Shown here: piece by piece, positions 1 to 51,435 of the stretch
How the letters are laid out: each line of letters starts with the position of its first letter
Numbering within the stretch: position 1 is the stretch's first letter
DNA from: Bacteroidota bacterium
GTDB taxonomy: Bacteria > Bacteroidota > Bacteroidia > NS11-12g > UBA9320
Reading direction: 5' to 3'
NCBI GenBank assembly: GCA_018700895.1
Contig: JABIUV010000036.1
Span: 1-51,435 of the forward strand
DNA length: 51,435 nucleotides
Translations under genes and position numbers: made by a program
Notes under the pieces: model-generated
The model's input: the letters and a program-made list of their open reading frames with translations, nothing else
Told to the model about the DNA's origin: nothing
Database searches by the model: none

Positions 1-178
1 CTTCGCCCTTAGTGTGGGCAATGGCACCTCCTAGAATTTTTAGTAATGTACTTTTTCCTGAGGAGTTAGCACCGAGTATGACGTACTTATTGGGCTGCTC
101 AAAGGTATAGGTGACCTCTTTAAAAAGAACTTCCTTGATGTATCGTTTGGCAATATTTGTGCAGCTTATGCTTAGCAC
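1..178 (-). CDS. ABC transporter ATP-binding protein, N-terminal part (partial)
   Basis: The minus strand reads from a GTG at 178 to the window edge for 59 codons. The peptide begins MLSISCTNIAKRYIKEVLFK and contains a Walker A motif, GANSSGKST, at about residues 36-44. This is the nucleotide-binding start of an ABC ATPase, and the rest lies outside the window. The start is two bases past the lpxA stop, so it is probably translated as the last visible gene of the lipid A operon. There is no in-frame ATG, and GTG is the natural start because the ABC fold begins directly after it. Transport partner and substrate cannot be told. Confidence 0.8.
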   Translation of the reverse strand, partial: MLSISCTNIAKRYIKEVLFKEVTYTFEQPNKYVILGANSSGKSTLLKILGGAIAHTKGE

Positions 179-180
179 GG

Positions 181-963
181 TTATCGCGATATGTATCCCT
201 TCATCACACCACGGTCTGATGTGCGAATGAAACTAATGATTTCATCTCGCTCTTGAGTGGCAGGCATTTCTGTTTCTATTTTAACAAGAGCCTTAGCATT
301 ATTCATTCCGCGTAAGTAAAGCTTGCGGTAAATCTCTTGTATTTCGCCTATTTTTTCGGCGGTAAACCCACGTCTACGTAATCCGACACTATTTACTCCT
401 TCGTAACTCAAAGGTTCTCTAGCAGCTTTGGTATAAGGTGGTACATCTTTACGTACGAGGCTTCCTCCGCTAATCATCACGTGTGGTCCTATATTTACAA
501 ATTGATGTACAGCGACAAGTCCACTTAATATGGCATAGTCGTGTATGATTACCTCACCGGCTATTTGAGTTCCATTACCTATGATTACGTTATTGCCTAA
601 TATGGTATCGTGTGCGATATGCGAGTAAGCCATCAGCAGGCAGTTGTCGCCTACTACGGTTTTTCCTTTTGCCGCGGTTCCTCTATTTATAGTTACACAC
701 TCGCGTATAGTGGTGTTATCACCTATGTGTGTAGTGGTTTCCTCCCCAGCAAATTTTAAGTCTTGTGGGATAGCAGATATGACAGCTCCTGGAAAAATCT
801 TACAATTTTTACCAATTCGAGCACCTTCCATTATCGTAGCGTTAGAACCTATCCACGTACCTTCACCTATTTCTACGTTTTTGTGAATGGTAACAAACGG
901 TTCTATGACTACCGTATCTGCAATTTTTGCTCCTGGGTTTACGTATGCTAACGGTTGTATCAT
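181..963 (-). CDS. lpxA: Acyl-ACP--UDP-N-acetylglucosamine O-acyltransferase
   Basis: 260 residues, the usual LpxA length. LpxA transfers a 3-hydroxyacyl chain from acyl carrier protein to the 3-OH of UDP-GlcNAc, the first step of lipid A synthesis, in the cytoplasm. The N-terminal two thirds is a left-handed beta helix of hexapeptide repeats (IGEGTWIGSNATI, IGNGTQIAG and others). The block SHIAHD carries the likely catalytic histidine, H118, aligned with E. coli H125. The C-terminal helical part has GVNSVGLRRRGF, typical of LpxA rather than LpxD. The gene starts two bases after the lpxC/fabZ stop and is followed two bases later by an ABC ATPase gene, so it sits inside one minus-strand operon. 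Confidence 0.97.
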   Translation of the reverse strand: MIQPLAYVNPGAKIADTVVIEPFVTIHKNVEIGEGTWIGSNATIMEGARIGKNCKIFPGAVISAIPQDLKFAGEETTTHIGDNTTIRECVTINRGTAAKGKTVVGDNCLLMAYSHIAHDTILGNNVIIGNGTQIAGEVIIHDYAILSGLVAVHQFVNIGPHVMISGGSLVRKDVPPYTKAAREPLSYEGVNSVGLRRRGFTAEKIGEIQEIYRKLYLRGMNNAKALVKIETEMPATQERDEIISFIRTSDRGVMKGYISR

Positions 964-965
964 AA

Positions 966-2369
966 TTATCTGTTTTCAACTATTTGTGCCATCATATTGG
1001 CTTCTGAAACGAGCTTGTTGCCTACGAAAGCTTCTCCCTTCATCATACAAAGTCCTCTTCTTACGGGACCAGTAAGCGACATACGTATTACAAGCGTATC
1101 GCCTGGCACTACCTTGCCTTTAAATTTAGCATTCTCTATTTTCACAAAGTAAGTACTCCAATTGGATGGATTTTCCTTGTCGGCAAGTACCAATACGCCT
1201 CCTGCTTGTGCCATAGCTTCTAATTGGAGAACACCCGGCATAATGGGCTCTTCGGGGAAATGACCTTGAAAGAAATATTGATCACCCGTAATATTTTTCA
1301 CTGCAATCACTTCATTTTCAGATAGTTTCATCACCTTATCTACCAACAAAAATGGGTGTTTATGAGGTAATATTTTGCCTATTTGCTGATGATTGAACAC
1401 AGGAACAGCGTTCGGGTCATATTGTGGCGTGTTGTCTGCTTTTTTAGCCTTCTTAGCTGCCAGGTAGGCTTTCTTTATTTTCTTAGCAAATTCTACATTG
1501 GCTGCATGACCTGGTCTTGCGGCTAATATTTGTGCTTTGAGTGGTACTCCTGCAAGTGCAAGATCACCTACGATATCGAGTAGTTTATGTCTGGCTGGTT
1601 CGTTTTGGAAACGTAGCTCCACGTTGTTGAGGATACCTTCTTTTTTAACTTCTATTTTCTGTTTGTTAAATAGCTTAGCGAGGCTTTCCATCTCACTATC
1701 TTCTATTACACGGTCTACTATGACTATTGCATTATTCAAATCCCCTCCTTTTATCAAGTCGTGTTTTACGAGCATTTCTAATTCGTGTAAGAAACAAAAT
1801 GTCCTACAGCTTGAAATCTCGTCTTTGAATTCGGATAGATTGACAATACTAGCATGTTGACTCCCTAGCACTGGCGAGTTGTAATCTACCATTACCGTTA
1901 GTCTATAATCATCCGCAGGTAGTGCCATCATTTCTACACCTTCACCATCGGCATAGTTTATTCGCTTCGGAATTTCGAAATACTCACGCTCTTTGGCTTG
2001 ATTTTCGATACCAGCTTGTAACAATACGTCAATGAATGGTTTACTACTTCCGTCCATTATAGGTGTTTCAGGAGCGTCTAACTTAATCAGACAATTGTCT
2101 ATTTCTAATCCTGCTAATGCTGCCAATACGTGTTCTACTGTATTGATGCGTGCTCCATTATCTTCTATGGTAGTACCTCTACTGGTGTCTACCACAAGGT
2201 CGCAATCCGCTTTTACCTTTGGCTCTCCGTCTAGATCTATTCGTTGAAAAACATAGCCGTGATCCTCAGGTGCTGGCTCAAATGTTAAATTTACAAGGTT
2301 GCCTGTATGCAGCCCTACGCCCGATACGGTTACTGCTTCTTTTATGGTTGTTTGCAACTTTTCCATCAA
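966..2369 (-). CDS. lpxC/fabZ: Bifunctional UDP-3-O-acyl-GlcNAc deacetylase / 3-hydroxyacyl-ACP dehydratase (LpxC-FabZ fusion)
   Basis: 467 residues in two enzymes. Residues 1 to about 300 are LpxC, the zinc deacetylase that commits UDP-acyl-GlcNAc to lipid A. The zinc ligands are visible as H80 (VEHVLAALAG) and H261/D265 (HKLLD). Residues about 325-467 are FabZ, the hot-dog-fold dehydratase of fatty acid elongation, with LPHKHPFLLVDKV and the catalytic H370 and E384 in GHFPEEPIMPGVLQLE. A lysine-rich linker joins them at about 298-312. The fusion is characteristic of Bacteroidota and related phyla. It ties the supply of 3-hydroxyacyl chains to their use in lipid A. The start overlaps the lpxD stop by four bases (ATGA), so translation is probably coupled. 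Confidence 0.98.
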   Translation of the reverse strand: MMEKLQTTIKEAVTVSGVGLHTGNLVNLTFEPAPEDHGYVFQRIDLDGEPKVKADCDLVVDTSRGTTIEDNGARINTVEHVLAALAGLEIDNCLIKLDAPETPIMDGSSKPFIDVLLQAGIENQAKEREYFEIPKRINYADGEGVEMMALPADDYRLTVMVDYNSPVLGSQHASIVNLSEFKDEISSCRTFCFLHELEMLVKHDLIKGGDLNNAIVIVDRVIEDSEMESLAKLFNKQKIEVKKEGILNNVELRFQNEPARHKLLDIVGDLALAGVPLKAQILAARPGHAANVEFAKKIKKAYLAAKKAKKADNTPQYDPNAVPVFNHQQIGKILPHKHPFLLVDKVMKLSENEVIAVKNITGDQYFFQGHFPEEPIMPGVLQLEAMAQAGGVLVLADKENPSNWSTYFVKIENAKFKGKVVPGDTLVIRMSLTGPVRRGLCMMKGEAFVGNKLVSEANMMAQIVENR

Positions 2370-3403
2370 TCAGTTTTATTGTCTTGTTTTAGTTGTTGTT
2401 CTAATTCTCGTACGCGTTTTTCTAACTTGGGTAGGTTACGCCAAAGCACGCGTGATTTCATTTCGTCTTTGAAAGGTAAATGGGGTGAGCCAGTAAATAT
2501 TCCACCGGGTTCTTTGATGTCTTTATTAATACCTGCTTGACCGCCAAGTTGGGTGCGGTCTGCTACTGTAATATGACCTACTACACCACTTTGACCAGCA
2601 AAAATACAGTTGGCCCCAATCTTAGCACTTCCTGCTATACATACGCCTCCTGCCACTATGGTATTATTTCCTATCTCTACACCGTGAGCTATCTGCACGA
2701 GGTTGTCCATACGCACTCCATCACCAATGATGGTGCTGCCCATATTGGCTCGGTCTATACTTGTATTGCTGCCTATTTCTACTTTATTACCAATGTTTAC
2801 ATTGCCTATCTGCGGTATTTTGATGTAGGTACCGTCGGGCAACGGAGCGTGCCCAAATCCATCTGAGCCTATTACTGTACCACTGTGAATAAGGCAATCA
2901 TCGCCTATTACCGATTGGTAATATACCGATACGTTAGAACGAATTACGGTGTTGTTACCAATGGTACTATTTTCATAAATACAGCTATTGGCATACACCT
3001 TACTGTTATTTCCTATGACTACGTGGTCTGCTATGTATGCGTGTGCTCCTATATGGCAGTTATCACCTATCTGAGCGGTGGACTCTATTACTGCAGTTGG
3101 GTGTATGCCAGTATGTGGGTCCTTGTAATCAAAATATTGAATAAGAATGGTGCAAAAAGCAACATACGGGTGAGAGCAACGTATGACTGTGAGATGCTCA
3201 GGTACTTTAGTTACCTTGTCGTCTATTATTACAATAGAAGCTTTGGTGGTTTGCAGATGGTGTTCGTACTTTTTATTAGAAAGAAAACATAAACTAGCTG
3301 TGGTGGCTTGTTCTATCTTAGAAACAGTGCTTACTTGAGCGTCATTATCGCCCTCCACTGTGCCATTAACAACTTCCGCTATTTGTGCTGCTGTAAGTAT
3401 CAA
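2366..3403 (-). CDS. lpxD: UDP-3-O-(3-hydroxyacyl)glucosamine N-acyltransferase
   Basis: 345 residues, normal for LpxD. It adds the second hydroxyacyl chain to the amine freed by LpxC. An N-terminal uridine-binding domain (to about residue 95) is followed by a hexapeptide-repeat beta helix. DNLVQIAH places the catalytic histidine at H240, matching E. coli H239. A short C-terminal coil ends in RVRELEQQLKQ. The start is TTG at 3403. Upstream in frame there are only five codons before a stop, with no ATG or GTG, so the unusual start looks real. The gene follows the HD phosphohydrolase and overlaps lpxC/fabZ by four bases. Confidence 0.97.
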   Translation of the reverse strand: MILTAAQIAEVVNGTVEGDNDAQVSTVSKIEQATTASLCFLSNKKYEHHLQTTKASIVIIDDKVTKVPEHLTVIRCSHPYVAFCTILIQYFDYKDPHTGIHPTAVIESTAQIGDNCHIGAHAYIADHVVIGNNSKVYANSCIYENSTIGNNTVIRSNVSVYYQSVIGDDCLIHSGTVIGSDGFGHAPLPDGTYIKIPQIGNVNIGNKVEIGSNTSIDRANMGSTIIGDGVRMDNLVQIAHGVEIGNNTIVAGGVCIAGSAKIGANCIFAGQSGVVGHITVADRTQLGGQAGINKDIKEPGGIFTGSPHLPFKDEMKSRVLWRNLPKLEKRVRELEQQLKQDNKTD

Positions 3404-3420
3404 TCGTTTGCAAATTTAAC

Positions 3421-4635
3421 CTATTTCACATAGGTTATAAAATATTTAATTTGTGGCTTTTGGTCGTTGGTGAGGTTATAAATTTCGGATGTTTCGGAGA
3501 GTTCTTTGAGTGAACCATTTTTCATGCCTATCTTTAATGCATTGCCGTCGGAGGAGTACGCTTTGTTGCTTAGCTGGCCCGTGGTTACGAAGTAGGCTGT
3601 TTCTTCTAATGAGAGGCTAAAGTGTGTTGCAAGATGTGCCTTTTGAGTATTCACATACGCCTCATCATATGGAGTATCTGCGATTTCAATTTTGGGTAAA
3701 TTTCTGTTTACAAGCATTTGGCATAATTTGCTCAATATCACATCGTCACAGGTCATCCAGACTTTGAGGGCACTCATTATTTCATTGTCATCCAATGCAC
3801 AAAAGTTGTAAATTACCTCATCTTTAGATAAATCATCCTTCGTGAAATTTTGGCGTAAGAAAAAGTGAAGAAAGGGACTGGCATAGAGATCTTTTCCCTG
3901 AGCAATGAGTTCTTTGGCCCTTTTTAATGCGTTTAATAATATGCCATCTGCCGCAATGGATGTTTTGTGCAGGTACACTTGCCAATACATAAATCGTCGT
4001 GCCATTAGGAATTTTTCTACGGAGTAAATGCCTTTTTGGTCCACGATGAGTTGCTCATCCTTTACGTTGAGCATTTGGATGATACGCTCTATGCCCACAG
4101 TTCCTTCGGATACACCGGTGTAAAAACTATCCCTACGGAGGTAATCGAGTCGGTCCATATCCAATTGGCTACTCACCAACTGATGTAAGAACGGACGATG
4201 ATACTTGTCCTCAAATATGTGAATAGCAAGATCTAGCTTTCCATCCATCTTACGATTGATACGATGCATAAGCTCACTGCTGATGTCCTCGTGATGCACA
4301 TTGGTTAGAATACTGTGTTCCAAGCTGTGCGAAAATGGCCCATGACCAATGTCGTGAAGTAAGATAGCCAATAGAACTCCTATTTCTTCATCTTCTGAGA
4401 TTGCAATGTCTTTGGCCCTAAGACTCTTTACGGCAGTGTACATCAAGTGCATTGCACCTATCACGTGCTGAAAACGCGTGTGCTGAGCACCCGGATATAC
4501 TAAGCTGGTGAGACCCAATTGCTTTATTCTACGCAAGCGTTGAAACTCGGGTAGCTGTATGCAGTCAAATATCAAATCGTGATGAAGCGATATAAATCCG
4601 TATATGGGGTCGTTTATAATTTTCTTTTTATTCAA
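3421..4635 (-). CDS. HD-domain phosphohydrolase (dGTPase/SAMHD1-like family)
   Basis: About 404 residues. It has the HD-superfamily metal site: HTRFQHVIGAMHL, then LLHDIGHGPFSHSLEH, then a later aspartate (QLDMDRLDYLRRD). This is the dGTPase/SAMHD1-like layout found in a family often encoded just before lpxD in Bacteroidota. The substrate is not known from sequence. Two TTG starts are possible. The one at 4635 gives MNKKKIINDPIYGFISL, the usual family N-terminus. The one at 4701 adds 22 residues and lies 8 nt below a TACCTTTG promoter element. I prefer 4635 by similarity, but the longer form fits the promoter spacing seen elsewhere here. It ends 17 nt before lpxD and probably opens the operon. 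Confidence 0.9.
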   Translation of the reverse strand: MNKKKIINDPIYGFISLHHDLIFDCIQLPEFQRLRRIKQLGLTSLVYPGAQHTRFQHVIGAMHLMYTAVKSLRAKDIAISEDEEIGVLLAILLHDIGHGPFSHSLEHSILTNVHHEDISSELMHRINRKMDGKLDLAIHIFEDKYHRPFLHQLVSSQLDMDRLDYLRRDSFYTGVSEGTVGIERIIQMLNVKDEQLIVDQKGIYSVEKFLMARRFMYWQVYLHKTSIAADGILLNALKRAKELIAQGKDLYASPFLHFFLRQNFTKDDLSKDEVIYNFCALDDNEIMSALKVWMTCDDVILSKLCQMLVNRNLPKIEIADTPYDEAYVNTQKAHLATHFSLSLEETAYFVTTGQLSNKAYSSDGNALKIGMKNGSLKELSETSEIYNLTNDQKPQIKYFITYVK

Positions 4636-4709
4636 GTGCGAAATAAAGTTCTGTTTTATGAGTTGAAATATTACTTGCTTTGCAATACTATAATTGTACA
4701 ACTAAGTTG

Positions 4710-4717
4710 CAAAGGTA
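4710..4717 (-). promoter_or_regulatory. Candidate -7 promoter element (TACCTTTG) for the HD-lpxD-lpxC/fabZ-lpxA operon
   Basis: The minus strand reads TACCTTTG, an exact match to the Bacteroidota -7 consensus TAnnTTTG. It lies in the 35-bp gap between the HD gene and the divergent porX, so it can serve the whole lipid A operon. Assignment is by motif and position only. Confidence 0.55.
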
Positions 4718-4736
4718 ATTAGAAGCACCAAGATAT

Positions 4737-6296
4737 ATGAATAACGTAAAGATACTGTGGGCAGACGACGAAATAGACCACCTCAAAGCACACTTACTCT
4801 TTCTCAAAGAGCGTGGATATGAAGTAACTACCGTGACCAATGGTCTGGATGCTACGGATAAGGTGAAGGAAGAAAACTTTGACCTCGTTTTTCTGGATGA
4901 AAATATGCCAGGTATTTCAGGGCTAGAAGCACTGAAAATCATCAAAGAGATAGATAGTAATATCCCCGTAGTGATGATTACCAAGAGCGAGGAAGATCAC
5001 ATCATGGAAGATGCAATAGGCAGTAAAATAGCAGACTACCTCATTAAGCCTGTAAACCCGCGTCAGATTCTTAGTACCATCAAAAAACTGATAGACAACA
5101 CTCGACTGGAAACCGAAAGTGTAACTCAACGCTATCAGCAGGATTTTAGAAATATTGGGATGGCATTTATGGACTACATGGACTGGCCCAAGTGGAAAGA
5201 GATGTACAAAAAACTGGTATACTGGGAAATAGAAATGGCCAATTCTGAAGAAACAGGAATGGAAGAAATACTCAAAACGCAAAAAGAAGAGGGTAACCGA
5301 GAATTTAGCAAGTACATTAATAAAAATTACATCAACTTTTTGACGGCCAAAGCCGATAATGCCGAGGCTCCTATGATGTCGCACAACTTGATGAATCGCG
5401 GGATTTTGCCTCACAAGAAAAAAGGAGAGCCTTTCTTTTTACTGTTGCTCGACAATTTGAGATTTGACCAATGGAAGGTTATACAAACCGAGATTAGTAA
5501 ATACTACCGTACCACTTCCGAAGATATGTATATGAGTATACTGCCTACCACTACGCAGTACGCTCGAAACGCTATTTTTAGCGGTATGATGCCGATGGAT
5601 ATAGAGCGAAAATATGGCGATAAGTGGAGCCATGACGAAGAAGAAGGCGGCAAAAATTTATACGAGTCCTTTTTCTTAAATGATTTGCTCAAGCGACTAC
5701 GCACTGGCTATGAGTCTAAGTACATCAAAGTAACCAACCTCAATAACGCAAAGCAGATGGTAGACAAGCTGCCTAACTTGGTGAATGAAGAGTTTGTGAC
5801 CATTGTTTACAATTTTATAGATACCTTGTCTCACGCTCGTACGGATAGCAAAATTGTACGCGAGCTAGCCGAGAATGAGTCCGCCTATAGAGCATTGACA
5901 CTCAGTTGGTTTGAGCATTCACCATTGTTGGAGACGATACGTTTTCTCAGTTCCAAAGGCGTTAAAATAGTGATAACCACCGACCATGGTAGTGTACGCG
6001 TGGACCGTACGGTGAAAATGCAAGGCGATAAGGATACCACCACCAACTTGCGTTACAAAACGGGCCGTAGAATCACCTACGATGCGAAGGATGTGTTTGA
6101 GGTAAAAAATCCCCACGACGCTATGCTTCCCAAACTGCATATGAGTAGCAGCTATATCTTTAGCAAGGAAAGTGATTTCTTTGTGTACCCCAATAACTTA
6201 AATCATTATGCCAAGTATTATAAAGATACGTTTCAGCACGGTGGTATAAGTATGGAAGAAATGATGATACCCATAGTAGCCTTAGAAGCCAAGTAA
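4737..6296 (+). CDS. porX: T9SS response regulator / signal transducer PorX
   Basis: 519 residues. Residues 1-120 are a receiver domain with acidic pocket D10/D11, phospho-acceptor D54 (VFLDENMPG) and lysine in DYLIKP. A helical linker follows, then a PglZ/alkaline-phosphatase-like domain from about 230, with LLLDNLRFDQW (metal-ligand region, D239), PTTTQYARN (T271/T272, the nucleophile region) and TTDHGS. PorX controls type IX secretion genes and, in the family, its PglZ domain hydrolyses oligonucleotides. It has no DNA-binding domain. The gene is divergent from the lipid A operon and ends directly against the GTG start of tsaE. Its partner PorY is not in the window. Confidence 0.97.
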   Translation: MNNVKILWADDEIDHLKAHLLFLKERGYEVTTVTNGLDATDKVKEENFDLVFLDENMPGISGLEALKIIKEIDSNIPVVMITKSEEDHIMEDAIGSKIADYLIKPVNPRQILSTIKKLIDNTRLETESVTQRYQQDFRNIGMAFMDYMDWPKWKEMYKKLVYWEIEMANSEETGMEEILKTQKEEGNREFSKYINKNYINFLTAKADNAEAPMMSHNLMNRGILPHKKKGEPFFLLLLDNLRFDQWKVIQTEISKYYRTTSEDMYMSILPTTTQYARNAIFSGMMPMDIERKYGDKWSHDEEEGGKNLYESFFLNDLLKRLRTGYESKYIKVTNLNNAKQMVDKLPNLVNEEFVTIVYNFIDTLSHARTDSKIVRELAENESAYRALTLSWFEHSPLLETIRFLSSKGVKIVITTDHGSVRVDRTVKMQGDKDTTTNLRYKTGRRITYDAKDVFEVKNPHDAMLPKLHMSSSYIFSKESDFFVYPNNLNHYAKYYKDTFQHGGISMEEMMIPIVALEAK

Positions 6297-6719
6297 GTGA
6301 AATTTACCCTTTGCACCATTGACCAAAATTTTGAACCACTCGCCAAGCACATCAGCGAGCAAGTGGTCGATGGTAAGAACATCGTGTTGCTGGTGGGTGA
6401 ACTTGGAGCAGGGAAAACTACCTTGGTAAAGCATTACCTCAACTACCTCGGTGAGGATTTGGATAGTGTAGATAGTCCCACTTTTTCATTGGTTAACACG
6501 TATGAGCTTCCTCATACACAAGTGCACCATTTTGACCTCTACCGATTACAATCGCCAGAGGAGATAGAGGATATTGGTTTTATGGAGTACGTAGATAGTG
6601 GAAACATCTGTTTCGTAGAGTGGCCCGAAAAGATTGCAGATTTCTTGCCGCAAGATAGAGTTCTAGAAATAGAGATTACCGTATCTTTGGAGCAATGCAG
6701 AGAGTACTCGGTGTCATAA
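6297..6719 (+). CDS. tsaE: tRNA threonylcarbamoyladenosine biosynthesis ATPase TsaE
   Basis: 140 residues, the normal size. TsaE is the P-loop ATPase that assists TsaB/TsaD in making t6A37 on ANN-decoding tRNAs. Walker A is GELGAGKTTLVK at about residues 34-45, followed by SPTFSLVNTYEL and HFDLYRL, the standard TsaE blocks, and FVEWPEK near the end. The start is GTG, immediately after the porX stop with no gap, which implies translational coupling. The last 25 bases overlap the start of the following secreted peptidase gene. Confidence 0.95.
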   Translation: MKFTLCTIDQNFEPLAKHISEQVVDGKNIVLLVGELGAGKTTLVKHYLNYLGEDLDSVDSPTFSLVNTYELPHTQVHHFDLYRLQSPEEIEDIGFMEYVDSGNICFVEWPEKIADFLPQDRVLEIEITVSLEQCREYSVS

Positions 6720-7831
6720 TCGTATTGGGCAGTTGGTGTTTGGGCTATGCCCAAACGTACTCGCTCCTCCTAGCACAAAAAGTGCAACAAGTTACCGAGG
6801 TAAATCAGCAGTTACTCGATTACGAGAACTTTGGACCCAAACCAACCGGTAGTCTTGAATTAGAGTTGGTAAATGACTGGTTAGTAAGTTATTATACAGA
6901 TCTTGGATACACGGTAAGCTTAGATAGTTTTAAAGTAGGTTCGCTTCTTACAAGCAATATTATCATAGAAAAACACGGAAAAGATACAACACAATGGGTA
7001 GTCATAGGAGCTCATTACGACTCGGTGGTTGATAGCTATGGAGCCAACGATAATGGTACAGGAGTAGTGGCTACGATGCAGATTGCTAGACTTATCCGAG
7101 ATATTCCGACACAACTCAGTGTGCGAATTATTAATTTTGGTGCAGAGGAATTAGGCCTGCTCGGCAGTGAGCATTACGTAGCCAATACCTTAAGTGCGAG
7201 TGATAGTATCGCCGTGATGTTTAATCTGGACCAACTAGGAGGTACCAAGTCGGCAGATAATAGTAAGATCGTATGCGAACGTGATGAGGGAAATCGCATA
7301 GCCCAAAATGATCTCCCTTCTGCACGCAAAACAGATACACTGGCTCACATTTTCACGCAATACACCCATCTGAAACCGGTACTTGGGCCTGCATTTAGTA
7401 CCGATTATATGCCCTTTGAGGAACGCGGATACACCATTACAGGATTGTACCAAGAGAGTGATTACAATGCCTTTTACCATAGCTCGTCAGACCGATTGTT
7501 CAATATGGATACCGAGGCGACCAAGGAGGTGATAAAAGGGACGGTTGCAGCTTCCATATACTTTGCTCGCCCGCTAGTGGCCGATACAGAGCAAGACTTA
7601 ATTACCCTTGTACCCAATCCCGCTAGGAATTTTGTGAGGGTGATAGTAACCGACTATACTGAGGTAAACTATGTAATAACCAATGCCCTCGGACAGCAAG
7701 TAGCCAAGGGGCTCACCACCGTAGGAGAGCCAATACCTATTCATGTTTGTGGCGATGGTTTGTATACTGTTAGCATTTATACCACAGATGATGTATTTAT
7801 AAACGCATCAAAACTTATTATTGCACGATAG
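6695..7831 (+). CDS. Secreted M28-family zinc peptidase with T9SS sorting domain
   Basis: 378 residues. An N-terminal signal peptide ends near residue 19 (GYAQT). The M28 fold shows all metal-site positions: H107 (GAHYDS), D119 (GANDNGTG), E151/E152 (FGAEELGLLGSEHY), D179 (NLDQLGG) and H262 (FYHSSSD), so it should be an active di-zinc aminopeptidase-like enzyme. From about residue 300 an ~80-residue C-terminal domain starts with LVPNPARNFVRV and ends TTDDVFINASKLIIAR, the pattern of type A T9SS sorting domains. It should therefore pass through the Sec pathway and be exported to the surface by T9SS. It overlaps tsaE by 25 bases and follows porX, which links regulator and client. The peptide substrate is unknown. 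Confidence 0.92.
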   Translation: MQRVLGVIIVLGSWCLGYAQTYSLLLAQKVQQVTEVNQQLLDYENFGPKPTGSLELELVNDWLVSYYTDLGYTVSLDSFKVGSLLTSNIIIEKHGKDTTQWVVIGAHYDSVVDSYGANDNGTGVVATMQIARLIRDIPTQLSVRIINFGAEELGLLGSEHYVANTLSASDSIAVMFNLDQLGGTKSADNSKIVCERDEGNRIAQNDLPSARKTDTLAHIFTQYTHLKPVLGPAFSTDYMPFEERGYTITGLYQESDYNAFYHSSSDRLFNMDTEATKEVIKGTVAASIYFARPLVADTEQDLITLVPNPARNFVRVIVTDYTEVNYVITNALGQQVAKGLTTVGEPIPIHVCGDGLYTVSIYTTDDVFINASKLIIAR

Positions 7832-7845
7832 GTTACTAAGTAGGA

Positions 7846-9216
7846 ATGAAGTATACATGTTGGGGAGCAGCCAAGCAAGTAACAGGCAGCATGCATTTGC
7901 TGCAGTTAGATAGCGGATATACCATACTCATAGATTGTGGGATAGATTATGAAGACAAAACAAATAAGGAGATTAACGCACAATTTCCGTTTGATGCTCG
8001 AGAGGTAGATGTACTCATTCTTACCCACGCTCACATAGACCACAGCGGAAATATCCCAAACTTAGTAAAGCACGGTTTTAAAGGTGAAATCATCTGTACC
8101 GAACCTACGGCGTACCTCCTCGAAAAACTATGGATAGACTCCGTAAATATTCAAAATAACAACAGCAAACGCCGCAAAAGCGTAAGGCTATACGGATTCA
8201 AAGAAGTAAAAGACGCCAATGAGCAGTTACTCACGGCCAATTTTTATGAGCGAATAGAACTCAATGAAGCAGTAGCCTTTACCCTGCTAGAAGCAGGACA
8301 CATCATAGGTGCTGCGAGTGTTAGGCTGGAGATTACCGAAAACAATGAAACGAAAATCATAGGATTTACAGGTGACTTAGGCAATCCCGGTAGTAAGCTC
8401 ATTGTAGATGCCGTTCCGATGAAAGGACTAGATGTACTCGTGACCGAAACTACCTACGGCAACCGTCATCACAAAGAAAAACGCACCCCCGAAGAAGTAC
8501 TCATAGAGCGTGTTACCAAAACATGTGTGAACCAAGAGGGACGCTTGATCATCCCTGCTTTTAGTGTAGGACGTACGCAGGCTATACTCTTTACCTTAAA
8601 AAAGCTTTTCAACGAAGGTAAATTACCACCCATCCGTGTATTTGCCGATAGCCCACTGGCTCTGGCGAGTAATAATATTCACAATCGTTTTTCTGATTAC
8701 CTCAACGAGGAAACCCGCAACGACAAACGCGATACCGAGGGCAGCTTATTTGATTTTAAGAGTCTGTACCTCGTAGAGGATGACGACGATGTAGAGGATA
8801 TGGAGATGTACCGCGATGCGTGTATCATCGTTTCTTCTGCCGGAATGCTGGAGGGTGGAAGAATACAGCACCATATTAGTGACCATATTCAAAATCCGCT
8901 GTGTACCATACTCATAGCAGGTTTCTGTTCTCCCGGCACACTAGGAGCACAGCTGCTCGAGGGGCAAAGCCAAATACGTATAAAAGGCAAGGACAAGTAC
9001 GTATATGCCACCGTAATGCAAACCGATGTATTCAGTGCACACCCAGATACCCAAGGACTGCAAGACTACTTTGCCGCTTCTGATAGCGATACACTCCAAC
9101 AGATTTTCTTCGTACACGGGGAAGACCACGCCATGCACGACCTCAAAGAACTCCTACCAGCACCGCTACAGCAGAAAGTGACCATCCCCAGCAGGGGAGA
9201 GGGATTTGAGTTGTAG
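7846..9216 (+). CDS. Metallo-beta-lactamase/beta-CASP RNA-processing exonuclease
   Basis: 456 residues, typical of stand-alone beta-CASP nucleases related to CPSF73 and RNase J. The zinc motif is HAHIDHSG at residues 61-68, with GHIIGAAS, FTGDLGN and ETTYGNRHH as further fold blocks. The beta-CASP insertion follows (PAFSVGRTQA, FADSPLA) and the C-terminal RMMBL part shows AGFCSPGTLGAQLLEG and FSAHPDTQGL. The likely role is RNA endo- or exonuclease work in the cytoplasm. It starts 14 nt after the M28 peptidase stop and is the last gene of this plus-strand run, ahead of a terminator hairpin. Confidence 0.93.
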   Translation: MKYTCWGAAKQVTGSMHLLQLDSGYTILIDCGIDYEDKTNKEINAQFPFDAREVDVLILTHAHIDHSGNIPNLVKHGFKGEIICTEPTAYLLEKLWIDSVNIQNNNSKRRKSVRLYGFKEVKDANEQLLTANFYERIELNEAVAFTLLEAGHIIGAASVRLEITENNETKIIGFTGDLGNPGSKLIVDAVPMKGLDVLVTETTYGNRHHKEKRTPEEVLIERVTKTCVNQEGRLIIPAFSVGRTQAILFTLKKLFNEGKLPPIRVFADSPLALASNNIHNRFSDYLNEETRNDKRDTEGSLFDFKSLYLVEDDDDVEDMEMYRDACIIVSSAGMLEGGRIQHHISDHIQNPLCTILIAGFCSPGTLGAQLLEGQSQIRIKGKDKYVYATVMQTDVFSAHPDTQGLQDYFAASDSDTLQQIFFVHGEDHAMHDLKELLPAPLQQKVTIPSRGEGFEL

Positions 9217-9326
9217 GGAGTAGCTTCTCTTAGGAGGGGAGAGAGAAATGCATGAAAGTTTTAAGTGAACTCCTATTTTCATTCCTTGTACTTACACTGC
9301 GAGATCTCATTATGGCATCCAATATA

Positions 9327-9358
9327 AAAGGCCCCAACACATTCGTGCTGAGGCCTTT
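9327..9358 (-). terminator. Hairpin terminator between convergent genes
   Basis: The arms AAAGGCC and GGCCTTT enclose a partly paired 18-nt centre. On the minus strand the stem is followed by TTTTATATT, so it best terminates the isomerase gene. It may also stop the plus-strand run ending at 9216. Confidence 0.65.
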
Positions 9359-9380
9359 GAAAAGTATTGTTTGATTTGGT

Positions 9381-10382
9381 TTATTCGCCTTCTTCCACGA
9401 TTTCTAAATCACTGAGGAATCCTTTTAGGTTCATAATGATAGGTACATTCATCAGGTCAGCACCTTGCTCATTGGCCAAGTGTACACTCACCCAGTCTAG
9501 GCGGTATATGATATCAAAAATAGACTGCAAAGTGAATTCTGGTATCTGCAAGGGCAACACCTTGTTGTTCTCCAACTCTAGGTGCGATATCAAGAAGTCA
9601 AAGCGTGCCTCTACTCGGTGATTCTCCGTAGAGTAGAGCATAATATAATTGGTGTTGAGCTTACGTGTGTAAGACTCTATCATATTGTGATTGGCCTCAG
9701 GGATTACACTCACAAAACCTTCTAATTTTGAATTTTCTTGTAATTGCTGCGTGAATCGAACAGCTACTGGAGCATATTGTCTATCGGCTACGATTACAAA
9801 TTTATGGGTTGGTGTGTTTTTGAAATAATCAAATATACGCTTCGCACTTTCTTGCATACGCGGCATCTCTGCTTCAAAATAGGCTTTGATTTCTTCTAGC
9901 ACAGGTCGTTGGTCTTGACCTAGTACGTCTCCTAGAATAAGAGCCAAGTAACTGAGTCCTAGTCCTACGGTCATACGTGGTTGGTAGCCGCCTTTCAGTG
10001 GGTACACTTTTAGACTATCTTGGTTAGCAAGCTCATTGAGCGTACCGCCGCCTGTGATGATGATTACCTTGCAGCCTTGTTCTTTGGCTTCATGATATAA
10101 GCTTATGGTTTCTTCTGTATTGCCCGAGTATGAATTTAGTACTACGAGGGTTTTGCGAGATACGTAGCTAGGTAGGTGATAGTCCGCTATGGTCTCTATC
10201 GGAATAGGTGATTTGTCAAAAAACCAATTCTTTATCAATACGGCACCTATACCACTACCTCCCAATCCACCTAAAACGATATTGTCAAAGTCATTGGCTC
10301 CTAATCCGTGGTTGGTGTAATTTTCTAAAACGTACTCAAACTGTTCTGGAAAGTTCTCTAATGATGATTCGTGTGTTATCAT
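9381..10382 (-). CDS. Bifunctional phosphoglucose/phosphomannose isomerase (SIS family)
   Basis: 333 residues. It has two SIS-type sugar isomerase halves: GGLGGSGIG near residue 40 and NSYSGNTEET near residue 90 bind the sugar phosphate. The C-terminal half carries EANHNMIES, the conserved region of the bact-PGI_C family. Members interconvert glucose-6-P or mannose-6-P with fructose-6-P, feeding glycolysis and nucleotide-sugar synthesis. The start ATG at 10382 lies 28 nt below a TATCTTTG element. It is transcribed alone, with a hairpin terminator just past the stop. Confidence 0.93.
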   Translation of the reverse strand: MITHESSLENFPEQFEYVLENYTNHGLGANDFDNIVLGGLGGSGIGAVLIKNWFFDKSPIPIETIADYHLPSYVSRKTLVVLNSYSGNTEETISLYHEAKEQGCKVIIITGGGTLNELANQDSLKVYPLKGGYQPRMTVGLGLSYLALILGDVLGQDQRPVLEEIKAYFEAEMPRMQESAKRIFDYFKNTPTHKFVIVADRQYAPVAVRFTQQLQENSKLEGFVSVIPEANHNMIESYTRKLNTNYIMLYSTENHRVEARFDFLISHLELENNKVLPLQIPEFTLQSIFDIIYRLDWVSVHLANEQGADLMNVPIIMNLKGFLSDLEIVEEGE

Positions 10383-10395
10383 GTGTTATTCTTAA

Positions 10396-10403
10396 TACCT
10401 TTG
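10396..10403 (+). promoter_or_regulatory. Candidate -7 element (TACCTTTG) for the rluD-type gene
   Basis: An exact TAnnTTTG match in the 88-bp divergent gap, 67 nt before the pseudouridine synthase ATG. It faces the opposite-strand element at 10411-10418, so the two promoters overlap. Confidence 0.55.
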
Positions 10404-10410
10404 TAGCCGG

Positions 10411-10418
10411 CAAAGATA
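10411..10418 (-). promoter_or_regulatory. Candidate -7 element (TATCTTTG) for the PGI/PMI gene
   Basis: The minus strand reads TATCTTTG, matching TAnnTTTG, 28 nt before the isomerase start. It lies only 7 nt from the divergent plus-strand element, so simultaneous occupancy of both by RNA polymerase is unlikely. Confidence 0.5.
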
Positions 10419-10470
10419 TGCCGTAAAAATTTACATTATATACACCACCCAAAATATTGCCACTATTAAC

Positions 10471-11514
10471 ATGTCTAGCCAAGAAGAGAATACCGTACAG
10501 ATGTCGGAGACCGAGTTGTTTTTGAAGTATGCCTTCAGTGTAGATCCCGGTCAAGAGCCTGAGCGGATAGATAAGTACTTGGTAAACAAGATAGAAGGGG
10601 CCAGTAGAAACAAGCTGCAAGAGGCCATAGAGCGTAAGCAGGTGGTGGTGAATGGCAAGGCTATTAAGTCTAACTATAAGGTGAAGCCCAACGATTACAT
10701 AGAAGTAAGCGTGGACAAGGAACCTACGGAAATGGACATAGTGCCGGAGGATATCCCACTTAATATTATGTACGAGGATGATGACCTTATGATTGTAAAC
10801 AAAGTGGCGGGAATGGTCGTTCATCCGGGTTTTGGTAACTATACGGGAACCTTGCTCAATGCATTGGCTTTCCGACTGGAGAAAAAAGCGATACATCGCG
10901 GTAAGCGTCCCTGGTTGGTACACCGTATCGATAAAAATACAAGTGGCTTATTGGTAGTGGCCAAAACAGATACCGCTATGGCTCACCTGAGCAGACAATT
11001 CAAAGATCACAGCATAGAGCGTACGTACCAAGCATTGGTATGGGGCAGTATGCAGGAGTCTCAAGGTACAGTAGACACCATCATAGGCAGAGACCAGTAT
11101 GACCGTAAGCGGTTTGTGGTATTGCCACAGGAAGAGGGCAGAGGCAAGCACGCCATCACCCATTACAAAGTGTTGGAAGACTTTTTGTACACCTCGCTAG
11201 TAGAGTGCAAACTAGAAACCGGACGTACACACCAGATAAGGGTGCATATGAAGCACTTAGGTCATCCGCTGTTTAGCGATGATTTTTATGGTGGAAATCG
11301 CATCTTGAAAGGAGTCGTATTTAGCAAGTACAAGCAGTTTGTAGATAATTGCTTTAGCATTATGCCACGCCAAGGGTTGCACGCCAAGTCATTGGGTTTT
11401 GAGCATCCTACCACCAAGGAGTGGATGCAGTTTGAGTCTGAGCTACCTGCCGATATGGCCAAGGTAGTAGAGAAGTGGCGAGTAACCTCGCAGACCTATC
11501 GATTTAATGAATAA
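10471..11514 (+). CDS. rluD: RluA/RluD-family pseudouridine synthase
   Basis: 347 residues. An S4 RNA-binding domain lies at about residues 30-90 (ERIDKYLVNK...NKLQEAIERKQVVVNG). The catalytic domain follows from about 97, with the signature HRIDKNTSGLLVVAK and catalytic aspartate D154. In E. coli, RluD makes pseudouridines 1911, 1915 and 1917 in helix 69 of 23S rRNA, and the S4-plus-catalytic layout fits that role. The exact specificity is inferred. The ATG start is preceded by a 67-nt leader from a TACCTTTG element. It ends 9 nt before the stop of a convergent gene. Confidence 0.9.
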   Translation: MSSQEENTVQMSETELFLKYAFSVDPGQEPERIDKYLVNKIEGASRNKLQEAIERKQVVVNGKAIKSNYKVKPNDYIEVSVDKEPTEMDIVPEDIPLNIMYEDDDLMIVNKVAGMVVHPGFGNYTGTLLNALAFRLEKKAIHRGKRPWLVHRIDKNTSGLLVVAKTDTAMAHLSRQFKDHSIERTYQALVWGSMQESQGTVDTIIGRDQYDRKRFVVLPQEEGRGKHAITHYKVLEDFLYTSLVECKLETGRTHQIRVHMKHLGHPLFSDDFYGGNRILKGVVFSKYKQFVDNCFSIMPRQGLHAKSLGFEHPTTKEWMQFESELPADMAKVVEKWRVTSQTYRFNE

Positions 11515-11523
11515 GACATTGAG

Positions 11524-12504
11524 CTACTGCCAGTAGCTACGTTTTACAAGTAGCTTGCCAAAATTGTATTCCTGCACGGTGACTAAGTACGGGAAACCAG
11601 TGAAGGTAGCAAAGTATCGCTCAGTATCTTCCACGATTACATGTCCCTTTTTGTCTACTAAGGTATTCCCGTTACCCGATTTTTTTTGAAAGAGATTGAG
11701 TTGCTTCTCGCTACCATCGGTAAGTTTCAGTGTTAGCTGTATATGAGGAGTTTGTGCCTTAATGGTGTCCTTAGTTTCTTGAGTAAGATATTCTGCGTAT
11801 CCTTCAAAGTTTTTGAAAGAGAACATGGCAAAATAGCTTTTGGCAGCCACTTGATTTAGGTTGGGTATGGAGGGTTGTATAGTGTATGTGCTATCCTTGC
11901 ATGTGAGGGTGAAAGACTGATTGGGCTCACGGAGATAATTTATAGATACCGATTGTATTTCTTCGGGTGTGTAGTCAAAAACGGAGCGGTTATACCAATC
12001 GTGTACATCTGTGCTGAATTTGGGATATAGAATAGAATTGTATCCCAATATATGAGCGAGGTAGGGTACTCTGCTGCCATTGATATGTAAGTAAGAGGCA
12101 TCTTTTTCGGGGGTGGCTTCACCCACATAAAAATCACGCACCATCTCTTCGCCTTCGTATATTTTAACGTGTACCGCTTTACCTACCATTTTACGAATCG
12201 TATTGTCTTGTGCAGGCTTGGGCACAGGCCCTTTTACGCGTAGTTTTTTGATCGTTTCATTCAGAAAGAGGTCAATACTGGGTGTAAACGCCTCAAAGGT
12301 GTCATTTACATACCATTTGTCCTCTTTTTTGCTCAATACCACCGTATGCCTCTCACGGTCTACCAGCGATATCTTGGTTACGGCATCGGTGTCAGCCATG
12401 GCAAAGTTTTTCTCGTTTACGATAGGCGTATTACTCTGATTAAAATAGTAATAAGCTCCTCCCGCCGCAAGTAGTATGATGATCAACCAAACGTATTTTC
12501 TCAT
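11524..12504 (-). CDS. DUF4340-like membrane-anchored protein
   Basis: About 326 residues. It begins MRKYVWLIIILLAAGGAYYY, a single N-terminal membrane segment, followed by an extracytoplasmic region. Blocks such as ITKISLVDRERHTVVLSKKEDKW resemble the repeated beta units of DUF4340 proteins, which often accompany gliding or ABC-type export genes, but no such genes lie next to it here. An upstream in-frame ATG pair would add 30 residues. I chose 12504 because it places the membrane anchor at the N-terminus and lies 8 nt below a TACCTTTG element. The function is unknown. Confidence 0.75.
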   Translation of the reverse strand: MRKYVWLIIILLAAGGAYYYFNQSNTPIVNEKNFAMADTDAVTKISLVDRERHTVVLSKKEDKWYVNDTFEAFTPSIDLFLNETIKKLRVKGPVPKPAQDNTIRKMVGKAVHVKIYEGEEMVRDFYVGEATPEKDASYLHINGSRVPYLAHILGYNSILYPKFSTDVHDWYNRSVFDYTPEEIQSVSINYLREPNQSFTLTCKDSTYTIQPSIPNLNQVAAKSYFAMFSFKNFEGYAEYLTQETKDTIKAQTPHIQLTLKLTDGSEKQLNLFQKKSGNGNTLVDKKGHVIVEDTERYFATFTGFPYLVTVQEYNFGKLLVKRSYWQ

Positions 12505-12512
12505 ATAGTGGT

Positions 12513-12520
12513 CAAAGGTA
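12513..12520 (-). promoter_or_regulatory. Candidate -7 element (TACCTTTG), near-leaderless spacing
   Basis: The minus strand reads TACCTTTG with only 8 nt to the ATG at 12504. With transcription starting about 7 nt below the element, the mRNA would begin at or next to the start codon. Confidence 0.5.
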
Positions 12521-12709
12521 AGCACATCACGATATATTTTACGGGCACTTTTGGCGAAATAGTTATTTGGATTTATCAAGCTGGTTTGCATCACGTAAGT
12601 TCTACAGCTTACGATACGCTGTGCTCAATACGTTGACCGTCTAATCACATAATTTATCATATTTGCATCCTTGAATTACTTCATAACTGCAAACGTCTAA
12701 CATCACCCG

Positions 12710-13729
12710 GTGAAAAAATCATTAGAAGCCCTCCAAATATTTGTACGTGAGCATCAGGATAATATCGTGGTGTTGGCTGACAAGCATACCCTTCAAGATT
12801 GCTATCCGCTACTCGGTGTAGAGTTGCCTCACTTCATAGTGCCGTATGGTGAGTCTTATAAAAATTTGAATAGTTGTGAGTATATCTGGAAAAAACTCAA
12901 GGATAAGGGTGCTACCCGACAAACGATATTGCTATGCCTAGGAGGTGGTGTGCTGTGTGATATGGGGGCTTTTGCGGGGGCGTGTTATCAGCGTGGTATG
13001 CGAGTAGTGCTCGTGCCTACCAGTCTGCTGGCAATGGTAGACGCCAGTTCGGGAGGTAAGACGGGAGTCAATTTTCTAAATTTTAAAAATTACATTGGTC
13101 TATTCAAGGAGGCTGAAGAAATATTCGTATGCCCAGACTTTTTACCCACTTTGCCGCAGGCAGAAATGAGAAACGGCTATGTAGAAATGCTCAAGCACGG
13201 CCTAATAGCCGACAAATCTCACTACGATGCGGTGAAATATCATTTTCTGAAGTCTAACCATCCGCTCGACCCAAGCTTAATATTTCACTCTATTGCCATA
13301 AAACAACAACATGTAGAGCAAGATTTTTTGGATACGGGTATCCGCAAGCGACTCAATTTTGGTCATACGATAGGTCACGCCTTAGAATCGCACAGTCTCG
13401 TAATCAAGGAGGAAAATGAATCTTTGTCTCACGGCACAGCAGTAGGCCTCGGTATGGTCGTAGAAAGTTACATCAGTGCTCAGTTGGCAGGATTGTCTGA
13501 GGACGATTTGCAGCAAATCACCCTTGTGTTACAAGGGTTGGTAAATAGTGTGAATGAGGATATTCCGAGTATGGATGTGCTTTTGCCGTACCTACAAAAA
13601 GATAAGAAGAACCAATCTGCTGAAATCAATTTTTCGTTGCTTAAAAGTATTGGACACTGCGAACATAATTATACGGCAAGTGTTGAACTCATAGCCGAAG
13701 GGCTCGATTTTTTACGTAAGTTGAAATGA
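12710..13729 (+). CDS. aroB: 3-dehydroquinate synthase
   Basis: 339 residues, slightly short of the usual 350-360. It converts DAHP to 3-dehydroquinate using NAD+ and a divalent metal, in the cytoplasm. GGGVLCDMGAFAGACYQRG and VPTSLLAMVDASSGGKTGVN are the nucleotide and substrate motifs. The metal ligands are visible in EMLKHGLI (E), NFGHTIGHALE (H) and SHGTAVGLGM (H). The start is GTG, 44 nt below a CATATTTG near-match to the -7 consensus. The stop overlaps the aroA ATG by four bases, making an aroB-aroA-aroC operon. Confidence 0.95.
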   Translation: MKKSLEALQIFVREHQDNIVVLADKHTLQDCYPLLGVELPHFIVPYGESYKNLNSCEYIWKKLKDKGATRQTILLCLGGGVLCDMGAFAGACYQRGMRVVLVPTSLLAMVDASSGGKTGVNFLNFKNYIGLFKEAEEIFVCPDFLPTLPQAEMRNGYVEMLKHGLIADKSHYDAVKYHFLKSNHPLDPSLIFHSIAIKQQHVEQDFLDTGIRKRLNFGHTIGHALESHSLVIKEENESLSHGTAVGLGMVVESYISAQLAGLSEDDLQQITLVLQGLVNSVNEDIPSMDVLLPYLQKDKKNQSAEINFSLLKSIGHCEHNYTASVELIAEGLDFLRKLK

Positions 13730-14961
13730 TACGCTTAAGCCATCCTACTCAGGTTCTGAAAGGGACTATAAACATGCCCAGTAGTAAGAGCATTTGTAAC
13801 CGAATGCTAATGCTGCAAAAGCTCTATGAGCCTGAAATGCATCTGGATAATATATCCAATGCAAATGACAGCGTATTGCTCAAAAACATACTGGACAATG
13901 ACATACGCGACATTGATGTGCATGATGCAGGAACGGCTTTGCGTTTTTTGGTGGCTTATTGTGCAATTACCAATGGCGAGTGGACGATACGCGGAACCGA
14001 GCGATTACATCAACGACCTATTAGTCAATTGGTGGATTTACTCCGCAGTTTTGGGGCGGATATAAGCTACTTGGAAGAGGAAGGTTTCGCACCGCTGCGT
14101 ATAGTGGGTAAGCCACTCAAAACTCCTACCACACTTATCGATGTATCCAATTTTAAGAGTAGTCAGTTCGTCTCGGCTATACTACTTATTGCTCCACTTA
14201 TAGAGGGAGAGTTTAACCTCAATGTATCTACCCGTACACATTCTTACTCCTACATTCTACTCACGGTGAGTTGTTTACGAAGGATGGGTTTTTCGGTATA
14301 TATCCGTGGTAGATATATATCGGTACAAAAACAACAAAAGTTTGATGCGGAGTATTTTAAGATAGAGCCTGATTGGAGTTCATTTTACTATTGGGTAAGT
14401 ATGGTGCATCTAGCCAAGGAGGTTGACTTATTCTTCCCCGGTATTCGTCTAGATAATATGCAGAAGGAACGCAAGCGACTTTTTGATGTAGGCAACCGAG
14501 GAATTACCTTTGAGGAGATAAATGGTGGAATGCGTATTATGAAAAAGAGTCAAGGCGAGTTAGAATGTAATGAAACATCCAATTTTGCTCAATTCCCCGA
14601 TAGTGCAATGACCTTTGCGATGCTGCTCCCAGCATTAGGGTGCGAGTTTCACGTCTTTGAGGGGCTCGATAGTTTGAAATATAAAGAATGCGATAGGGAG
14701 GCGGCTATAGCAAATCATCTCCAAAAAGTTAAAGTAGATTTCAAAAAAGTAGAAGAACATTGGGAGCTTCGCAGTACTGAATATACATTGGCAGAGGATA
14801 CCCTGTTCGAAAGTTATGATGATCACCGTATGGTAATGTGTGCAGCACCACTCGCCTTACAAAAACCGATACGCATAGAAAATGAATCCGTCGTAAAAAA
14901 ATCCTATCCGCATTTTTGGGAAGATTTGAAATCAGTAGGATTTGAAATAAAATATCTTTGA
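13726..14961 (+). CDS. aroA: 3-phosphoshikimate 1-carboxyvinyltransferase (EPSP synthase)
   Basis: 411 residues, a short Bacteroidota-type EPSP synthase. It joins phosphoenolpyruvate to shikimate-3-phosphate. Conserved parts are MPSSKSICNRMLML (substrate lysine region), DAGTALRFL (equivalent of NAGTA), HQRPISQLVDLLRSFG, FKSSQFVSAILL, FPDSAMTFA (catalytic aspartate region) and YDDHRMVMCAAPLAL. The sequence is divergent from enterobacterial AroA but keeps these blocks. It is translationally coupled to aroB by an ATGA overlap and followed 4 nt later by aroC. Confidence 0.94.
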   Translation: MIRLSHPTQVLKGTINMPSSKSICNRMLMLQKLYEPEMHLDNISNANDSVLLKNILDNDIRDIDVHDAGTALRFLVAYCAITNGEWTIRGTERLHQRPISQLVDLLRSFGADISYLEEEGFAPLRIVGKPLKTPTTLIDVSNFKSSQFVSAILLIAPLIEGEFNLNVSTRTHSYSYILLTVSCLRRMGFSVYIRGRYISVQKQQKFDAEYFKIEPDWSSFYYWVSMVHLAKEVDLFFPGIRLDNMQKERKRLFDVGNRGITFEEINGGMRIMKKSQGELECNETSNFAQFPDSAMTFAMLLPALGCEFHVFEGLDSLKYKECDREAAIANHLQKVKVDFKKVEEHWELRSTEYTLAEDTLFESYDDHRMVMCAAPLALQKPIRIENESVVKKSYPHFWEDLKSVGFEIKYL

Positions 14962-14965
14962 GGCA

Positions 14966-16027
14966 GTGAATACACTTGGCAAAAACATACGACTGACGAG
15001 CTATGGCGAATCCCACGGAGAAGTGGTAGGAGCGGTGCTCGATGGTTTTCCAGCAGGATATACATTTGATAAAAGCTATATCCAAAAGCAACTCGATAGA
15101 CGACGTCCCGGTCAAAGTAGTATCTCTACACCACGCAATGAGGCCGATGAGGTGATTATTAATAGTGGCATTTTTGAGGGGAAAACAACGGGAGCACCTA
15201 TTCATTTCCAACTTCAAAATAACAATGCCAAGCCCAAGGATTACTCGCATCTCAAAGAGGTGTATCGCCCCAGCCACGCCGACTATACTTACGAGGCCAG
15301 ATATGGCAAAGGCAACAGAGATTATCGCGGTGGAGGCAGGAGTAGTGCACGTGTAACAGCAGGATGGGTAGCTGGAGGAGCATTATTGCAACAATGGCTC
15401 GAGACCCAAAAAAACATCCAAATCGGTGCTTACGTAAAGCAAATAGGAGTAATACGCTTAGAGGAAGAAGCCACTTATTACGCTCAGCACATGGTAGATG
15501 CGAATATAGTGAGATGCCCAAACGCTGAGGTGGCCACGCAAATGATTGAGGCCATAGAGCAAGCAAAAAAGGATAAAGACAGTCTAGGAGGAATTATTCA
15601 GTGTGTGATAAAAGGAGTTCCTGCGGGACTTGGGAATCCGGTTTTTGATAAGATAGACTCCGCTCTGGGCCACGCTATGCTCAGTATTAATGCCGTCAAA
15701 GGTTTTGAACTTGGAGGAGGCTTTGAGATGAGCAGTAAGCGAGGATCAGAAGTGAATGATGCCTTCGAAACAATAAATGGTATACCAACCACCAAGACCA
15801 ACAACTCGGGAGGTGTACAAGGAGGTATAACGAATGGGATGGATATCGTATTTAGTGTGGCTTTTAAGCCTACAGCTACCATTGGTGTCGTCCAATCTAC
15901 GTTGAATACCAAGGGAGAAGCTGTTGAGCTAGCCGCCACAGGCCGTCACGACCCTTGTGTAGTGCCAAGAGCAGTGCCCATTGTAGAGACGCTCGCCGCT
16001 ATGGTGGTGGGGGATTTCCTTTTGTAA
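14966..16027 (+). CDS. aroC: Chorismate synthase
   Basis: 353 residues. It removes phosphate from EPSP to give chorismate, with reduced FMN as cofactor. All three family signatures are present: GESHGEVVGAVLDGFPAG near the N-terminus, GKGNRDYRGGGRSSARVTAG in the middle, and RHDPCVVPRAVPIVE near the end, plus RRPGQS. The start is GTG at 14966, four nt after the aroA stop. It completes the run of three late shikimate enzymes. The shikimate kinase, dehydratase and dehydrogenase steps are encoded elsewhere. Confidence 0.96.
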   Translation: MNTLGKNIRLTSYGESHGEVVGAVLDGFPAGYTFDKSYIQKQLDRRRPGQSSISTPRNEADEVIINSGIFEGKTTGAPIHFQLQNNNAKPKDYSHLKEVYRPSHADYTYEARYGKGNRDYRGGGRSSARVTAGWVAGGALLQQWLETQKNIQIGAYVKQIGVIRLEEEATYYAQHMVDANIVRCPNAEVATQMIEAIEQAKKDKDSLGGIIQCVIKGVPAGLGNPVFDKIDSALGHAMLSINAVKGFELGGGFEMSSKRGSEVNDAFETINGIPTTKTNNSGGVQGGITNGMDIVFSVAFKPTATIGVVQSTLNTKGEAVELAATGRHDPCVVPRAVPIVETLAAMVVGDFLL

Positions 16028-16094
16028 ACACAGATGTATTACTGGTTAACTTGCCGTATACTAAGAGTGATGCTTAACGTTTAGGAATTTAAAA

Positions 16095-16679
16095 ATGATG
16101 AGATTTCATGTAATTACCATACCCCTAATATTTTGGTCTTCCTTCTTATTTGGTCAAAATGATACCTTAATAGTGGGAGTTGAAACTGAAATAGAGGAGG
16201 TAGATTCTGGAAACTATGATTGTGTTTATTTGGAACAACCTTTGGAGTTGGACTCGATTTATCCGTTATCTATTTCTGATAGTATAGTGTTACATACCTT
16301 CTGGCCGAATGAAGATGCAGATTATCCAAGTTCTGAAATAGATGAGGATGTTTTTCTTCTTAGTGTGATAGAGCAGTCCTTGACTCTAAATCTAACGCAA
16401 ACAGAAAATGTATTCGATATTCTATTTAACTATAAAACTACCAAGTTTGGAACTGATTTTTTTGAGACGATGTGCTATAATCCACACCATGTATTTGTTT
16501 TCTATGAGAATGGAAAAGCAATTGATTATTTAGAATTATGTGTTGGTTGTGAAAAGTACAAAACTCATATTAAGTTTGACTTAGATTTTTGTCCTGAAAA
16601 ATGGTGCATGCTATATCATTACTTTAATAGTGTAGGTTTGGACCACAAGTTCTTGGAGGACGTAAATCGGTGTAAGTAA
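16095..16679 (+). CDS. Hypothetical secreted protein
   Basis: 194 residues of unrecognised family. It begins with a hydrophobic signal peptide (FHVITIPLIFWSSFLFGQ) ending near residue 21, followed by an acidic mature protein rich in D and E. The C-terminal third holds several cysteines (CYNPHH, CVGCEKYK, CPEKWC), suggesting disulfides or metal binding outside the cytoplasm. Base composition is more AT-rich than the upstream aro genes, and it is separated from aroC by 67 bp, so it is probably a separate unit. Confidence 0.7.
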   Translation: MMRFHVITIPLIFWSSFLFGQNDTLIVGVETEIEEVDSGNYDCVYLEQPLELDSIYPLSISDSIVLHTFWPNEDADYPSSEIDEDVFLLSVIEQSLTLNLTQTENVFDILFNYKTTKFGTDFFETMCYNPHHVFVFYENGKAIDYLELCVGCEKYKTHIKFDLDFCPEKWCMLYHYFNSVGLDHKFLEDVNRCK

Positions 16680-16717
16680 TTGGTTTGGCAAATGCGTGCC
16701 TTGTCGTCACTCCAAAG

Positions 16718-16876
16718 CTAGTCTTTGGAATCTTCATTTTCACTTACATACGGCAGCACAGCTGCAAGAGCCGCTAATCCCATCCCTACTATCAGAATTG
16801 TGTTTCCGTAAGGCCAATGCATTACCTTAATTGTGGCACCTATGAGGGTGAGTAAAGCTCCTAGTGTGGATTTCAA
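16718..16876 (-). CDS. Candidate GldL-like small membrane protein (52 aa)
   Basis: A minus-strand reading frame from TTG at 16876 to TAG at 16718. The peptide begins MKSTLGALLTLIGATIKVMH and continues WPYGNTILIVGMGLAALAAV before an acidic tail ending in NEDSKD. Two hydrophobic segments flank a K-V-M-H-W-P-Y-G block, the pattern seen at the N-terminus of the T9SS motor protein GldL (KxMHxPG) and in short Bacteroidota relatives. It lacks the long GldL cytoplasmic part. The TTG start lies 4 nt from the divergent GTG start at 16881, so the promoter of one must lie inside the other, and no clear promoter is seen. The frame is open further upstream but has no other start. Function would be inference. 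Confidence 0.5.
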   Translation of the reverse strand: MKSTLGALLTLIGATIKVMHWPYGNTILIVGMGLAALAAVLPYVSENEDSKD

Positions 16877-16880
16877 TTGG

Positions 16881-17375
16881 GTGAGGAAGTGGAGTTTTAC
16901 AAGTTTGCTCGTGTTGTTGGGATTAAAATCTGTAGATGCTCAGACTCAAAAAGTACCTAAAGAGGAGTTGGTGTTGAATGAGCCTAATGAAATGATCAAT
17001 CCGCAAGACAGTACTCGGCAATTTTTTGTGTTTAGAGGTACGGTGGTAGATAGCGTGACTCGTGAGGCTCTTTATACAGCAGTCGTTATCGGGTTAGATT
17101 CTATGGTTGGAGGGGCTATTACTCAGCCAGATGGATCCTTTGTATTAAAGGTAGATAAACAAAAATGGTCGAAAGATAGTATAGTAGTGGAGTTGGCGTA
17201 CATCGGTTATCATAAGCAAATTATAACGCTACATTCGCATAGGAATGATACCATTTCTTTAGTACCTAAAACGGGTAAGCAAATTGAAATACCAATTGGC
17301 TTTAGAGTGGAGCCAACACCCAGGTTTAATCTTAAACCCATACGGACCATCAAATCTTGGATTAGAAAGGACTGA
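16881..17375 (+). CDS. Secreted protein with carboxypeptidase-regulatory-like domain
   Basis: About 164 residues from GTG at 16881, giving MRKWSFTSLLVLLGLKSVDA followed by Q, a clean signal peptide. A longer form from ATG at 16833 would bury that signal sequence and is less likely. Residues about 50-125 form a CarboxypepD_reg-like beta sandwich (FRGTVVDSVTREALYTAVVI, TQPDGSFVLKVDK, ELAYIGYHKQIITL), a fold common on Bacteroidota surface proteins and TonB receptors. There is no receptor barrel or sorting domain. The function is unknown. It may be a free-standing periplasmic or surface domain. Confidence 0.72.
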   Translation: MRKWSFTSLLVLLGLKSVDAQTQKVPKEELVLNEPNEMINPQDSTRQFFVFRGTVVDSVTREALYTAVVIGLDSMVGGAITQPDGSFVLKVDKQKWSKDSIVVELAYIGYHKQIITLHSHRNDTISLVPKTGKQIEIPIGFRVEPTPRFNLKPIRTIKSWIRKD

Positions 17376-17389
17376 TTCATAATCCTTCT

Positions 17390-17397
17390 TATCTTTG
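17390..17397 (+). promoter_or_regulatory. Candidate -7 element (TATCTTTG) for the alpha/beta hydrolase gene
   Basis: An exact TAnnTTTG match. It overlaps the possible TTG start at 17395, which argues that translation starts instead at the GTG at 17428, 30 nt below the element. Confidence 0.5.
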
Positions 17398-17427
17398 AAC
17401 TCTAAATTAAAACTCAAAATTGCATCC

Positions 17428-18252
17428 GTGCAAAAACTAATTACTTACATACTCGGAGTCTATCTTAATGGGATCAATCTTATTTCAAAGAAGATAGGAG
17501 GAAAGCACGCATTTTTGCTCTTCTGTTATCCCTTTCCAGTAAAACTGAAGCCTGTACAAGCCAAGTTTTTGGAAACCAGTAAGCAGTCATTCTTCGATTT
17601 TGATGAAAAAAAATTAGCCACCTACCAGTGGGGCAGTGGTCCCCAAACGATTTTGTGCCTACACGGATGGCAAAGTCAGAGTTTTAGATGGAAAAAATAC
17701 ATAGAGGAGCTGGACAAGGAGAAGTATACCATCATCAGTATAGATGCTCCTGCTCATGGCAACTCAGAAGGAAAGATTTTTAACGTACCGATGTATGCTA
17801 AGGTCATAGAACGTTTGTTGGCAGATTATCAAGTAGATTATATTTTGGCTCATAGCCTCGGTTCATTTGCTGCAATGTGTCTCTTCTACGAAAAACCTGC
17901 ATTAGCCGTCACTAAGGTGGCTTTGTTGGGTACTCCTGGGGAGGCCAGTGATTTCGTAGATGAATATGCTCGCGTGCTAAAAACGCATCCTCGAGTCAAA
18001 GAGAACCTACGAAGCTATTTTTTGGAATATGCTGGGTTAACACCAGAGTATTACTCAACGGCTCGTTTTGCTCCTGTTCAAACTTCGAAAGCATTGCTCA
18101 TACACGACAAGCAAGATAAAGAAGCACCCTATCATTACGCAAAAAAAGTAGCGGAATTATGGCCCAATGCTAAGCTTATTACCACTGATGGCTTTGGTCA
18201 CAAGCTGAGAGACTTGAGTGTGGTAAAGGCCGTAAAAGATTTTTTTGGATAG
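17428..18252 (+). CDS. Alpha/beta hydrolase
   Basis: About 274 residues from GTG at 17428. An alternative TTG at 17395 adds 11 residues but lies within a promoter-like element. The fold is clear: LHGWQSQSFRWKKYIEEL carries the oxyanion-hole HG, DAPAHGNSEG is the strand-6 loop, AHSLGSFAAM holds the nucleophile serine, and IHDKQDKEAPYHYA and GFGHKLRD supply the acid and histidine of the triad. No signal peptide is evident, so it is probably cytoplasmic, although the first 20 residues are hydrophobic. The substrate is unknown. It resembles esterases and lipases of the hydrolase-4/MhpC type. Confidence 0.88.
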   Translation: MQKLITYILGVYLNGINLISKKIGGKHAFLLFCYPFPVKLKPVQAKFLETSKQSFFDFDEKKLATYQWGSGPQTILCLHGWQSQSFRWKKYIEELDKEKYTIISIDAPAHGNSEGKIFNVPMYAKVIERLLADYQVDYILAHSLGSFAAMCLFYEKPALAVTKVALLGTPGEASDFVDEYARVLKTHPRVKENLRSYFLEYAGLTPEYYSTARFAPVQTSKALLIHDKQDKEAPYHYAKKVAELWPNAKLITTDGFGHKLRDLSVVKAVKDFFG

Positions 18253-18268
18253 AGGCAGCAGTTCAAAT

Positions 18269-18295
18269 AAGTTGGATTTTTTCAACTTTTGTTTA
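18269..18295 (+). terminator. Possible hairpin terminator after the alpha/beta hydrolase
   Basis: AAGTTG and CAACTT form a 6-bp stem around a T-rich loop, followed by TTTGTTT. It is a weak stem placed 16 nt after the stop codon. Confidence 0.35.
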
Positions 18296-18332
18296 ATCTA
18301 GCAATCAATTAACCAGTTGAAGATTAAACAAC

Positions 18333-18521
18333 ATGATGTATTTAGAACCCGTTATTGGCGGTATACCCGCATTTTTATTAGGGTTCCTTTGGTACACTGC
18401 CCTATTCGGAAAGGTGTGGAAGGCCGAAACAGGAATAACAGACGAACAAGCCCGAAAAGGGATAGCACTTACCCACGGTTTAGCTTTTCACGGTGTAATG
18501 GCAGCATTAAGATCAGCTTAG
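18333..18521 (+). pseudogene. Truncated DUF1761-like membrane protein
   Basis: 62 residues starting MMYLEPVIGGIPAFLLGFLW, with YTALFGKVWKAETGITDEQA following. This matches the N-terminal half of DUF1761 proteins, which have about 130 residues and four membrane segments with the FLLGxLWY and GKxWxxExGxT motifs. The reading frame stops after HGVMAALRSA, in the middle of what should be the second half, so about two membrane segments are missing. A strong terminator follows 45 nt later. It is probably a gene remnant, though expression of a short form cannot be excluded. Confidence 0.55.
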
Positions 18522-18566
18522 TTACTCTAAGAGATGTGGAAGTTGTTCAAACAACTTCATTAAGAA

Positions 18567-18602
18567 AAAGAAGGTTGAACATTTGATTGTTCAACCTTCT
18601 TT
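18567..18602 (+). terminator. Strong intrinsic terminator
   Basis: A perfect 14-bp stem (AAGAAGGTTGAACA with TGTTCAACCTTCTT) with a 6-nt loop, an A-rich 5' flank and TTTGCTTT after it. It insulates the DUF1761 remnant from the symporter gene. Confidence 0.85.
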
Positions 18603-18696
18603 GCTTTACAGGATATTGATCGGTACTAGTGGTCATTTTGAGATGGTCAATAGGTAGATGCGTGCATTTATGTGAAAAATCCCTAACATTGACCCT

Positions 18697-20130
18697 ATGA
18701 AAAAAATGGCCCTGCATTGGCAGGTTATCATAGCACTCGTATTAGGCGTGATGTACGCAGTGGGAATCGTATATTATGCTGATGTTCACGATACCAAAGC
18801 TGGAATTAATTTCACTGCTGATTACATTGCACCCTTCGGAACTATTTTTATAAATGTACTCAAGCTTATTGCTGTGCCCATGGTGCTGTTCTCTATCATA
18901 GCAGGGATAGGGAGTCTAAAAAACATTAAAAAGCTTGGTCGGGTAGGAGTAAAGACATTGCTGATATACGTAGGAACTACAATGAGTGCAATCCTCATTG
19001 GCTTGTTCTTTGTAAATGTCATTCAACCGGGAAAATTTGTAAAAGAAGAAACCCGAATAGAAAAACGCATAGAGTACGAACTATGGTTGGCAGAGACACC
19101 TTCCGCTCCTCGGCTGGATAATATAAGTCTCATTTCAGACCCAACCTATGCGGACAAAGTAGCTCAAATACGCACACGTATGGCTTTAGATACGCTCGAT
19201 GCTACTACACAAGAAAAACTAGCTATTGCGGCGGCTGAAAAAGAAAAAGGACCGCTTTACAAGTTGGTCGATATTTTTCCAAGTAATATATTCAATGCCA
19301 TATCGGACAAGGAGGGTAAGTCTAATATGCTTCAGGTTATCTTCTTTGCCATATTTTTTGGAGTAGTATTGGTGCAATTACCGCAAAAAGATGCAAAACC
19401 TGTACGTAAGTTAGTGAATGGGCTCAACGAGGTATTCATAGCAATGATCAATATTGTGATACGTATTATGCCCATTTTTGTGTTTGCACTTATGGCAGGT
19501 ACATTGGTAAAGTCAGCAGGCAAAAATCTTGACAAGTTGATAGAGCAACTCTACTTCTTGGGTCATTACAGTTGGATACTCATTTTAGCATTGGTGGTGG
19601 TAGCATTTGTTTATTATCCGTTACTCATTCATCTTTTTGCGAAGCGAATTACCATCAAGCAGTTTTTGCAAGGCATCAGAGAGGCACAGATTACTGCATT
19701 CAGCACGAGCAGTAGCATGGCTACTTTACCGGTTACCATGGATTGTGTGAATGATAATCTCAAGGTACCTAAACCGATTTCAAGTTTTGTGCTACCTATC
19801 GGAGCAACGGTAAATATGGATGGTACGAGTACCTACCAAGCAGTTGCGGTGGTTGCCATGGCTCAATTTCATATGATAGAATTAGATTTTATGCAACAAA
19901 TGGTCATCGTACTCACGGCAACTCTGGCAAGTATAGGAGCAGCAGCAGTGCCTAGTGCAGGCCTAGTACTTATGATTGTGGTATTGCAAAGTGTAGGTCT
20001 AAATCCTGCGTGGATTGCCATCATATTACCTGTAGATAGAATACTTGATATGTGTCGTACCGTGGTGAATGTGACTGGCGATGCGACCGTATCGTGCATC
20101 ATAGCAAGTACCGAAAATATTGAAGAATAA
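18697..20130 (+). CDS. Dicarboxylate/amino acid:cation symporter (DAACS, GltP/DctA type)
   Basis: 477 residues and eight expected membrane segments plus two re-entrant hairpins. Family marks are SSSMATLP in hairpin 1, GATVNMDGTSTYQ in TM7, PSAGLV in hairpin 2, and DRILDMCRTVVNVTGDA in TM8, where the aspartate and arginine bind the substrate amine or carboxylate. It should import glutamate, aspartate or C4-dicarboxylates with Na+ or H+. A charged insertion of roughly 85 residues (about 112-197) separates TM3 from TM4, longer than in E. coli GltP. The gene stands alone behind a strong terminator, with a TAACATTG near-match to the -7 consensus just before the ATG. Confidence 0.93.
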   Translation: MKKMALHWQVIIALVLGVMYAVGIVYYADVHDTKAGINFTADYIAPFGTIFINVLKLIAVPMVLFSIIAGIGSLKNIKKLGRVGVKTLLIYVGTTMSAILIGLFFVNVIQPGKFVKEETRIEKRIEYELWLAETPSAPRLDNISLISDPTYADKVAQIRTRMALDTLDATTQEKLAIAAAEKEKGPLYKLVDIFPSNIFNAISDKEGKSNMLQVIFFAIFFGVVLVQLPQKDAKPVRKLVNGLNEVFIAMINIVIRIMPIFVFALMAGTLVKSAGKNLDKLIEQLYFLGHYSWILILALVVVAFVYYPLLIHLFAKRITIKQFLQGIREAQITAFSTSSSMATLPVTMDCVNDNLKVPKPISSFVLPIGATVNMDGTSTYQAVAVVAMAQFHMIELDFMQQMVIVLTATLASIGAAAVPSAGLVLMIVVLQSVGLNPAWIAIILPVDRILDMCRTVVNVTGDATVSCIIASTENIEE

Positions 20131-20226
20131 GAAAAAGCAAACCAAACATTACCTTAAAATGTCGTGTTTGCACAAAGGATTGAACGATTATCCGTTCTAT
20201 TTGTAGTCTAAACACAAGATCATAAG

Positions 20227-22284
20227 ATGAAAAGATTAATATATATACTAATAGCAGCGACTACTGCACAGGTTGCCACGGCTCAATGTGGAACGGATCA
20301 TTACAATCAGGAGTTGGTAAATGAAGCAACGGGTAGAACGGATGTAAAATATGTAGACTACCTCGAAAGTCTTCGCGATTTTGAATATACCACCACGGTA
20401 GATGATAAAACTAAAAAAGCTACGCGAACTATTCCAGTAGTCTTTCACGTAATTCACGGTTATGGTGAAGAGAATATAAGCAAAGCTCAAATAGAAGATC
20501 AGATGCGAATTCTGAATGAAGATTTTCAGAGATTGAATGTTGATGCTTTAAGTACACGTGCTGTATTTAAAGATAGAGCGGCCAATTTTGATATTGAATT
20601 TAAGTTAGCGAGAATAGCACCCGATGGCTCATGTACAGAAGGGATAACCCGAACGTATGATCCCGTAAATATGTACGACGATAGAGATACACGTGCAGAG
20701 GAAGCCAAATCGGCAGTAACTCCTTGGGACAGGAATAAATACCTGAATATTTGGGTGGTGAAGGAGATATTGAGTACCGGTGAAGGGACTATCTTAGGAT
20801 ATGCACAATTCCCAGGTCAACGAGCAACAACGGACGGGATTGTTATGATACACGATCGTGTCGGTATGATAGGAACTGCAAATTTTGGAGATAAAGGACG
20901 TACACTTACCCACGAGGTTGGGCATTGGCTAGGCTTGTATCATCCGTTTCAAGGTGGATGCTTTGGTGGTGATGGTGTAGCGGATACGCCTCCTGTAGCG
21001 GAGCCATCGTATGGCTGTACCGCAAACGAAAATCCCAATACGTGTACGAATGACTCCGAAGTAGATATGGTAGAGAACTTTATGGACTATGCTAACGGAG
21101 GATGTATGAACGCATTCACAGCAGGACAACTTGCTAGAGCTAATACTTATCTGAATAGTACATCTGGTAGAGCAACAAATATTTCTTCGGCCAATTTAGC
21201 CGCTACGGGAGTTAATACCAATCCAAGTTGTGGTCCTATTGCCGATTTTTGGTATAGCTCGGATAGGCTTACGATATGCGAAGGACAGTCTATTACTTAT
21301 AATGATTTGAGTTATAATGGAGCGGTAACCACACGTACTTGGAGTTTTGACGGAGGGACTCCAAGCACAAGCACACAAGAAAATCCTGAAATAACATACA
21401 ACGAAGCGGGCGTTTACAAAGTAGAATTAGAAGTAGGTAATAGCGAAGGTACCGATAAGTTAACCCGAACCTTATTTGTAAATGTAACCCCAGGTACGGC
21501 ATCACTTCAAGCACCTGCTGGCCAAGATTTTGAAGTAGCTAGCACCACTACAAAGTGGCAATTAGAAGAGTCAGACGGGTACGGATGGAAAATCAATACG
21601 AGTACAGGTTTTTCGGGTACACGCTGCCTCGAAGCTGAAATAGATGATGCTACCGCCGCGGGATTGCGAGTTGCTGCTATTTCGGAACCTATAGATGTTT
21701 CAGAATACGGCGGAGATATTAATCTTCATTTCAAATATGCTTATGCCAAAAGAGAATCAGCCAGTTCTGAGCGATTATTAGTACTGGGTTCATCTGACTG
21801 TGGCATTACATGGAATATATTGAAAGCGTATATCAACACCACGCTAGAAACCTCTGGAGTATCTGCCGGATGGTCGCCAAATTCTACCGCCGATTGGAAA
21901 AGTGCTGAGCTTGATCTTTCTCGCTATGCAGGGTCTAAAAACCTGTATATACGTTTTGATGCACTAAGTCAAAGTGGTAATTCTATATTTTTAGATGATA
22001 TCAATATAGGCTCTTACGCCTTGAGTGTAAATGATATTAAATCAAGCAGCAATATCTATTTATCACCTAACCCAGCTCAAAATCAAGTAGACATACGTTC
22101 TAATAACTTGAGTGGAAAGATGACCGTTTCTATTGTGGATATCACAGGTCGATTACTTTTGCAGCGAAATTTAGAGCCTGATACGCATACTATGAACACC
22201 ACGCATCTCACCAATGGGGTGTATACGGTGATAGTAGAGTCAGAAGGTAATACGTGGACTAAGAAGTTAATAATCAGTAAATAA
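20227..22284 (+). CDS. Secreted M43-family zinc metalloprotease with PKD and T9SS sorting domains
   Basis: 685 residues. A signal peptide ends near residue 19. The catalytic domain carries HEVGHWLGLYH (H229, E230, H233, H239), followed by the Met-turn FMDYANGGCM, which defines M43 cytophagalysin/pappalysin-type metalloproteases. A PKD-like domain lies at about 340-420 (WSFDGGTPSTSTQENP), then a jelly-roll-like region at about 430-600. The T9SS sorting domain is the last 75 residues, beginning YLSPNPAQNQVDI and ending TWTKKLIISK. The product should be secreted or attached to the surface by T9SS and digest protein. Its TAA stop shares one base with the topA ATG (TAATG), an odd pairing of an exported protease with a housekeeping enzyme. 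Confidence 0.93.
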   Translation: MKRLIYILIAATTAQVATAQCGTDHYNQELVNEATGRTDVKYVDYLESLRDFEYTTTVDDKTKKATRTIPVVFHVIHGYGEENISKAQIEDQMRILNEDFQRLNVDALSTRAVFKDRAANFDIEFKLARIAPDGSCTEGITRTYDPVNMYDDRDTRAEEAKSAVTPWDRNKYLNIWVVKEILSTGEGTILGYAQFPGQRATTDGIVMIHDRVGMIGTANFGDKGRTLTHEVGHWLGLYHPFQGGCFGGDGVADTPPVAEPSYGCTANENPNTCTNDSEVDMVENFMDYANGGCMNAFTAGQLARANTYLNSTSGRATNISSANLAATGVNTNPSCGPIADFWYSSDRLTICEGQSITYNDLSYNGAVTTRTWSFDGGTPSTSTQENPEITYNEAGVYKVELEVGNSEGTDKLTRTLFVNVTPGTASLQAPAGQDFEVASTTTKWQLEESDGYGWKINTSTGFSGTRCLEAEIDDATAAGLRVAAISEPIDVSEYGGDINLHFKYAYAKRESASSERLLVLGSSDCGITWNILKAYINTTLETSGVSAGWSPNSTADWKSAELDLSRYAGSKNLYIRFDALSQSGNSIFLDDINIGSYALSVNDIKSSSNIYLSPNPAQNQVDIRSNNLSGKMTVSIVDITGRLLLQRNLEPDTHTMNTTHLTNGVYTVIVESEGNTWTKKLIISK

Positions 22285-24647
22285 TGTCAAAAAACCTAGT
22301 CATAGTAGAGTCACCAGCCAAAGCCAAAACCATAGAGAAATATCTAGGTAAGGACTATACGGTAAAATCAAGCTTTGGTCATATACGTGACCTCGCTAAA
22401 GGTGATGGTGCTATAGATATAGAAAAAGGGTACTTGCCCAATTATATTGTATCTCCTGATAAGAAAAAAATCGTAGCCGAACTTAAAAAATTAGCAAAAT
22501 CGGCAGATATGGTTTGGCTTGCATCGGATGAGGACCGCGAGGGAGAGGCCATTTCTTGGCACTTGTCAGAAGTACTCGGTTTGAAACCAAGTAATACCAA
22601 ACGTATTGTATTTCACGAGATTACCAAAACGGCCATATTACACGCCATAGAAAACCCCCGTGATATTGACCAACATTTAGTAAATGCTCAGCAAGCACGA
22701 AGAGTGTTAGACAGATTGGTTGGTTTTCAACTTTCGCCTGTATTATGGCGTAAGGTTAAGCCTAGCCTGAGTGCGGGTAGAGTGCAGAGTGTGGCGGTAC
22801 GTTTGATCGTAGAACGCGAACGTGAGATTCAAGCATTCCAAACATCTTCTTCATTCAAAATACAAGGCCAATTTGATGCAAGTAAGAAAGTAATAAAGGC
22901 TGATGCCAGCAAGCGACCAACTACGGCTGAGGATGCTAATGCATTTTTGGAGAGTTGTAATGGTGCTGAGTTTAGCGTAGGTAAAATTAATATAGTTCCA
23001 GCTAAGCGTAAGCCAGCTGCTCCATTTACCACATCTACTTTACAGCAAGAGGCCAGTAGAAAGTTAGGCTACAATGTAAGTAGAACAATGATGCTTGCTC
23101 AGCGATTGTATGAGAATGGGCACATTACCTATATGAGAACGGACTCGGTAAATTTATCAGAGTTTGCTCGTGATGGTGCTAAAAAAACCATCGTATCGGA
23201 TTACGGAGCTGAGTACTCATCGCCACGTAAGTATAGCACCAAAAACGACAGTGCTCAAGAAGCTCACGAGGCTATACGTCCTACCAGTTTTGATAAAAAT
23301 ACAGCAGGAGATGATGACGCTCAGCAAAAACTGTATCAACTGATATGGAAACGAGCTATTGCTTCTCAGATGAGCGAAGCACAACTCGAGCGAACGACCA
23401 TTGATATCGTAAACGATAAAAATGCAGATGTATTCAAGGCTAAAGGTGAGGTAATCAAGTTTGACGGCTTCTTGAAAGTATACTTAGAGGGAACAGATGA
23501 TGAGGACGAAGAAGAGGATAGCGGACTATTGCCTAAGGTAACCGAAGGACAAAAACTCGGTATGCTCGACATTAGAGCTACGGAACGATATACACGTCCA
23601 CCCGCACGCTTCACAGAAGCTAGTCTCGTAAAACGACTAGAAGAACTTGGCATAGGACGACCAAGTACGTATGCACCTACTATTAGTACCGTACAAAAAC
23701 GTGGGTACGTTGTAAAAGATGAAATAGAAGGAAAGTCTCGCGAGTATCAAAACCTTGTACTCAAAGACGGAGCGATAAAAATAGAAACCTTAACCGAAAA
23801 TTATGGTGCAGATAGAAATAAGATGCACCCAAGTGATATTGGAAAGGTAGTAACAGAGTTTCTCATAGAGCACTTCGGCAAGGTGATGGACTATGGATTT
23901 ACCGCATCGGTAGAGAAAGAGTTTGACGAGATAGCCGACGGAATGAAAAATTGGTCAGAGATGATTGATAATTTCTATAAGCCATTTCACAAAGATGTAG
24001 AAACAACGTTAGAAACAGCCGAAAGAGCTACGGGAGAACGCAAGTTGGGGGATGATCCTAAAACAGGTAAGCCGATTATCGCTCGTATAGGCCGATTTGG
24101 CCCGATGGTGCAAATAGGCGAACAGGATGATGAAGAAAAACCGCGTTTTGCGAGTTTGGCTAAGGGACAGAACATAGATACGGTTACCCTTGAGCAGGCC
24201 TTAGATTTATTTAAAATGCCACGGGTTCTGGGTGAGTTTGAAGATAAACCAGTGAAAGCTAATGTTGGTAGATTTGGACCTTATGTGCAGCACGTGAAGC
24301 TATTTGTATCTATCCCCAAGGAGGAAGATGTGATGGAAATAGAGCTGGATAGAGCTATCGAACTCATACTGGCTAAGCGTAAAGCAGATGCTGAGCGTAT
24401 CATAAAGCAATTTGAAGAAGACCCAGACACACAGATACTCAACGGGAGATGGGGGCCATTCATCAAGAGTGGAAAGAAAAATTTCAAGTTACCTAAAGAT
24501 TTAGAAGATCCTTCTAAACTAACATTGGAAGAGGTGAAGCATATCATGGAAAACCAACCCGTAAAAGGTAAAGCTAAACCAAAGGCAGCGGCTAAGAAAC
24601 CAGCAGCCAAAAAGAGTGTAGCTAAGAAGAAAGTAACCAAAAAGTAA
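22284..24647 (+). CDS. topA: DNA topoisomerase I
   Basis: 787 residues. Type IA topoisomerase: a Toprim domain at the N-terminus (LVIVESPAKAKTIEKYLG, SDEDREGEAISWHL), then the gate domains with catalytic tyrosine Y283 in ITYMRTDSVNLS. It relaxes negative supercoils. Zinc fingers are absent. Instead the C-terminus has repeat units marked GRFGPMVQIG, GRFGPYVQH and GRWGPFIKSG, then a lysine/alanine-rich histone-like tail (about residues 763-787) that should bind DNA without sequence preference. This layout is usual for Bacteroidota. The start overlaps the M43 protease stop by one base, so it may be reached by termination-reinitiation as well as by its own promoter. Confidence 0.97.
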   Translation: MSKNLVIVESPAKAKTIEKYLGKDYTVKSSFGHIRDLAKGDGAIDIEKGYLPNYIVSPDKKKIVAELKKLAKSADMVWLASDEDREGEAISWHLSEVLGLKPSNTKRIVFHEITKTAILHAIENPRDIDQHLVNAQQARRVLDRLVGFQLSPVLWRKVKPSLSAGRVQSVAVRLIVEREREIQAFQTSSSFKIQGQFDASKKVIKADASKRPTTAEDANAFLESCNGAEFSVGKINIVPAKRKPAAPFTTSTLQQEASRKLGYNVSRTMMLAQRLYENGHITYMRTDSVNLSEFARDGAKKTIVSDYGAEYSSPRKYSTKNDSAQEAHEAIRPTSFDKNTAGDDDAQQKLYQLIWKRAIASQMSEAQLERTTIDIVNDKNADVFKAKGEVIKFDGFLKVYLEGTDDEDEEEDSGLLPKVTEGQKLGMLDIRATERYTRPPARFTEASLVKRLEELGIGRPSTYAPTISTVQKRGYVVKDEIEGKSREYQNLVLKDGAIKIETLTENYGADRNKMHPSDIGKVVTEFLIEHFGKVMDYGFTASVEKEFDEIADGMKNWSEMIDNFYKPFHKDVETTLETAERATGERKLGDDPKTGKPIIARIGRFGPMVQIGEQDDEEKPRFASLAKGQNIDTVTLEQALDLFKMPRVLGEFEDKPVKANVGRFGPYVQHVKLFVSIPKEEDVMEIELDRAIELILAKRKADAERIIKQFEEDPDTQILNGRWGPFIKSGKKNFKLPKDLEDPSKLTLEEVKHIMENQPVKGKAKPKAAAKKPAAKKSVAKKKVTKK

Positions 24648-24683
24648 ATAGCAGATTTGGGAATCTTCTTTCGTTAAATAGAT

Positions 24684-25595
24684 ATGGGAACCATCAACGA
24701 GAAGGAACTAGATAGTATGCTTTACTTGCTCGACGACTCGGACGAACGGGTGGTAGAGCACATAGAAGAGAAGGTCTTAAACTTGGGTAATGATGTGTTG
24801 CCCCATTTAGAATCACGCTGGCCCACAGAGGAAAATGTAAAAAGACAAGAGAGAATGCTCACTCTTATCAAAAGCATTAAGCAACAGGCCCTCGCTTCGG
24901 AACTTAAGACTTGGCGAGCTGCTGAAGGTCAGGACTTACTAGAGGGAATGCTTATTCTCAATAAGCTGAAATTTCCAGAAGAAACGCGGCAAAACATTGA
25001 CAATGTATTGGATAAGATTAAGCTAGATGCGTGGCTGGAGCTCAATTATGATCTTACCTCTTTTGAGAAAATAAAAATATTCAATCACGTATTTTTCGAT
25101 GTACACCAATTTCAAGGGGACTCCGAAAACTACCATCAAAGTGATAACTCATTCATAAGTTCTGTGCTTGATCGTAAGAAGGGTAATCCTATATCCTTGG
25201 CGGTGATATACAGTATTATTGCTCAGCGTCTTAATATTCCGGTGTATGGCGTTAATCTACCACAGCACTTTATCTTAGGCTATGTCAAAGATTTTGATTG
25301 GCCTCCGTTACTCCGATTTAATGACCCTGCCGAAAAAGGAGATAGTTTTGGGAATGATATGTTATTCTACATCAATCCGTTCAACAAAGGTTTGATATTC
25401 AATAACGATCATATTCATACCTTTCTCAAGCAGCTGAAACTGGAGCCCAAGGAAGATTATTTTAAGGCGTGTAGCAATAGCGATATCATATTGCGTGTGC
25501 TCCGTAACTTGGAGGTATCTTATGCCAAAGAGAATAATAATGCCAAACTTGAACAAGTCAAGATGATGATTGGCGTGCTGTTGGAGGAGGATTGA
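24684..25595 (+). CDS. Transglutaminase-like (SirB1/Transglut_core2) protein
   Basis: 303 residues. The central block QSDNSFISSVLDRKKGNPISLAVIYSIIAQRLNIPVYGVNLPQHFILGY matches the Transglut_core2 domain of SirB1-like proteins, which often come with TPR or HEAT-like helices. The first 90 residues here are helical (DDSDERVVEHIEEKV). In bacteria this family has no firmly known reaction, and the classical Cys-His-Asp triad is not obvious. It follows topA by 36 nt, so it may be co-transcribed. It ends 17 nt before the convergent deoxyhypusine-synthase-like gene. Confidence 0.82.
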   Translation: MGTINEKELDSMLYLLDDSDERVVEHIEEKVLNLGNDVLPHLESRWPTEENVKRQERMLTLIKSIKQQALASELKTWRAAEGQDLLEGMLILNKLKFPEETRQNIDNVLDKIKLDAWLELNYDLTSFEKIKIFNHVFFDVHQFQGDSENYHQSDNSFISSVLDRKKGNPISLAVIYSIIAQRLNIPVYGVNLPQHFILGYVKDFDWPPLLRFNDPAEKGDSFGNDMLFYINPFNKGLIFNNDHIHTFLKQLKLEPKEDYFKACSNSDIILRVLRNLEVSYAKENNNAKLEQVKMMIGVLLEED

Positions 25596-25612
25596 CGAAT
25601 CACACTACAGAC

Positions 25613-26581
25613 TCACCAACCCAATACCTTAGCAAATATAAGCGGAGCTACGATGGTGGCATCACTCTCTATAATATATTTAGGAGTATCTACTGCTAGC
25701 TTGCCCCAGGTTATTTTCTCATTGGGCACTGCTCCAGAGTATGAGCCGTAACTTGTAGTACTGTCACTTATCTGGCAGAAATAGCTCCATAGCGGGGTAG
25801 GGCGTTCCATATCTTGCTCCAGCATCGGTACCACACATATAGGAAAATCACCAGCTATACCGCCACCTATTTGAAAAAAACCAATACCATTGTCCTTACT
25901 ATTATCAGTATACCAATCGGCTAAAAAGGTCATGTACTCTATACCGCTCTTTACGGTACTTGTTTGTAAATTGCCGATTAAACAGTTGCTCGCAAATATG
26001 TTGCCGAGGGTACTATCTTCCCAACCCGGAACCACCATCGGCAGATTCTTTTCTGCTGCGGCGAGCATCCAGCTGTCTTTAGGGTCTATTTGGTAATGCT
26101 CTTCTAGGCAGCCATCTAGCAACATTTGGTAAAGATACTCGTGGGGTAAATACCGTTCACCTTTGGCCTCGGCCTCCTTCCAAAAGTGTTCAATGTTTCC
26201 CTGTATTCTGCGAAAGGCTTCTTCTTCAGGGATGCAGGTATCTGTTACCCTATTGAGGTGCCTGTCGAGCAGATCTTGTTCTTGCTGAGGTGTAAGGTCA
26301 CGATAGTTGGGTATGCGTTCGTAGTGATCGTGTGCTACGAGGTTCATCACATCTTCTTCCAGATTAGCACCCGTACAACTGATGATATGAACCTTGTCTT
26401 CGCGTATCATCTGAGCTAAAATTTTGCCCATTTCGGCAGTGCTCATAGCTCCGGCGAGGGTAATCATCATCTTGTTGCCTTGTGCCAATTGGTTATTGTA
26501 CGCATTGGCAGCATCTACTAATGCAGCGGCATTAAAATGAAGGAAATATTTATCTATGAAATTGGATATTGGTGTATTCAT
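25613..26581 (-). CDS. Deoxyhypusine synthase family protein
   Basis: 322 residues. It resembles eukaryotic/archaeal deoxyhypusine synthase: LAGAMSTAEMGKILAQMI and SCTGANLEEDV are NAD-binding blocks, GGGIAGDFPI follows, and SGAVPNEKITWGKL keeps the active-site lysine (K294) equivalent to human K329. Bacteria lack eIF5A, so the family is thought to act on small amines, for example as a homospermidine-type synthase. That is inference here. It lies 67 nt downstream of the arginine-decarboxylase-like gene on the same strand, which supports a polyamine role. Confidence 0.88.
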   Translation of the reverse strand: MNTPISNFIDKYFLHFNAAALVDAANAYNNQLAQGNKMMITLAGAMSTAEMGKILAQMIREDKVHIISCTGANLEEDVMNLVAHDHYERIPNYRDLTPQQEQDLLDRHLNRVTDTCIPEEEAFRRIQGNIEHFWKEAEAKGERYLPHEYLYQMLLDGCLEEHYQIDPKDSWMLAAAEKNLPMVVPGWEDSTLGNIFASNCLIGNLQTSTVKSGIEYMTFLADWYTDNSKDNGIGFFQIGGGIAGDFPICVVPMLEQDMERPTPLWSYFCQISDSTTSYGSYSGAVPNEKITWGKLAVDTPKYIIESDATIVAPLIFAKVLGW

Positions 26582-26614
26582 TATTTTATTCAGTTTCGCT
26601 ATTATTCAATTATT

Positions 26615-26647
26615 TTAGATTTAAACTTAAACTTAGATTTAAACTTA
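26615..26647. repeat. Short direct repeat (15-bp unit, two copies)
   Basis: TTAGATTTAAACTTA occurs at 26615-26629 and again at 26633-26647, an 18-bp periodicity, in the 67-bp gap between the decarboxylase stop and the deoxyhypusine-synthase-like start. No role is evident. Confidence 0.7.
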
Positions 26648-26648
26648 T

Positions 26649-28049
26649 TCAGTACCCTAATACCTTCATCATACTTTCTACGTCTTGTTCATCGGCAAAG
26701 AGTTCGTCCTTTATGTTGCCTTCTTCATCTTTGTAAAGGAGTATTTTCTTTGGACTGGGTATGAGGCAGTGTTTTATGCCTCCTTGTCCGCTAAGGCTCT
26801 CTTGGTATGCTCCTGTATTAAAAAATGCGATGTATAATGGCTCCGTATCGTCATCATACACAGTTGGTAGGTAGATAGCATTTACGTGCTGCTCACTGTT
26901 GTAGTAGTCGTCACTATCGCAGGTTAGTCCACCGAGTAGTACTCGCTCATAACTCTCGTTCCACTTATTGAGCGGTAGCAAGATAAAACGCTCACTTATG
27001 GCCCAAGCATCTGGCAAGGTAGTCATAAATGAGCCATCTATCATATTCCATCGCTCTCTATCATTTTGTCTTTTTTGGTGAATAATCTTGTACACCGTAC
27101 CACCACTTTCTCCTACGGTATAGCTACCAAACTCTGTAAATAAGTGTGGCTCTTTAACCGATTTTTCGGTACATTCTTGTTTTATCTGACCTACTATTTC
27201 CTTTATCATATAGGCATAATCGTAGCTAAAGTTTAAGCTACGTTTTATAGGGAAACCGCCTCCTATATTGAGTGAGTCTACAGATTTGCACACGTTTTTG
27301 AGCTTGGCGTACACGTTAAGACATTTGCGAAGCTCATTCCAGTAGTACGCAGTGTCGCGTATACCTGTGTTTATGAAAAAGTGCAGCATCTTGAGCTCCA
27401 TATTGGGCTCGTTAGCAATTAGATCTTGATAAAAAGGCACAATGTACTTGTACCCAATGCCTAGTCTCGAGGTATAAAACTCAAATTTGGGTTCCTCCTC
27501 CGCTGCTATGCGTATTCCAAGTTTTATCTTTTTCTCCGTACGGCCCTTGAGTAGGTGAAATTCTCGTGTATTGTCCAGCACAACGTGCAAGTTGTCAAAA
27601 CCCATCTCTATGAGTTCTATGATTTTATCAATGTACAAGTCCGTCTTAAAACCATTGCAAATGATAAATCGGTCTTTGGTAAGTGTACCTTCCTCATACA
27701 GTTTAAGGATAAGATTTAAGTCAAAGGCCGAGCTTGTTTCTAGGTGAATGTCATTTTTTAAGCCTTCATTAATTACGTACTTATAATGCGAGCTTTTAGT
27801 GCAGTAGCAGTAGTTGTACGTTCCGTTATAATTATGCTCCGCAAAAGCATCGGCAAACCAAAATTTAGCTTTCTGTATATTTTCAGAGATTTTAGGCAAG
27901 TAGCTGAAACGAAATGGTGTACCGTATTTCTTAGCCAAGTCCATCAAAGGGATATTGCGGTATTGCAATTCGCCCTCTTCATTGGTATGAAATTCTTCCG
28001 TAGGGAAGTTAAAAGTCTGATCTATTAAATCTGAATATTTGTTTTTCAA
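26649..28049 (-). CDS. speA: Arginine decarboxylase-like PLP enzyme (alanine-racemase fold)
   Basis: 466 residues, shorter than the 630-residue E. coli SpeA. It has the fold III PLP-dependent barrel: YNYCYCTKSSHYKYV places the PLP lysine at K85, GGGFP binds the phosphate, and LTCDSDD supplies catalytic C377. This matches the biosynthetic arginine/diaminopimelate/ornithine decarboxylase superfamily. Bacteroidota members of this type are annotated as arginine decarboxylases making agmatine, but substrate choice is not certain from sequence. It precedes the deoxyhypusine synthase-like gene, giving a two-gene polyamine-like unit. It is divergent from uvrA. Confidence 0.85.
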   Translation of the reverse strand: MKNKYSDLIDQTFNFPTEEFHTNEEGELQYRNIPLMDLAKKYGTPFRFSYLPKISENIQKAKFWFADAFAEHNYNGTYNYCYCTKSSHYKYVINEGLKNDIHLETSSAFDLNLILKLYEEGTLTKDRFIICNGFKTDLYIDKIIELIEMGFDNLHVVLDNTREFHLLKGRTEKKIKLGIRIAAEEEPKFEFYTSRLGIGYKYIVPFYQDLIANEPNMELKMLHFFINTGIRDTAYYWNELRKCLNVYAKLKNVCKSVDSLNIGGGFPIKRSLNFSYDYAYMIKEIVGQIKQECTEKSVKEPHLFTEFGSYTVGESGGTVYKIIHQKRQNDRERWNMIDGSFMTTLPDAWAISERFILLPLNKWNESYERVLLGGLTCDSDDYYNSEQHVNAIYLPTVYDDDTEPLYIAFFNTGAYQESLSGQGGIKHCLIPSPKKILLYKDEEGNIKDELFADEQDVESMMKVLGY

Positions 28050-28188
28050 TGCTTCAAAAAAGTTGTACTACAAATTAATAGTATAAAAACGGTACCATCA
28101 GCTAAAAAACACTACGAAACAAAAACTGTAAAAATCGTGAAGTGTTACCTTATAATGAAGGATGATCGGAACGGATTCTCGTTCTTAA

Positions 28189-31044
28189 GTGTACCTTCGC
28201 AAACTTCTAAAAATTTCAATTATCAACGAGCAAGATACCATAAAGATTATAGGTGCAAGGGAGCACAATCTTAAAAACGTAGACTTAGAAATACCAAGAC
28301 ATAAGTTGGTGGTTTTTACAGGATTGAGTGGCAGTGGTAAGTCGAGTCTGGCTTTTGATACCATTTTTGCCGAAGGCCAACGCCGCTATATGGATACCTT
28401 CTCGGCCTATGCTCGCCAGTTTGTGGGTGATATGAAACGCCCCGATGTAGATAAGATAGAAGGCCTTAGTCCTGTCATCGCTATAGAGCAAAAAACAGTA
28501 AGTAAAAATCCGCGTAGTACCGTGGGTACCATTACCGAGGTGTATGATTTCTTACGACTACTCTTTGCCCGTGCCGGAGATGCTTACTCTTACCTGAGCG
28601 GTAACAAGATGAAAAGCTTTACCGAACAGGAGATTATAGATACGGTAAACCAAAAGTTTAGTCTACAGAAGATGATGATTTTAGCTCCGCTCGTAAAAGG
28701 ACGTAAGGGGCATTATCGCGAAATTTTTGACCAATACCGCAAGCGGGGATATACCAAAGTATGGGTAGACGGCGAGCTAATGGATATAGAACCCGGGATG
28801 CAGCTCGATCGATATAAGATACACGATATAGACCTCATGATAGATCGTATATCGCCCGAAGATGCAGGTAGTCTGCGTGTTTCAGACTCGGTACGCTCTG
28901 CTCTCAAAATGGGTAAAGGCGTCATTAGTATCCTCCATCCTGAAACCAAGGAGCTTACGCATTTTAGTAAGTATCTGATGGATGTAGAAACGGGTCTGTC
29001 CTACAATGAGCCGCAGCCTAATCTATTTTCATTCAATTCGCCTTACGGAGCTTGTGCTACGTGCGATGGTTTGGGTACGTCTTCTGACATTTTAGAAGAA
29101 GACCTTATTCCTAATCCTAAGTTGAGTATAAACAAAGGTGGACTTGCTCCCTTGGGTGATGTCAAGGATAATTGGACATTTACCCAACTAAAGGCCATAA
29201 GCAAGAAGCTAAAATTTAGCTTATCTAAGCCCATAGCCGACCTTCCTCGAGCTATACTGGATGTGATACTCCATGGAAGTGAAGAAAAATTTGAAGTAGA
29301 GTACAAAGGAACAGGAAGCTACAAGCAAACCTACGAAACCAAGTGGAAGGGACTCATACCCTCGCTTATGGAGGCTTACCACGAAAAGAGTTTTGGTACG
29401 CTGAGCCGTTGGGCTGATGAGTTTATGACGGTAGTGCCGTGTAAGGCGTGTAATGGAGGTAGACTCAACAAAGAGGCACTCTCGTACAAAATAGGCGATA
29501 TCACGATAGCTGACCTGAGCAACAAGAGTATAGGTGAACTAGCCGTGTGGTTAGAGAATGCGGAGGCCAATATGACTGATCGCCAGCTGGTTATAGCCAC
29601 GGAGGTGCTCAAGGAAATACGTGAGCGGGTGAAGTTTTTGGTAGATGTAGGGTTGTCTTACCTCGCCTTAAACAACTCGGCCAAAACCCTCAGCGGTGGA
29701 GAGGCTCAGCGTATACGATTGGCTACGCAAATAGGCTCACAGTTAGAGGAGGTTCTCTATATCCTAGATGAGCCCAGTATTGGGCTTCATCAGCGTGATA
29801 ATAAGCGGCTTATAAACTCACTCAAAGAGCTACGCGACATAGGGAACTCGGTCATTGTAGTGGAGCATGACCGCGATATGATCATAGAAAGTGATTATGT
29901 GGTAGACATAGGTCCACGTGCTGGTAAAAATGGAGGAACCATAGTAGCCGCAGGAGCTTGGGAAGATATAAAAGACAATGGCACAGTAACAAGTGATTAC
30001 TTGGGAGGCCAACGTAAGATAGAAGTGCCCCAAAAACGCCGTAAAGGCTTGGGCAAAAAGTTAACCCTAAGCGGCTGTACGGGGAATAATCTGAAGGATA
30101 TAACGGTTGATTTTCCACTCGGAAAGTTTATCGCCGTAACGGGAGTAAGTGGGAGTGGTAAGAGTTCTCTCATTAATGAGACGCTGCATCCTATCCTCTC
30201 GGAGTATGTATATAACAGCAAGAAAAAACCATTGCCTTACAAAAAGGTAAAGGGCCTGGAGCATATAGATAAGGTAATTACCATAGACCAATCACCTATT
30301 GGTCGTACACCGAGAAGTAATCCTGCTACGTATGTTGGGTTTTTCTCAGATATAAGAAACCTATATGCCGAAATAGGAGAGAGTAAGATTCGCGGTTATA
30401 AGCCCGGTCGATTTAGCTTTAATGTGAAAGGCGGAAGATGCGAAACTTGTCGCGGTGGTGGACAAAAGGTAATTGAGATGAACTTTTTGCCTGATGTATT
30501 GGTGGAATGTGAAACCTGCAATGGCAAGCGTTACAATAGAGAAACACTCGAAATACGCTACAAAAACAAGAGCATAAGTGATGTGCTTAATATGACGGTA
30601 GAAGAAGCCGTCGTGTTTTTTGAGGCAGTACCAAGTATCTACAGAAAAATAAAGGCTCTGAACGACGTAGGACTAGGATACATCACCCTGGGACAGAGTA
30701 GTACCACTATATCTGGTGGCGAAGCTCAACGGGTAAAATTAGCCAGTGAGCTAGGTAAAATAAGTACAGGACAAACGTTTTATATACTCGACGAACCTAC
30801 CACGGGACTACATTTTGAAGATATAAATGTACTACTAGAAGTATTGCAAAACTTGGTAGACCTAGGAAATACAGTGCTCGTGATAGAGCATAACTTAGAC
30901 GTTGTAAAAGTAGCAGATCACATTATAGACATAGGCCCAGAAGGCGGACACGCAGGGGGCGAGGTACTTATCACGGGTACTCCCGAAGAAGTAATCAAAT
31001 CGCAAGTAGGCCACACCTCTCAGTTTTTGGCATTGGAGATGTAG
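28189..31044 (+). CDS. uvrA: Excinuclease ABC subunit A
   Basis: 951 residues. Damage-recognition ATPase of nucleotide excision repair. It has two ABC modules: GLSGSGKSSLAF near residue 45 and GVSGSGKSSLIN near 645 are the Walker A sites, and the LSGGEAQRIRLA and ISGGEAQRVKLA signatures and two LDEP Walker B sites follow. Zinc-finger cysteines appear as CATCDG, CKACNGG, CETCRGGG and CETCNGK. The start is unclear. GTG at 28189 follows a stop immediately, but a promoter-like TACCTTCG covers 28192-28199. No ATG, GTG or TTG occurs in frame before the conserved DTIKIIGAREHNLKN block, so either the GTG is used or initiation is at ATT (28213 or 28219). Confidence 0.95.
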   Translation: MYLRKLLKISIINEQDTIKIIGAREHNLKNVDLEIPRHKLVVFTGLSGSGKSSLAFDTIFAEGQRRYMDTFSAYARQFVGDMKRPDVDKIEGLSPVIAIEQKTVSKNPRSTVGTITEVYDFLRLLFARAGDAYSYLSGNKMKSFTEQEIIDTVNQKFSLQKMMILAPLVKGRKGHYREIFDQYRKRGYTKVWVDGELMDIEPGMQLDRYKIHDIDLMIDRISPEDAGSLRVSDSVRSALKMGKGVISILHPETKELTHFSKYLMDVETGLSYNEPQPNLFSFNSPYGACATCDGLGTSSDILEEDLIPNPKLSINKGGLAPLGDVKDNWTFTQLKAISKKLKFSLSKPIADLPRAILDVILHGSEEKFEVEYKGTGSYKQTYETKWKGLIPSLMEAYHEKSFGTLSRWADEFMTVVPCKACNGGRLNKEALSYKIGDITIADLSNKSIGELAVWLENAEANMTDRQLVIATEVLKEIRERVKFLVDVGLSYLALNNSAKTLSGGEAQRIRLATQIGSQLEEVLYILDEPSIGLHQRDNKRLINSLKELRDIGNSVIVVEHDRDMIIESDYVVDIGPRAGKNGGTIVAAGAWEDIKDNGTVTSDYLGGQRKIEVPQKRRKGLGKKLTLSGCTGNNLKDITVDFPLGKFIAVTGVSGSGKSSLINETLHPILSEYVYNSKKKPLPYKKVKGLEHIDKVITIDQSPIGRTPRSNPATYVGFFSDIRNLYAEIGESKIRGYKPGRFSFNVKGGRCETCRGGGQKVIEMNFLPDVLVECETCNGKRYNRETLEIRYKNKSISDVLNMTVEEAVVFFEAVPSIYRKIKALNDVGLGYITLGQSSTTISGGEAQRVKLASELGKISTGQTFYILDEPTTGLHFEDINVLLEVLQNLVDLGNTVLVIEHNLDVVKVADHIIDIGPEGGHAGGEVLITGTPEEVIKSQVGHTSQFLALEM

Positions 31045-31104
31045 TGGTGTCTCGTTCAGTACGATAGTGCTTGCTCGTGCTATATTATGAAAGTTGCAAA
31101 GCTC

Positions 31105-31123
31105 TTTTCGTCCTGGACGAAAA
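31105..31123. terminator. Short palindrome after uvrA
   Basis: TTTTCGTCC and GGACGAAAA are exact inverted copies around one base, 60 nt past the uvrA stop. It could be a weak terminator or a protein-binding palindrome. No T-run follows it, so the terminator reading is uncertain. Confidence 0.35.
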
Positions 31124-31252
31124 CTTAATGAGCTAATAAAAACATCGAGTCACCACACGATAGCATCCTTATCAAACGCCATCATCGAGCTACTAACTTA
31201 AAAAACCTTAGTTCCTTAGTGTTAAAAAAAAACGACACCTTTGTCAGACCAT

Positions 31253-31912
31253 ATGTCCCAATACACACCCACCACATACCCTCCCGCCGAAGAACGATTT
31301 AACGTCATATCTCACGGTATTGGTTTTGTGCTTAGTTTGGTGGCTACGGTATTGCTCTGGTCCAAAGCCAGTGCATATGATAATGGCGTATATACCATCA
31401 GTTTTTTGGTATACGGATGCTCTATGATGCTGCTCTATGCAGGGTCCACCTGCTATCATAACAGCAAGGATCCTACCTGGCGTGCCCGACTCAATATTCT
31501 AGATCATTCTGCCATCTACCTGCTCATAGCAGGAACCTATACGCCTTTTACGCTCATCACCCTGCCTAGCGAAACGGGTACGTGGGTATTTACTGCCGTA
31601 TGGATATTCGCCCTCGTAGGTGTCGTGCTCAAGTTGTTTTTTACCGGTAGGTATGACAAGCTTTCTACCGCCATGTATCTATTTATGGGGTGGATGATTG
31701 TGTTCGCCGCTCGGCCACTTATTGCTAATCTGGCTACCGACGGACTATACTGGCTCATAGCAGGAGGATTATGCTATACCATTGGGGCCGTGTTGTACAG
31801 TTTAGATGGAAAACTCAGGTACAATCACGCCATTTGGCACGTTTTTGTACTCGGTGGGAGTGCCTGCCACTTTATGGCTGTTTATCAGTATGTATTGCCA
31901 CCACTTGTATAG
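31253..31912 (+). CDS. trhA: Hemolysin III / PAQR-family membrane protein
   Basis: 219 residues with seven predicted membrane helices. Family marks: ERFNVISHGIGFVLSL at the N-terminus, YAGSTCYHNS and DHSAIYLLIAGTYTPF (H and D of the metal site), and HAIWHVFVLGGSACHFMAVY at the C-terminus. Bacterial members (YqfA/TrhA) are linked to membrane energetics and fatty acid homeostasis rather than proven haemolysis. The ATG at 31253 is preferred over the TTG at 31241 because a CACCTTTG element (31236-31243) sits 9 nt before it. The next gene starts 5 nt past the stop. Confidence 0.92.
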   Translation: MSQYTPTTYPPAEERFNVISHGIGFVLSLVATVLLWSKASAYDNGVYTISFLVYGCSMMLLYAGSTCYHNSKDPTWRARLNILDHSAIYLLIAGTYTPFTLITLPSETGTWVFTAVWIFALVGVVLKLFFTGRYDKLSTAMYLFMGWMIVFAARPLIANLATDGLYWLIAGGLCYTIGAVLYSLDGKLRYNHAIWHVFVLGGSACHFMAVYQYVLPPLV

Positions 31913-31917
31913 TTTCG

Positions 31918-32694
31918 TTGGATAAGTTTATCGCCTATACCGCTGATGTAGAGCACATTCCATTGCCCGCTTCGCTTAATGATCCCTTTGAGGTAATGTC
32001 ACCGCATCCCTTGGTGACACTCGCCGTGAATCAGCTGCAGGAGCATTTACACACTCAGTCGGCTTGGCAGCACAACTTTGGGCTAGGCACTGCTCACGAG
32101 GATACCAGCCTTAAAGCCATCGGTAAAATGTTTGGAGTATTGGTGGTAACGACCAAGGAGGGAAAGAGAGGATTTTTGGCAGCATTCAGTGGTAAGCTAG
32201 CAGGAGGAAATCATCACGCCTACTTTGTACCGCCTGTGTATGATAGCCTAGCACAAGATGGATTTCTAAATCAAGGGATGTTGCAATTAGAAGGTATTAA
32301 TACAGAAGTGAGGGAGTGGAAAGAGCAGCAAGCTAAAGGCTTAACGCCACAAGCGGAGAATAGACTGCGTTACTTAAAACAGCAACGAAAGGCTCTCTCT
32401 CAAGGTTTGCAGCACCAGTTGTTTGAGTCGTACGAGTTTCTGAATACCGCAGGACAAACAAAAAATCCCTACGAAATATTTGGTAAAACACCGCCTGCAG
32501 GAGCGGGAGAATGTGCCGCTCCCAAATTGTTGCAATATGCCTATCAACACGGTTTGAAGCCGTTAGCTATGGCTGAGTTTTGGTGGGGAGTGCCGCCTAC
32601 GTCAGATGCTGCTTCGCGAAATCACGGCCACTACTACCCCGCGTGTGAGCATAAATGCAGAGGTGTATTGGGGTGGATGATGAATTTGGAATAA
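31918..32694 (+). CDS. Stand-alone N-terminal domain of long-type RluA pseudouridine synthases
   Basis: About 258 residues from TTG at 31918. The start gives MDKFIAYTADVEHIPLPASL, like the N-terminus of the ~550-residue Bacteroidota and Vibrio RluA proteins. Further blocks from that N-terminal region are PHPLVTLAVNQLQEHL, FSGKLAGGNHHAYFVPPVYD, PPAGAGECAAPKLLQYAYQHG, MAEFWWG and HGHYYPACEHKCRGVL. In the long proteins the pseudouridine synthase domain follows directly after the CxxxC-like end, but here a stop comes at 32694 and the next 200 bp show no trace of a catalytic domain. It is either a natural free-standing domain or a clean truncation. It lies 5 nt after trhA and is probably co-transcribed. 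Confidence 0.72.
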   Translation: MDKFIAYTADVEHIPLPASLNDPFEVMSPHPLVTLAVNQLQEHLHTQSAWQHNFGLGTAHEDTSLKAIGKMFGVLVVTTKEGKRGFLAAFSGKLAGGNHHAYFVPPVYDSLAQDGFLNQGMLQLEGINTEVREWKEQQAKGLTPQAENRLRYLKQQRKALSQGLQHQLFESYEFLNTAGQTKNPYEIFGKTPPAGAGECAAPKLLQYAYQHGLKPLAMAEFWWGVPPTSDAASRNHGHYYPACEHKCRGVLGWMMNLE

Positions 32695-32877
32695 GCCAAA
32701 CCACTAATCCAAATATTAATTAAAATTTAGATTAGCAACAGTAACTCTTACTGAGTTAATGAAAACACGAATAAAGTAATCTAATCCGACCCTACCAAGC
32801 TACCTTCCTCTCAGACTTTGACACGCCAATAAAAAGCTAAAAAAAGAAGGGGTATTCTACTTCGTCTCGCTTTCCCT

Positions 32878-32885
32878 TACCTTTG
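32878..32885 (+). promoter_or_regulatory. Candidate -7 element (TACCTTTG) for the DUF6909-like gene
   Basis: An exact TAnnTTTG match with 13 nt to the ATG at 32899, predicting a leader of only a few bases. Confidence 0.55.
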
Positions 32886-32898
32886 TATCTCAAACCTT

Positions 32899-34596
32899 AT
32901 GACAACAAAAACAACCACACGCACCCGAGCACAGGAGAGTACCACGGCCATACAACGGCTGTTTGTGACGATGCGGCACTTGTTTAACAGGGGTTTTTAC
33001 AAACCCATGGGCGTGAGTGGCCAGAGCCTGAGAGAAGCCCTGCTTACCTTACAACCAGAGATATACGGCAGCATAGCCCAAGATAAGGTAGAACTGAATG
33101 GCCTGCTATATGTGGTAGATCGCCTGCCTACGGGGATAGAGGAATGCCGATTTATAAACCTCACGAGCGACGAAGGGTACGAAGACACCCATTTTACCCC
33201 AATTATACCACCCAAACGCCGCCGCAACTGCTACCGCATAGATGCCGAGCAGATGAACATAGAAATCACCCGCGGACGGTCGGAGATATATGATATACTG
33301 ACCCACCTTACTTTTCTGTATGTGGAGAGCCATAAGATAATGCACCGCGTGCTCATCAATGAGCATGGCGAGCTCAACCGCGATTGGCAAAAACTGGAGC
33401 AAGCCGCCATACAAACCGAGTCGCTTACCAACCAAGGACGGGAAGTAGCTCTTACCCACACAGCCAACATACTGGGGCGTACCTTCAAAGAAATAAGTGA
33501 GGTGTATCCTAAGTTTGCTACGACGGAGGATGCAGATCGTTTTCTGCAGATCATCTATTGGCTGGGCAAGCTTGCACTGGATGGACACCTGCAAAACAAT
33601 AAACGCACCATCACCTTTAGCACGGTACTGCGTGAGCGACTGGGGCAGCATATACACGGTGAGCTATGGGCCGACACCATCAAAAAAACACTTGCGGAGC
33701 AAGGCATACTGCATCGCCCCATACACATTATCAGTGCGAATATGCACAGTGTGCAGAATACGCTATATGCTCCCGCGGCCCTGAAAACGAAACTTAAGGG
33801 TAAGTCGAGGCTGGATATATACGAGGAACTTAGTGCCAACACAACCCTACGTGGTGATGTGAAAAAAGTAGCCACTAAGGAAGGTATGACCTACCTCAAG
33901 GATAGCAGCGGAACGAATATAGACGTCCAACTTTTTGATACGGCTAAGCTACGGTCGGGTGATTTTGCCTCTGGCATAAGTACGCTCCCCGACGATGAGA
34001 AACCGGTGCTTATTGTGATGGATTATGCCTTTGGTGAGCAGGCCTACGAGACCATGGACGAACTCCTGAAACCGTATAAACCGGATGAGCAAACAGTGAC
34101 CTACCTGCAAGTGCAGAGCATTAGTATCATGGGTAAGGCGGGTATACTTACGGGAGGTAAGGGCGATATTATGATACCGAGTGCTCATATTTTTGAGGGT
34201 ACTGCAGATAATTATCCGTTTAGCAATGGACTTAGCAATGCCGACCTGGATGGCAATGGACTGGGTGTGTATGAAGGGGCTATGGTATCTGTACTGGGTA
34301 CGTCGTTACAGAACAAGGATTTGCTTCGCTATTTCAACCGCAGTACGTGGGGAGTGGTAGGTCTGGAGATGGAAGGTGCTCATTACCAAAAAGCGATACA
34401 GGCACACGCCAAGATACGCAAGAGTATACGCGAAGATGTAACGGTAAACTATGCCTACTATGCGAGTGATAATCCACTAGAGACGGGCAGTACCCTAGCC
34501 AGCGGCGGACTAGGTACTACGGGCGTGAAACCTACGTATCTGATTACAGAGAAGATATTGGAGCAGGTATTTGTTCTCGGTACAAAAACATCGTAG
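32899..34596 (+). CDS. DUF6909-like protein with nucleoside-phosphorylase-like C-terminus
   Basis: 565 residues. The N-terminal block RAQESTTAIQRLFVTMRHLF and the NGLLYVVDRLPTGIEECRFI region recall the DUF6909 family of Bacteroidota, whose function is not established. The C-terminal third contains VLIVMDYAFGEQA, ILTGGKGDIMIPSAH and GLEMEGAHYQKAI. The last looks like the VEMEGAA substrate motif of purine nucleoside phosphorylases and MTA/SAH nucleosidases, so a nucleoside-handling fold is likely by inference. There is no signal peptide, so it should be cytoplasmic. The final seven codons lie inside the palindromic element that begins at 34574, so the natural C-terminus may have been changed by that insertion. 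Confidence 0.78.
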   Translation: MTTKTTTRTRAQESTTAIQRLFVTMRHLFNRGFYKPMGVSGQSLREALLTLQPEIYGSIAQDKVELNGLLYVVDRLPTGIEECRFINLTSDEGYEDTHFTPIIPPKRRRNCYRIDAEQMNIEITRGRSEIYDILTHLTFLYVESHKIMHRVLINEHGELNRDWQKLEQAAIQTESLTNQGREVALTHTANILGRTFKEISEVYPKFATTEDADRFLQIIYWLGKLALDGHLQNNKRTITFSTVLRERLGQHIHGELWADTIKKTLAEQGILHRPIHIISANMHSVQNTLYAPAALKTKLKGKSRLDIYEELSANTTLRGDVKKVATKEGMTYLKDSSGTNIDVQLFDTAKLRSGDFASGISTLPDDEKPVLIVMDYAFGEQAYETMDELLKPYKPDEQTVTYLQVQSISIMGKAGILTGGKGDIMIPSAHIFEGTADNYPFSNGLSNADLDGNGLGVYEGAMVSVLGTSLQNKDLLRYFNRSTWGVVGLEMEGAHYQKAIQAHAKIRKSIREDVTVNYAYYASDNPLETGSTLASGGLGTTGVKPTYLITEKILEQVFVLGTKTS

Positions 34597-34768
34597 ATGT
34601 TTTCACTCGAACTGACAACACGCAGCTACAAAAGCATCACATATGAGAGCCACTCTTCCCGAAAATAATCGGGAGACAACACTGTCTGCTACCCAATGTC
34701 GTCGTTGACGTTGTCTTCCGATAGCTATCGGGACGAGTGTTCCCGATTCATCGGGAATGTATCGAGAA
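34574..34768. repeat. Palindromic composite element, left of GIY-YIG gene
   Basis: Bounded by TTCTCGGTAC (34574) and GTATCGAGAA (34759-34768), imperfect inverted copies. Inside lie CACTCGAACTGACAA (34604-34618), a second CACTC...GACAAC frame split by TCCCGAAAATAATCGGGA, and a TTGTC...CGAGTG frame split by TTCCGATAGCTATCGGGA, then TTCCCGATTCATCGGGAA. The same frame, unsplit, forms the right element at 35107-35220. It starts inside the last codons of the upstream gene. Confidence 0.8.
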
Positions 34769-34785
34769 ATGAACAACGGCTAATC

Positions 34786-34793
34786 TATTTTTG
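34786..34793 (+). promoter_or_regulatory. Candidate -7 element (TATTTTTG) for the GIY-YIG gene
   Basis: An exact TAnnTTTG match, 5 nt before the GTG start at 34799 and just outside the left palindromic element, predicting a leaderless message. Confidence 0.5.
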
Positions 34794-34798
34794 TAAAC

Positions 34799-35095
34799 GT
34801 GAAAGAACACAGATACTATGTATATATACTCCACTGTGGTGACAATACTTACTATACAGGTGTGACCAACGATTTAGTTCGCAGAGAATCGGAACATTTA
34901 GAAGGCTACAATGAAAAGGCTTACACACATAATCCTCAACCTACCACACTTGTTTATAGTGAAGAATTTAAGTATATCGATAAGGCCATAGCAAGAGAAA
35001 AACAACTCAAAAAGTGGTCTCAGAAAAAGAAAAGAGCATTGATTGACAATTATTCTGATAGGTTACCCGTTTTTTCGAAAAAGAAGTTTGAGTGA
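34799..35095 (+). CDS. GIY-YIG nuclease family protein (YhbQ/UPF0213-like)
   Basis: 98 residues, a single-domain GIY-YIG protein. YYVYILHCGDNTYYTGVTND covers the two signature strands (GIY as VYI, YIG as YTG), LVRRESEH holds the conserved arginine, and KAIAREKQLKKWSQKKKRALI carries the catalytic glutamate helix typical of the YhbQ/UPF0213 type. All catalytic positions appear intact, so nuclease activity is plausible. The start is GTG, 5 nt below a TATTTTTG element. The gene fills almost exactly the space between two palindromic repeat elements (34574-34768 and 35107-35220), which suggests a shared history. The biological role of these small nucleases is not settled. Confidence 0.9.
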   Translation: MKEHRYYVYILHCGDNTYYTGVTNDLVRRESEHLEGYNEKAYTHNPQPTTLVYSEEFKYIDKAIAREKQLKKWSQKKKRALIDNYSDRLPVFSKKKFE

Positions 35096-35106
35096 ATCCT
35101 TGTCTA

Positions 35107-35220
35107 TTCTCGGTAAAAAGCATCTTCGATACTTCCACTCGAACTGACAAAACTCTTTACTACCGAGTTTCGTCGTTGTCAGTTCGAGTGGTTTTGCCAA
35201 AGGCAAAATTGTACCGAGAA
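35107..35220. repeat. Palindromic element with terminal inverted repeats, right of GIY-YIG gene
   Basis: 114 bp. The ends TTCTCGGTA (35107-35115) and TACCGAGAA (35212-35220) are perfect inverted repeats. Inside, CACTCGAACTGACAA (35136-35150) and TTGTCAGTTCGAGTG (35176-35190) form a perfect 15-bp stem, extended inward by AACTC/GAGTT, and TTTTGCCAAAGGCAAAA is a further hairpin. It abuts the stop codon of the convergent ABC exporter gene and could also act as a terminator. Confidence 0.88.
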
Positions 35221-36957
35221 CTAAATCCTACTCTGATACGTGTACAGCTCGTAGTACCTGCCTTTAGCATCCAGCAGTTCTTGGTGTTTACCGCTTTCGG
35301 CTATTTGGCCGTCTTCTATCACGAGTATTTGGTCGGCTTGCTGTATGGTACTTAGTCGGTGAGCTATTACAAATGTAGTACGGTCTTTCATCAGCACATT
35401 CAGGCTTTTCTGTATAAAGCTTTCGCTCTCCGTATCCAGGTTAGAGGTTGCCTCATCTAGGATAATGATTTTAGGCTCGGCGAGTAAGGCTCTTGCTATA
35501 CTAATACGCTGACGCTGGCCGCCACTTAGTTTTACACCACGCTCCCCGATGATGGTATTCAGTCCATCTTCAAATCGGTCGGTAAACTCATTCACATATG
35601 CCCCTTCCACAGCCGATAGGAGTTCAGCCTCCGTAGCATCGGGTCTGGGGAATAAGATATTTTCGCGTATAGTACCTTCGTACAAAAAGTCATCTTGCAG
35701 CACCACACCTAGGTGGGTTCTGAAGCTATTGAGATTTACGTGGGCGAGGTCCTGCCCATCGAGGGTAACTTTACCAGATGAAGGATTAAGGAACGTAGCC
35801 GCTAAGCCCGCAATGGTAGACTTGCCACTTCCGCTACTACCTACGAGGGCAGTTACGCTTCCGGCGTTGGCCTCAAAAGAGATGTTATGAAGGACTTCTT
35901 TTTCCTCTTCATAACTGAAACTCACGTTATCAAATCGGATATCTCCTTTGAAATCGGTGATCATCACCTTACGTACTTCGGGATTGTCTTCTTCGGTCAT
36001 ATTCATGAGTTCCTGAGTACGGTCAAGGCCCGCCAGTGCTTCGGTAAGTTGACTGCCGATATTGCTCATTTGTACAATAGGAGCAACCATAAATCCCAGA
36101 AAGAGTAAAAACGACACCAAATCACCGTTTGACATATCGCTAATCATAATAAAATAGCCACCCATTCCCATTATCCCTACGGTAGCCATTCCAAGTAAAA
36201 AGGTACTCGAACTCGTCATAAGAGCAGTAGCAGTAAGGCTTTTCTTTACATTTTGATAAAGGCGATCTACACCCGATTCAAATGTTTTGTTCTCTTGTGC
36301 CTCAGCATTAAACCCTTTGATAACACGAACACCATTCAGTGTTTCAGTTAGTCTACCCGTTACTTCGGCGTTTATTTTTCCGCGTTCGCGAAAGATAGGA
36401 CGGATGTACCCAAAAGCCTTCAGAGCAATAAAGCCAAATAAGCCTACCGGCAAAAAGACGAACAACGTCATCAAGGCATTAATTTTTATCAAGAATACAA
36501 AGGCAACGACTGCCGTCACCGTGCCACCAATGAGCTGTACGAGGCCTGTACCTACCAAGTTGCGTACACCTTCCACATCACTCATTACTCTACTTACCAA
36601 TGCACCACTCTTGTTATTATCAAAAAATGCGATAGGCAATGTAAGGAGTTTTTTCTGTACCTGTGCTCTAAGTTGAGCGATGAGCAGTTGGGCTTCCACG
36701 CTCAATAGGCGGGTGAGAATGAATGAGGTTGTTGCTTGTATCAGTATAGCTCCAGCTACGAAGAAGATGAGTTTCCAGAGTTCGCCCATATCTTTACTCG
36801 GCACTACTACATCCAGCAGATTTTTAGTCTCATACGGCAACACTAGGCCTGCTAAACTTCTGATAATGATAAAGATTAATCCCACGGATAGCATCTTACG
36901 GCGTGGCCATACATATTCTTTTAAGGCCCACTTGAGGGATACTTTTTTCTTGCTCAT
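35221..36957 (-). CDS. ABC exporter, fused membrane and ATPase domains (MsbA-like)
   Basis: 578 residues, a half-transporter expected to dimerise. Residues 1 to about 310 contain six membrane helices (LSVGLIFIIIRSLAGLVLPY is the first). The ATPase domain has Walker A GSSGSGKST near 375, the Q-loop LQDDFLY, signature LSGGQRQRISIARAL, Walker B IIILDEATSNLD, and the H-loop IAHRLST. Substrate could be lipid, peptide or drug, and MsbA-like lipid flipping is only one option. The stop codon is the first three bases after the palindromic element at 35107-35220. It is transcribed alone. Confidence 0.93.
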   Translation of the reverse strand: MSKKKVSLKWALKEYVWPRRKMLSVGLIFIIIRSLAGLVLPYETKNLLDVVVPSKDMGELWKLIFFVAGAILIQATTSFILTRLLSVEAQLLIAQLRAQVQKKLLTLPIAFFDNNKSGALVSRVMSDVEGVRNLVGTGLVQLIGGTVTAVVAFVFLIKINALMTLFVFLPVGLFGFIALKAFGYIRPIFRERGKINAEVTGRLTETLNGVRVIKGFNAEAQENKTFESGVDRLYQNVKKSLTATALMTSSSTFLLGMATVGIMGMGGYFIMISDMSNGDLVSFLLFLGFMVAPIVQMSNIGSQLTEALAGLDRTQELMNMTEEDNPEVRKVMITDFKGDIRFDNVSFSYEEEKEVLHNISFEANAGSVTALVGSSGSGKSTIAGLAATFLNPSSGKVTLDGQDLAHVNLNSFRTHLGVVLQDDFLYEGTIRENILFPRPDATEAELLSAVEGAYVNEFTDRFEDGLNTIIGERGVKLSGGQRQRISIARALLAEPKIIILDEATSNLDTESESFIQKSLNVLMKDRTTFVIAHRLSTIQQADQILVIEDGQIAESGKHQELLDAKGRYYELYTYQSRI

Positions 36958-37090
36958 AGACTATGCTTTGCTAAAAATGAGCCAAACCCAAAGAGTGACG
37001 TTAAGGCAGATATAGGTCAAACAAGTCTTGCTGTGTAGCGTTATCTTGGTGATAAGTCCGTAGTTTCTTCCTCTTTAGGATATAGGAAGA

Positions 37091-39580
37091 ATGCAGGCAG
37101 CATACGAAATAGTTTTACCTTCGACCACTATCAAAAAACAAGCTCACCAACAAGCACACGCGTGGTACAAAAGCCGCAATTGGAAAATGTTTAAGTTCCA
37201 AAAGGATTGCTTGGACGCTTATTTTGAGGGTAAAAATGGCTTGCTCAATGCACCTACCGGTAGTGGAAAGACCTTTGCCCTAGGCGTACCCGTAATGCTA
37301 GCCGATAAGCTAAAAGGCGATTACAAAAGCGGCCTAAAGGTGCTTTGGATTACACCACTCAAAGCCTTGAGTGTAGATATTACCAATGCCTTGCAAGAAG
37401 CGGCAGATGAGCTGGAAACCGGCTGGCGAGTAGAACGACGTAGTGGCGACATTAGCTCCGCAAAAAAAGCAGCCCAACTCAAAAACAGCCCCGATTGTTT
37501 GGTGACTACGCCCGAGAGTTTGCAGATAATGCTAGCTCGTAAAGGGTACGCCAAATTCTTTAAATACTTGGATGTCATTATCGTAGATGAGTGGCACGAG
37601 CTGCTGAGTAGCAAACGAGGGGTGCAGGTAGAGCTAGGGCTGAGCAGGCTCAAAGCCATAAAACCCAACCTCAAAGTGTGGGGAATATCAGCCACGATAG
37701 GGAATATGCCCGATGCTATCAAGGTACTGCTGGGGGATGAACAATCGCTTGATAATACGGCTATCGTACAAGCCAATATCAAAAAGAAGCTCAAAATGAA
37801 AACCCTCTTGCCCACCAAAATGGAAGATATGCCGTGGGCGGGTCATTTGGGTGTGCGGTTGCTCCAAAAGGTATTACCCATCATAGAGGCTAATGAGAGT
37901 ACGCTCATATTTACCAATACACGAAGCCAAGCCGAGATTTGGTATCAGAAAATCATAGACGCCTTTCCCGACCTCGCCGGATTAGTTGCTCTGCATCACG
38001 GGAGTTTGGGCAAAGAGGTACGGGAGTGGGTGGAGAATGCCCTGCACCAAGGTACACTTAAGGCTGTGGTAAGCACCAGTAGCTTGGATTTGGGCGTAGA
38101 TTTCCGACCCGTTAGTGCCGTGATACAGATAGGTAGCCCCAAGGGAATAGCCAGATTCCTGCAACGAGCAGGTAGGAGTGGGCACTCGCCAGATGCTACT
38201 AGTAGTATCTACTTCTTACCGACCAATTCATTGGAAATCATAGAGTCCTCTGCCTTGCAACGAGCCATAAAAGAAGGGCATATCGAAAGCCGTATTCCTG
38301 TGGTGCGTGCCTTTGATGTGCTGGTGCAGTACTTGGTAACACTAGCAGTGAGTGATGGTTTTCAAGAAGCAGAAATCTACGAAGAAGTAAAACGAACACA
38401 TTGCTACCAAACCATTACCCGAGAGGAGTGGGAGTGGGTGTTACGGTTTATCACCATAGGGGGCGATAGCCTGCAGAGTTATGAGGATTTTAATAAGGTG
38501 AAAATTAACGAGGATGGGCTGTATAAAGTAGAAAGTCGTCGCATCGCGATGCGTCACCGCCTGAGTATGGGCACTATAGTAGGCGGTAATACGATGATCA
38601 TAAAACGCCAACGAGGTAAACAAATTGGGACCATAGAAGAATATTTTATTTCACGGCTCAAGATAGGCGATGCCTTTGTATTTGCGGGTCAAAAGTTGGA
38701 GCTGGTGCGTGTAACAGGACTTACTGCATACGTAGTGCCGAGCACCAAAAAATCTGCCGCCATCCCCTCGTGGATGGGTGGACGAATGAGTTTGAGCAGT
38801 GAGATAGCAGAGGTTTTACGAAAGGAATTTCACGATTTAGCCAACTTGCCTCTAAACCAACTTAACAGAGAAGGCAAAAAACTACAAAGTCTGCTGCAGA
38901 TACAAGATACCCGCAGCATCGTACCACGACCCAACGAGTTGCTCATCGAATACCTAGAAGATGATGACGGACACCACGTGTACATCTACCCTTTTGAAGG
39001 GCGAATGGTGCACGAGGGCATTGCTCTGCTGCTGGCGTATCGCCTTAGTAAGATGACCAAGATAAGTCTCAACCTTGGGATGAATGACTATGGATTTGAG
39101 ATACTGTGCGACCAAGAGATACCGCTGATGGAAGCCTTGGAAGAAGATTGGTTTACCACCAAAGGACTGCTGGATGATATACAAAACAGTAGCAATATGA
39201 CGGCCTTGGCCGGCAAAAAGTTTAGAGAAATCGCCGCTATATCCGGACTTACCTTCAAAGGGTATCCCAACAAGGAAGCCAAAGAACGCCACTTGCAGAG
39301 CCACTCGCAGCTTTTCTTTGATGTGTTTAGCGACTATGAGCCGCATAATCTGCTGCTACAGCAAGCCTACGAAGAAGTAACCTACTACCAACTGGAAGTA
39401 AGCCGCATACACAAAGCTCTTACGAGTATCGCCCAACAAGAGATCGTCGTAAAAGTACTCAAAAAACCATCTCCGCTGTGTTTTCCACTGTTGGTAGATA
39501 GCCTGAATCGGGATAGGATAAGTAATGAGTCAATCTCCGACCGCGTAAAACGTATGCTTCAAGAGCAATTGGGAGATTGA
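37091..39580 (+). CDS. Ligase-associated-type DExH-box DNA helicase (Lhr-like)
   Basis: 829 residues. Superfamily 2 helicase core: NAPTGSGKTFALGVP (motif I), TPLKALSVD (Ia), TTPESLQIML (Ib), VDEWHELL (motif II as DEWH), GISATIGN (III), FTNTRSQAE (IV), STSSLDLGVDF (V) and QRAGRSGHS (VI). The C-terminal half matches the winged-helix and Lhr-core regions. Bacteroidota relatives normally cluster with an ATP-dependent DNA ligase, an MBL-fold exonuclease and a PdeM-like phosphoesterase in a DNA repair set. None of those is adjacent here. The likely role is unwinding or strand annealing in DNA repair. Confidence 0.92.
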   Translation: MQAAYEIVLPSTTIKKQAHQQAHAWYKSRNWKMFKFQKDCLDAYFEGKNGLLNAPTGSGKTFALGVPVMLADKLKGDYKSGLKVLWITPLKALSVDITNALQEAADELETGWRVERRSGDISSAKKAAQLKNSPDCLVTTPESLQIMLARKGYAKFFKYLDVIIVDEWHELLSSKRGVQVELGLSRLKAIKPNLKVWGISATIGNMPDAIKVLLGDEQSLDNTAIVQANIKKKLKMKTLLPTKMEDMPWAGHLGVRLLQKVLPIIEANESTLIFTNTRSQAEIWYQKIIDAFPDLAGLVALHHGSLGKEVREWVENALHQGTLKAVVSTSSLDLGVDFRPVSAVIQIGSPKGIARFLQRAGRSGHSPDATSSIYFLPTNSLEIIESSALQRAIKEGHIESRIPVVRAFDVLVQYLVTLAVSDGFQEAEIYEEVKRTHCYQTITREEWEWVLRFITIGGDSLQSYEDFNKVKINEDGLYKVESRRIAMRHRLSMGTIVGGNTMIIKRQRGKQIGTIEEYFISRLKIGDAFVFAGQKLELVRVTGLTAYVVPSTKKSAAIPSWMGGRMSLSSEIAEVLRKEFHDLANLPLNQLNREGKKLQSLLQIQDTRSIVPRPNELLIEYLEDDDGHHVYIYPFEGRMVHEGIALLLAYRLSKMTKISLNLGMNDYGFEILCDQEIPLMEALEEDWFTTKGLLDDIQNSSNMTALAGKKFREIAAISGLTFKGYPNKEAKERHLQSHSQLFFDVFSDYEPHNLLLQQAYEEVTYYQLEVSRIHKALTSIAQQEIVVKVLKKPSPLCFPLLVDSLNRDRISNESISDRVKRMLQEQLGD

Positions 39581-39596
39581 TAGTTGTGCTTGTAAA

Positions 39597-39612
39597 TCCC
39601 GATACTTCGGGA
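39597..39612. repeat. Small palindrome of the TCCCGA..TCGGGA type
   Basis: TCCCGATACTTCGGGA, 17 nt after the helicase stop. It is the same hairpin class as the three modules inside the left element at 34574-34768. It may also act as a terminator hairpin. Confidence 0.6.
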
Positions 39613-39680
39613 AGGGTGAAAAGGATGTTGGCGGAGTAGGTAGGGGATTAGATTTTTTATCGCTCTAGGCACTGCGGCTT

Positions 39681-39715
39681 CGTCATCCTGAGCGGAGTCT
39701 AAGGGTTAGACGAAG
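39681..39715. repeat. Dispersed Bacteroidota-type intergenic repeat
   Basis: The stretch starts CGTCATCCTGAGCGGAGTC and ends TTAGACGAAG. It matches, from memory, a very common intergenic repeat in Bacteroidota genomes of the form GTCATCCTGAGCGnAGTCGAAGGAT. Only one copy is in the window. Confidence 0.5.
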
Positions 39716-39740
39716 TAATCATAACTTGCCTTTATATTTA

Positions 39741-39780
39741 GCTCTTTTTTTTCTTTTCTTTTCCATTGCTGAAAAGAAAC
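39741..39780 (+). repeat. Direct repeat, left copy (pyrimidine run then CATTGCTG)
   Basis: A GCTCTTT start, a pyrimidine-rich run, then CATTGCTGAAAAGAAAC. A second copy in the same orientation lies at 42466-42501, so the pair brackets about 2.7 kb that includes the truncated surface protein and the tRNA-like fragment. Confidence 0.65.
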
Positions 39781-39955
39781 AAAAAGCTAGTCAGAACAAT
39801 GCTTCCACGTTCTCTGCTTGTGTCTAACAAAATTGCCGCAATCGATGCAAGCACTCTTGCTGATTTTGTAACGACACAAACATTCACGCCCCCGCTGGCC
39901 CGCTGTAGTATCTGGACAAACGCTTATCAATGTTTACCAAAGCAATGGAACTCAG

Positions 39956-42112
39956 TTGCATATTCCTATGGCATCGGTAGATAGTTCGCGTTTCAATACC
40001 AATGGAGGAGTTACTTTTCAGAAAATTTTTCAGTCAAATCTGAATGTACTTTCTATAGCCACCAATAGCATAGACAGTATAACCTATACTGTACCTGTGC
40101 AGGCTAATCTGCCTGTACTCACCACTACCGCAGCTCAAAACATTACGAGTTTTTCGGCAGTAGCTGGAGGTAATATTAGTAGTATGGGAGCAGATACTAT
40201 ACTACAGCGAGGTATCTGCTGGAGTACGCATATGTCTCCAACTTTGGCAGACAATCATACCACAGATGGCCTAGCAATTGGCTCATATACTAGTAGTATG
40301 CTACCATTGATATCTAATACTACGTACTACATTAGAGCGTATGCTACCAACTCATATGGTACGGCCTATGGCAATGAACTTACCTTTAGTACACTAAGTC
40401 CAGCTGGAGACCTGCCTACGGTTATCTCTGCTGTACTCTCGGATACTACGGGGTATTCGGTAAATGGTGGTGGAGAAGTTACTTCTGACGGAGGCTCTGC
40501 GGTAGTAGCAAGAGGTATATGCTGGGCGAGTGGAGTTACGCCTACTATCAACAATTCGTTTACCGTAGATGGTTCTGGTGCAGGAGTATATAGTAGTATG
40601 GCTACAGGTCTGATGGCTAATACTACCTACTTTGTGCGTGCATACGCTACCAATATAGCTGGTACTGCCTATGGCAATGCATATACCGTAACTACGTACG
40701 AATGGCCCGTGGTGAAAATCCTTGAAATAAAAGATATAAAGCCTACTTATTATACTATACGCGGAACAGTGCTAGATGATAAGGGGCTTAATATTACAGA
40801 AATAGGTTTGGCTCTAGGAGTAGATCAGTATCCTACAGCAGAAGAAAACAAAAGATTTGCCAGAAGTAGCGTAAGCGAATTTGAGGCCTGGTATACCGAT
40901 TGGTTTGGACAGCCATTTCAACTGGTTTCTAATACACGTTATCATCTGAGAGCTTATACTATAAGCCAAGCCGGTATAATATATGGGGATACAATGTCTA
41001 TAGTGATGGCTCCTGCATACCCAGAGGTAGAAACCTATGAGGTAATAGAAGCGGGTGGTAAATCTGCTACGTTAGGCGGACATGTGATTAGTAGTGATGG
41101 AGCACCTATAACGTTGAGAGGAATCTGCTACAGTAAGAATACTTCAGTGGGTATTCATTCAGATACCGTAATAAGCACCAATGATACAGGAGCTTTTTCT
41201 CTGCTTATAGCTGATTTGGATTCTAATACTACCTATTACTTTAGAGCATTTGCTATGAATGATTCTTTTGAGGTGAAATATGGTAACACGAAATCATTTA
41301 AGACGTGTGATGTTCCTACTGTTGGTGCTTTGCAGAGGATAACGATGTATGCTGATAGTGCCTATATGAAAAGTGTAGTTTTCAGTGACGGCGGCTGCAA
41401 TGTTACTGCTAAAGGGATAGTGTTGAGTAGAGCCGGACGAGCAGATACAATGATATATTTTACCAGCATTCTAGGCGATTATTTTGCTACTAAGCTTTTA
41501 GATTTACAGCCAGGTACAGATTATAATGCACGTGCATTTGCTATAAATGATGCAGGTATAGGCTACGGACCAGAGATGAGTTTCAGTACCTTGAAATGTG
41601 TAGACGGGCTTTGCGTAGGGCAGGAGTATCAAGGTGGGTATATATCATATATTTTGGAGCCAGGAGATGCAGGGTATGATGCTGATACGGTGCATGGTAT
41701 TATCTGCATAAAAGACTATACTATGGGTTCTAGTTGGGGTTGTTATGGCACTAACTTATCGCTCACAGGTACTAACGGAAAAGAACTTACAGAGCAAATA
41801 ATGGCTCAAAGTTGTAACACTACTTCTAGTGCGGCAAGCAGATGTTATAATCTAGTACGTAATGGATATTCAGATTGGTATCTGCCAACTGGAGGAGAGT
41901 TAGGCCAAGTATTCGATAACTTGGTTCAAAATGGTATAGGTGGTACGTATCTTAAAAACACTTTTTGGACTTCGGAACAGTGCAGTGCACAAGGAGCCAG
42001 ATTTTGTAATTTGAGTAATGTTGATAGATGGTATTCGTACTGCGTGCCAAATGCGTGCTGTACCCCACATAAAAATAGTAATCTATCGGTATTGGCTATT
42101 CGATACTTTTAG
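39956..42112 (+). CDS. Surface protein with FN3-like repeats, 5'-truncated
   Basis: 718 residues from TTG. The frame is open back to 39872 but has no better start. At least four ~95-residue beta repeats are visible, each with a RGICW (or equivalent) strand and a NTTYxxRAYATN...GTAYGN end, as in FN3-like modules of Bacteroidota surface proteins. The C-terminus (about 545-718) has EYQGGYISYI, GYSDWYLPTGGELGQ and NTFWTSEQC, a DUF1566-like lectin-type domain. Codons just before the TTG still encode conserved-looking sequence (SGQTLINVYQSNGTQ), but before that the DNA changes to repeat-like sequence and no signal peptide exists. It is probably a beheaded, non-exported gene remnant. Confidence 0.7.
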   Translation: MHIPMASVDSSRFNTNGGVTFQKIFQSNLNVLSIATNSIDSITYTVPVQANLPVLTTTAAQNITSFSAVAGGNISSMGADTILQRGICWSTHMSPTLADNHTTDGLAIGSYTSSMLPLISNTTYYIRAYATNSYGTAYGNELTFSTLSPAGDLPTVISAVLSDTTGYSVNGGGEVTSDGGSAVVARGICWASGVTPTINNSFTVDGSGAGVYSSMATGLMANTTYFVRAYATNIAGTAYGNAYTVTTYEWPVVKILEIKDIKPTYYTIRGTVLDDKGLNITEIGLALGVDQYPTAEENKRFARSSVSEFEAWYTDWFGQPFQLVSNTRYHLRAYTISQAGIIYGDTMSIVMAPAYPEVETYEVIEAGGKSATLGGHVISSDGAPITLRGICYSKNTSVGIHSDTVISTNDTGAFSLLIADLDSNTTYYFRAFAMNDSFEVKYGNTKSFKTCDVPTVGALQRITMYADSAYMKSVVFSDGGCNVTAKGIVLSRAGRADTMIYFTSILGDYFATKLLDLQPGTDYNARAFAINDAGIGYGPEMSFSTLKCVDGLCVGQEYQGGYISYILEPGDAGYDADTVHGIICIKDYTMGSSWGCYGTNLSLTGTNGKELTEQIMAQSCNTTSSAASRCYNLVRNGYSDWYLPTGGELGQVFDNLVQNGIGGTYLKNTFWTSEQCSAQGARFCNLSNVDRWYSYCVPNACCTPHKNSNLSVLAIRYF

Positions 42113-42158
42113 ATATTTTATTGACAACCGCATCTGAAGTAGTGTTTAAACAAAAAAA

Positions 42159-42178
42159 GGAAACACCAAAGTGCTTCC
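42159..42178 (-). terminator. Intrinsic terminator on the minus strand
   Basis: GGAAACAC and GTGCTTCC pair with one mismatch around a CAAA loop. On the minus strand the stem is followed directly by seven T. It lies about 70 nt downstream of the tRNA-like fragment and would end a minus-strand transcript. It may also serve the plus-strand surface-protein gene. Confidence 0.7.
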
Positions 42179-42245
42179 TTTAATCTAATTTCAGTGAGCT
42201 GCCTAAGACTCCGGCCTCATTCCCAGTAGAGAGTCCTCTTAATCG

Positions 42246-42310
42246 TGGAGATAACGGGATTCGAACCCGCGAATAACTCAGTCTTTTTATATGCTCTCAT
42301 TGGTAAGACC
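42246..42310 (-). tRNA. tRNA 3'-end-like fragment (pseudo-tRNA or att remnant)
   Basis: On the minus strand the sequence GCGGGTTCGAATCCCGT forms a correct five-pair T stem with the invariant TTCGAAT loop. It is followed by a seven-base acceptor arm TATCTCC and discriminator A. No matching 5' acceptor arm GGAGATA and no pairable anticodon stem occur upstream within 90 nt, so only the 3' part is tRNA-like. CCA is not encoded. It may be a decayed tRNA or the tRNA end carried in by an integrating element. A terminator on the same strand follows about 70 nt later. Confidence 0.5.
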
Positions 42311-42588
42311 ATCTAGGCATTGGAAACGTTGCATCGATTCTAGTATTTTTAACCCCTACATCCCAAACACTTCTCCCAATCTCGCTATGCGATATCCTTG
42401 AGCGGTGATGCTTATTAGGGTCTATCACACGGATTGATATGTTTGAGGTGGATGAAGGTTTTTTTGCTCTTTCTCTTTCTTTCCCATTGCTGTAAAGAAA
42501 CCGAGCGACCCTTGGAGCTTCATATATATCAAAGCCCATCTTAAACTTCTAAACAAAAAGAGTAGAAATTAGACATTGATTAAGACTG
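42311..42588. other. Non-coding stretch with repeat copy
   Basis: Between the tRNA-like fragment and the frameshifted membrane gene I see no convincing coding sequence. It contains the right copy of the direct repeat (42466-42501) and several short open frames without protein-like composition. Confidence 0.5.
42466..42501 (+). repeat. Direct repeat, right copy
   Basis: GCTCTTTCTC, a pyrimidine run, then CATTGCTGTAAAGAAAC. It is closely similar to 39741-39780 in the same orientation, including the invariant CATTGCTG block. Confidence 0.65.
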
Positions 42589-43016
42589 CTAAAACAACCC
42601 AAACGTAAGGTGTATTTTTTTTTCCATCCTCCACTCTTCCCAAGCAATCCGAAGTACTATGGCTATTTCTATGAGCAGGTATGCCCAACCCAAGGGATGG
42701 ATGTGTAGCGGTCGTGGTAAGCGACTGTGAGTGAGAGTACGCAATAGGCGGCATTGGCTACGGCGATAATTTTGAGATAGGGCGTGTAGTTGATAGTTAA
42801 GGCGAAGTAGCACACTACATCATACACCGTAATGAAATACGGCACCGCAGCTAGCAAGGAAAGACTATCGCTCGGGATACCAAAAATGGGCTCGTAATTC
42901 ACCAAAACTACTCCCAGCAACACGGCAGAAAGTGCTGCTCCTAGAGCATCAACCAAAAACAGTTGCTTGGGATCTTTGGCAAAGTAGGTGGAGCAGCGAC
43001 GCAAATATTTTTGCAA
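42589..43016 (-). pseudogene. Frameshifted small membrane protein
   Basis: From ATG at 43016 the frame encodes about 105 residues with three membrane segments (DALGAALSAVLLGVVLV, AAVPYFITVYDVVCYFAL, IAVANAAYCVLSLTVAY), then drifts into TSIPWVGHTCS and stops. A neighbouring minus-strand frame continues the expected sequence as HPLGWAYLLIEIAIVLRI and EEWRMEKK to a stop at 42589. Together they match a ~140-residue four-helix membrane protein family that I recall from other Bacteroidota. One indel near 42710-42720 breaks the gene. It could be true decay or a sequencing error. It lies 6 nt downstream of the VOC gene, so both were probably co-transcribed. Confidence 0.65.
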
Positions 43017-43022
43017 CCTCTA

Positions 43023-43394
43023 TTATCTATGCTGGTCTATGAGTATGGCATTGCCATCGGGGTCGGTTATCACAAAACTGGCAGGCCCTGTAGTGGTCTC
43101 GTCTGCTTGTACCGGTATAGATACTTTTTGTTTTTTGAGTTCCTGCTGTATTTCTCGCACATCATCAAAACTATCAAGCTCTTTGGCGGCTTGATCCCAT
43201 CCCGGATTGAAGGTCAGCAAGTTTCCCTCAAACATTCCTTGAAACAATCCAATCAGTGTATTCTGATTTTTCATGATGACGTAGTTTTTCTCAAAATCGC
43301 CCGAAAACTCCTTGAACCCTAATTTTTTGTAAAAGGCAATAGATGCCTTCAGATCTTTTACACTCAGACTTACCGAAAATGCTCCTAATTTCAT
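43023..43394 (-). CDS. VOC (glyoxalase/bleomycin resistance) family protein
   Basis: 123 residues. Two beta-alpha-beta-beta-beta modules: FSVSLSVKDLKASIAFYKKLGF opens the first, and SFVITDPDGNAILID closes the second, the standard VOC signature. Some metal-binding positions of true glyoxalases are not obvious, so a binding or resistance role is as likely as catalysis. The substrate is unknown. The ATG is 5 nt below a TACCTTTG element on the minus strand. A frameshifted membrane gene follows after 6 nt. Confidence 0.88.
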   Translation of the reverse strand: MKLGAFSVSLSVKDLKASIAFYKKLGFKEFSGDFEKNYVIMKNQNTLIGLFQGMFEGNLLTFNPGWDQAAKELDSFDDVREIQQELKKQKVSIPVQADETTTGPASFVITDPDGNAILIDQHR

Positions 43395-43399
43395 ATCAT

Positions 43400-43407
43400 C
43401 AAAGGTA
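43400..43407 (-). promoter_or_regulatory. Candidate -7 element (TACCTTTG), leaderless spacing
   Basis: The minus strand reads TACCTTTG with 5 nt to the VOC-gene ATG at 43394. Transcription would begin at or inside the start codon. Confidence 0.55.
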
Positions 43408-43523
43408 GATGATTTAGGAGGATAGATGTAATAAGTGATTTAGAAGGATGCACAGAACATAATAGGTTACAAGTAGTGGACAATATGGGGAATGCCTGAT
43501 GTAGATAGTCTCGGTACTACATC

Positions 43524-43531
43524 TATTTTTG
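43524..43531 (+). promoter_or_regulatory. Candidate -7 element (TATTTTTG) for the exonuclease gene
   Basis: A TAnnTTTG match 5 nt before GTG 43537. It supports that GTG over the upstream in-frame ATG at 43492. Confidence 0.5.
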
Positions 43532-43536
43532 TTTTT

Positions 43537-44301
43537 GTGAATATTACATTGACCAAACCACTGGTAGTTTTTGATTTGGAGACTACAGGAGTGCAGATAG
43601 CCACCGACAGAATAGTAGAGATATACTGCATCAAAATACAACCTGATGGGAGCGAGGAGCATCTGCACCAAGTACTAAACCCAGGCATTCCTATTCCTCC
43701 GCAGGTTTCGGCTATACACGGTATTTGGGACAAAGATGTGGTGGATAAGCCTTCGTTTGCGGCATTTGCTAAAGAGTTGAATACCTTTTTGGGAGATTGT
43801 GATTTTGGTGGATTTAATAGCAACCGTTTTGATTTTCCGATGCTAGCAGAGGAGTTTTATAGAGCTGGTGTATCTTTTGATACCAATAGAAAATTTATAG
43901 ATGCACAGCGTATTTTTCATAAAATGGAACCCCGTAACCTCGGGGCGGCTTACCAAAAGTACTGCGGCAAAGAGCTCATTAATGCACACAGTGCTAAGGC
44001 CGATACGGTGGCCACGTGGGAAATAATAAAGGCACAAGTAGAGCACTATGATGAACTAGAGGGGCATATCGATTTTTTAAATTCATTCAGTGGTGAGAGC
44101 GAGTTTTTTGATTTTGCACGCAGAATAAAACGCGGAGAGAATGGCGAAGCATTATTTAATTTTGGTAAATATAAGGGCCAAAAAGTAGTAGATGTTTTCA
44201 GAGAAAATCGCGGGTATTATGACTGGATGATGAAAGGTGATTTTCCTGAAAATACCAAAGCCGTTATTACAAAACTGGCATTGGAGAGTAGAAATGCCTA
44301 A
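43537..44301 (+). CDS. DnaQ-like 3'-5' exonuclease with ExoX-like C-terminal domain
   Basis: About 254 residues from GTG at 43537. An upstream ATG at 43492 or a downstream TTG at 43549 are alternatives. The DEDDh exonuclease fold shows FDLETTG (Exo I), the GFNSNRFDFPML block (Exo II) and INAHSAKADT (Exo III with H and D). After a linker, NFGKYKGQKVVDVFRENRGY and DWMMKGDFP form the small domain also found at the end of exodeoxyribonuclease X. The predicted role is proofreading or repair-associated removal of 3' nucleotides in the cytoplasm. It stands alone and divergent from the VOC gene. Confidence 0.9.
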   Translation: MNITLTKPLVVFDLETTGVQIATDRIVEIYCIKIQPDGSEEHLHQVLNPGIPIPPQVSAIHGIWDKDVVDKPSFAAFAKELNTFLGDCDFGGFNSNRFDFPMLAEEFYRAGVSFDTNRKFIDAQRIFHKMEPRNLGAAYQKYCGKELINAHSAKADTVATWEIIKAQVEHYDELEGHIDFLNSFSGESEFFDFARRIKRGENGEALFNFGKYKGQKVVDVFRENRGYYDWMMKGDFPENTKAVITKLALESRNA

Positions 44302-44326
44302 GCACAGATTTTAAATTCATACGATT

Positions 44327-44710
44327 GTGCGTACTCCCAGTAAAAAGGTACTTGTAATTCCCAATGGGCAAGTAATAGAAGGTATAGTACCCAACTACTC
44401 TATAAAAGGGAACATCCGTATAGGACTCTCAGCTTGGTTACCGTATAATGAAGATTATCCGAAGGTAAAAGAGCTGCTACTTGCCGGACTAAAAGATATA
44501 AACGGAGTACTCACTTACCCAGCTCCGGAAGTTGGGATTCGGTAGTTTGACTCGCACAATATCAGGTTCTCCATACGCCCTTATACAGAATCGTGCAATT
44601 TTTGGGACGTACACTATGACACCAACGAAATGGTAAAACGTGTATTTCATGAAAACGGCATCAAGATGGCTTACATAAAATGTGTGGAGTTTGGCGAAAT
44701 AGCGAGATAG
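44327..44710 (+). pseudogene. MscS-type mechanosensitive channel, C-terminal remnant
   Basis: The frame gives RTPSKKVLVIPNGQVIEGIV, the beta-domain block that follows TM3 in MscS (RTPDNxxVxIPNG), then YPAPEVGIR and a TAG at 44543-44545. Reading on in the same frame restores family-like sequence (NIRFSIRPYTESCNFWDVYY, VKRVFHENGIKM) to a stop at 44708-44710. The membrane helices are missing entirely, because a stop lies a few codons upstream. The remnant is thus both 5'-truncated and interrupted by a nonsense codon. It cannot form a channel. Confidence 0.8.
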
Positions 44711-44814
44711 GCTTTTTTAACAACTTCTATTACATAAAGTGGGTTTAAGTCTCAGATTTCGGTCTATGTTTTTTTGCAAATCAACTTGCTCTCGGTTTGA
44801 ATCTATATTTGGCA

Positions 44815-44822
44815 TAACTTCG
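44815..44822 (+). promoter_or_regulatory. Candidate -7 element (TAACTTCG) for hutH
   Basis: One base off TAnnTTTG (TTCG instead of TTTG), 7 nt before the hutH ATG. The same TTCG variant occurs at uvrA (28192-28199). Confidence 0.4.
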
Positions 44823-44829
44823 CAAACCC

Positions 44830-46317
44830 ATGCAACTAGCCGAACATCATACCCTAGAAGATATTCAACAAATCGCAGCCTCAGGTGAGCAGGTGACTCT
44901 GTCAGACACCGCCAAGGCAAATATTGAAAAGTGTCATAAGTACTTACTAGACAAGGTGAAACAAGATGGTCCACCTATCTATGGTGTGAATACGGGCTTT
45001 GGTTCGCTGTGCAATACGGAGATAGATAGCAAAGACCTCTCTCAGCTCCAAATTAACTTATTGCGTTCACACGCTTGTGGAGCAGGGGCTTATGTACCCA
45101 AAAAAATTATAAAACTGATGTTACTGCTCAAAGCTCAAAGCTTGAGCTACGGACACAGTGGGGTACAATTGGCCACGGTAGAAAAATTATTAGAATTTTA
45201 TAATAACGATATCATTCCTATCGTATACGAACTAGGCAGTTTGGGAGCAAGTGGAGATTTAGCCCCGCTCAGTCATTTGGCATTGCCGCTCATCGGAGAA
45301 GGAGAGGTGTGGAACACAAGTTTAAGCTTAAATTCAAGTCAAAGTCTAGGTTCTTTTGCTGAAGCAAAAAAAGTAAAGCCTCAGCCTTCTAATCTTCAAC
45401 TGGGACCAAAGGAAGGACTTGCTCTTATCAATGGTACACAGTTTATGCAGGCGTATGGATTGCACTGCTTGTTCAAGGCCAAGGATATTCTCAAAAGAGC
45501 TGATTTGCTTGCTGCCTTATGTATAGAAGCGTATGATGGTCGTCAGGAGCCATTTTTAGCATACAGCCATCAGATAAGGCCACACAAAGGACAATTGGCA
45601 ACCGCCAAGGCCGTACTAAGCCACTTGCAGGGAAGTGAGATTCTTGCTCAAGAAAAAGTGCATGTACAAGACCCTTACAGTTTCAGATGTGTGCCACAAG
45701 TACACGGAGCCAGCAAGGATGCTGTAGACCACGTGTCTGCCGTGTTTGAGACCGAAATAAACTCCGTAACCGATAATCCAAACGTATTTCCTGATGAGGA
45801 CTTAGTACTGAGTGCGGGTAATTTCCATGGGCAGCCGTTAGCCCTACAACTTGACTATCTTGCTATTGCAATAGCAGAAATTGGCAGCATAGCCGAACGT
45901 AGAATCTATAGACTGGTAGAAGGTAAACGAGGTCTTCCCGCTTTCTTAACGGCGAATCCAGGATTAGAGAGTGGGCTAATGATTGCACAATATACGGCTG
46001 CCAGCATCGTGAGTCAGAATAAGCAACTGTGTACACCGAGCAGCGTAGATAGCATAGAAAGTAGCAACGGACAAGAAGACCACGTGAGTATGGGAGCTAA
46101 TGCCGCGACCAAGTGTCTGCGGGTGATAGAAAACGTAGAACGTATACAAGCGATAGAACTCCTCACGGCGAGCAAAGGATTAGAATTTCGCCGACCACTC
46201 CAATCATCACAAGTGTTAGAAGACCTTGTAGCCAAAGTAAAATCCATAGCAGATATTAGCGATGGCGATAAGGTATGGGCAGATGAGGTAGAGAAGATAC
46301 GCTTGAGTTTTGGATAA
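44830..46317 (+). CDS. hutH: Histidine ammonia-lyase
   Basis: 495 residues. It deaminates L-histidine to urocanate, the first step of histidine breakdown. The A140-S141-G142 triplet in GSLGASGDLAPLSHL forms the MIO electrophile. YGVNTGFGSL near residue 51, SVTDNPNVF and GNFHGQPLALQLDYLAIA are further family blocks. hutU, hutI and hutG are not adjacent, so the pathway is scattered or this copy works alone. A tyrosine ammonia-lyase role cannot be fully excluded in this superfamily, but the length and motifs favour HutH. An Lrp-type regulator lies convergent downstream. Confidence 0.92.
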   Translation: MQLAEHHTLEDIQQIAASGEQVTLSDTAKANIEKCHKYLLDKVKQDGPPIYGVNTGFGSLCNTEIDSKDLSQLQINLLRSHACGAGAYVPKKIIKLMLLLKAQSLSYGHSGVQLATVEKLLEFYNNDIIPIVYELGSLGASGDLAPLSHLALPLIGEGEVWNTSLSLNSSQSLGSFAEAKKVKPQPSNLQLGPKEGLALINGTQFMQAYGLHCLFKAKDILKRADLLAALCIEAYDGRQEPFLAYSHQIRPHKGQLATAKAVLSHLQGSEILAQEKVHVQDPYSFRCVPQVHGASKDAVDHVSAVFETEINSVTDNPNVFPDEDLVLSAGNFHGQPLALQLDYLAIAIAEIGSIAERRIYRLVEGKRGLPAFLTANPGLESGLMIAQYTAASIVSQNKQLCTPSSVDSIESSNGQEDHVSMGANAATKCLRVIENVERIQAIELLTASKGLEFRRPLQSSQVLEDLVAKVKSIADISDGDKVWADEVEKIRLSFG

Positions 46318-46355
46318 GGGAGTTAAATAGTTAATTGGTGGTGTTTGGTGTATCC

Positions 46356-46413
46356 GTTCGTGTCCCCACGAATATTTGCTTTGTTCGTTATTCACGTTCG
46401 TGAGGACACGAAC
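46356..46413. repeat. Inverted repeat after hutH
   Basis: GTTCGTGTCCCCACGAA (46356-46372) and TTCGTGAGGACACGAAC (46397-46413) are inverted copies with one mismatch, and each arm is itself partly palindromic. It is located between the convergent hutH and Lrp genes. It resembles another dispersed intergenic repeat of Bacteroidota and could act as a transcription terminator. Confidence 0.75.
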
Positions 46414-46516
46414 AACTAGCCGTGTTTTTATATACGTCGCATACACTTGGTCAGTGAAGAGGATACTGCAACAGCGGTGACTAACTACTATTGTGCGATA
46501 CGTAACTAGTGGTGGC

Positions 46517-46975
46517 CTAGAAATTAATAGCTGTTGTGTTTTTAATCTCTTTTAGGACTATATGGCTGTCTATATCCTTGATTCCGTCTATGGTAGAGAG
46601 TTTGTTAACCAAAAACTCACGATAGTGTTCTATGCCTGAGAACCTTCCTTTCGCTATGTAGTCATATGTGCCAGCAGTGTTGAGTAGTTCCTGTATTTCA
46701 GTGAACTTAGATAACGCCATTATAAAACGCTCTCTCACATCTAAGGCATGGTTATTCATCGAAATATTGACGACTACCAAAATGGCACGGTCTACGGATT
46801 TAGGGTTGATAATGGCCACATAGTTTTTTATCACTCCGTTCTTCTCTAGTCGCTTTATTCGCTCATATACAGGTGTGGGGGTAAGGTGCAGCCAGTCGGC
46901 CATTTGTTTTATGGTCACCTTTGCATCTTTTTGGAGGTATTTAAGGATTTTAGCATCTGTGGCATCTATTTTCAT
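46517..46975 (-). CDS. Lrp/AsnC family transcriptional regulator
   Basis: 152 residues. An N-terminal helix-turn-helix (DAKILKYLQKDAKVTIKQMA, LTPTPVYERIKRLEKNGVI) is followed by the RAM effector-binding domain (VVVNISMNNH, LLNTAGTYDYIAKG, SHIVLKEIK). Lrp-type proteins sense amino acids and act as octamers. Its gene is convergent with hutH and divergent from a small acidic ORF, so regulation of either is possible but not shown. A long AT-rich gap (about 110 bp) upstream probably holds its promoter and autoregulatory site. Confidence 0.93.
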   Translation of the reverse strand: MKIDATDAKILKYLQKDAKVTIKQMADWLHLTPTPVYERIKRLEKNGVIKNYVAIINPKSVDRAILVVVNISMNNHALDVRERFIMALSKFTEIQELLNTAGTYDYIAKGRFSGIEHYREFLVNKLSTIDGIKDIDSHIVLKEIKNTTAINF

Positions 46976-47085
46976 ATTATTTTCTTTTATTATTAAACTT
47001 AGCAGTAATATTTACGTATTTTATAAGTTAATAACGAAAATAATATTAAGCAATCACATATTTGCATTGATAATGTATTGAAAAT

Positions 47086-47280
47086 ATGTTTTATAGAAAC
47101 GCAATGGGAAGTCTCAAGGAGACAGATCCATCACAAAAGCAAATTAGTGGTAATCAATCTAACCGAAGAAAGTCCTCTAAGAAGGACTTATGGGATTATG
47201 AAGAAAATCTGATAACGGAGAGTGATATGGATGATTTCTATTACCTGGATTACGAGGACGATAACGATTATTTCATTTAA
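47086..47280 (+). CDS. Small acidic hypothetical protein
   Basis: 64 residues, or 58 from the second ATG at 47104. No family recognised. The N-terminal half is polar and basic (NRRKSSKKDL) and the C-terminal half strongly acidic and aromatic (MDDFYYLDYEDDNDYFI). There is no signal peptide. A CATATTTG near-match to the -7 consensus lies at 47057-47064, 21 nt before the ATG. It is divergent from the Lrp gene and 16 nt before a secreted acidic protein gene, so the two are likely co-transcribed. Confidence 0.55.
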   Translation: MFYRNAMGSLKETDPSQKQISGNQSNRRKSSKKDLWDYEENLITESDMDDFYYLDYEDDNDYFI

Positions 47281-47296
47281 TTTAGATTTTTATGCA

Positions 47297-47671
47297 ATGA
47301 GAAATATAGTTTTAATTGCGTTTGCAGCGGTATGTGTCTCTTGGATTTTTCCACAGACAACTGTGCCTCCCGAAACATATACTGTACAAGCAACTTTTTT
47401 AGGTTTTAATGATGATTATCAGTACTTATTCAAGGATGCTGAAAACAAAATTATAGTGTTTGACCAGGTATCTGAGGATTTAGATTATGACCTCTCATTA
47501 GAGGACTACATCGATGATACCTTTGAAATTACTTGGAAGTATCTACCTGTAGAGATGGAGAATGAAGAGTTAGACGAGGGTTTCGATGAGGAGGATTCAG
47601 ATTTTAATTCTATGATTTCAACTTCAGAGAGCGATAAATACAAAATAATCACCGCCTTAAAACGGTTGTAA
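47297..47671 (+). CDS. Hypothetical secreted acidic protein
   Basis: 124 residues from ATG at 47297, chosen because it puts a signal peptide (RNIVLIAFAAVCVSWIFPQ) at the N-terminus. A longer in-frame start at 47222 lies inside the preceding gene. The mature part is small and very acidic (ENEELDEGFDEEDSDFN), with a beta-like region TYTVQATFLGFNDDYQYLF. No family recognised. The gene is AT-rich like its upstream neighbour and ends 26 nt before a strong terminator. Confidence 0.68.
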   Translation: MRNIVLIAFAAVCVSWIFPQTTVPPETYTVQATFLGFNDDYQYLFKDAENKIIVFDQVSEDLDYDLSLEDYIDDTFEITWKYLPVEMENEELDEGFDEEDSDFNSMISTSESDKYKIITALKRL

Positions 47672-47697
47672 TTTATTAACAGATAAAATAATACAAG

Positions 47698-47730
47698 AAG
47701 GGTCTTCATTTGTTTGAAGTCCCTTTTTTT
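47698..47730 (+). terminator. Strong intrinsic terminator
   Basis: AAGGGTCTTCA and TGAAGTCCCTT form an 11-bp stem with one T-T mismatch, loop TTTGT, followed by a run of T. It ends the small acidic gene pair. Confidence 0.85.
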
Positions 47731-47997
47731 GTGTCTCTTATTCGGTCCTGCAAAAGCGTTACACAAAGAATGTGTGATGAAGAAGGAGATAGACTTTTTT
47801 ATGCAATGCCAAGGTATTAGGGTATATGGTCATTTATTATCTAACCCATAACTGCACGGCTCCATTCAATTGCCAATTTATTATTTACCTTGCTTGGAAT
47901 CACTTCTGACTATTGAGCAGTCTAATTCTTTTCTATGCATACACTGATAGCTTGATCAAAATATCGAGTCGTTGAATTATTGGCATCTTTGTAACCA

Positions 47998-48551
47998 ATG
48001 ATAAAACTTTCATTCATAGCCCTGTTACTTGCCGCCATAGGAAGGGAGGAGTATAATCAAGGTTTATTCAGCTTGAGAATGTTGAGGTAATTAACTATAT
48101 TGTATTTAAATTCTTAGATAGCCTAAGTAGGCTCAACCTATCGGAAAATGAACTAACTACGTTGCCCGACAGTATAGAGCAAATGACTCAACTCACATCC
48201 TTAGCGGTGAATAATAACCAGTTAACCACACTTCCTAGTGGAGTATCTCAGTTAGTCAACTTAACCTATCTTAGTACCTACAATAATGCATTGACCAGTT
48301 ATCCGTCGGTAGCTGACTTGGTAAATATTCAATCGCTGTATATCGGAAGTAACAAGCTCACTGCTTTTCCTACTGGAATGCAGAACCTCACAAAGCTTAC
48401 CTCGCTAGAAATACACGGCAATCAGTTTGAAGTATTTCCCACGTTTGTGTATGATTTGCCTGCATTAGAGCGGGTATGGCTCAACGAAAACTTGCGAACT
48501 AAAAAAGGCTTCCATCCTATAAGAGAGAAGCCCATTTTACATTTTAGGTGA
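47998..48551 (+). pseudogene. Broken leucine-rich-repeat secreted protein
   Basis: ATG at 47998, 6 nt below a CATCTTTG element, starts a signal peptide (MIKLSFIALLLAAIG) that runs into a stop at about 48092 in its own frame. In another frame, open from 48055, leucine-rich repeats begin: SLSRLNLSENELTTLPDSIE, LTSLAVNNNQLTTLPSGVSQ and about three more of 23 residues each. The signal peptide and repeats were once one gene, and an indel near 48055-48092 separates them. The C-terminal residues after LNENL are read-through of a terminator. The repeats alone could start at TTG 48162 but would not be exported. Confidence 0.65.
48501..48532 (-). terminator. Intrinsic terminator on the minus strand
   Basis: On the minus strand GGCTTC and GAAGCC pair around a 14-nt loop and are followed by TTTTTT. 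It is placed 28 nt past the stop of the lipoprotein gene and ends the receptor-lipoprotein unit. Confidence 0.7.
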
Positions 48552-48559
48552 GGAATTTA

Positions 48560-49120
48560 TTATTCTACTTTAAGAACGAAGTCCACCTCTACATCTGTTT
48601 CTCCTACATTGCAGCTGCCGTCTTTTACGTCAGGTTGGTGCTTTAGGCTTATGCTAAACGTCCCTGTTGCAGCTTCCGAAGTAGCTACAAGTGCCGCTAG
48701 TCCCAGGTCAAGTCCGTTATTATCTTTGTCAGTGATAGTTAGGCTAGTGCCCGCATCGGTGGTATAACATACCATGTGCTCATCAGCTTCTTCTTGCACC
48801 TCTTCTGTGATGTCTTCTACATTCAAAGTGCTTTCATCTAAAAATCGTACCGCCAAGTAATAGTTGGTATTCGCATTTAGACTTATCGTATCCGTTTGAG
48901 TAGGGGCTTCACCACCGTCGCCGTCTGGATCCGCAAATTTGAAAGTTTTGACAATTGAGCTGTCAAAAGCACTGGTAAATGTAAGCTCTACTGAAGTAAT
49001 GAGTTCTTCCTCATTGGGGTCTTCTGGAGTGATTACGTCATCATCCTTACAAGATGAAAAAGCGAATAAGCTTAGTACGAAAAGAGCTAAGATTGTTTTG
49101 TTGATTGATAAATGTTTCAT
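48560..49120 (-). CDS. Lipoprotein partner of TonB-dependent receptor
   Basis: 186 residues. Lipoprotein signal: KTILALFVLSLFAFSSC with the lipobox FSSC and an acidic DDD after the cysteine, the usual Bacteroidota pattern for outer-membrane lipoproteins. The mature part is acidic and beta-rich (SVELTFTSAFDSS, ADPDGDGGEAPTQTDTISL, DKDNNGLDLGLAAL). Similar lipoproteins often follow a TonB receptor gene in this phylum. It starts 10 nt after the receptor stop, so the two are co-transcribed. It probably helps bind or hand over the receptor's ligand. The ligand itself cannot be read from the sequence. Confidence 0.8.
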   Translation of the reverse strand: MKHLSINKTILALFVLSLFAFSSCKDDDVITPEDPNEEELITSVELTFTSAFDSSIVKTFKFADPDGDGGEAPTQTDTISLNANTNYYLAVRFLDESTLNVEDITEEVQEEADEHMVCYTTDAGTSLTITDKDNNGLDLGLAALVATSEAATGTFSISLKHQPDVKDGSCNVGETDVEVDFVLKVE

Positions 49121-49130
49121 GTGTGTTTTA

Positions 49131-51389
49131 TTAAAATGTATAATTAAAAGTTATGTGAAAATTGATACCGAGGTCGTCGGCAAAGTATCTGTACCTGTTC
49201 ATATAGTCTCTGTATGAGGTGTTTAGTATATTGTTTACCCCAAGTCTAATGTGTAGTGGTGTATCCTTATATTGAGCACCCATTTCGGTGTCAAGCAAAA
49301 TATAGGCATTTGGTGTTTCGGTAAAATCTTGCTGAGGTTCAACTCTGTTTTGTTGTGCAGTATAGCTTGGGCGTATCCACCAATAGCCATTTTTGAAACC
49401 TAAAATATGAGCAAAGTTATATTTGAGTTTCCCGCTTAGTCGTTGGGCGGGTATTCCGTAAATAAATTCGTTATGCTTAACATCATTGACATAAAGTAAA
49501 GACACCTGTGCTTCAGCTATCCATTGGGCGGTAAGGCGATAGCGTGCATCTATATCAACACCCGCGTAGGTAGCATCGGTCTGTACGTAGCGAAATACAG
49601 GAAATGCACCTCTAATGCTCAATTGGGTTTCGCCGCTGGGTTGTAGGTAGATGTAGTTTTGGAAATAGTGAAAATACGGTTCTGCTTGTAATCGCAGTCT
49701 GTTGTGATTATAGTTTATGCCCCCGTTAATATCATACGAGCGTTCTTGCTCTAGGCTCAAGTCACCAAACTCCAGAGCCGCTGATCCGTGATGCAATCCA
49801 TCACTAAATAACTCATTAATATCAGGACTACGAAAGCGTGTGGCAACAGAAAGGTGTACTTTCAAATCTTCGCTTAAGCTACGCCACCCACTTATGTTAG
49901 CACTTATGCCTCGGTAGTCAAACTGATCGTTCTTTATCACACCGTCCACATAGCGATAAGTATTCGTATTCTGAATATCGTATCGTACGCCGGCTTCTAT
50001 AAGGTAGTGGTCCTCCTCCAGCGTAGCTATGCCGAATGCTCCGCCTTTGTACCTGCGGTAGTTGGGTATGAAATAGCGACCGCCAAAAATATTTTCTTGC
50101 TGCTCGCCCATTAGGCCATACTGCCAGCGTAATTGGTCTACGTGTCTGTCTATGAGTATATTTAGTTGTTGGGTAGTGAGGTTGAGGTCTAAGGCCGCAT
50201 CGGTACCGCCACGGTGATTATCAAATTCTTCACGATTGTTGATTTGTAAGGTATAGCTAGCAATCAAGCTGCCCAGTATATCGTGCTCATATTGCCATTT
50301 TAACTTTGTAGCATAGTGCTGTATGCGTTGTGATGGAGTACTTATGGTATATGTAAATGGTCGTGTGACCAAGGGTGTGTCGCTAACTAAAGCTCTGTTG
50401 AGGTCGGTTACATTGCCTATGTGTGCTGCAGCTAAGATGCCAAGTTGCTGTACAAATGCCGTGGTGTTTAGTGATAATTCACTTCTTTTCGTTTTAAAAT
50501 GAGCCAAGTGCGAACCGCTCAATTGGGCAAACGCGGTATTACTGAGTGTGTACTTAGGTGTACGTCCATCACCGTGGCGTTTGGCATTTACTACAAATCG
50601 CTGATCCAAACCAAGACTATTATTGTGGTTCTCTATTTTCAGACCTATTTGTCCTCCTTGAGTATTACTCTCGCCTTTGGCAAGAAGCGATAAGCGAGTA
50701 TAAGTACTATCGTCAAATGTAGCTGGAAGTATGCGTATCACACCACCCATAGCATCTCCGCCGTAGCGTAAGGTAGATGCTCCTTTTATGAGTTCTATAC
50801 TACCGGAACTCAGTGGGTCTATCTCGGGTGAGTGCTCGCTACCCCATTGTTGTCCTTCTTGTTTGCTATCATCATTGATTACCGATATGCGATTACTGTG
50901 CATTCCGTTTATGATAGGCTTGGCGATGGTTGTTCCTGTTTTCAGAAAGCCAACACCATTCACATTTTGCAATGCGTCACCTAAGCTGGTAGCTGCAAGG
51001 TGTTCTAGTTTCTGTGTGCTGATAAGGTGAGTAAGACGTGCTGAGGGTTCACTGTTTCCCTGGTGTCCATAATGAATTACCTCCTCAAAACTGTGGTCAT
51101 GGTGCGGAAGGTATATGGTGATAGTAGTGTCCTTTTGTAACAGAATTGGAACTAACTTAGTGTCGCAACCTACGTGGCTAACTTTAAGTACGTGTGTCCC
51201 TTTAGGCAGTTCGTCTATTCTGAAATAGCCTTCATCATCAGCTACGGAGCCAAAATTGGCAATTTTTATCACAGGAAGGCTAAGTGGTTCTTGGGTGGCA
51301 CTATCTAGCACCTGACCACGTAACGTAATCTGAGAATACGAATATGTACCTATACAGCAAAGTATAGCCACAGCGAAATAGTTTCTCAT
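49131..51389 (-). CDS. TonB-dependent outer-membrane receptor with carboxypeptidase-regulatory domain
   Basis: 752 residues. A signal peptide (MRNYFAVAILCCIGTYSYS) leads into a CarboxypepD_reg-like domain at about 22-95 (LRGQVLDSATQEPLSLPVIK, VADDEGYFRIDELPKG). The plug follows with LGDALQNVNGVG, KPIINGMHSNRI and IELIKGASTLRYGGDAMGGV. The rest is a beta barrel ending in IGI-type alternating residues and a final aromatic F (NFHITFNYTF). Histidine-rich stretches (LPHHDHSFEE, FSDGLHHGSAALEFGD) recall ZnuD-like zinc or metal receptors, so metal uptake is a reasonable inference. It precedes the lipoprotein gene by 10 nt. Upstream, 46 AT-rich bases reach the window edge. Confidence 0.92.
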   Translation of the reverse strand: MRNYFAVAILCCIGTYSYSQITLRGQVLDSATQEPLSLPVIKIANFGSVADDEGYFRIDELPKGTHVLKVSHVGCDTKLVPILLQKDTTITIYLPHHDHSFEEVIHYGHQGNSEPSARLTHLISTQKLEHLAATSLGDALQNVNGVGFLKTGTTIAKPIINGMHSNRISVINDDSKQEGQQWGSEHSPEIDPLSSGSIELIKGASTLRYGGDAMGGVIRILPATFDDSTYTRLSLLAKGESNTQGGQIGLKIENHNNSLGLDQRFVVNAKRHGDGRTPKYTLSNTAFAQLSGSHLAHFKTKRSELSLNTTAFVQQLGILAAAHIGNVTDLNRALVSDTPLVTRPFTYTISTPSQRIQHYATKLKWQYEHDILGSLIASYTLQINNREEFDNHRGGTDAALDLNLTTQQLNILIDRHVDQLRWQYGLMGEQQENIFGGRYFIPNYRRYKGGAFGIATLEEDHYLIEAGVRYDIQNTNTYRYVDGVIKNDQFDYRGISANISGWRSLSEDLKVHLSVATRFRSPDINELFSDGLHHGSAALEFGDLSLEQERSYDINGGINYNHNRLRLQAEPYFHYFQNYIYLQPSGETQLSIRGAFPVFRYVQTDATYAGVDIDARYRLTAQWIAEAQVSLLYVNDVKHNEFIYGIPAQRLSGKLKYNFAHILGFKNGYWWIRPSYTAQQNRVEPQQDFTETPNAYILLDTEMGAQYKDTPLHIRLGVNNILNTSYRDYMNRYRYFADDLGINFHITFNYTF

Positions 51390-51435
51390 ATTTGTTTGAA
51401 TATGGTGGGTATTTAATTTTATGAAATGAAAATTA

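Follow-up and report, generated by a model that had tools for sequence, protein, structure and literature searches.

The window, a stretch of 51,435 nucleotides from a Bacteroidota genome, carries a small GIY-YIG nuclease gene in the space between a DUF6909 gene and a convergent ABC transporter gene, with palindromic repeats on both sides (Table 1). The encoded protein matched PF01541 (E=6.8e-17), and alignment of 16 relatives showed the conserved catalytic residues Y9, Y19-T20-G21, R29, H33 and E67. The motifs, including the catalytic Arg and Glu, and the fold model place it in the GIY-YIG superfamily, of which it is essentially the catalytic domain alone. NCBIfam contained no named family for it. 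In an AlphaFold2 model built from 16 sequences (pLDDT 75), the nearest solved folds were UPF0213 proteins (PDB 1zg2 and 1ywl), followed by Slx1; these UPF0213/YhbQ-type single-domain proteins and Slx1 are also close in sequence. Slx1 is a nuclease of branched DNA, and a fold of this type would suit a substrate such as the foot of a hairpin or cruciform. Neither UPF0213/YhbQ-type proteins nor Slx1 are known for flanking REPs.

Table 1. Genes and repeat units at the GIY-YIG locus of the window.
Feature	Position	Strand	Description
DUF6909 gene (PF21850)	32899..34596	+	host gene, left neighbour; stop at 34596
REP a	34574..34618	-	TGTC-tagged hairpin repeat, TTGTCAGTTCGAGTG-stem-TACCGAGAA; overlaps final DUF6909 codons
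REP b	34711..34768	+	degenerate; faces gene; TTGTC ... CGAGTG ... TATCGAGAA; tag outward from gene (read by eye; arrangement as in related loci)
GIY-YIG nuclease gene	34799..35095	+	98 aa, GTG start, ORF intact
REP c	35107..35150	-	faces gene, tag outward; TTCTCGGTA...CACTCGAACTGACAA
REP d	35176..35220	+	TTGTCAGTTCGAGTG-GTTTTGCCAAAGGCAAAATT-GTACCGAGAA; ends one base before ABC transporter stop
ABC transporter gene	35221..36957	-	host gene, right neighbour; convergent

Two REP units lie on each side of the gene, four in all, and the inner two, which face the gene, have the TGTC tag pointing outward. In each unit of the window a hairpin follows the TGTC tag, in the form (T)TGTCAGTTCGAGTG-stem-TAYCGAGAA. 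The end sequence TTCTCGGTA occurs at 34574 and 35107, TATCGAGAA at 34760-34768 and TACCGAGAA at 35212-35220, while CACTCGAACTGACAA occurs at 34604 and 35136 and as its reverse complement at 35176-35190. The 15-mer core has five copies in the 2.4-Mb genome, three of them at this locus, and the relaxed motif TGTCANNYYGAGN{2,30}CGARR has 25 copies in the genome, compared with one for the reversed control. Folding of the right element (114 bp) gave z = -9.3. REP b is apparently interrupted by the palindrome CCGATAGCTATCGG and contains additional palindromes of the type CCGAT..ATCGG.

The original prediction described an intact small GIY-YIG gene between two palindromic elements, and this is what we found, the elements being TGTC-tagged REP-like hairpins. 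It was also correct that the left element begins in the final codons of the upstream gene and that the right one abuts the stop of the next. The two elements were further said to share their ends and a core. The shared ends were found, but the exact core is missing from the inner half of the left element, which is degenerate. The last DUF6909 codons in the window are REP sequence; the corresponding proteins of relatives end in ...VFG*, ...VFK* or ...VFVSS*.

The repeats accompany the gene across loci and phyla

We fetched 80 loci encoding relatives of the window protein, mostly from Bacteroidota and regardless of repeats, and searched within 400 bp of each gene for the motif TGTCA-N2-3-YYGAG-N2-40-CGARR. 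It was present upstream in 65 of the 80 loci, downstream in 58 and on both sides in 50. More than 1 kb from the gene it was nearly absent, the distal flanks of the same loci giving 0-1 matches per bin. An independent draw of Bacteroidia genomes had REPs on at least one side of the gene in 27 of 30 loci, and on both sides in 21. Plus-strand copies predominated upstream (78:27) and minus-strand copies downstream (65:31); the gene is therefore bracketed by inverted repeats whose tags point outward. Several REP units often form an array around the GIY-YIG genes.

The association was also seen when no motif was specified. An inverted-repeat score between the two flanks had a median of 16 within loci, compared with 9 across loci and 8 for distal windows (p=5e-16); in a plasmid-derived set the same test gave 28 versus 9. 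A hairpin detector, used in the cross-phylum comparison below, was positive in only 7 of 86 distal-window pairs.

The pairing extends to Bacteroidota, Proteobacteria, Cyanobacteria, Peregrinibacteriota, Nitrospirota and Ignavibacteriota. With a query composed as a representative proteobacterial-type sequence, 34 real records of a plasmid collection were matched. Seventeen diverse ones were examined, and in all 17 loci (Proteobacteria, Planktothrix and Spirosoma, with near relatives among them: three Sphingobium and three Shinella) REPs tagged with CGTC, TGTC or CCTC were found on at least one side. Examples are CGTCATTCCCGCGCAGGCGGGAATC in Neisseria, CGTCATCCCCGCGAAGGCGGGGATCCAG in Azospirillum, CGTCATCCTCGGGCTTGACCCGAGGATCCA in Shinella, CCTCATTCCTGTGCTCGTCACAGGAATCCAG in Sinorhizobium and Rhizobium, and TGTCATTCTGAGTGAAACGAAG in Planktothrix. 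Thus, the enrichment of repeats near GIY-YIG genes that had been predicted from the single locus was borne out in all three samples.

At four loci (L048, L059, L082 and L106) REP sequence is apparently read as the C-terminal codons of the GIY-YIG protein, and at L082 the GIY-YIG frame continues through the repeats into the downstream gene.

REP structure and subtypes

Base pairing within the REPs was assessed on distinct motif instances. Watson-Crick complementarity was seen in 77% between the two bases preceding YYGAG and the two following CGARR (12% expected); for the YY/RR pairs the figure was 65% (31% expected). According to this covariation, the Bacteroidota unit starts with TGTCA, which is unpaired, and continues with a stem of 4 bp, a tandem GA/GA mismatch that is conserved and a G-C pair; beyond these lies either a short loop or another, variable stem.

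Several single genomes contain two GIY-YIG paralogs with different REP subtypes, and in the clearest cases the two flanks of a paralog carry the same subtype. TGTCAGTCTGAGGCTCTCGAAG surrounds one paralog and TGTCAGGCTGAGCCTGTCGAAG the other in E. bovis and E. caeni, while in G321 two paralogs of different REP subtype are about 5 kb apart. The same loop class was present on both sides in 71 of 87 two-sided loci (82%; 67% expected). Loop class followed the nearest protein relative weakly (82 of 102, against a shuffled mean of 67, with the best of 500 shuffles also reaching 82). The protein tree was poorly resolved, with some rows long-branched, and shows only that the REP label is clustered.

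Controls and REP numbers

No REP of this type was found within 500 bp of Y1_Tnp (PF01797, RAYT) genes in any of 60 loci, 30 from the window's family and 30 from REP-rich Bacteroidia genomes. UvrC-type and other GIY-YIG genes in REP-rich genomes without the subfamily had REPs at 0 of 18 loci. The more distant small GIY-YIG relatives in the window's bacterial family mostly lacked flanking REPs. The only RAYT-like (Y1_Tnp) gene of the window genome (L140; G000 contig C2:39577-39912) contains two in-frame stop codons and looks like a relic. We rejected RAYTs as the spreaders of these REPs on the result for the 60 loci and the two stop codons in this single match. Chance and accumulation in convergent intergenic spaces were likewise rejected as sole causes, on the basis of the flank enrichment, the motif-free test and the RAYT control.

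REP numbers varied with the presence of the gene among 296 Bacteroidia genomes. The median count was 17.5 in genomes with a strong subfamily match (E about 1e-24 or better, n=76), 4 in those with weak matches only (n=111) and 1 in those with none (n=109). At least 15 REPs were present in 40 of the 76 genomes with the gene, compared with 4 of the 109 without it (Fisher p=4e-15, for genomes that are not phylogenetically independent and with no kinship correction). At least 8 REPs were present in 11 of the 109 genomes without the gene, and 26 of the 76 with it had under 5 REPs that matched the search pattern. In G316 (127 REPs) and G161 (110 REPs) the GIY-YIG gene was present and no Y1_Tnp match was found.

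Repeats abundant in genomes without the subfamily, which the original prediction held to speak against it, are thus rare, but they do occur: G075, a single contig, has 245 REPs and neither a small GIY-YIG gene nor a Y1_Tnp match. Given this genome, REPs can outlive a resident gene or do without one. G075 contains either an orphan REP population or one spread by a third mobiliser.

The unit is mobile

In three relatives (G017, G019 and G027) the DUF6909 and ABC transporter genes are directly convergent, with neither the GIY-YIG gene nor REPs between them; the insertion site in the window is the last codons of DUF6909. Similarly, in Azospirillum lipoferum sufB and sufC are separated by a GIY-YIG unit that carries four CGTC REPs, whereas in three relatives (94-95% identity) the unit is absent and only a short gap lies between the two genes. 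In G155, two paralogs (L214 and L215) have 488 bp in common at 86% identity within unrelated flanks. Their similarity does not extend beyond the REP, and its right-hand end falls precisely on the REP tag (...ACTGAC). A further paralog pair, in G223, has a similar pattern with an end that is not sharp. At the sites compared, no clean target-site duplication or exact junction was readable, and a search for the empty site of L214 within its own genus, using the joined flanks, recovered only separated flanks.

Occupied and unoccupied sites, and copies that move as a defined unit, are the behaviour expected of a mobile element. The unoccupied sites and the duplicated REP-bounded unit also support the earlier suggestion that the nuclease is mobilised with the palindromes, for which a comparison of occupied and empty sites in relatives had been proposed.

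Two side observations concern particular sites. In both A. lipoferum (L170) and Shinella sp. PSBB067 (L179), a GIY-YIG gene accompanied by REPs lies between sufB and sufC. The REP types differ, and the element may have inserted at this operon junction on two separate occasions. In G186, an 11-kb stretch (L223; contig C31:265300-276300) contains three GIY-YIG copies, with block identities of 79-94%, and numerous directly oriented repeat units; it is a local amplification of the element.

A nuclease gene that probably moves with its REPs

What kind of element is this? The best explanation of the data above is one that is functionally like RAYT/REP but built on an unrelated enzyme. We think it likely that a single-domain GIY-YIG nuclease gene between inverted [C/T]GTC-tagged REPs forms a minimal mobile element, the nuclease acting on the REP hairpins. 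The data therefore support the original proposal of a GIY-YIG-driven repeat system where association and joint mobility are concerned; for the mechanism, it is the best explanation available.

That the nuclease binds and cuts REPs, where it would cut, and by which route the unit would insert are points that we infer. The REP would fold into a hairpin or cruciform whose foot carries the unpaired tag; in REPs of the Bacteroidota type, the stem would also contain the tandem GA/GA mismatch. The Slx1/UPF0213-like nuclease would recognise this branched structure and nick or cut the hairpin foot near the tag, and host repair or replication would then copy the REP unit into a new intergenic site. Strand transfer is not known among the activities of GIY-YIG enzymes, and insertion would therefore have to use host functions. 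The REP-gene-REP unit moves in one piece, and single or paired REPs elsewhere in the genome would be its non-autonomous relatives.

Homing endonucleases occur among GIY-YIG enzymes, and a free-standing homing gene might instead cut and insert at REPs that another agent has spread, and so come to lie between REPs without mobilising them. The arrays of several REPs in which GIY-YIG genes often lie, and the persistence of REPs without the gene in G075, could be read in this way. We consider it unlikely, because sites that lack the gene, both in the window's relatives and in Azospirillum, have no REPs either, and because the copied L214/L215 unit brings its own REPs and ends at the tag. Furthermore, no other mobiliser of these REPs was found, the RAYT loci never being REP-flanked.

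Less probable still is a housekeeping role, in which a host repair nuclease removes REP cruciforms or processes transcripts that contain REPs, and in which the REPs beside the gene are its own regulatory hairpins and are not moved by it. Such a role would agree with the resemblance of the fold to the structure-specific nucleases Slx1 and UPF0213, but not with the patchy distribution of the gene within one genus, its insertion in some relatives only, or the several diverged paralogs per genome with their different REP subtypes. Finally, it is very improbable that a short gene was merely flanked by chance, or insulated by REP terminators, where REPs gather in convergent intergenic spaces: REPs do prefer intergenic sites (PMC3733652) and the window site lies between convergent genes, but other small mobile genes (the 60 RAYT loci) are never REP-flanked, the distal flanks of the same loci are almost empty, the pairing recurs in six phyla, and REP subtypes tend to match on the two sides.

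Comparison with known systems

The element we favour, a nuclease gene moving with its REPs, most resembles the RAYT/TnpAREP REPtrons. In both, a small endonuclease-type gene lies between inverted REPs that are also scattered through the genome, many of them solitary, and in both the REP is an unpaired tag followed by a hairpin with a conserved stem mismatch. For the REP recognised by the E. coli RAYT, the tag and a conserved mismatch bulge are required (PMC8266576). Unlike in REPtrons, the enzyme here is a GIY-YIG protein and not a Y1/HUH transposase, the tag is TGTC(A) in the window and CGTC, TGTC or CCTC elsewhere rather than GTAG, and the stem mismatch is a tandem GA/GA.

Di Nocera et al. 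(2013, PMC3733652) state that CGTC-tagged REPs, unlike GTAG-tagged ones, show no association with transposase genes and "apparently lack a dedicated transposase"; TGTC and CCTC variants of the tag are described there too. An unpaired CGTC, TGTC or CCTC at one end of the palindrome was found in our loci as well. The form of this superfamily, an 8-9 bp regular stem with a 4-5 nt loop and a CCA tail, fits the REPs at many proteobacterial GIY-YIG loci (for example, CGTCATCCTCGGGCTTGACCCGAGGATCCA) but not those of the window, whose stem has the GA/GA mismatch and a long variable arm. The Bacteroidota type, with its mismatch-containing and often long-looped stem, falls outside the four families of that study, in which a link to GIY-YIG genes is also absent (PMC3733652). 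Our own search of an open-access library found no report of a GIY-YIG/REP link.

Free-standing GIY-YIG homing endonucleases share with the window gene the nuclease superfamily and the habit of mobile, patchily distributed single genes. In contrast to them, the window gene has no intron, intein or separate DNA-recognition domain, and it is inserted together with inverted repeats in intergenic sites that are otherwise REP-free.

Many bacterial genomes contain REPs with a CGTC or TGTC tag, frequently tens to hundreds of them, and the 2013 study did not settle where they come from. The nuclease is the best candidate so far for the enzyme that spreads this REP family, which makes the question of origin directly testable. 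On balance, though with somewhat less confidence than for the element itself, we favour a new class of mobile element spanning several phyla, with a GIY-YIG nuclease as its sole protein and CGTC/TGTC-tagged REPs as its ends. The nuclease would be the mobiliser that one of the two large REP superfamilies has lacked, and would have arisen independently of the HUH transposase route. If true, repeats made of a tag and a mismatched hairpin would have evolved convergently around two unrelated nucleases, and GIY-YIG proteins would have a new activity.

Other repeats and GIY-YIG genes in the window genome

The left element (window 34663-34757) also contains palindromes of the form CCCGA(N)TCGGG (CCCGAAAATAATCGGG, CCGATAGCTATCGG and CCCGATTCATCGGG). 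The same sequence, CCCGATAGCTATCGGG, also occurs beside a tRNA region at another locus (L009, about 1922-1937), and the palindromes may therefore belong to a second, unrelated repeat family of this genome.

The window genome has two other GIY-YIG reading frames, a small one near tRNA genes on contig C40 (L009) and a longer one on C15, and no REPs were found at either. The former (L009 1342-1920, G000 contig C40) encodes 99 aa and adjoins an apparent tRNA gene. A 44-bp part of that tRNA gene recurs 140 bp further on with 91% identity, which suggests an integration scar.
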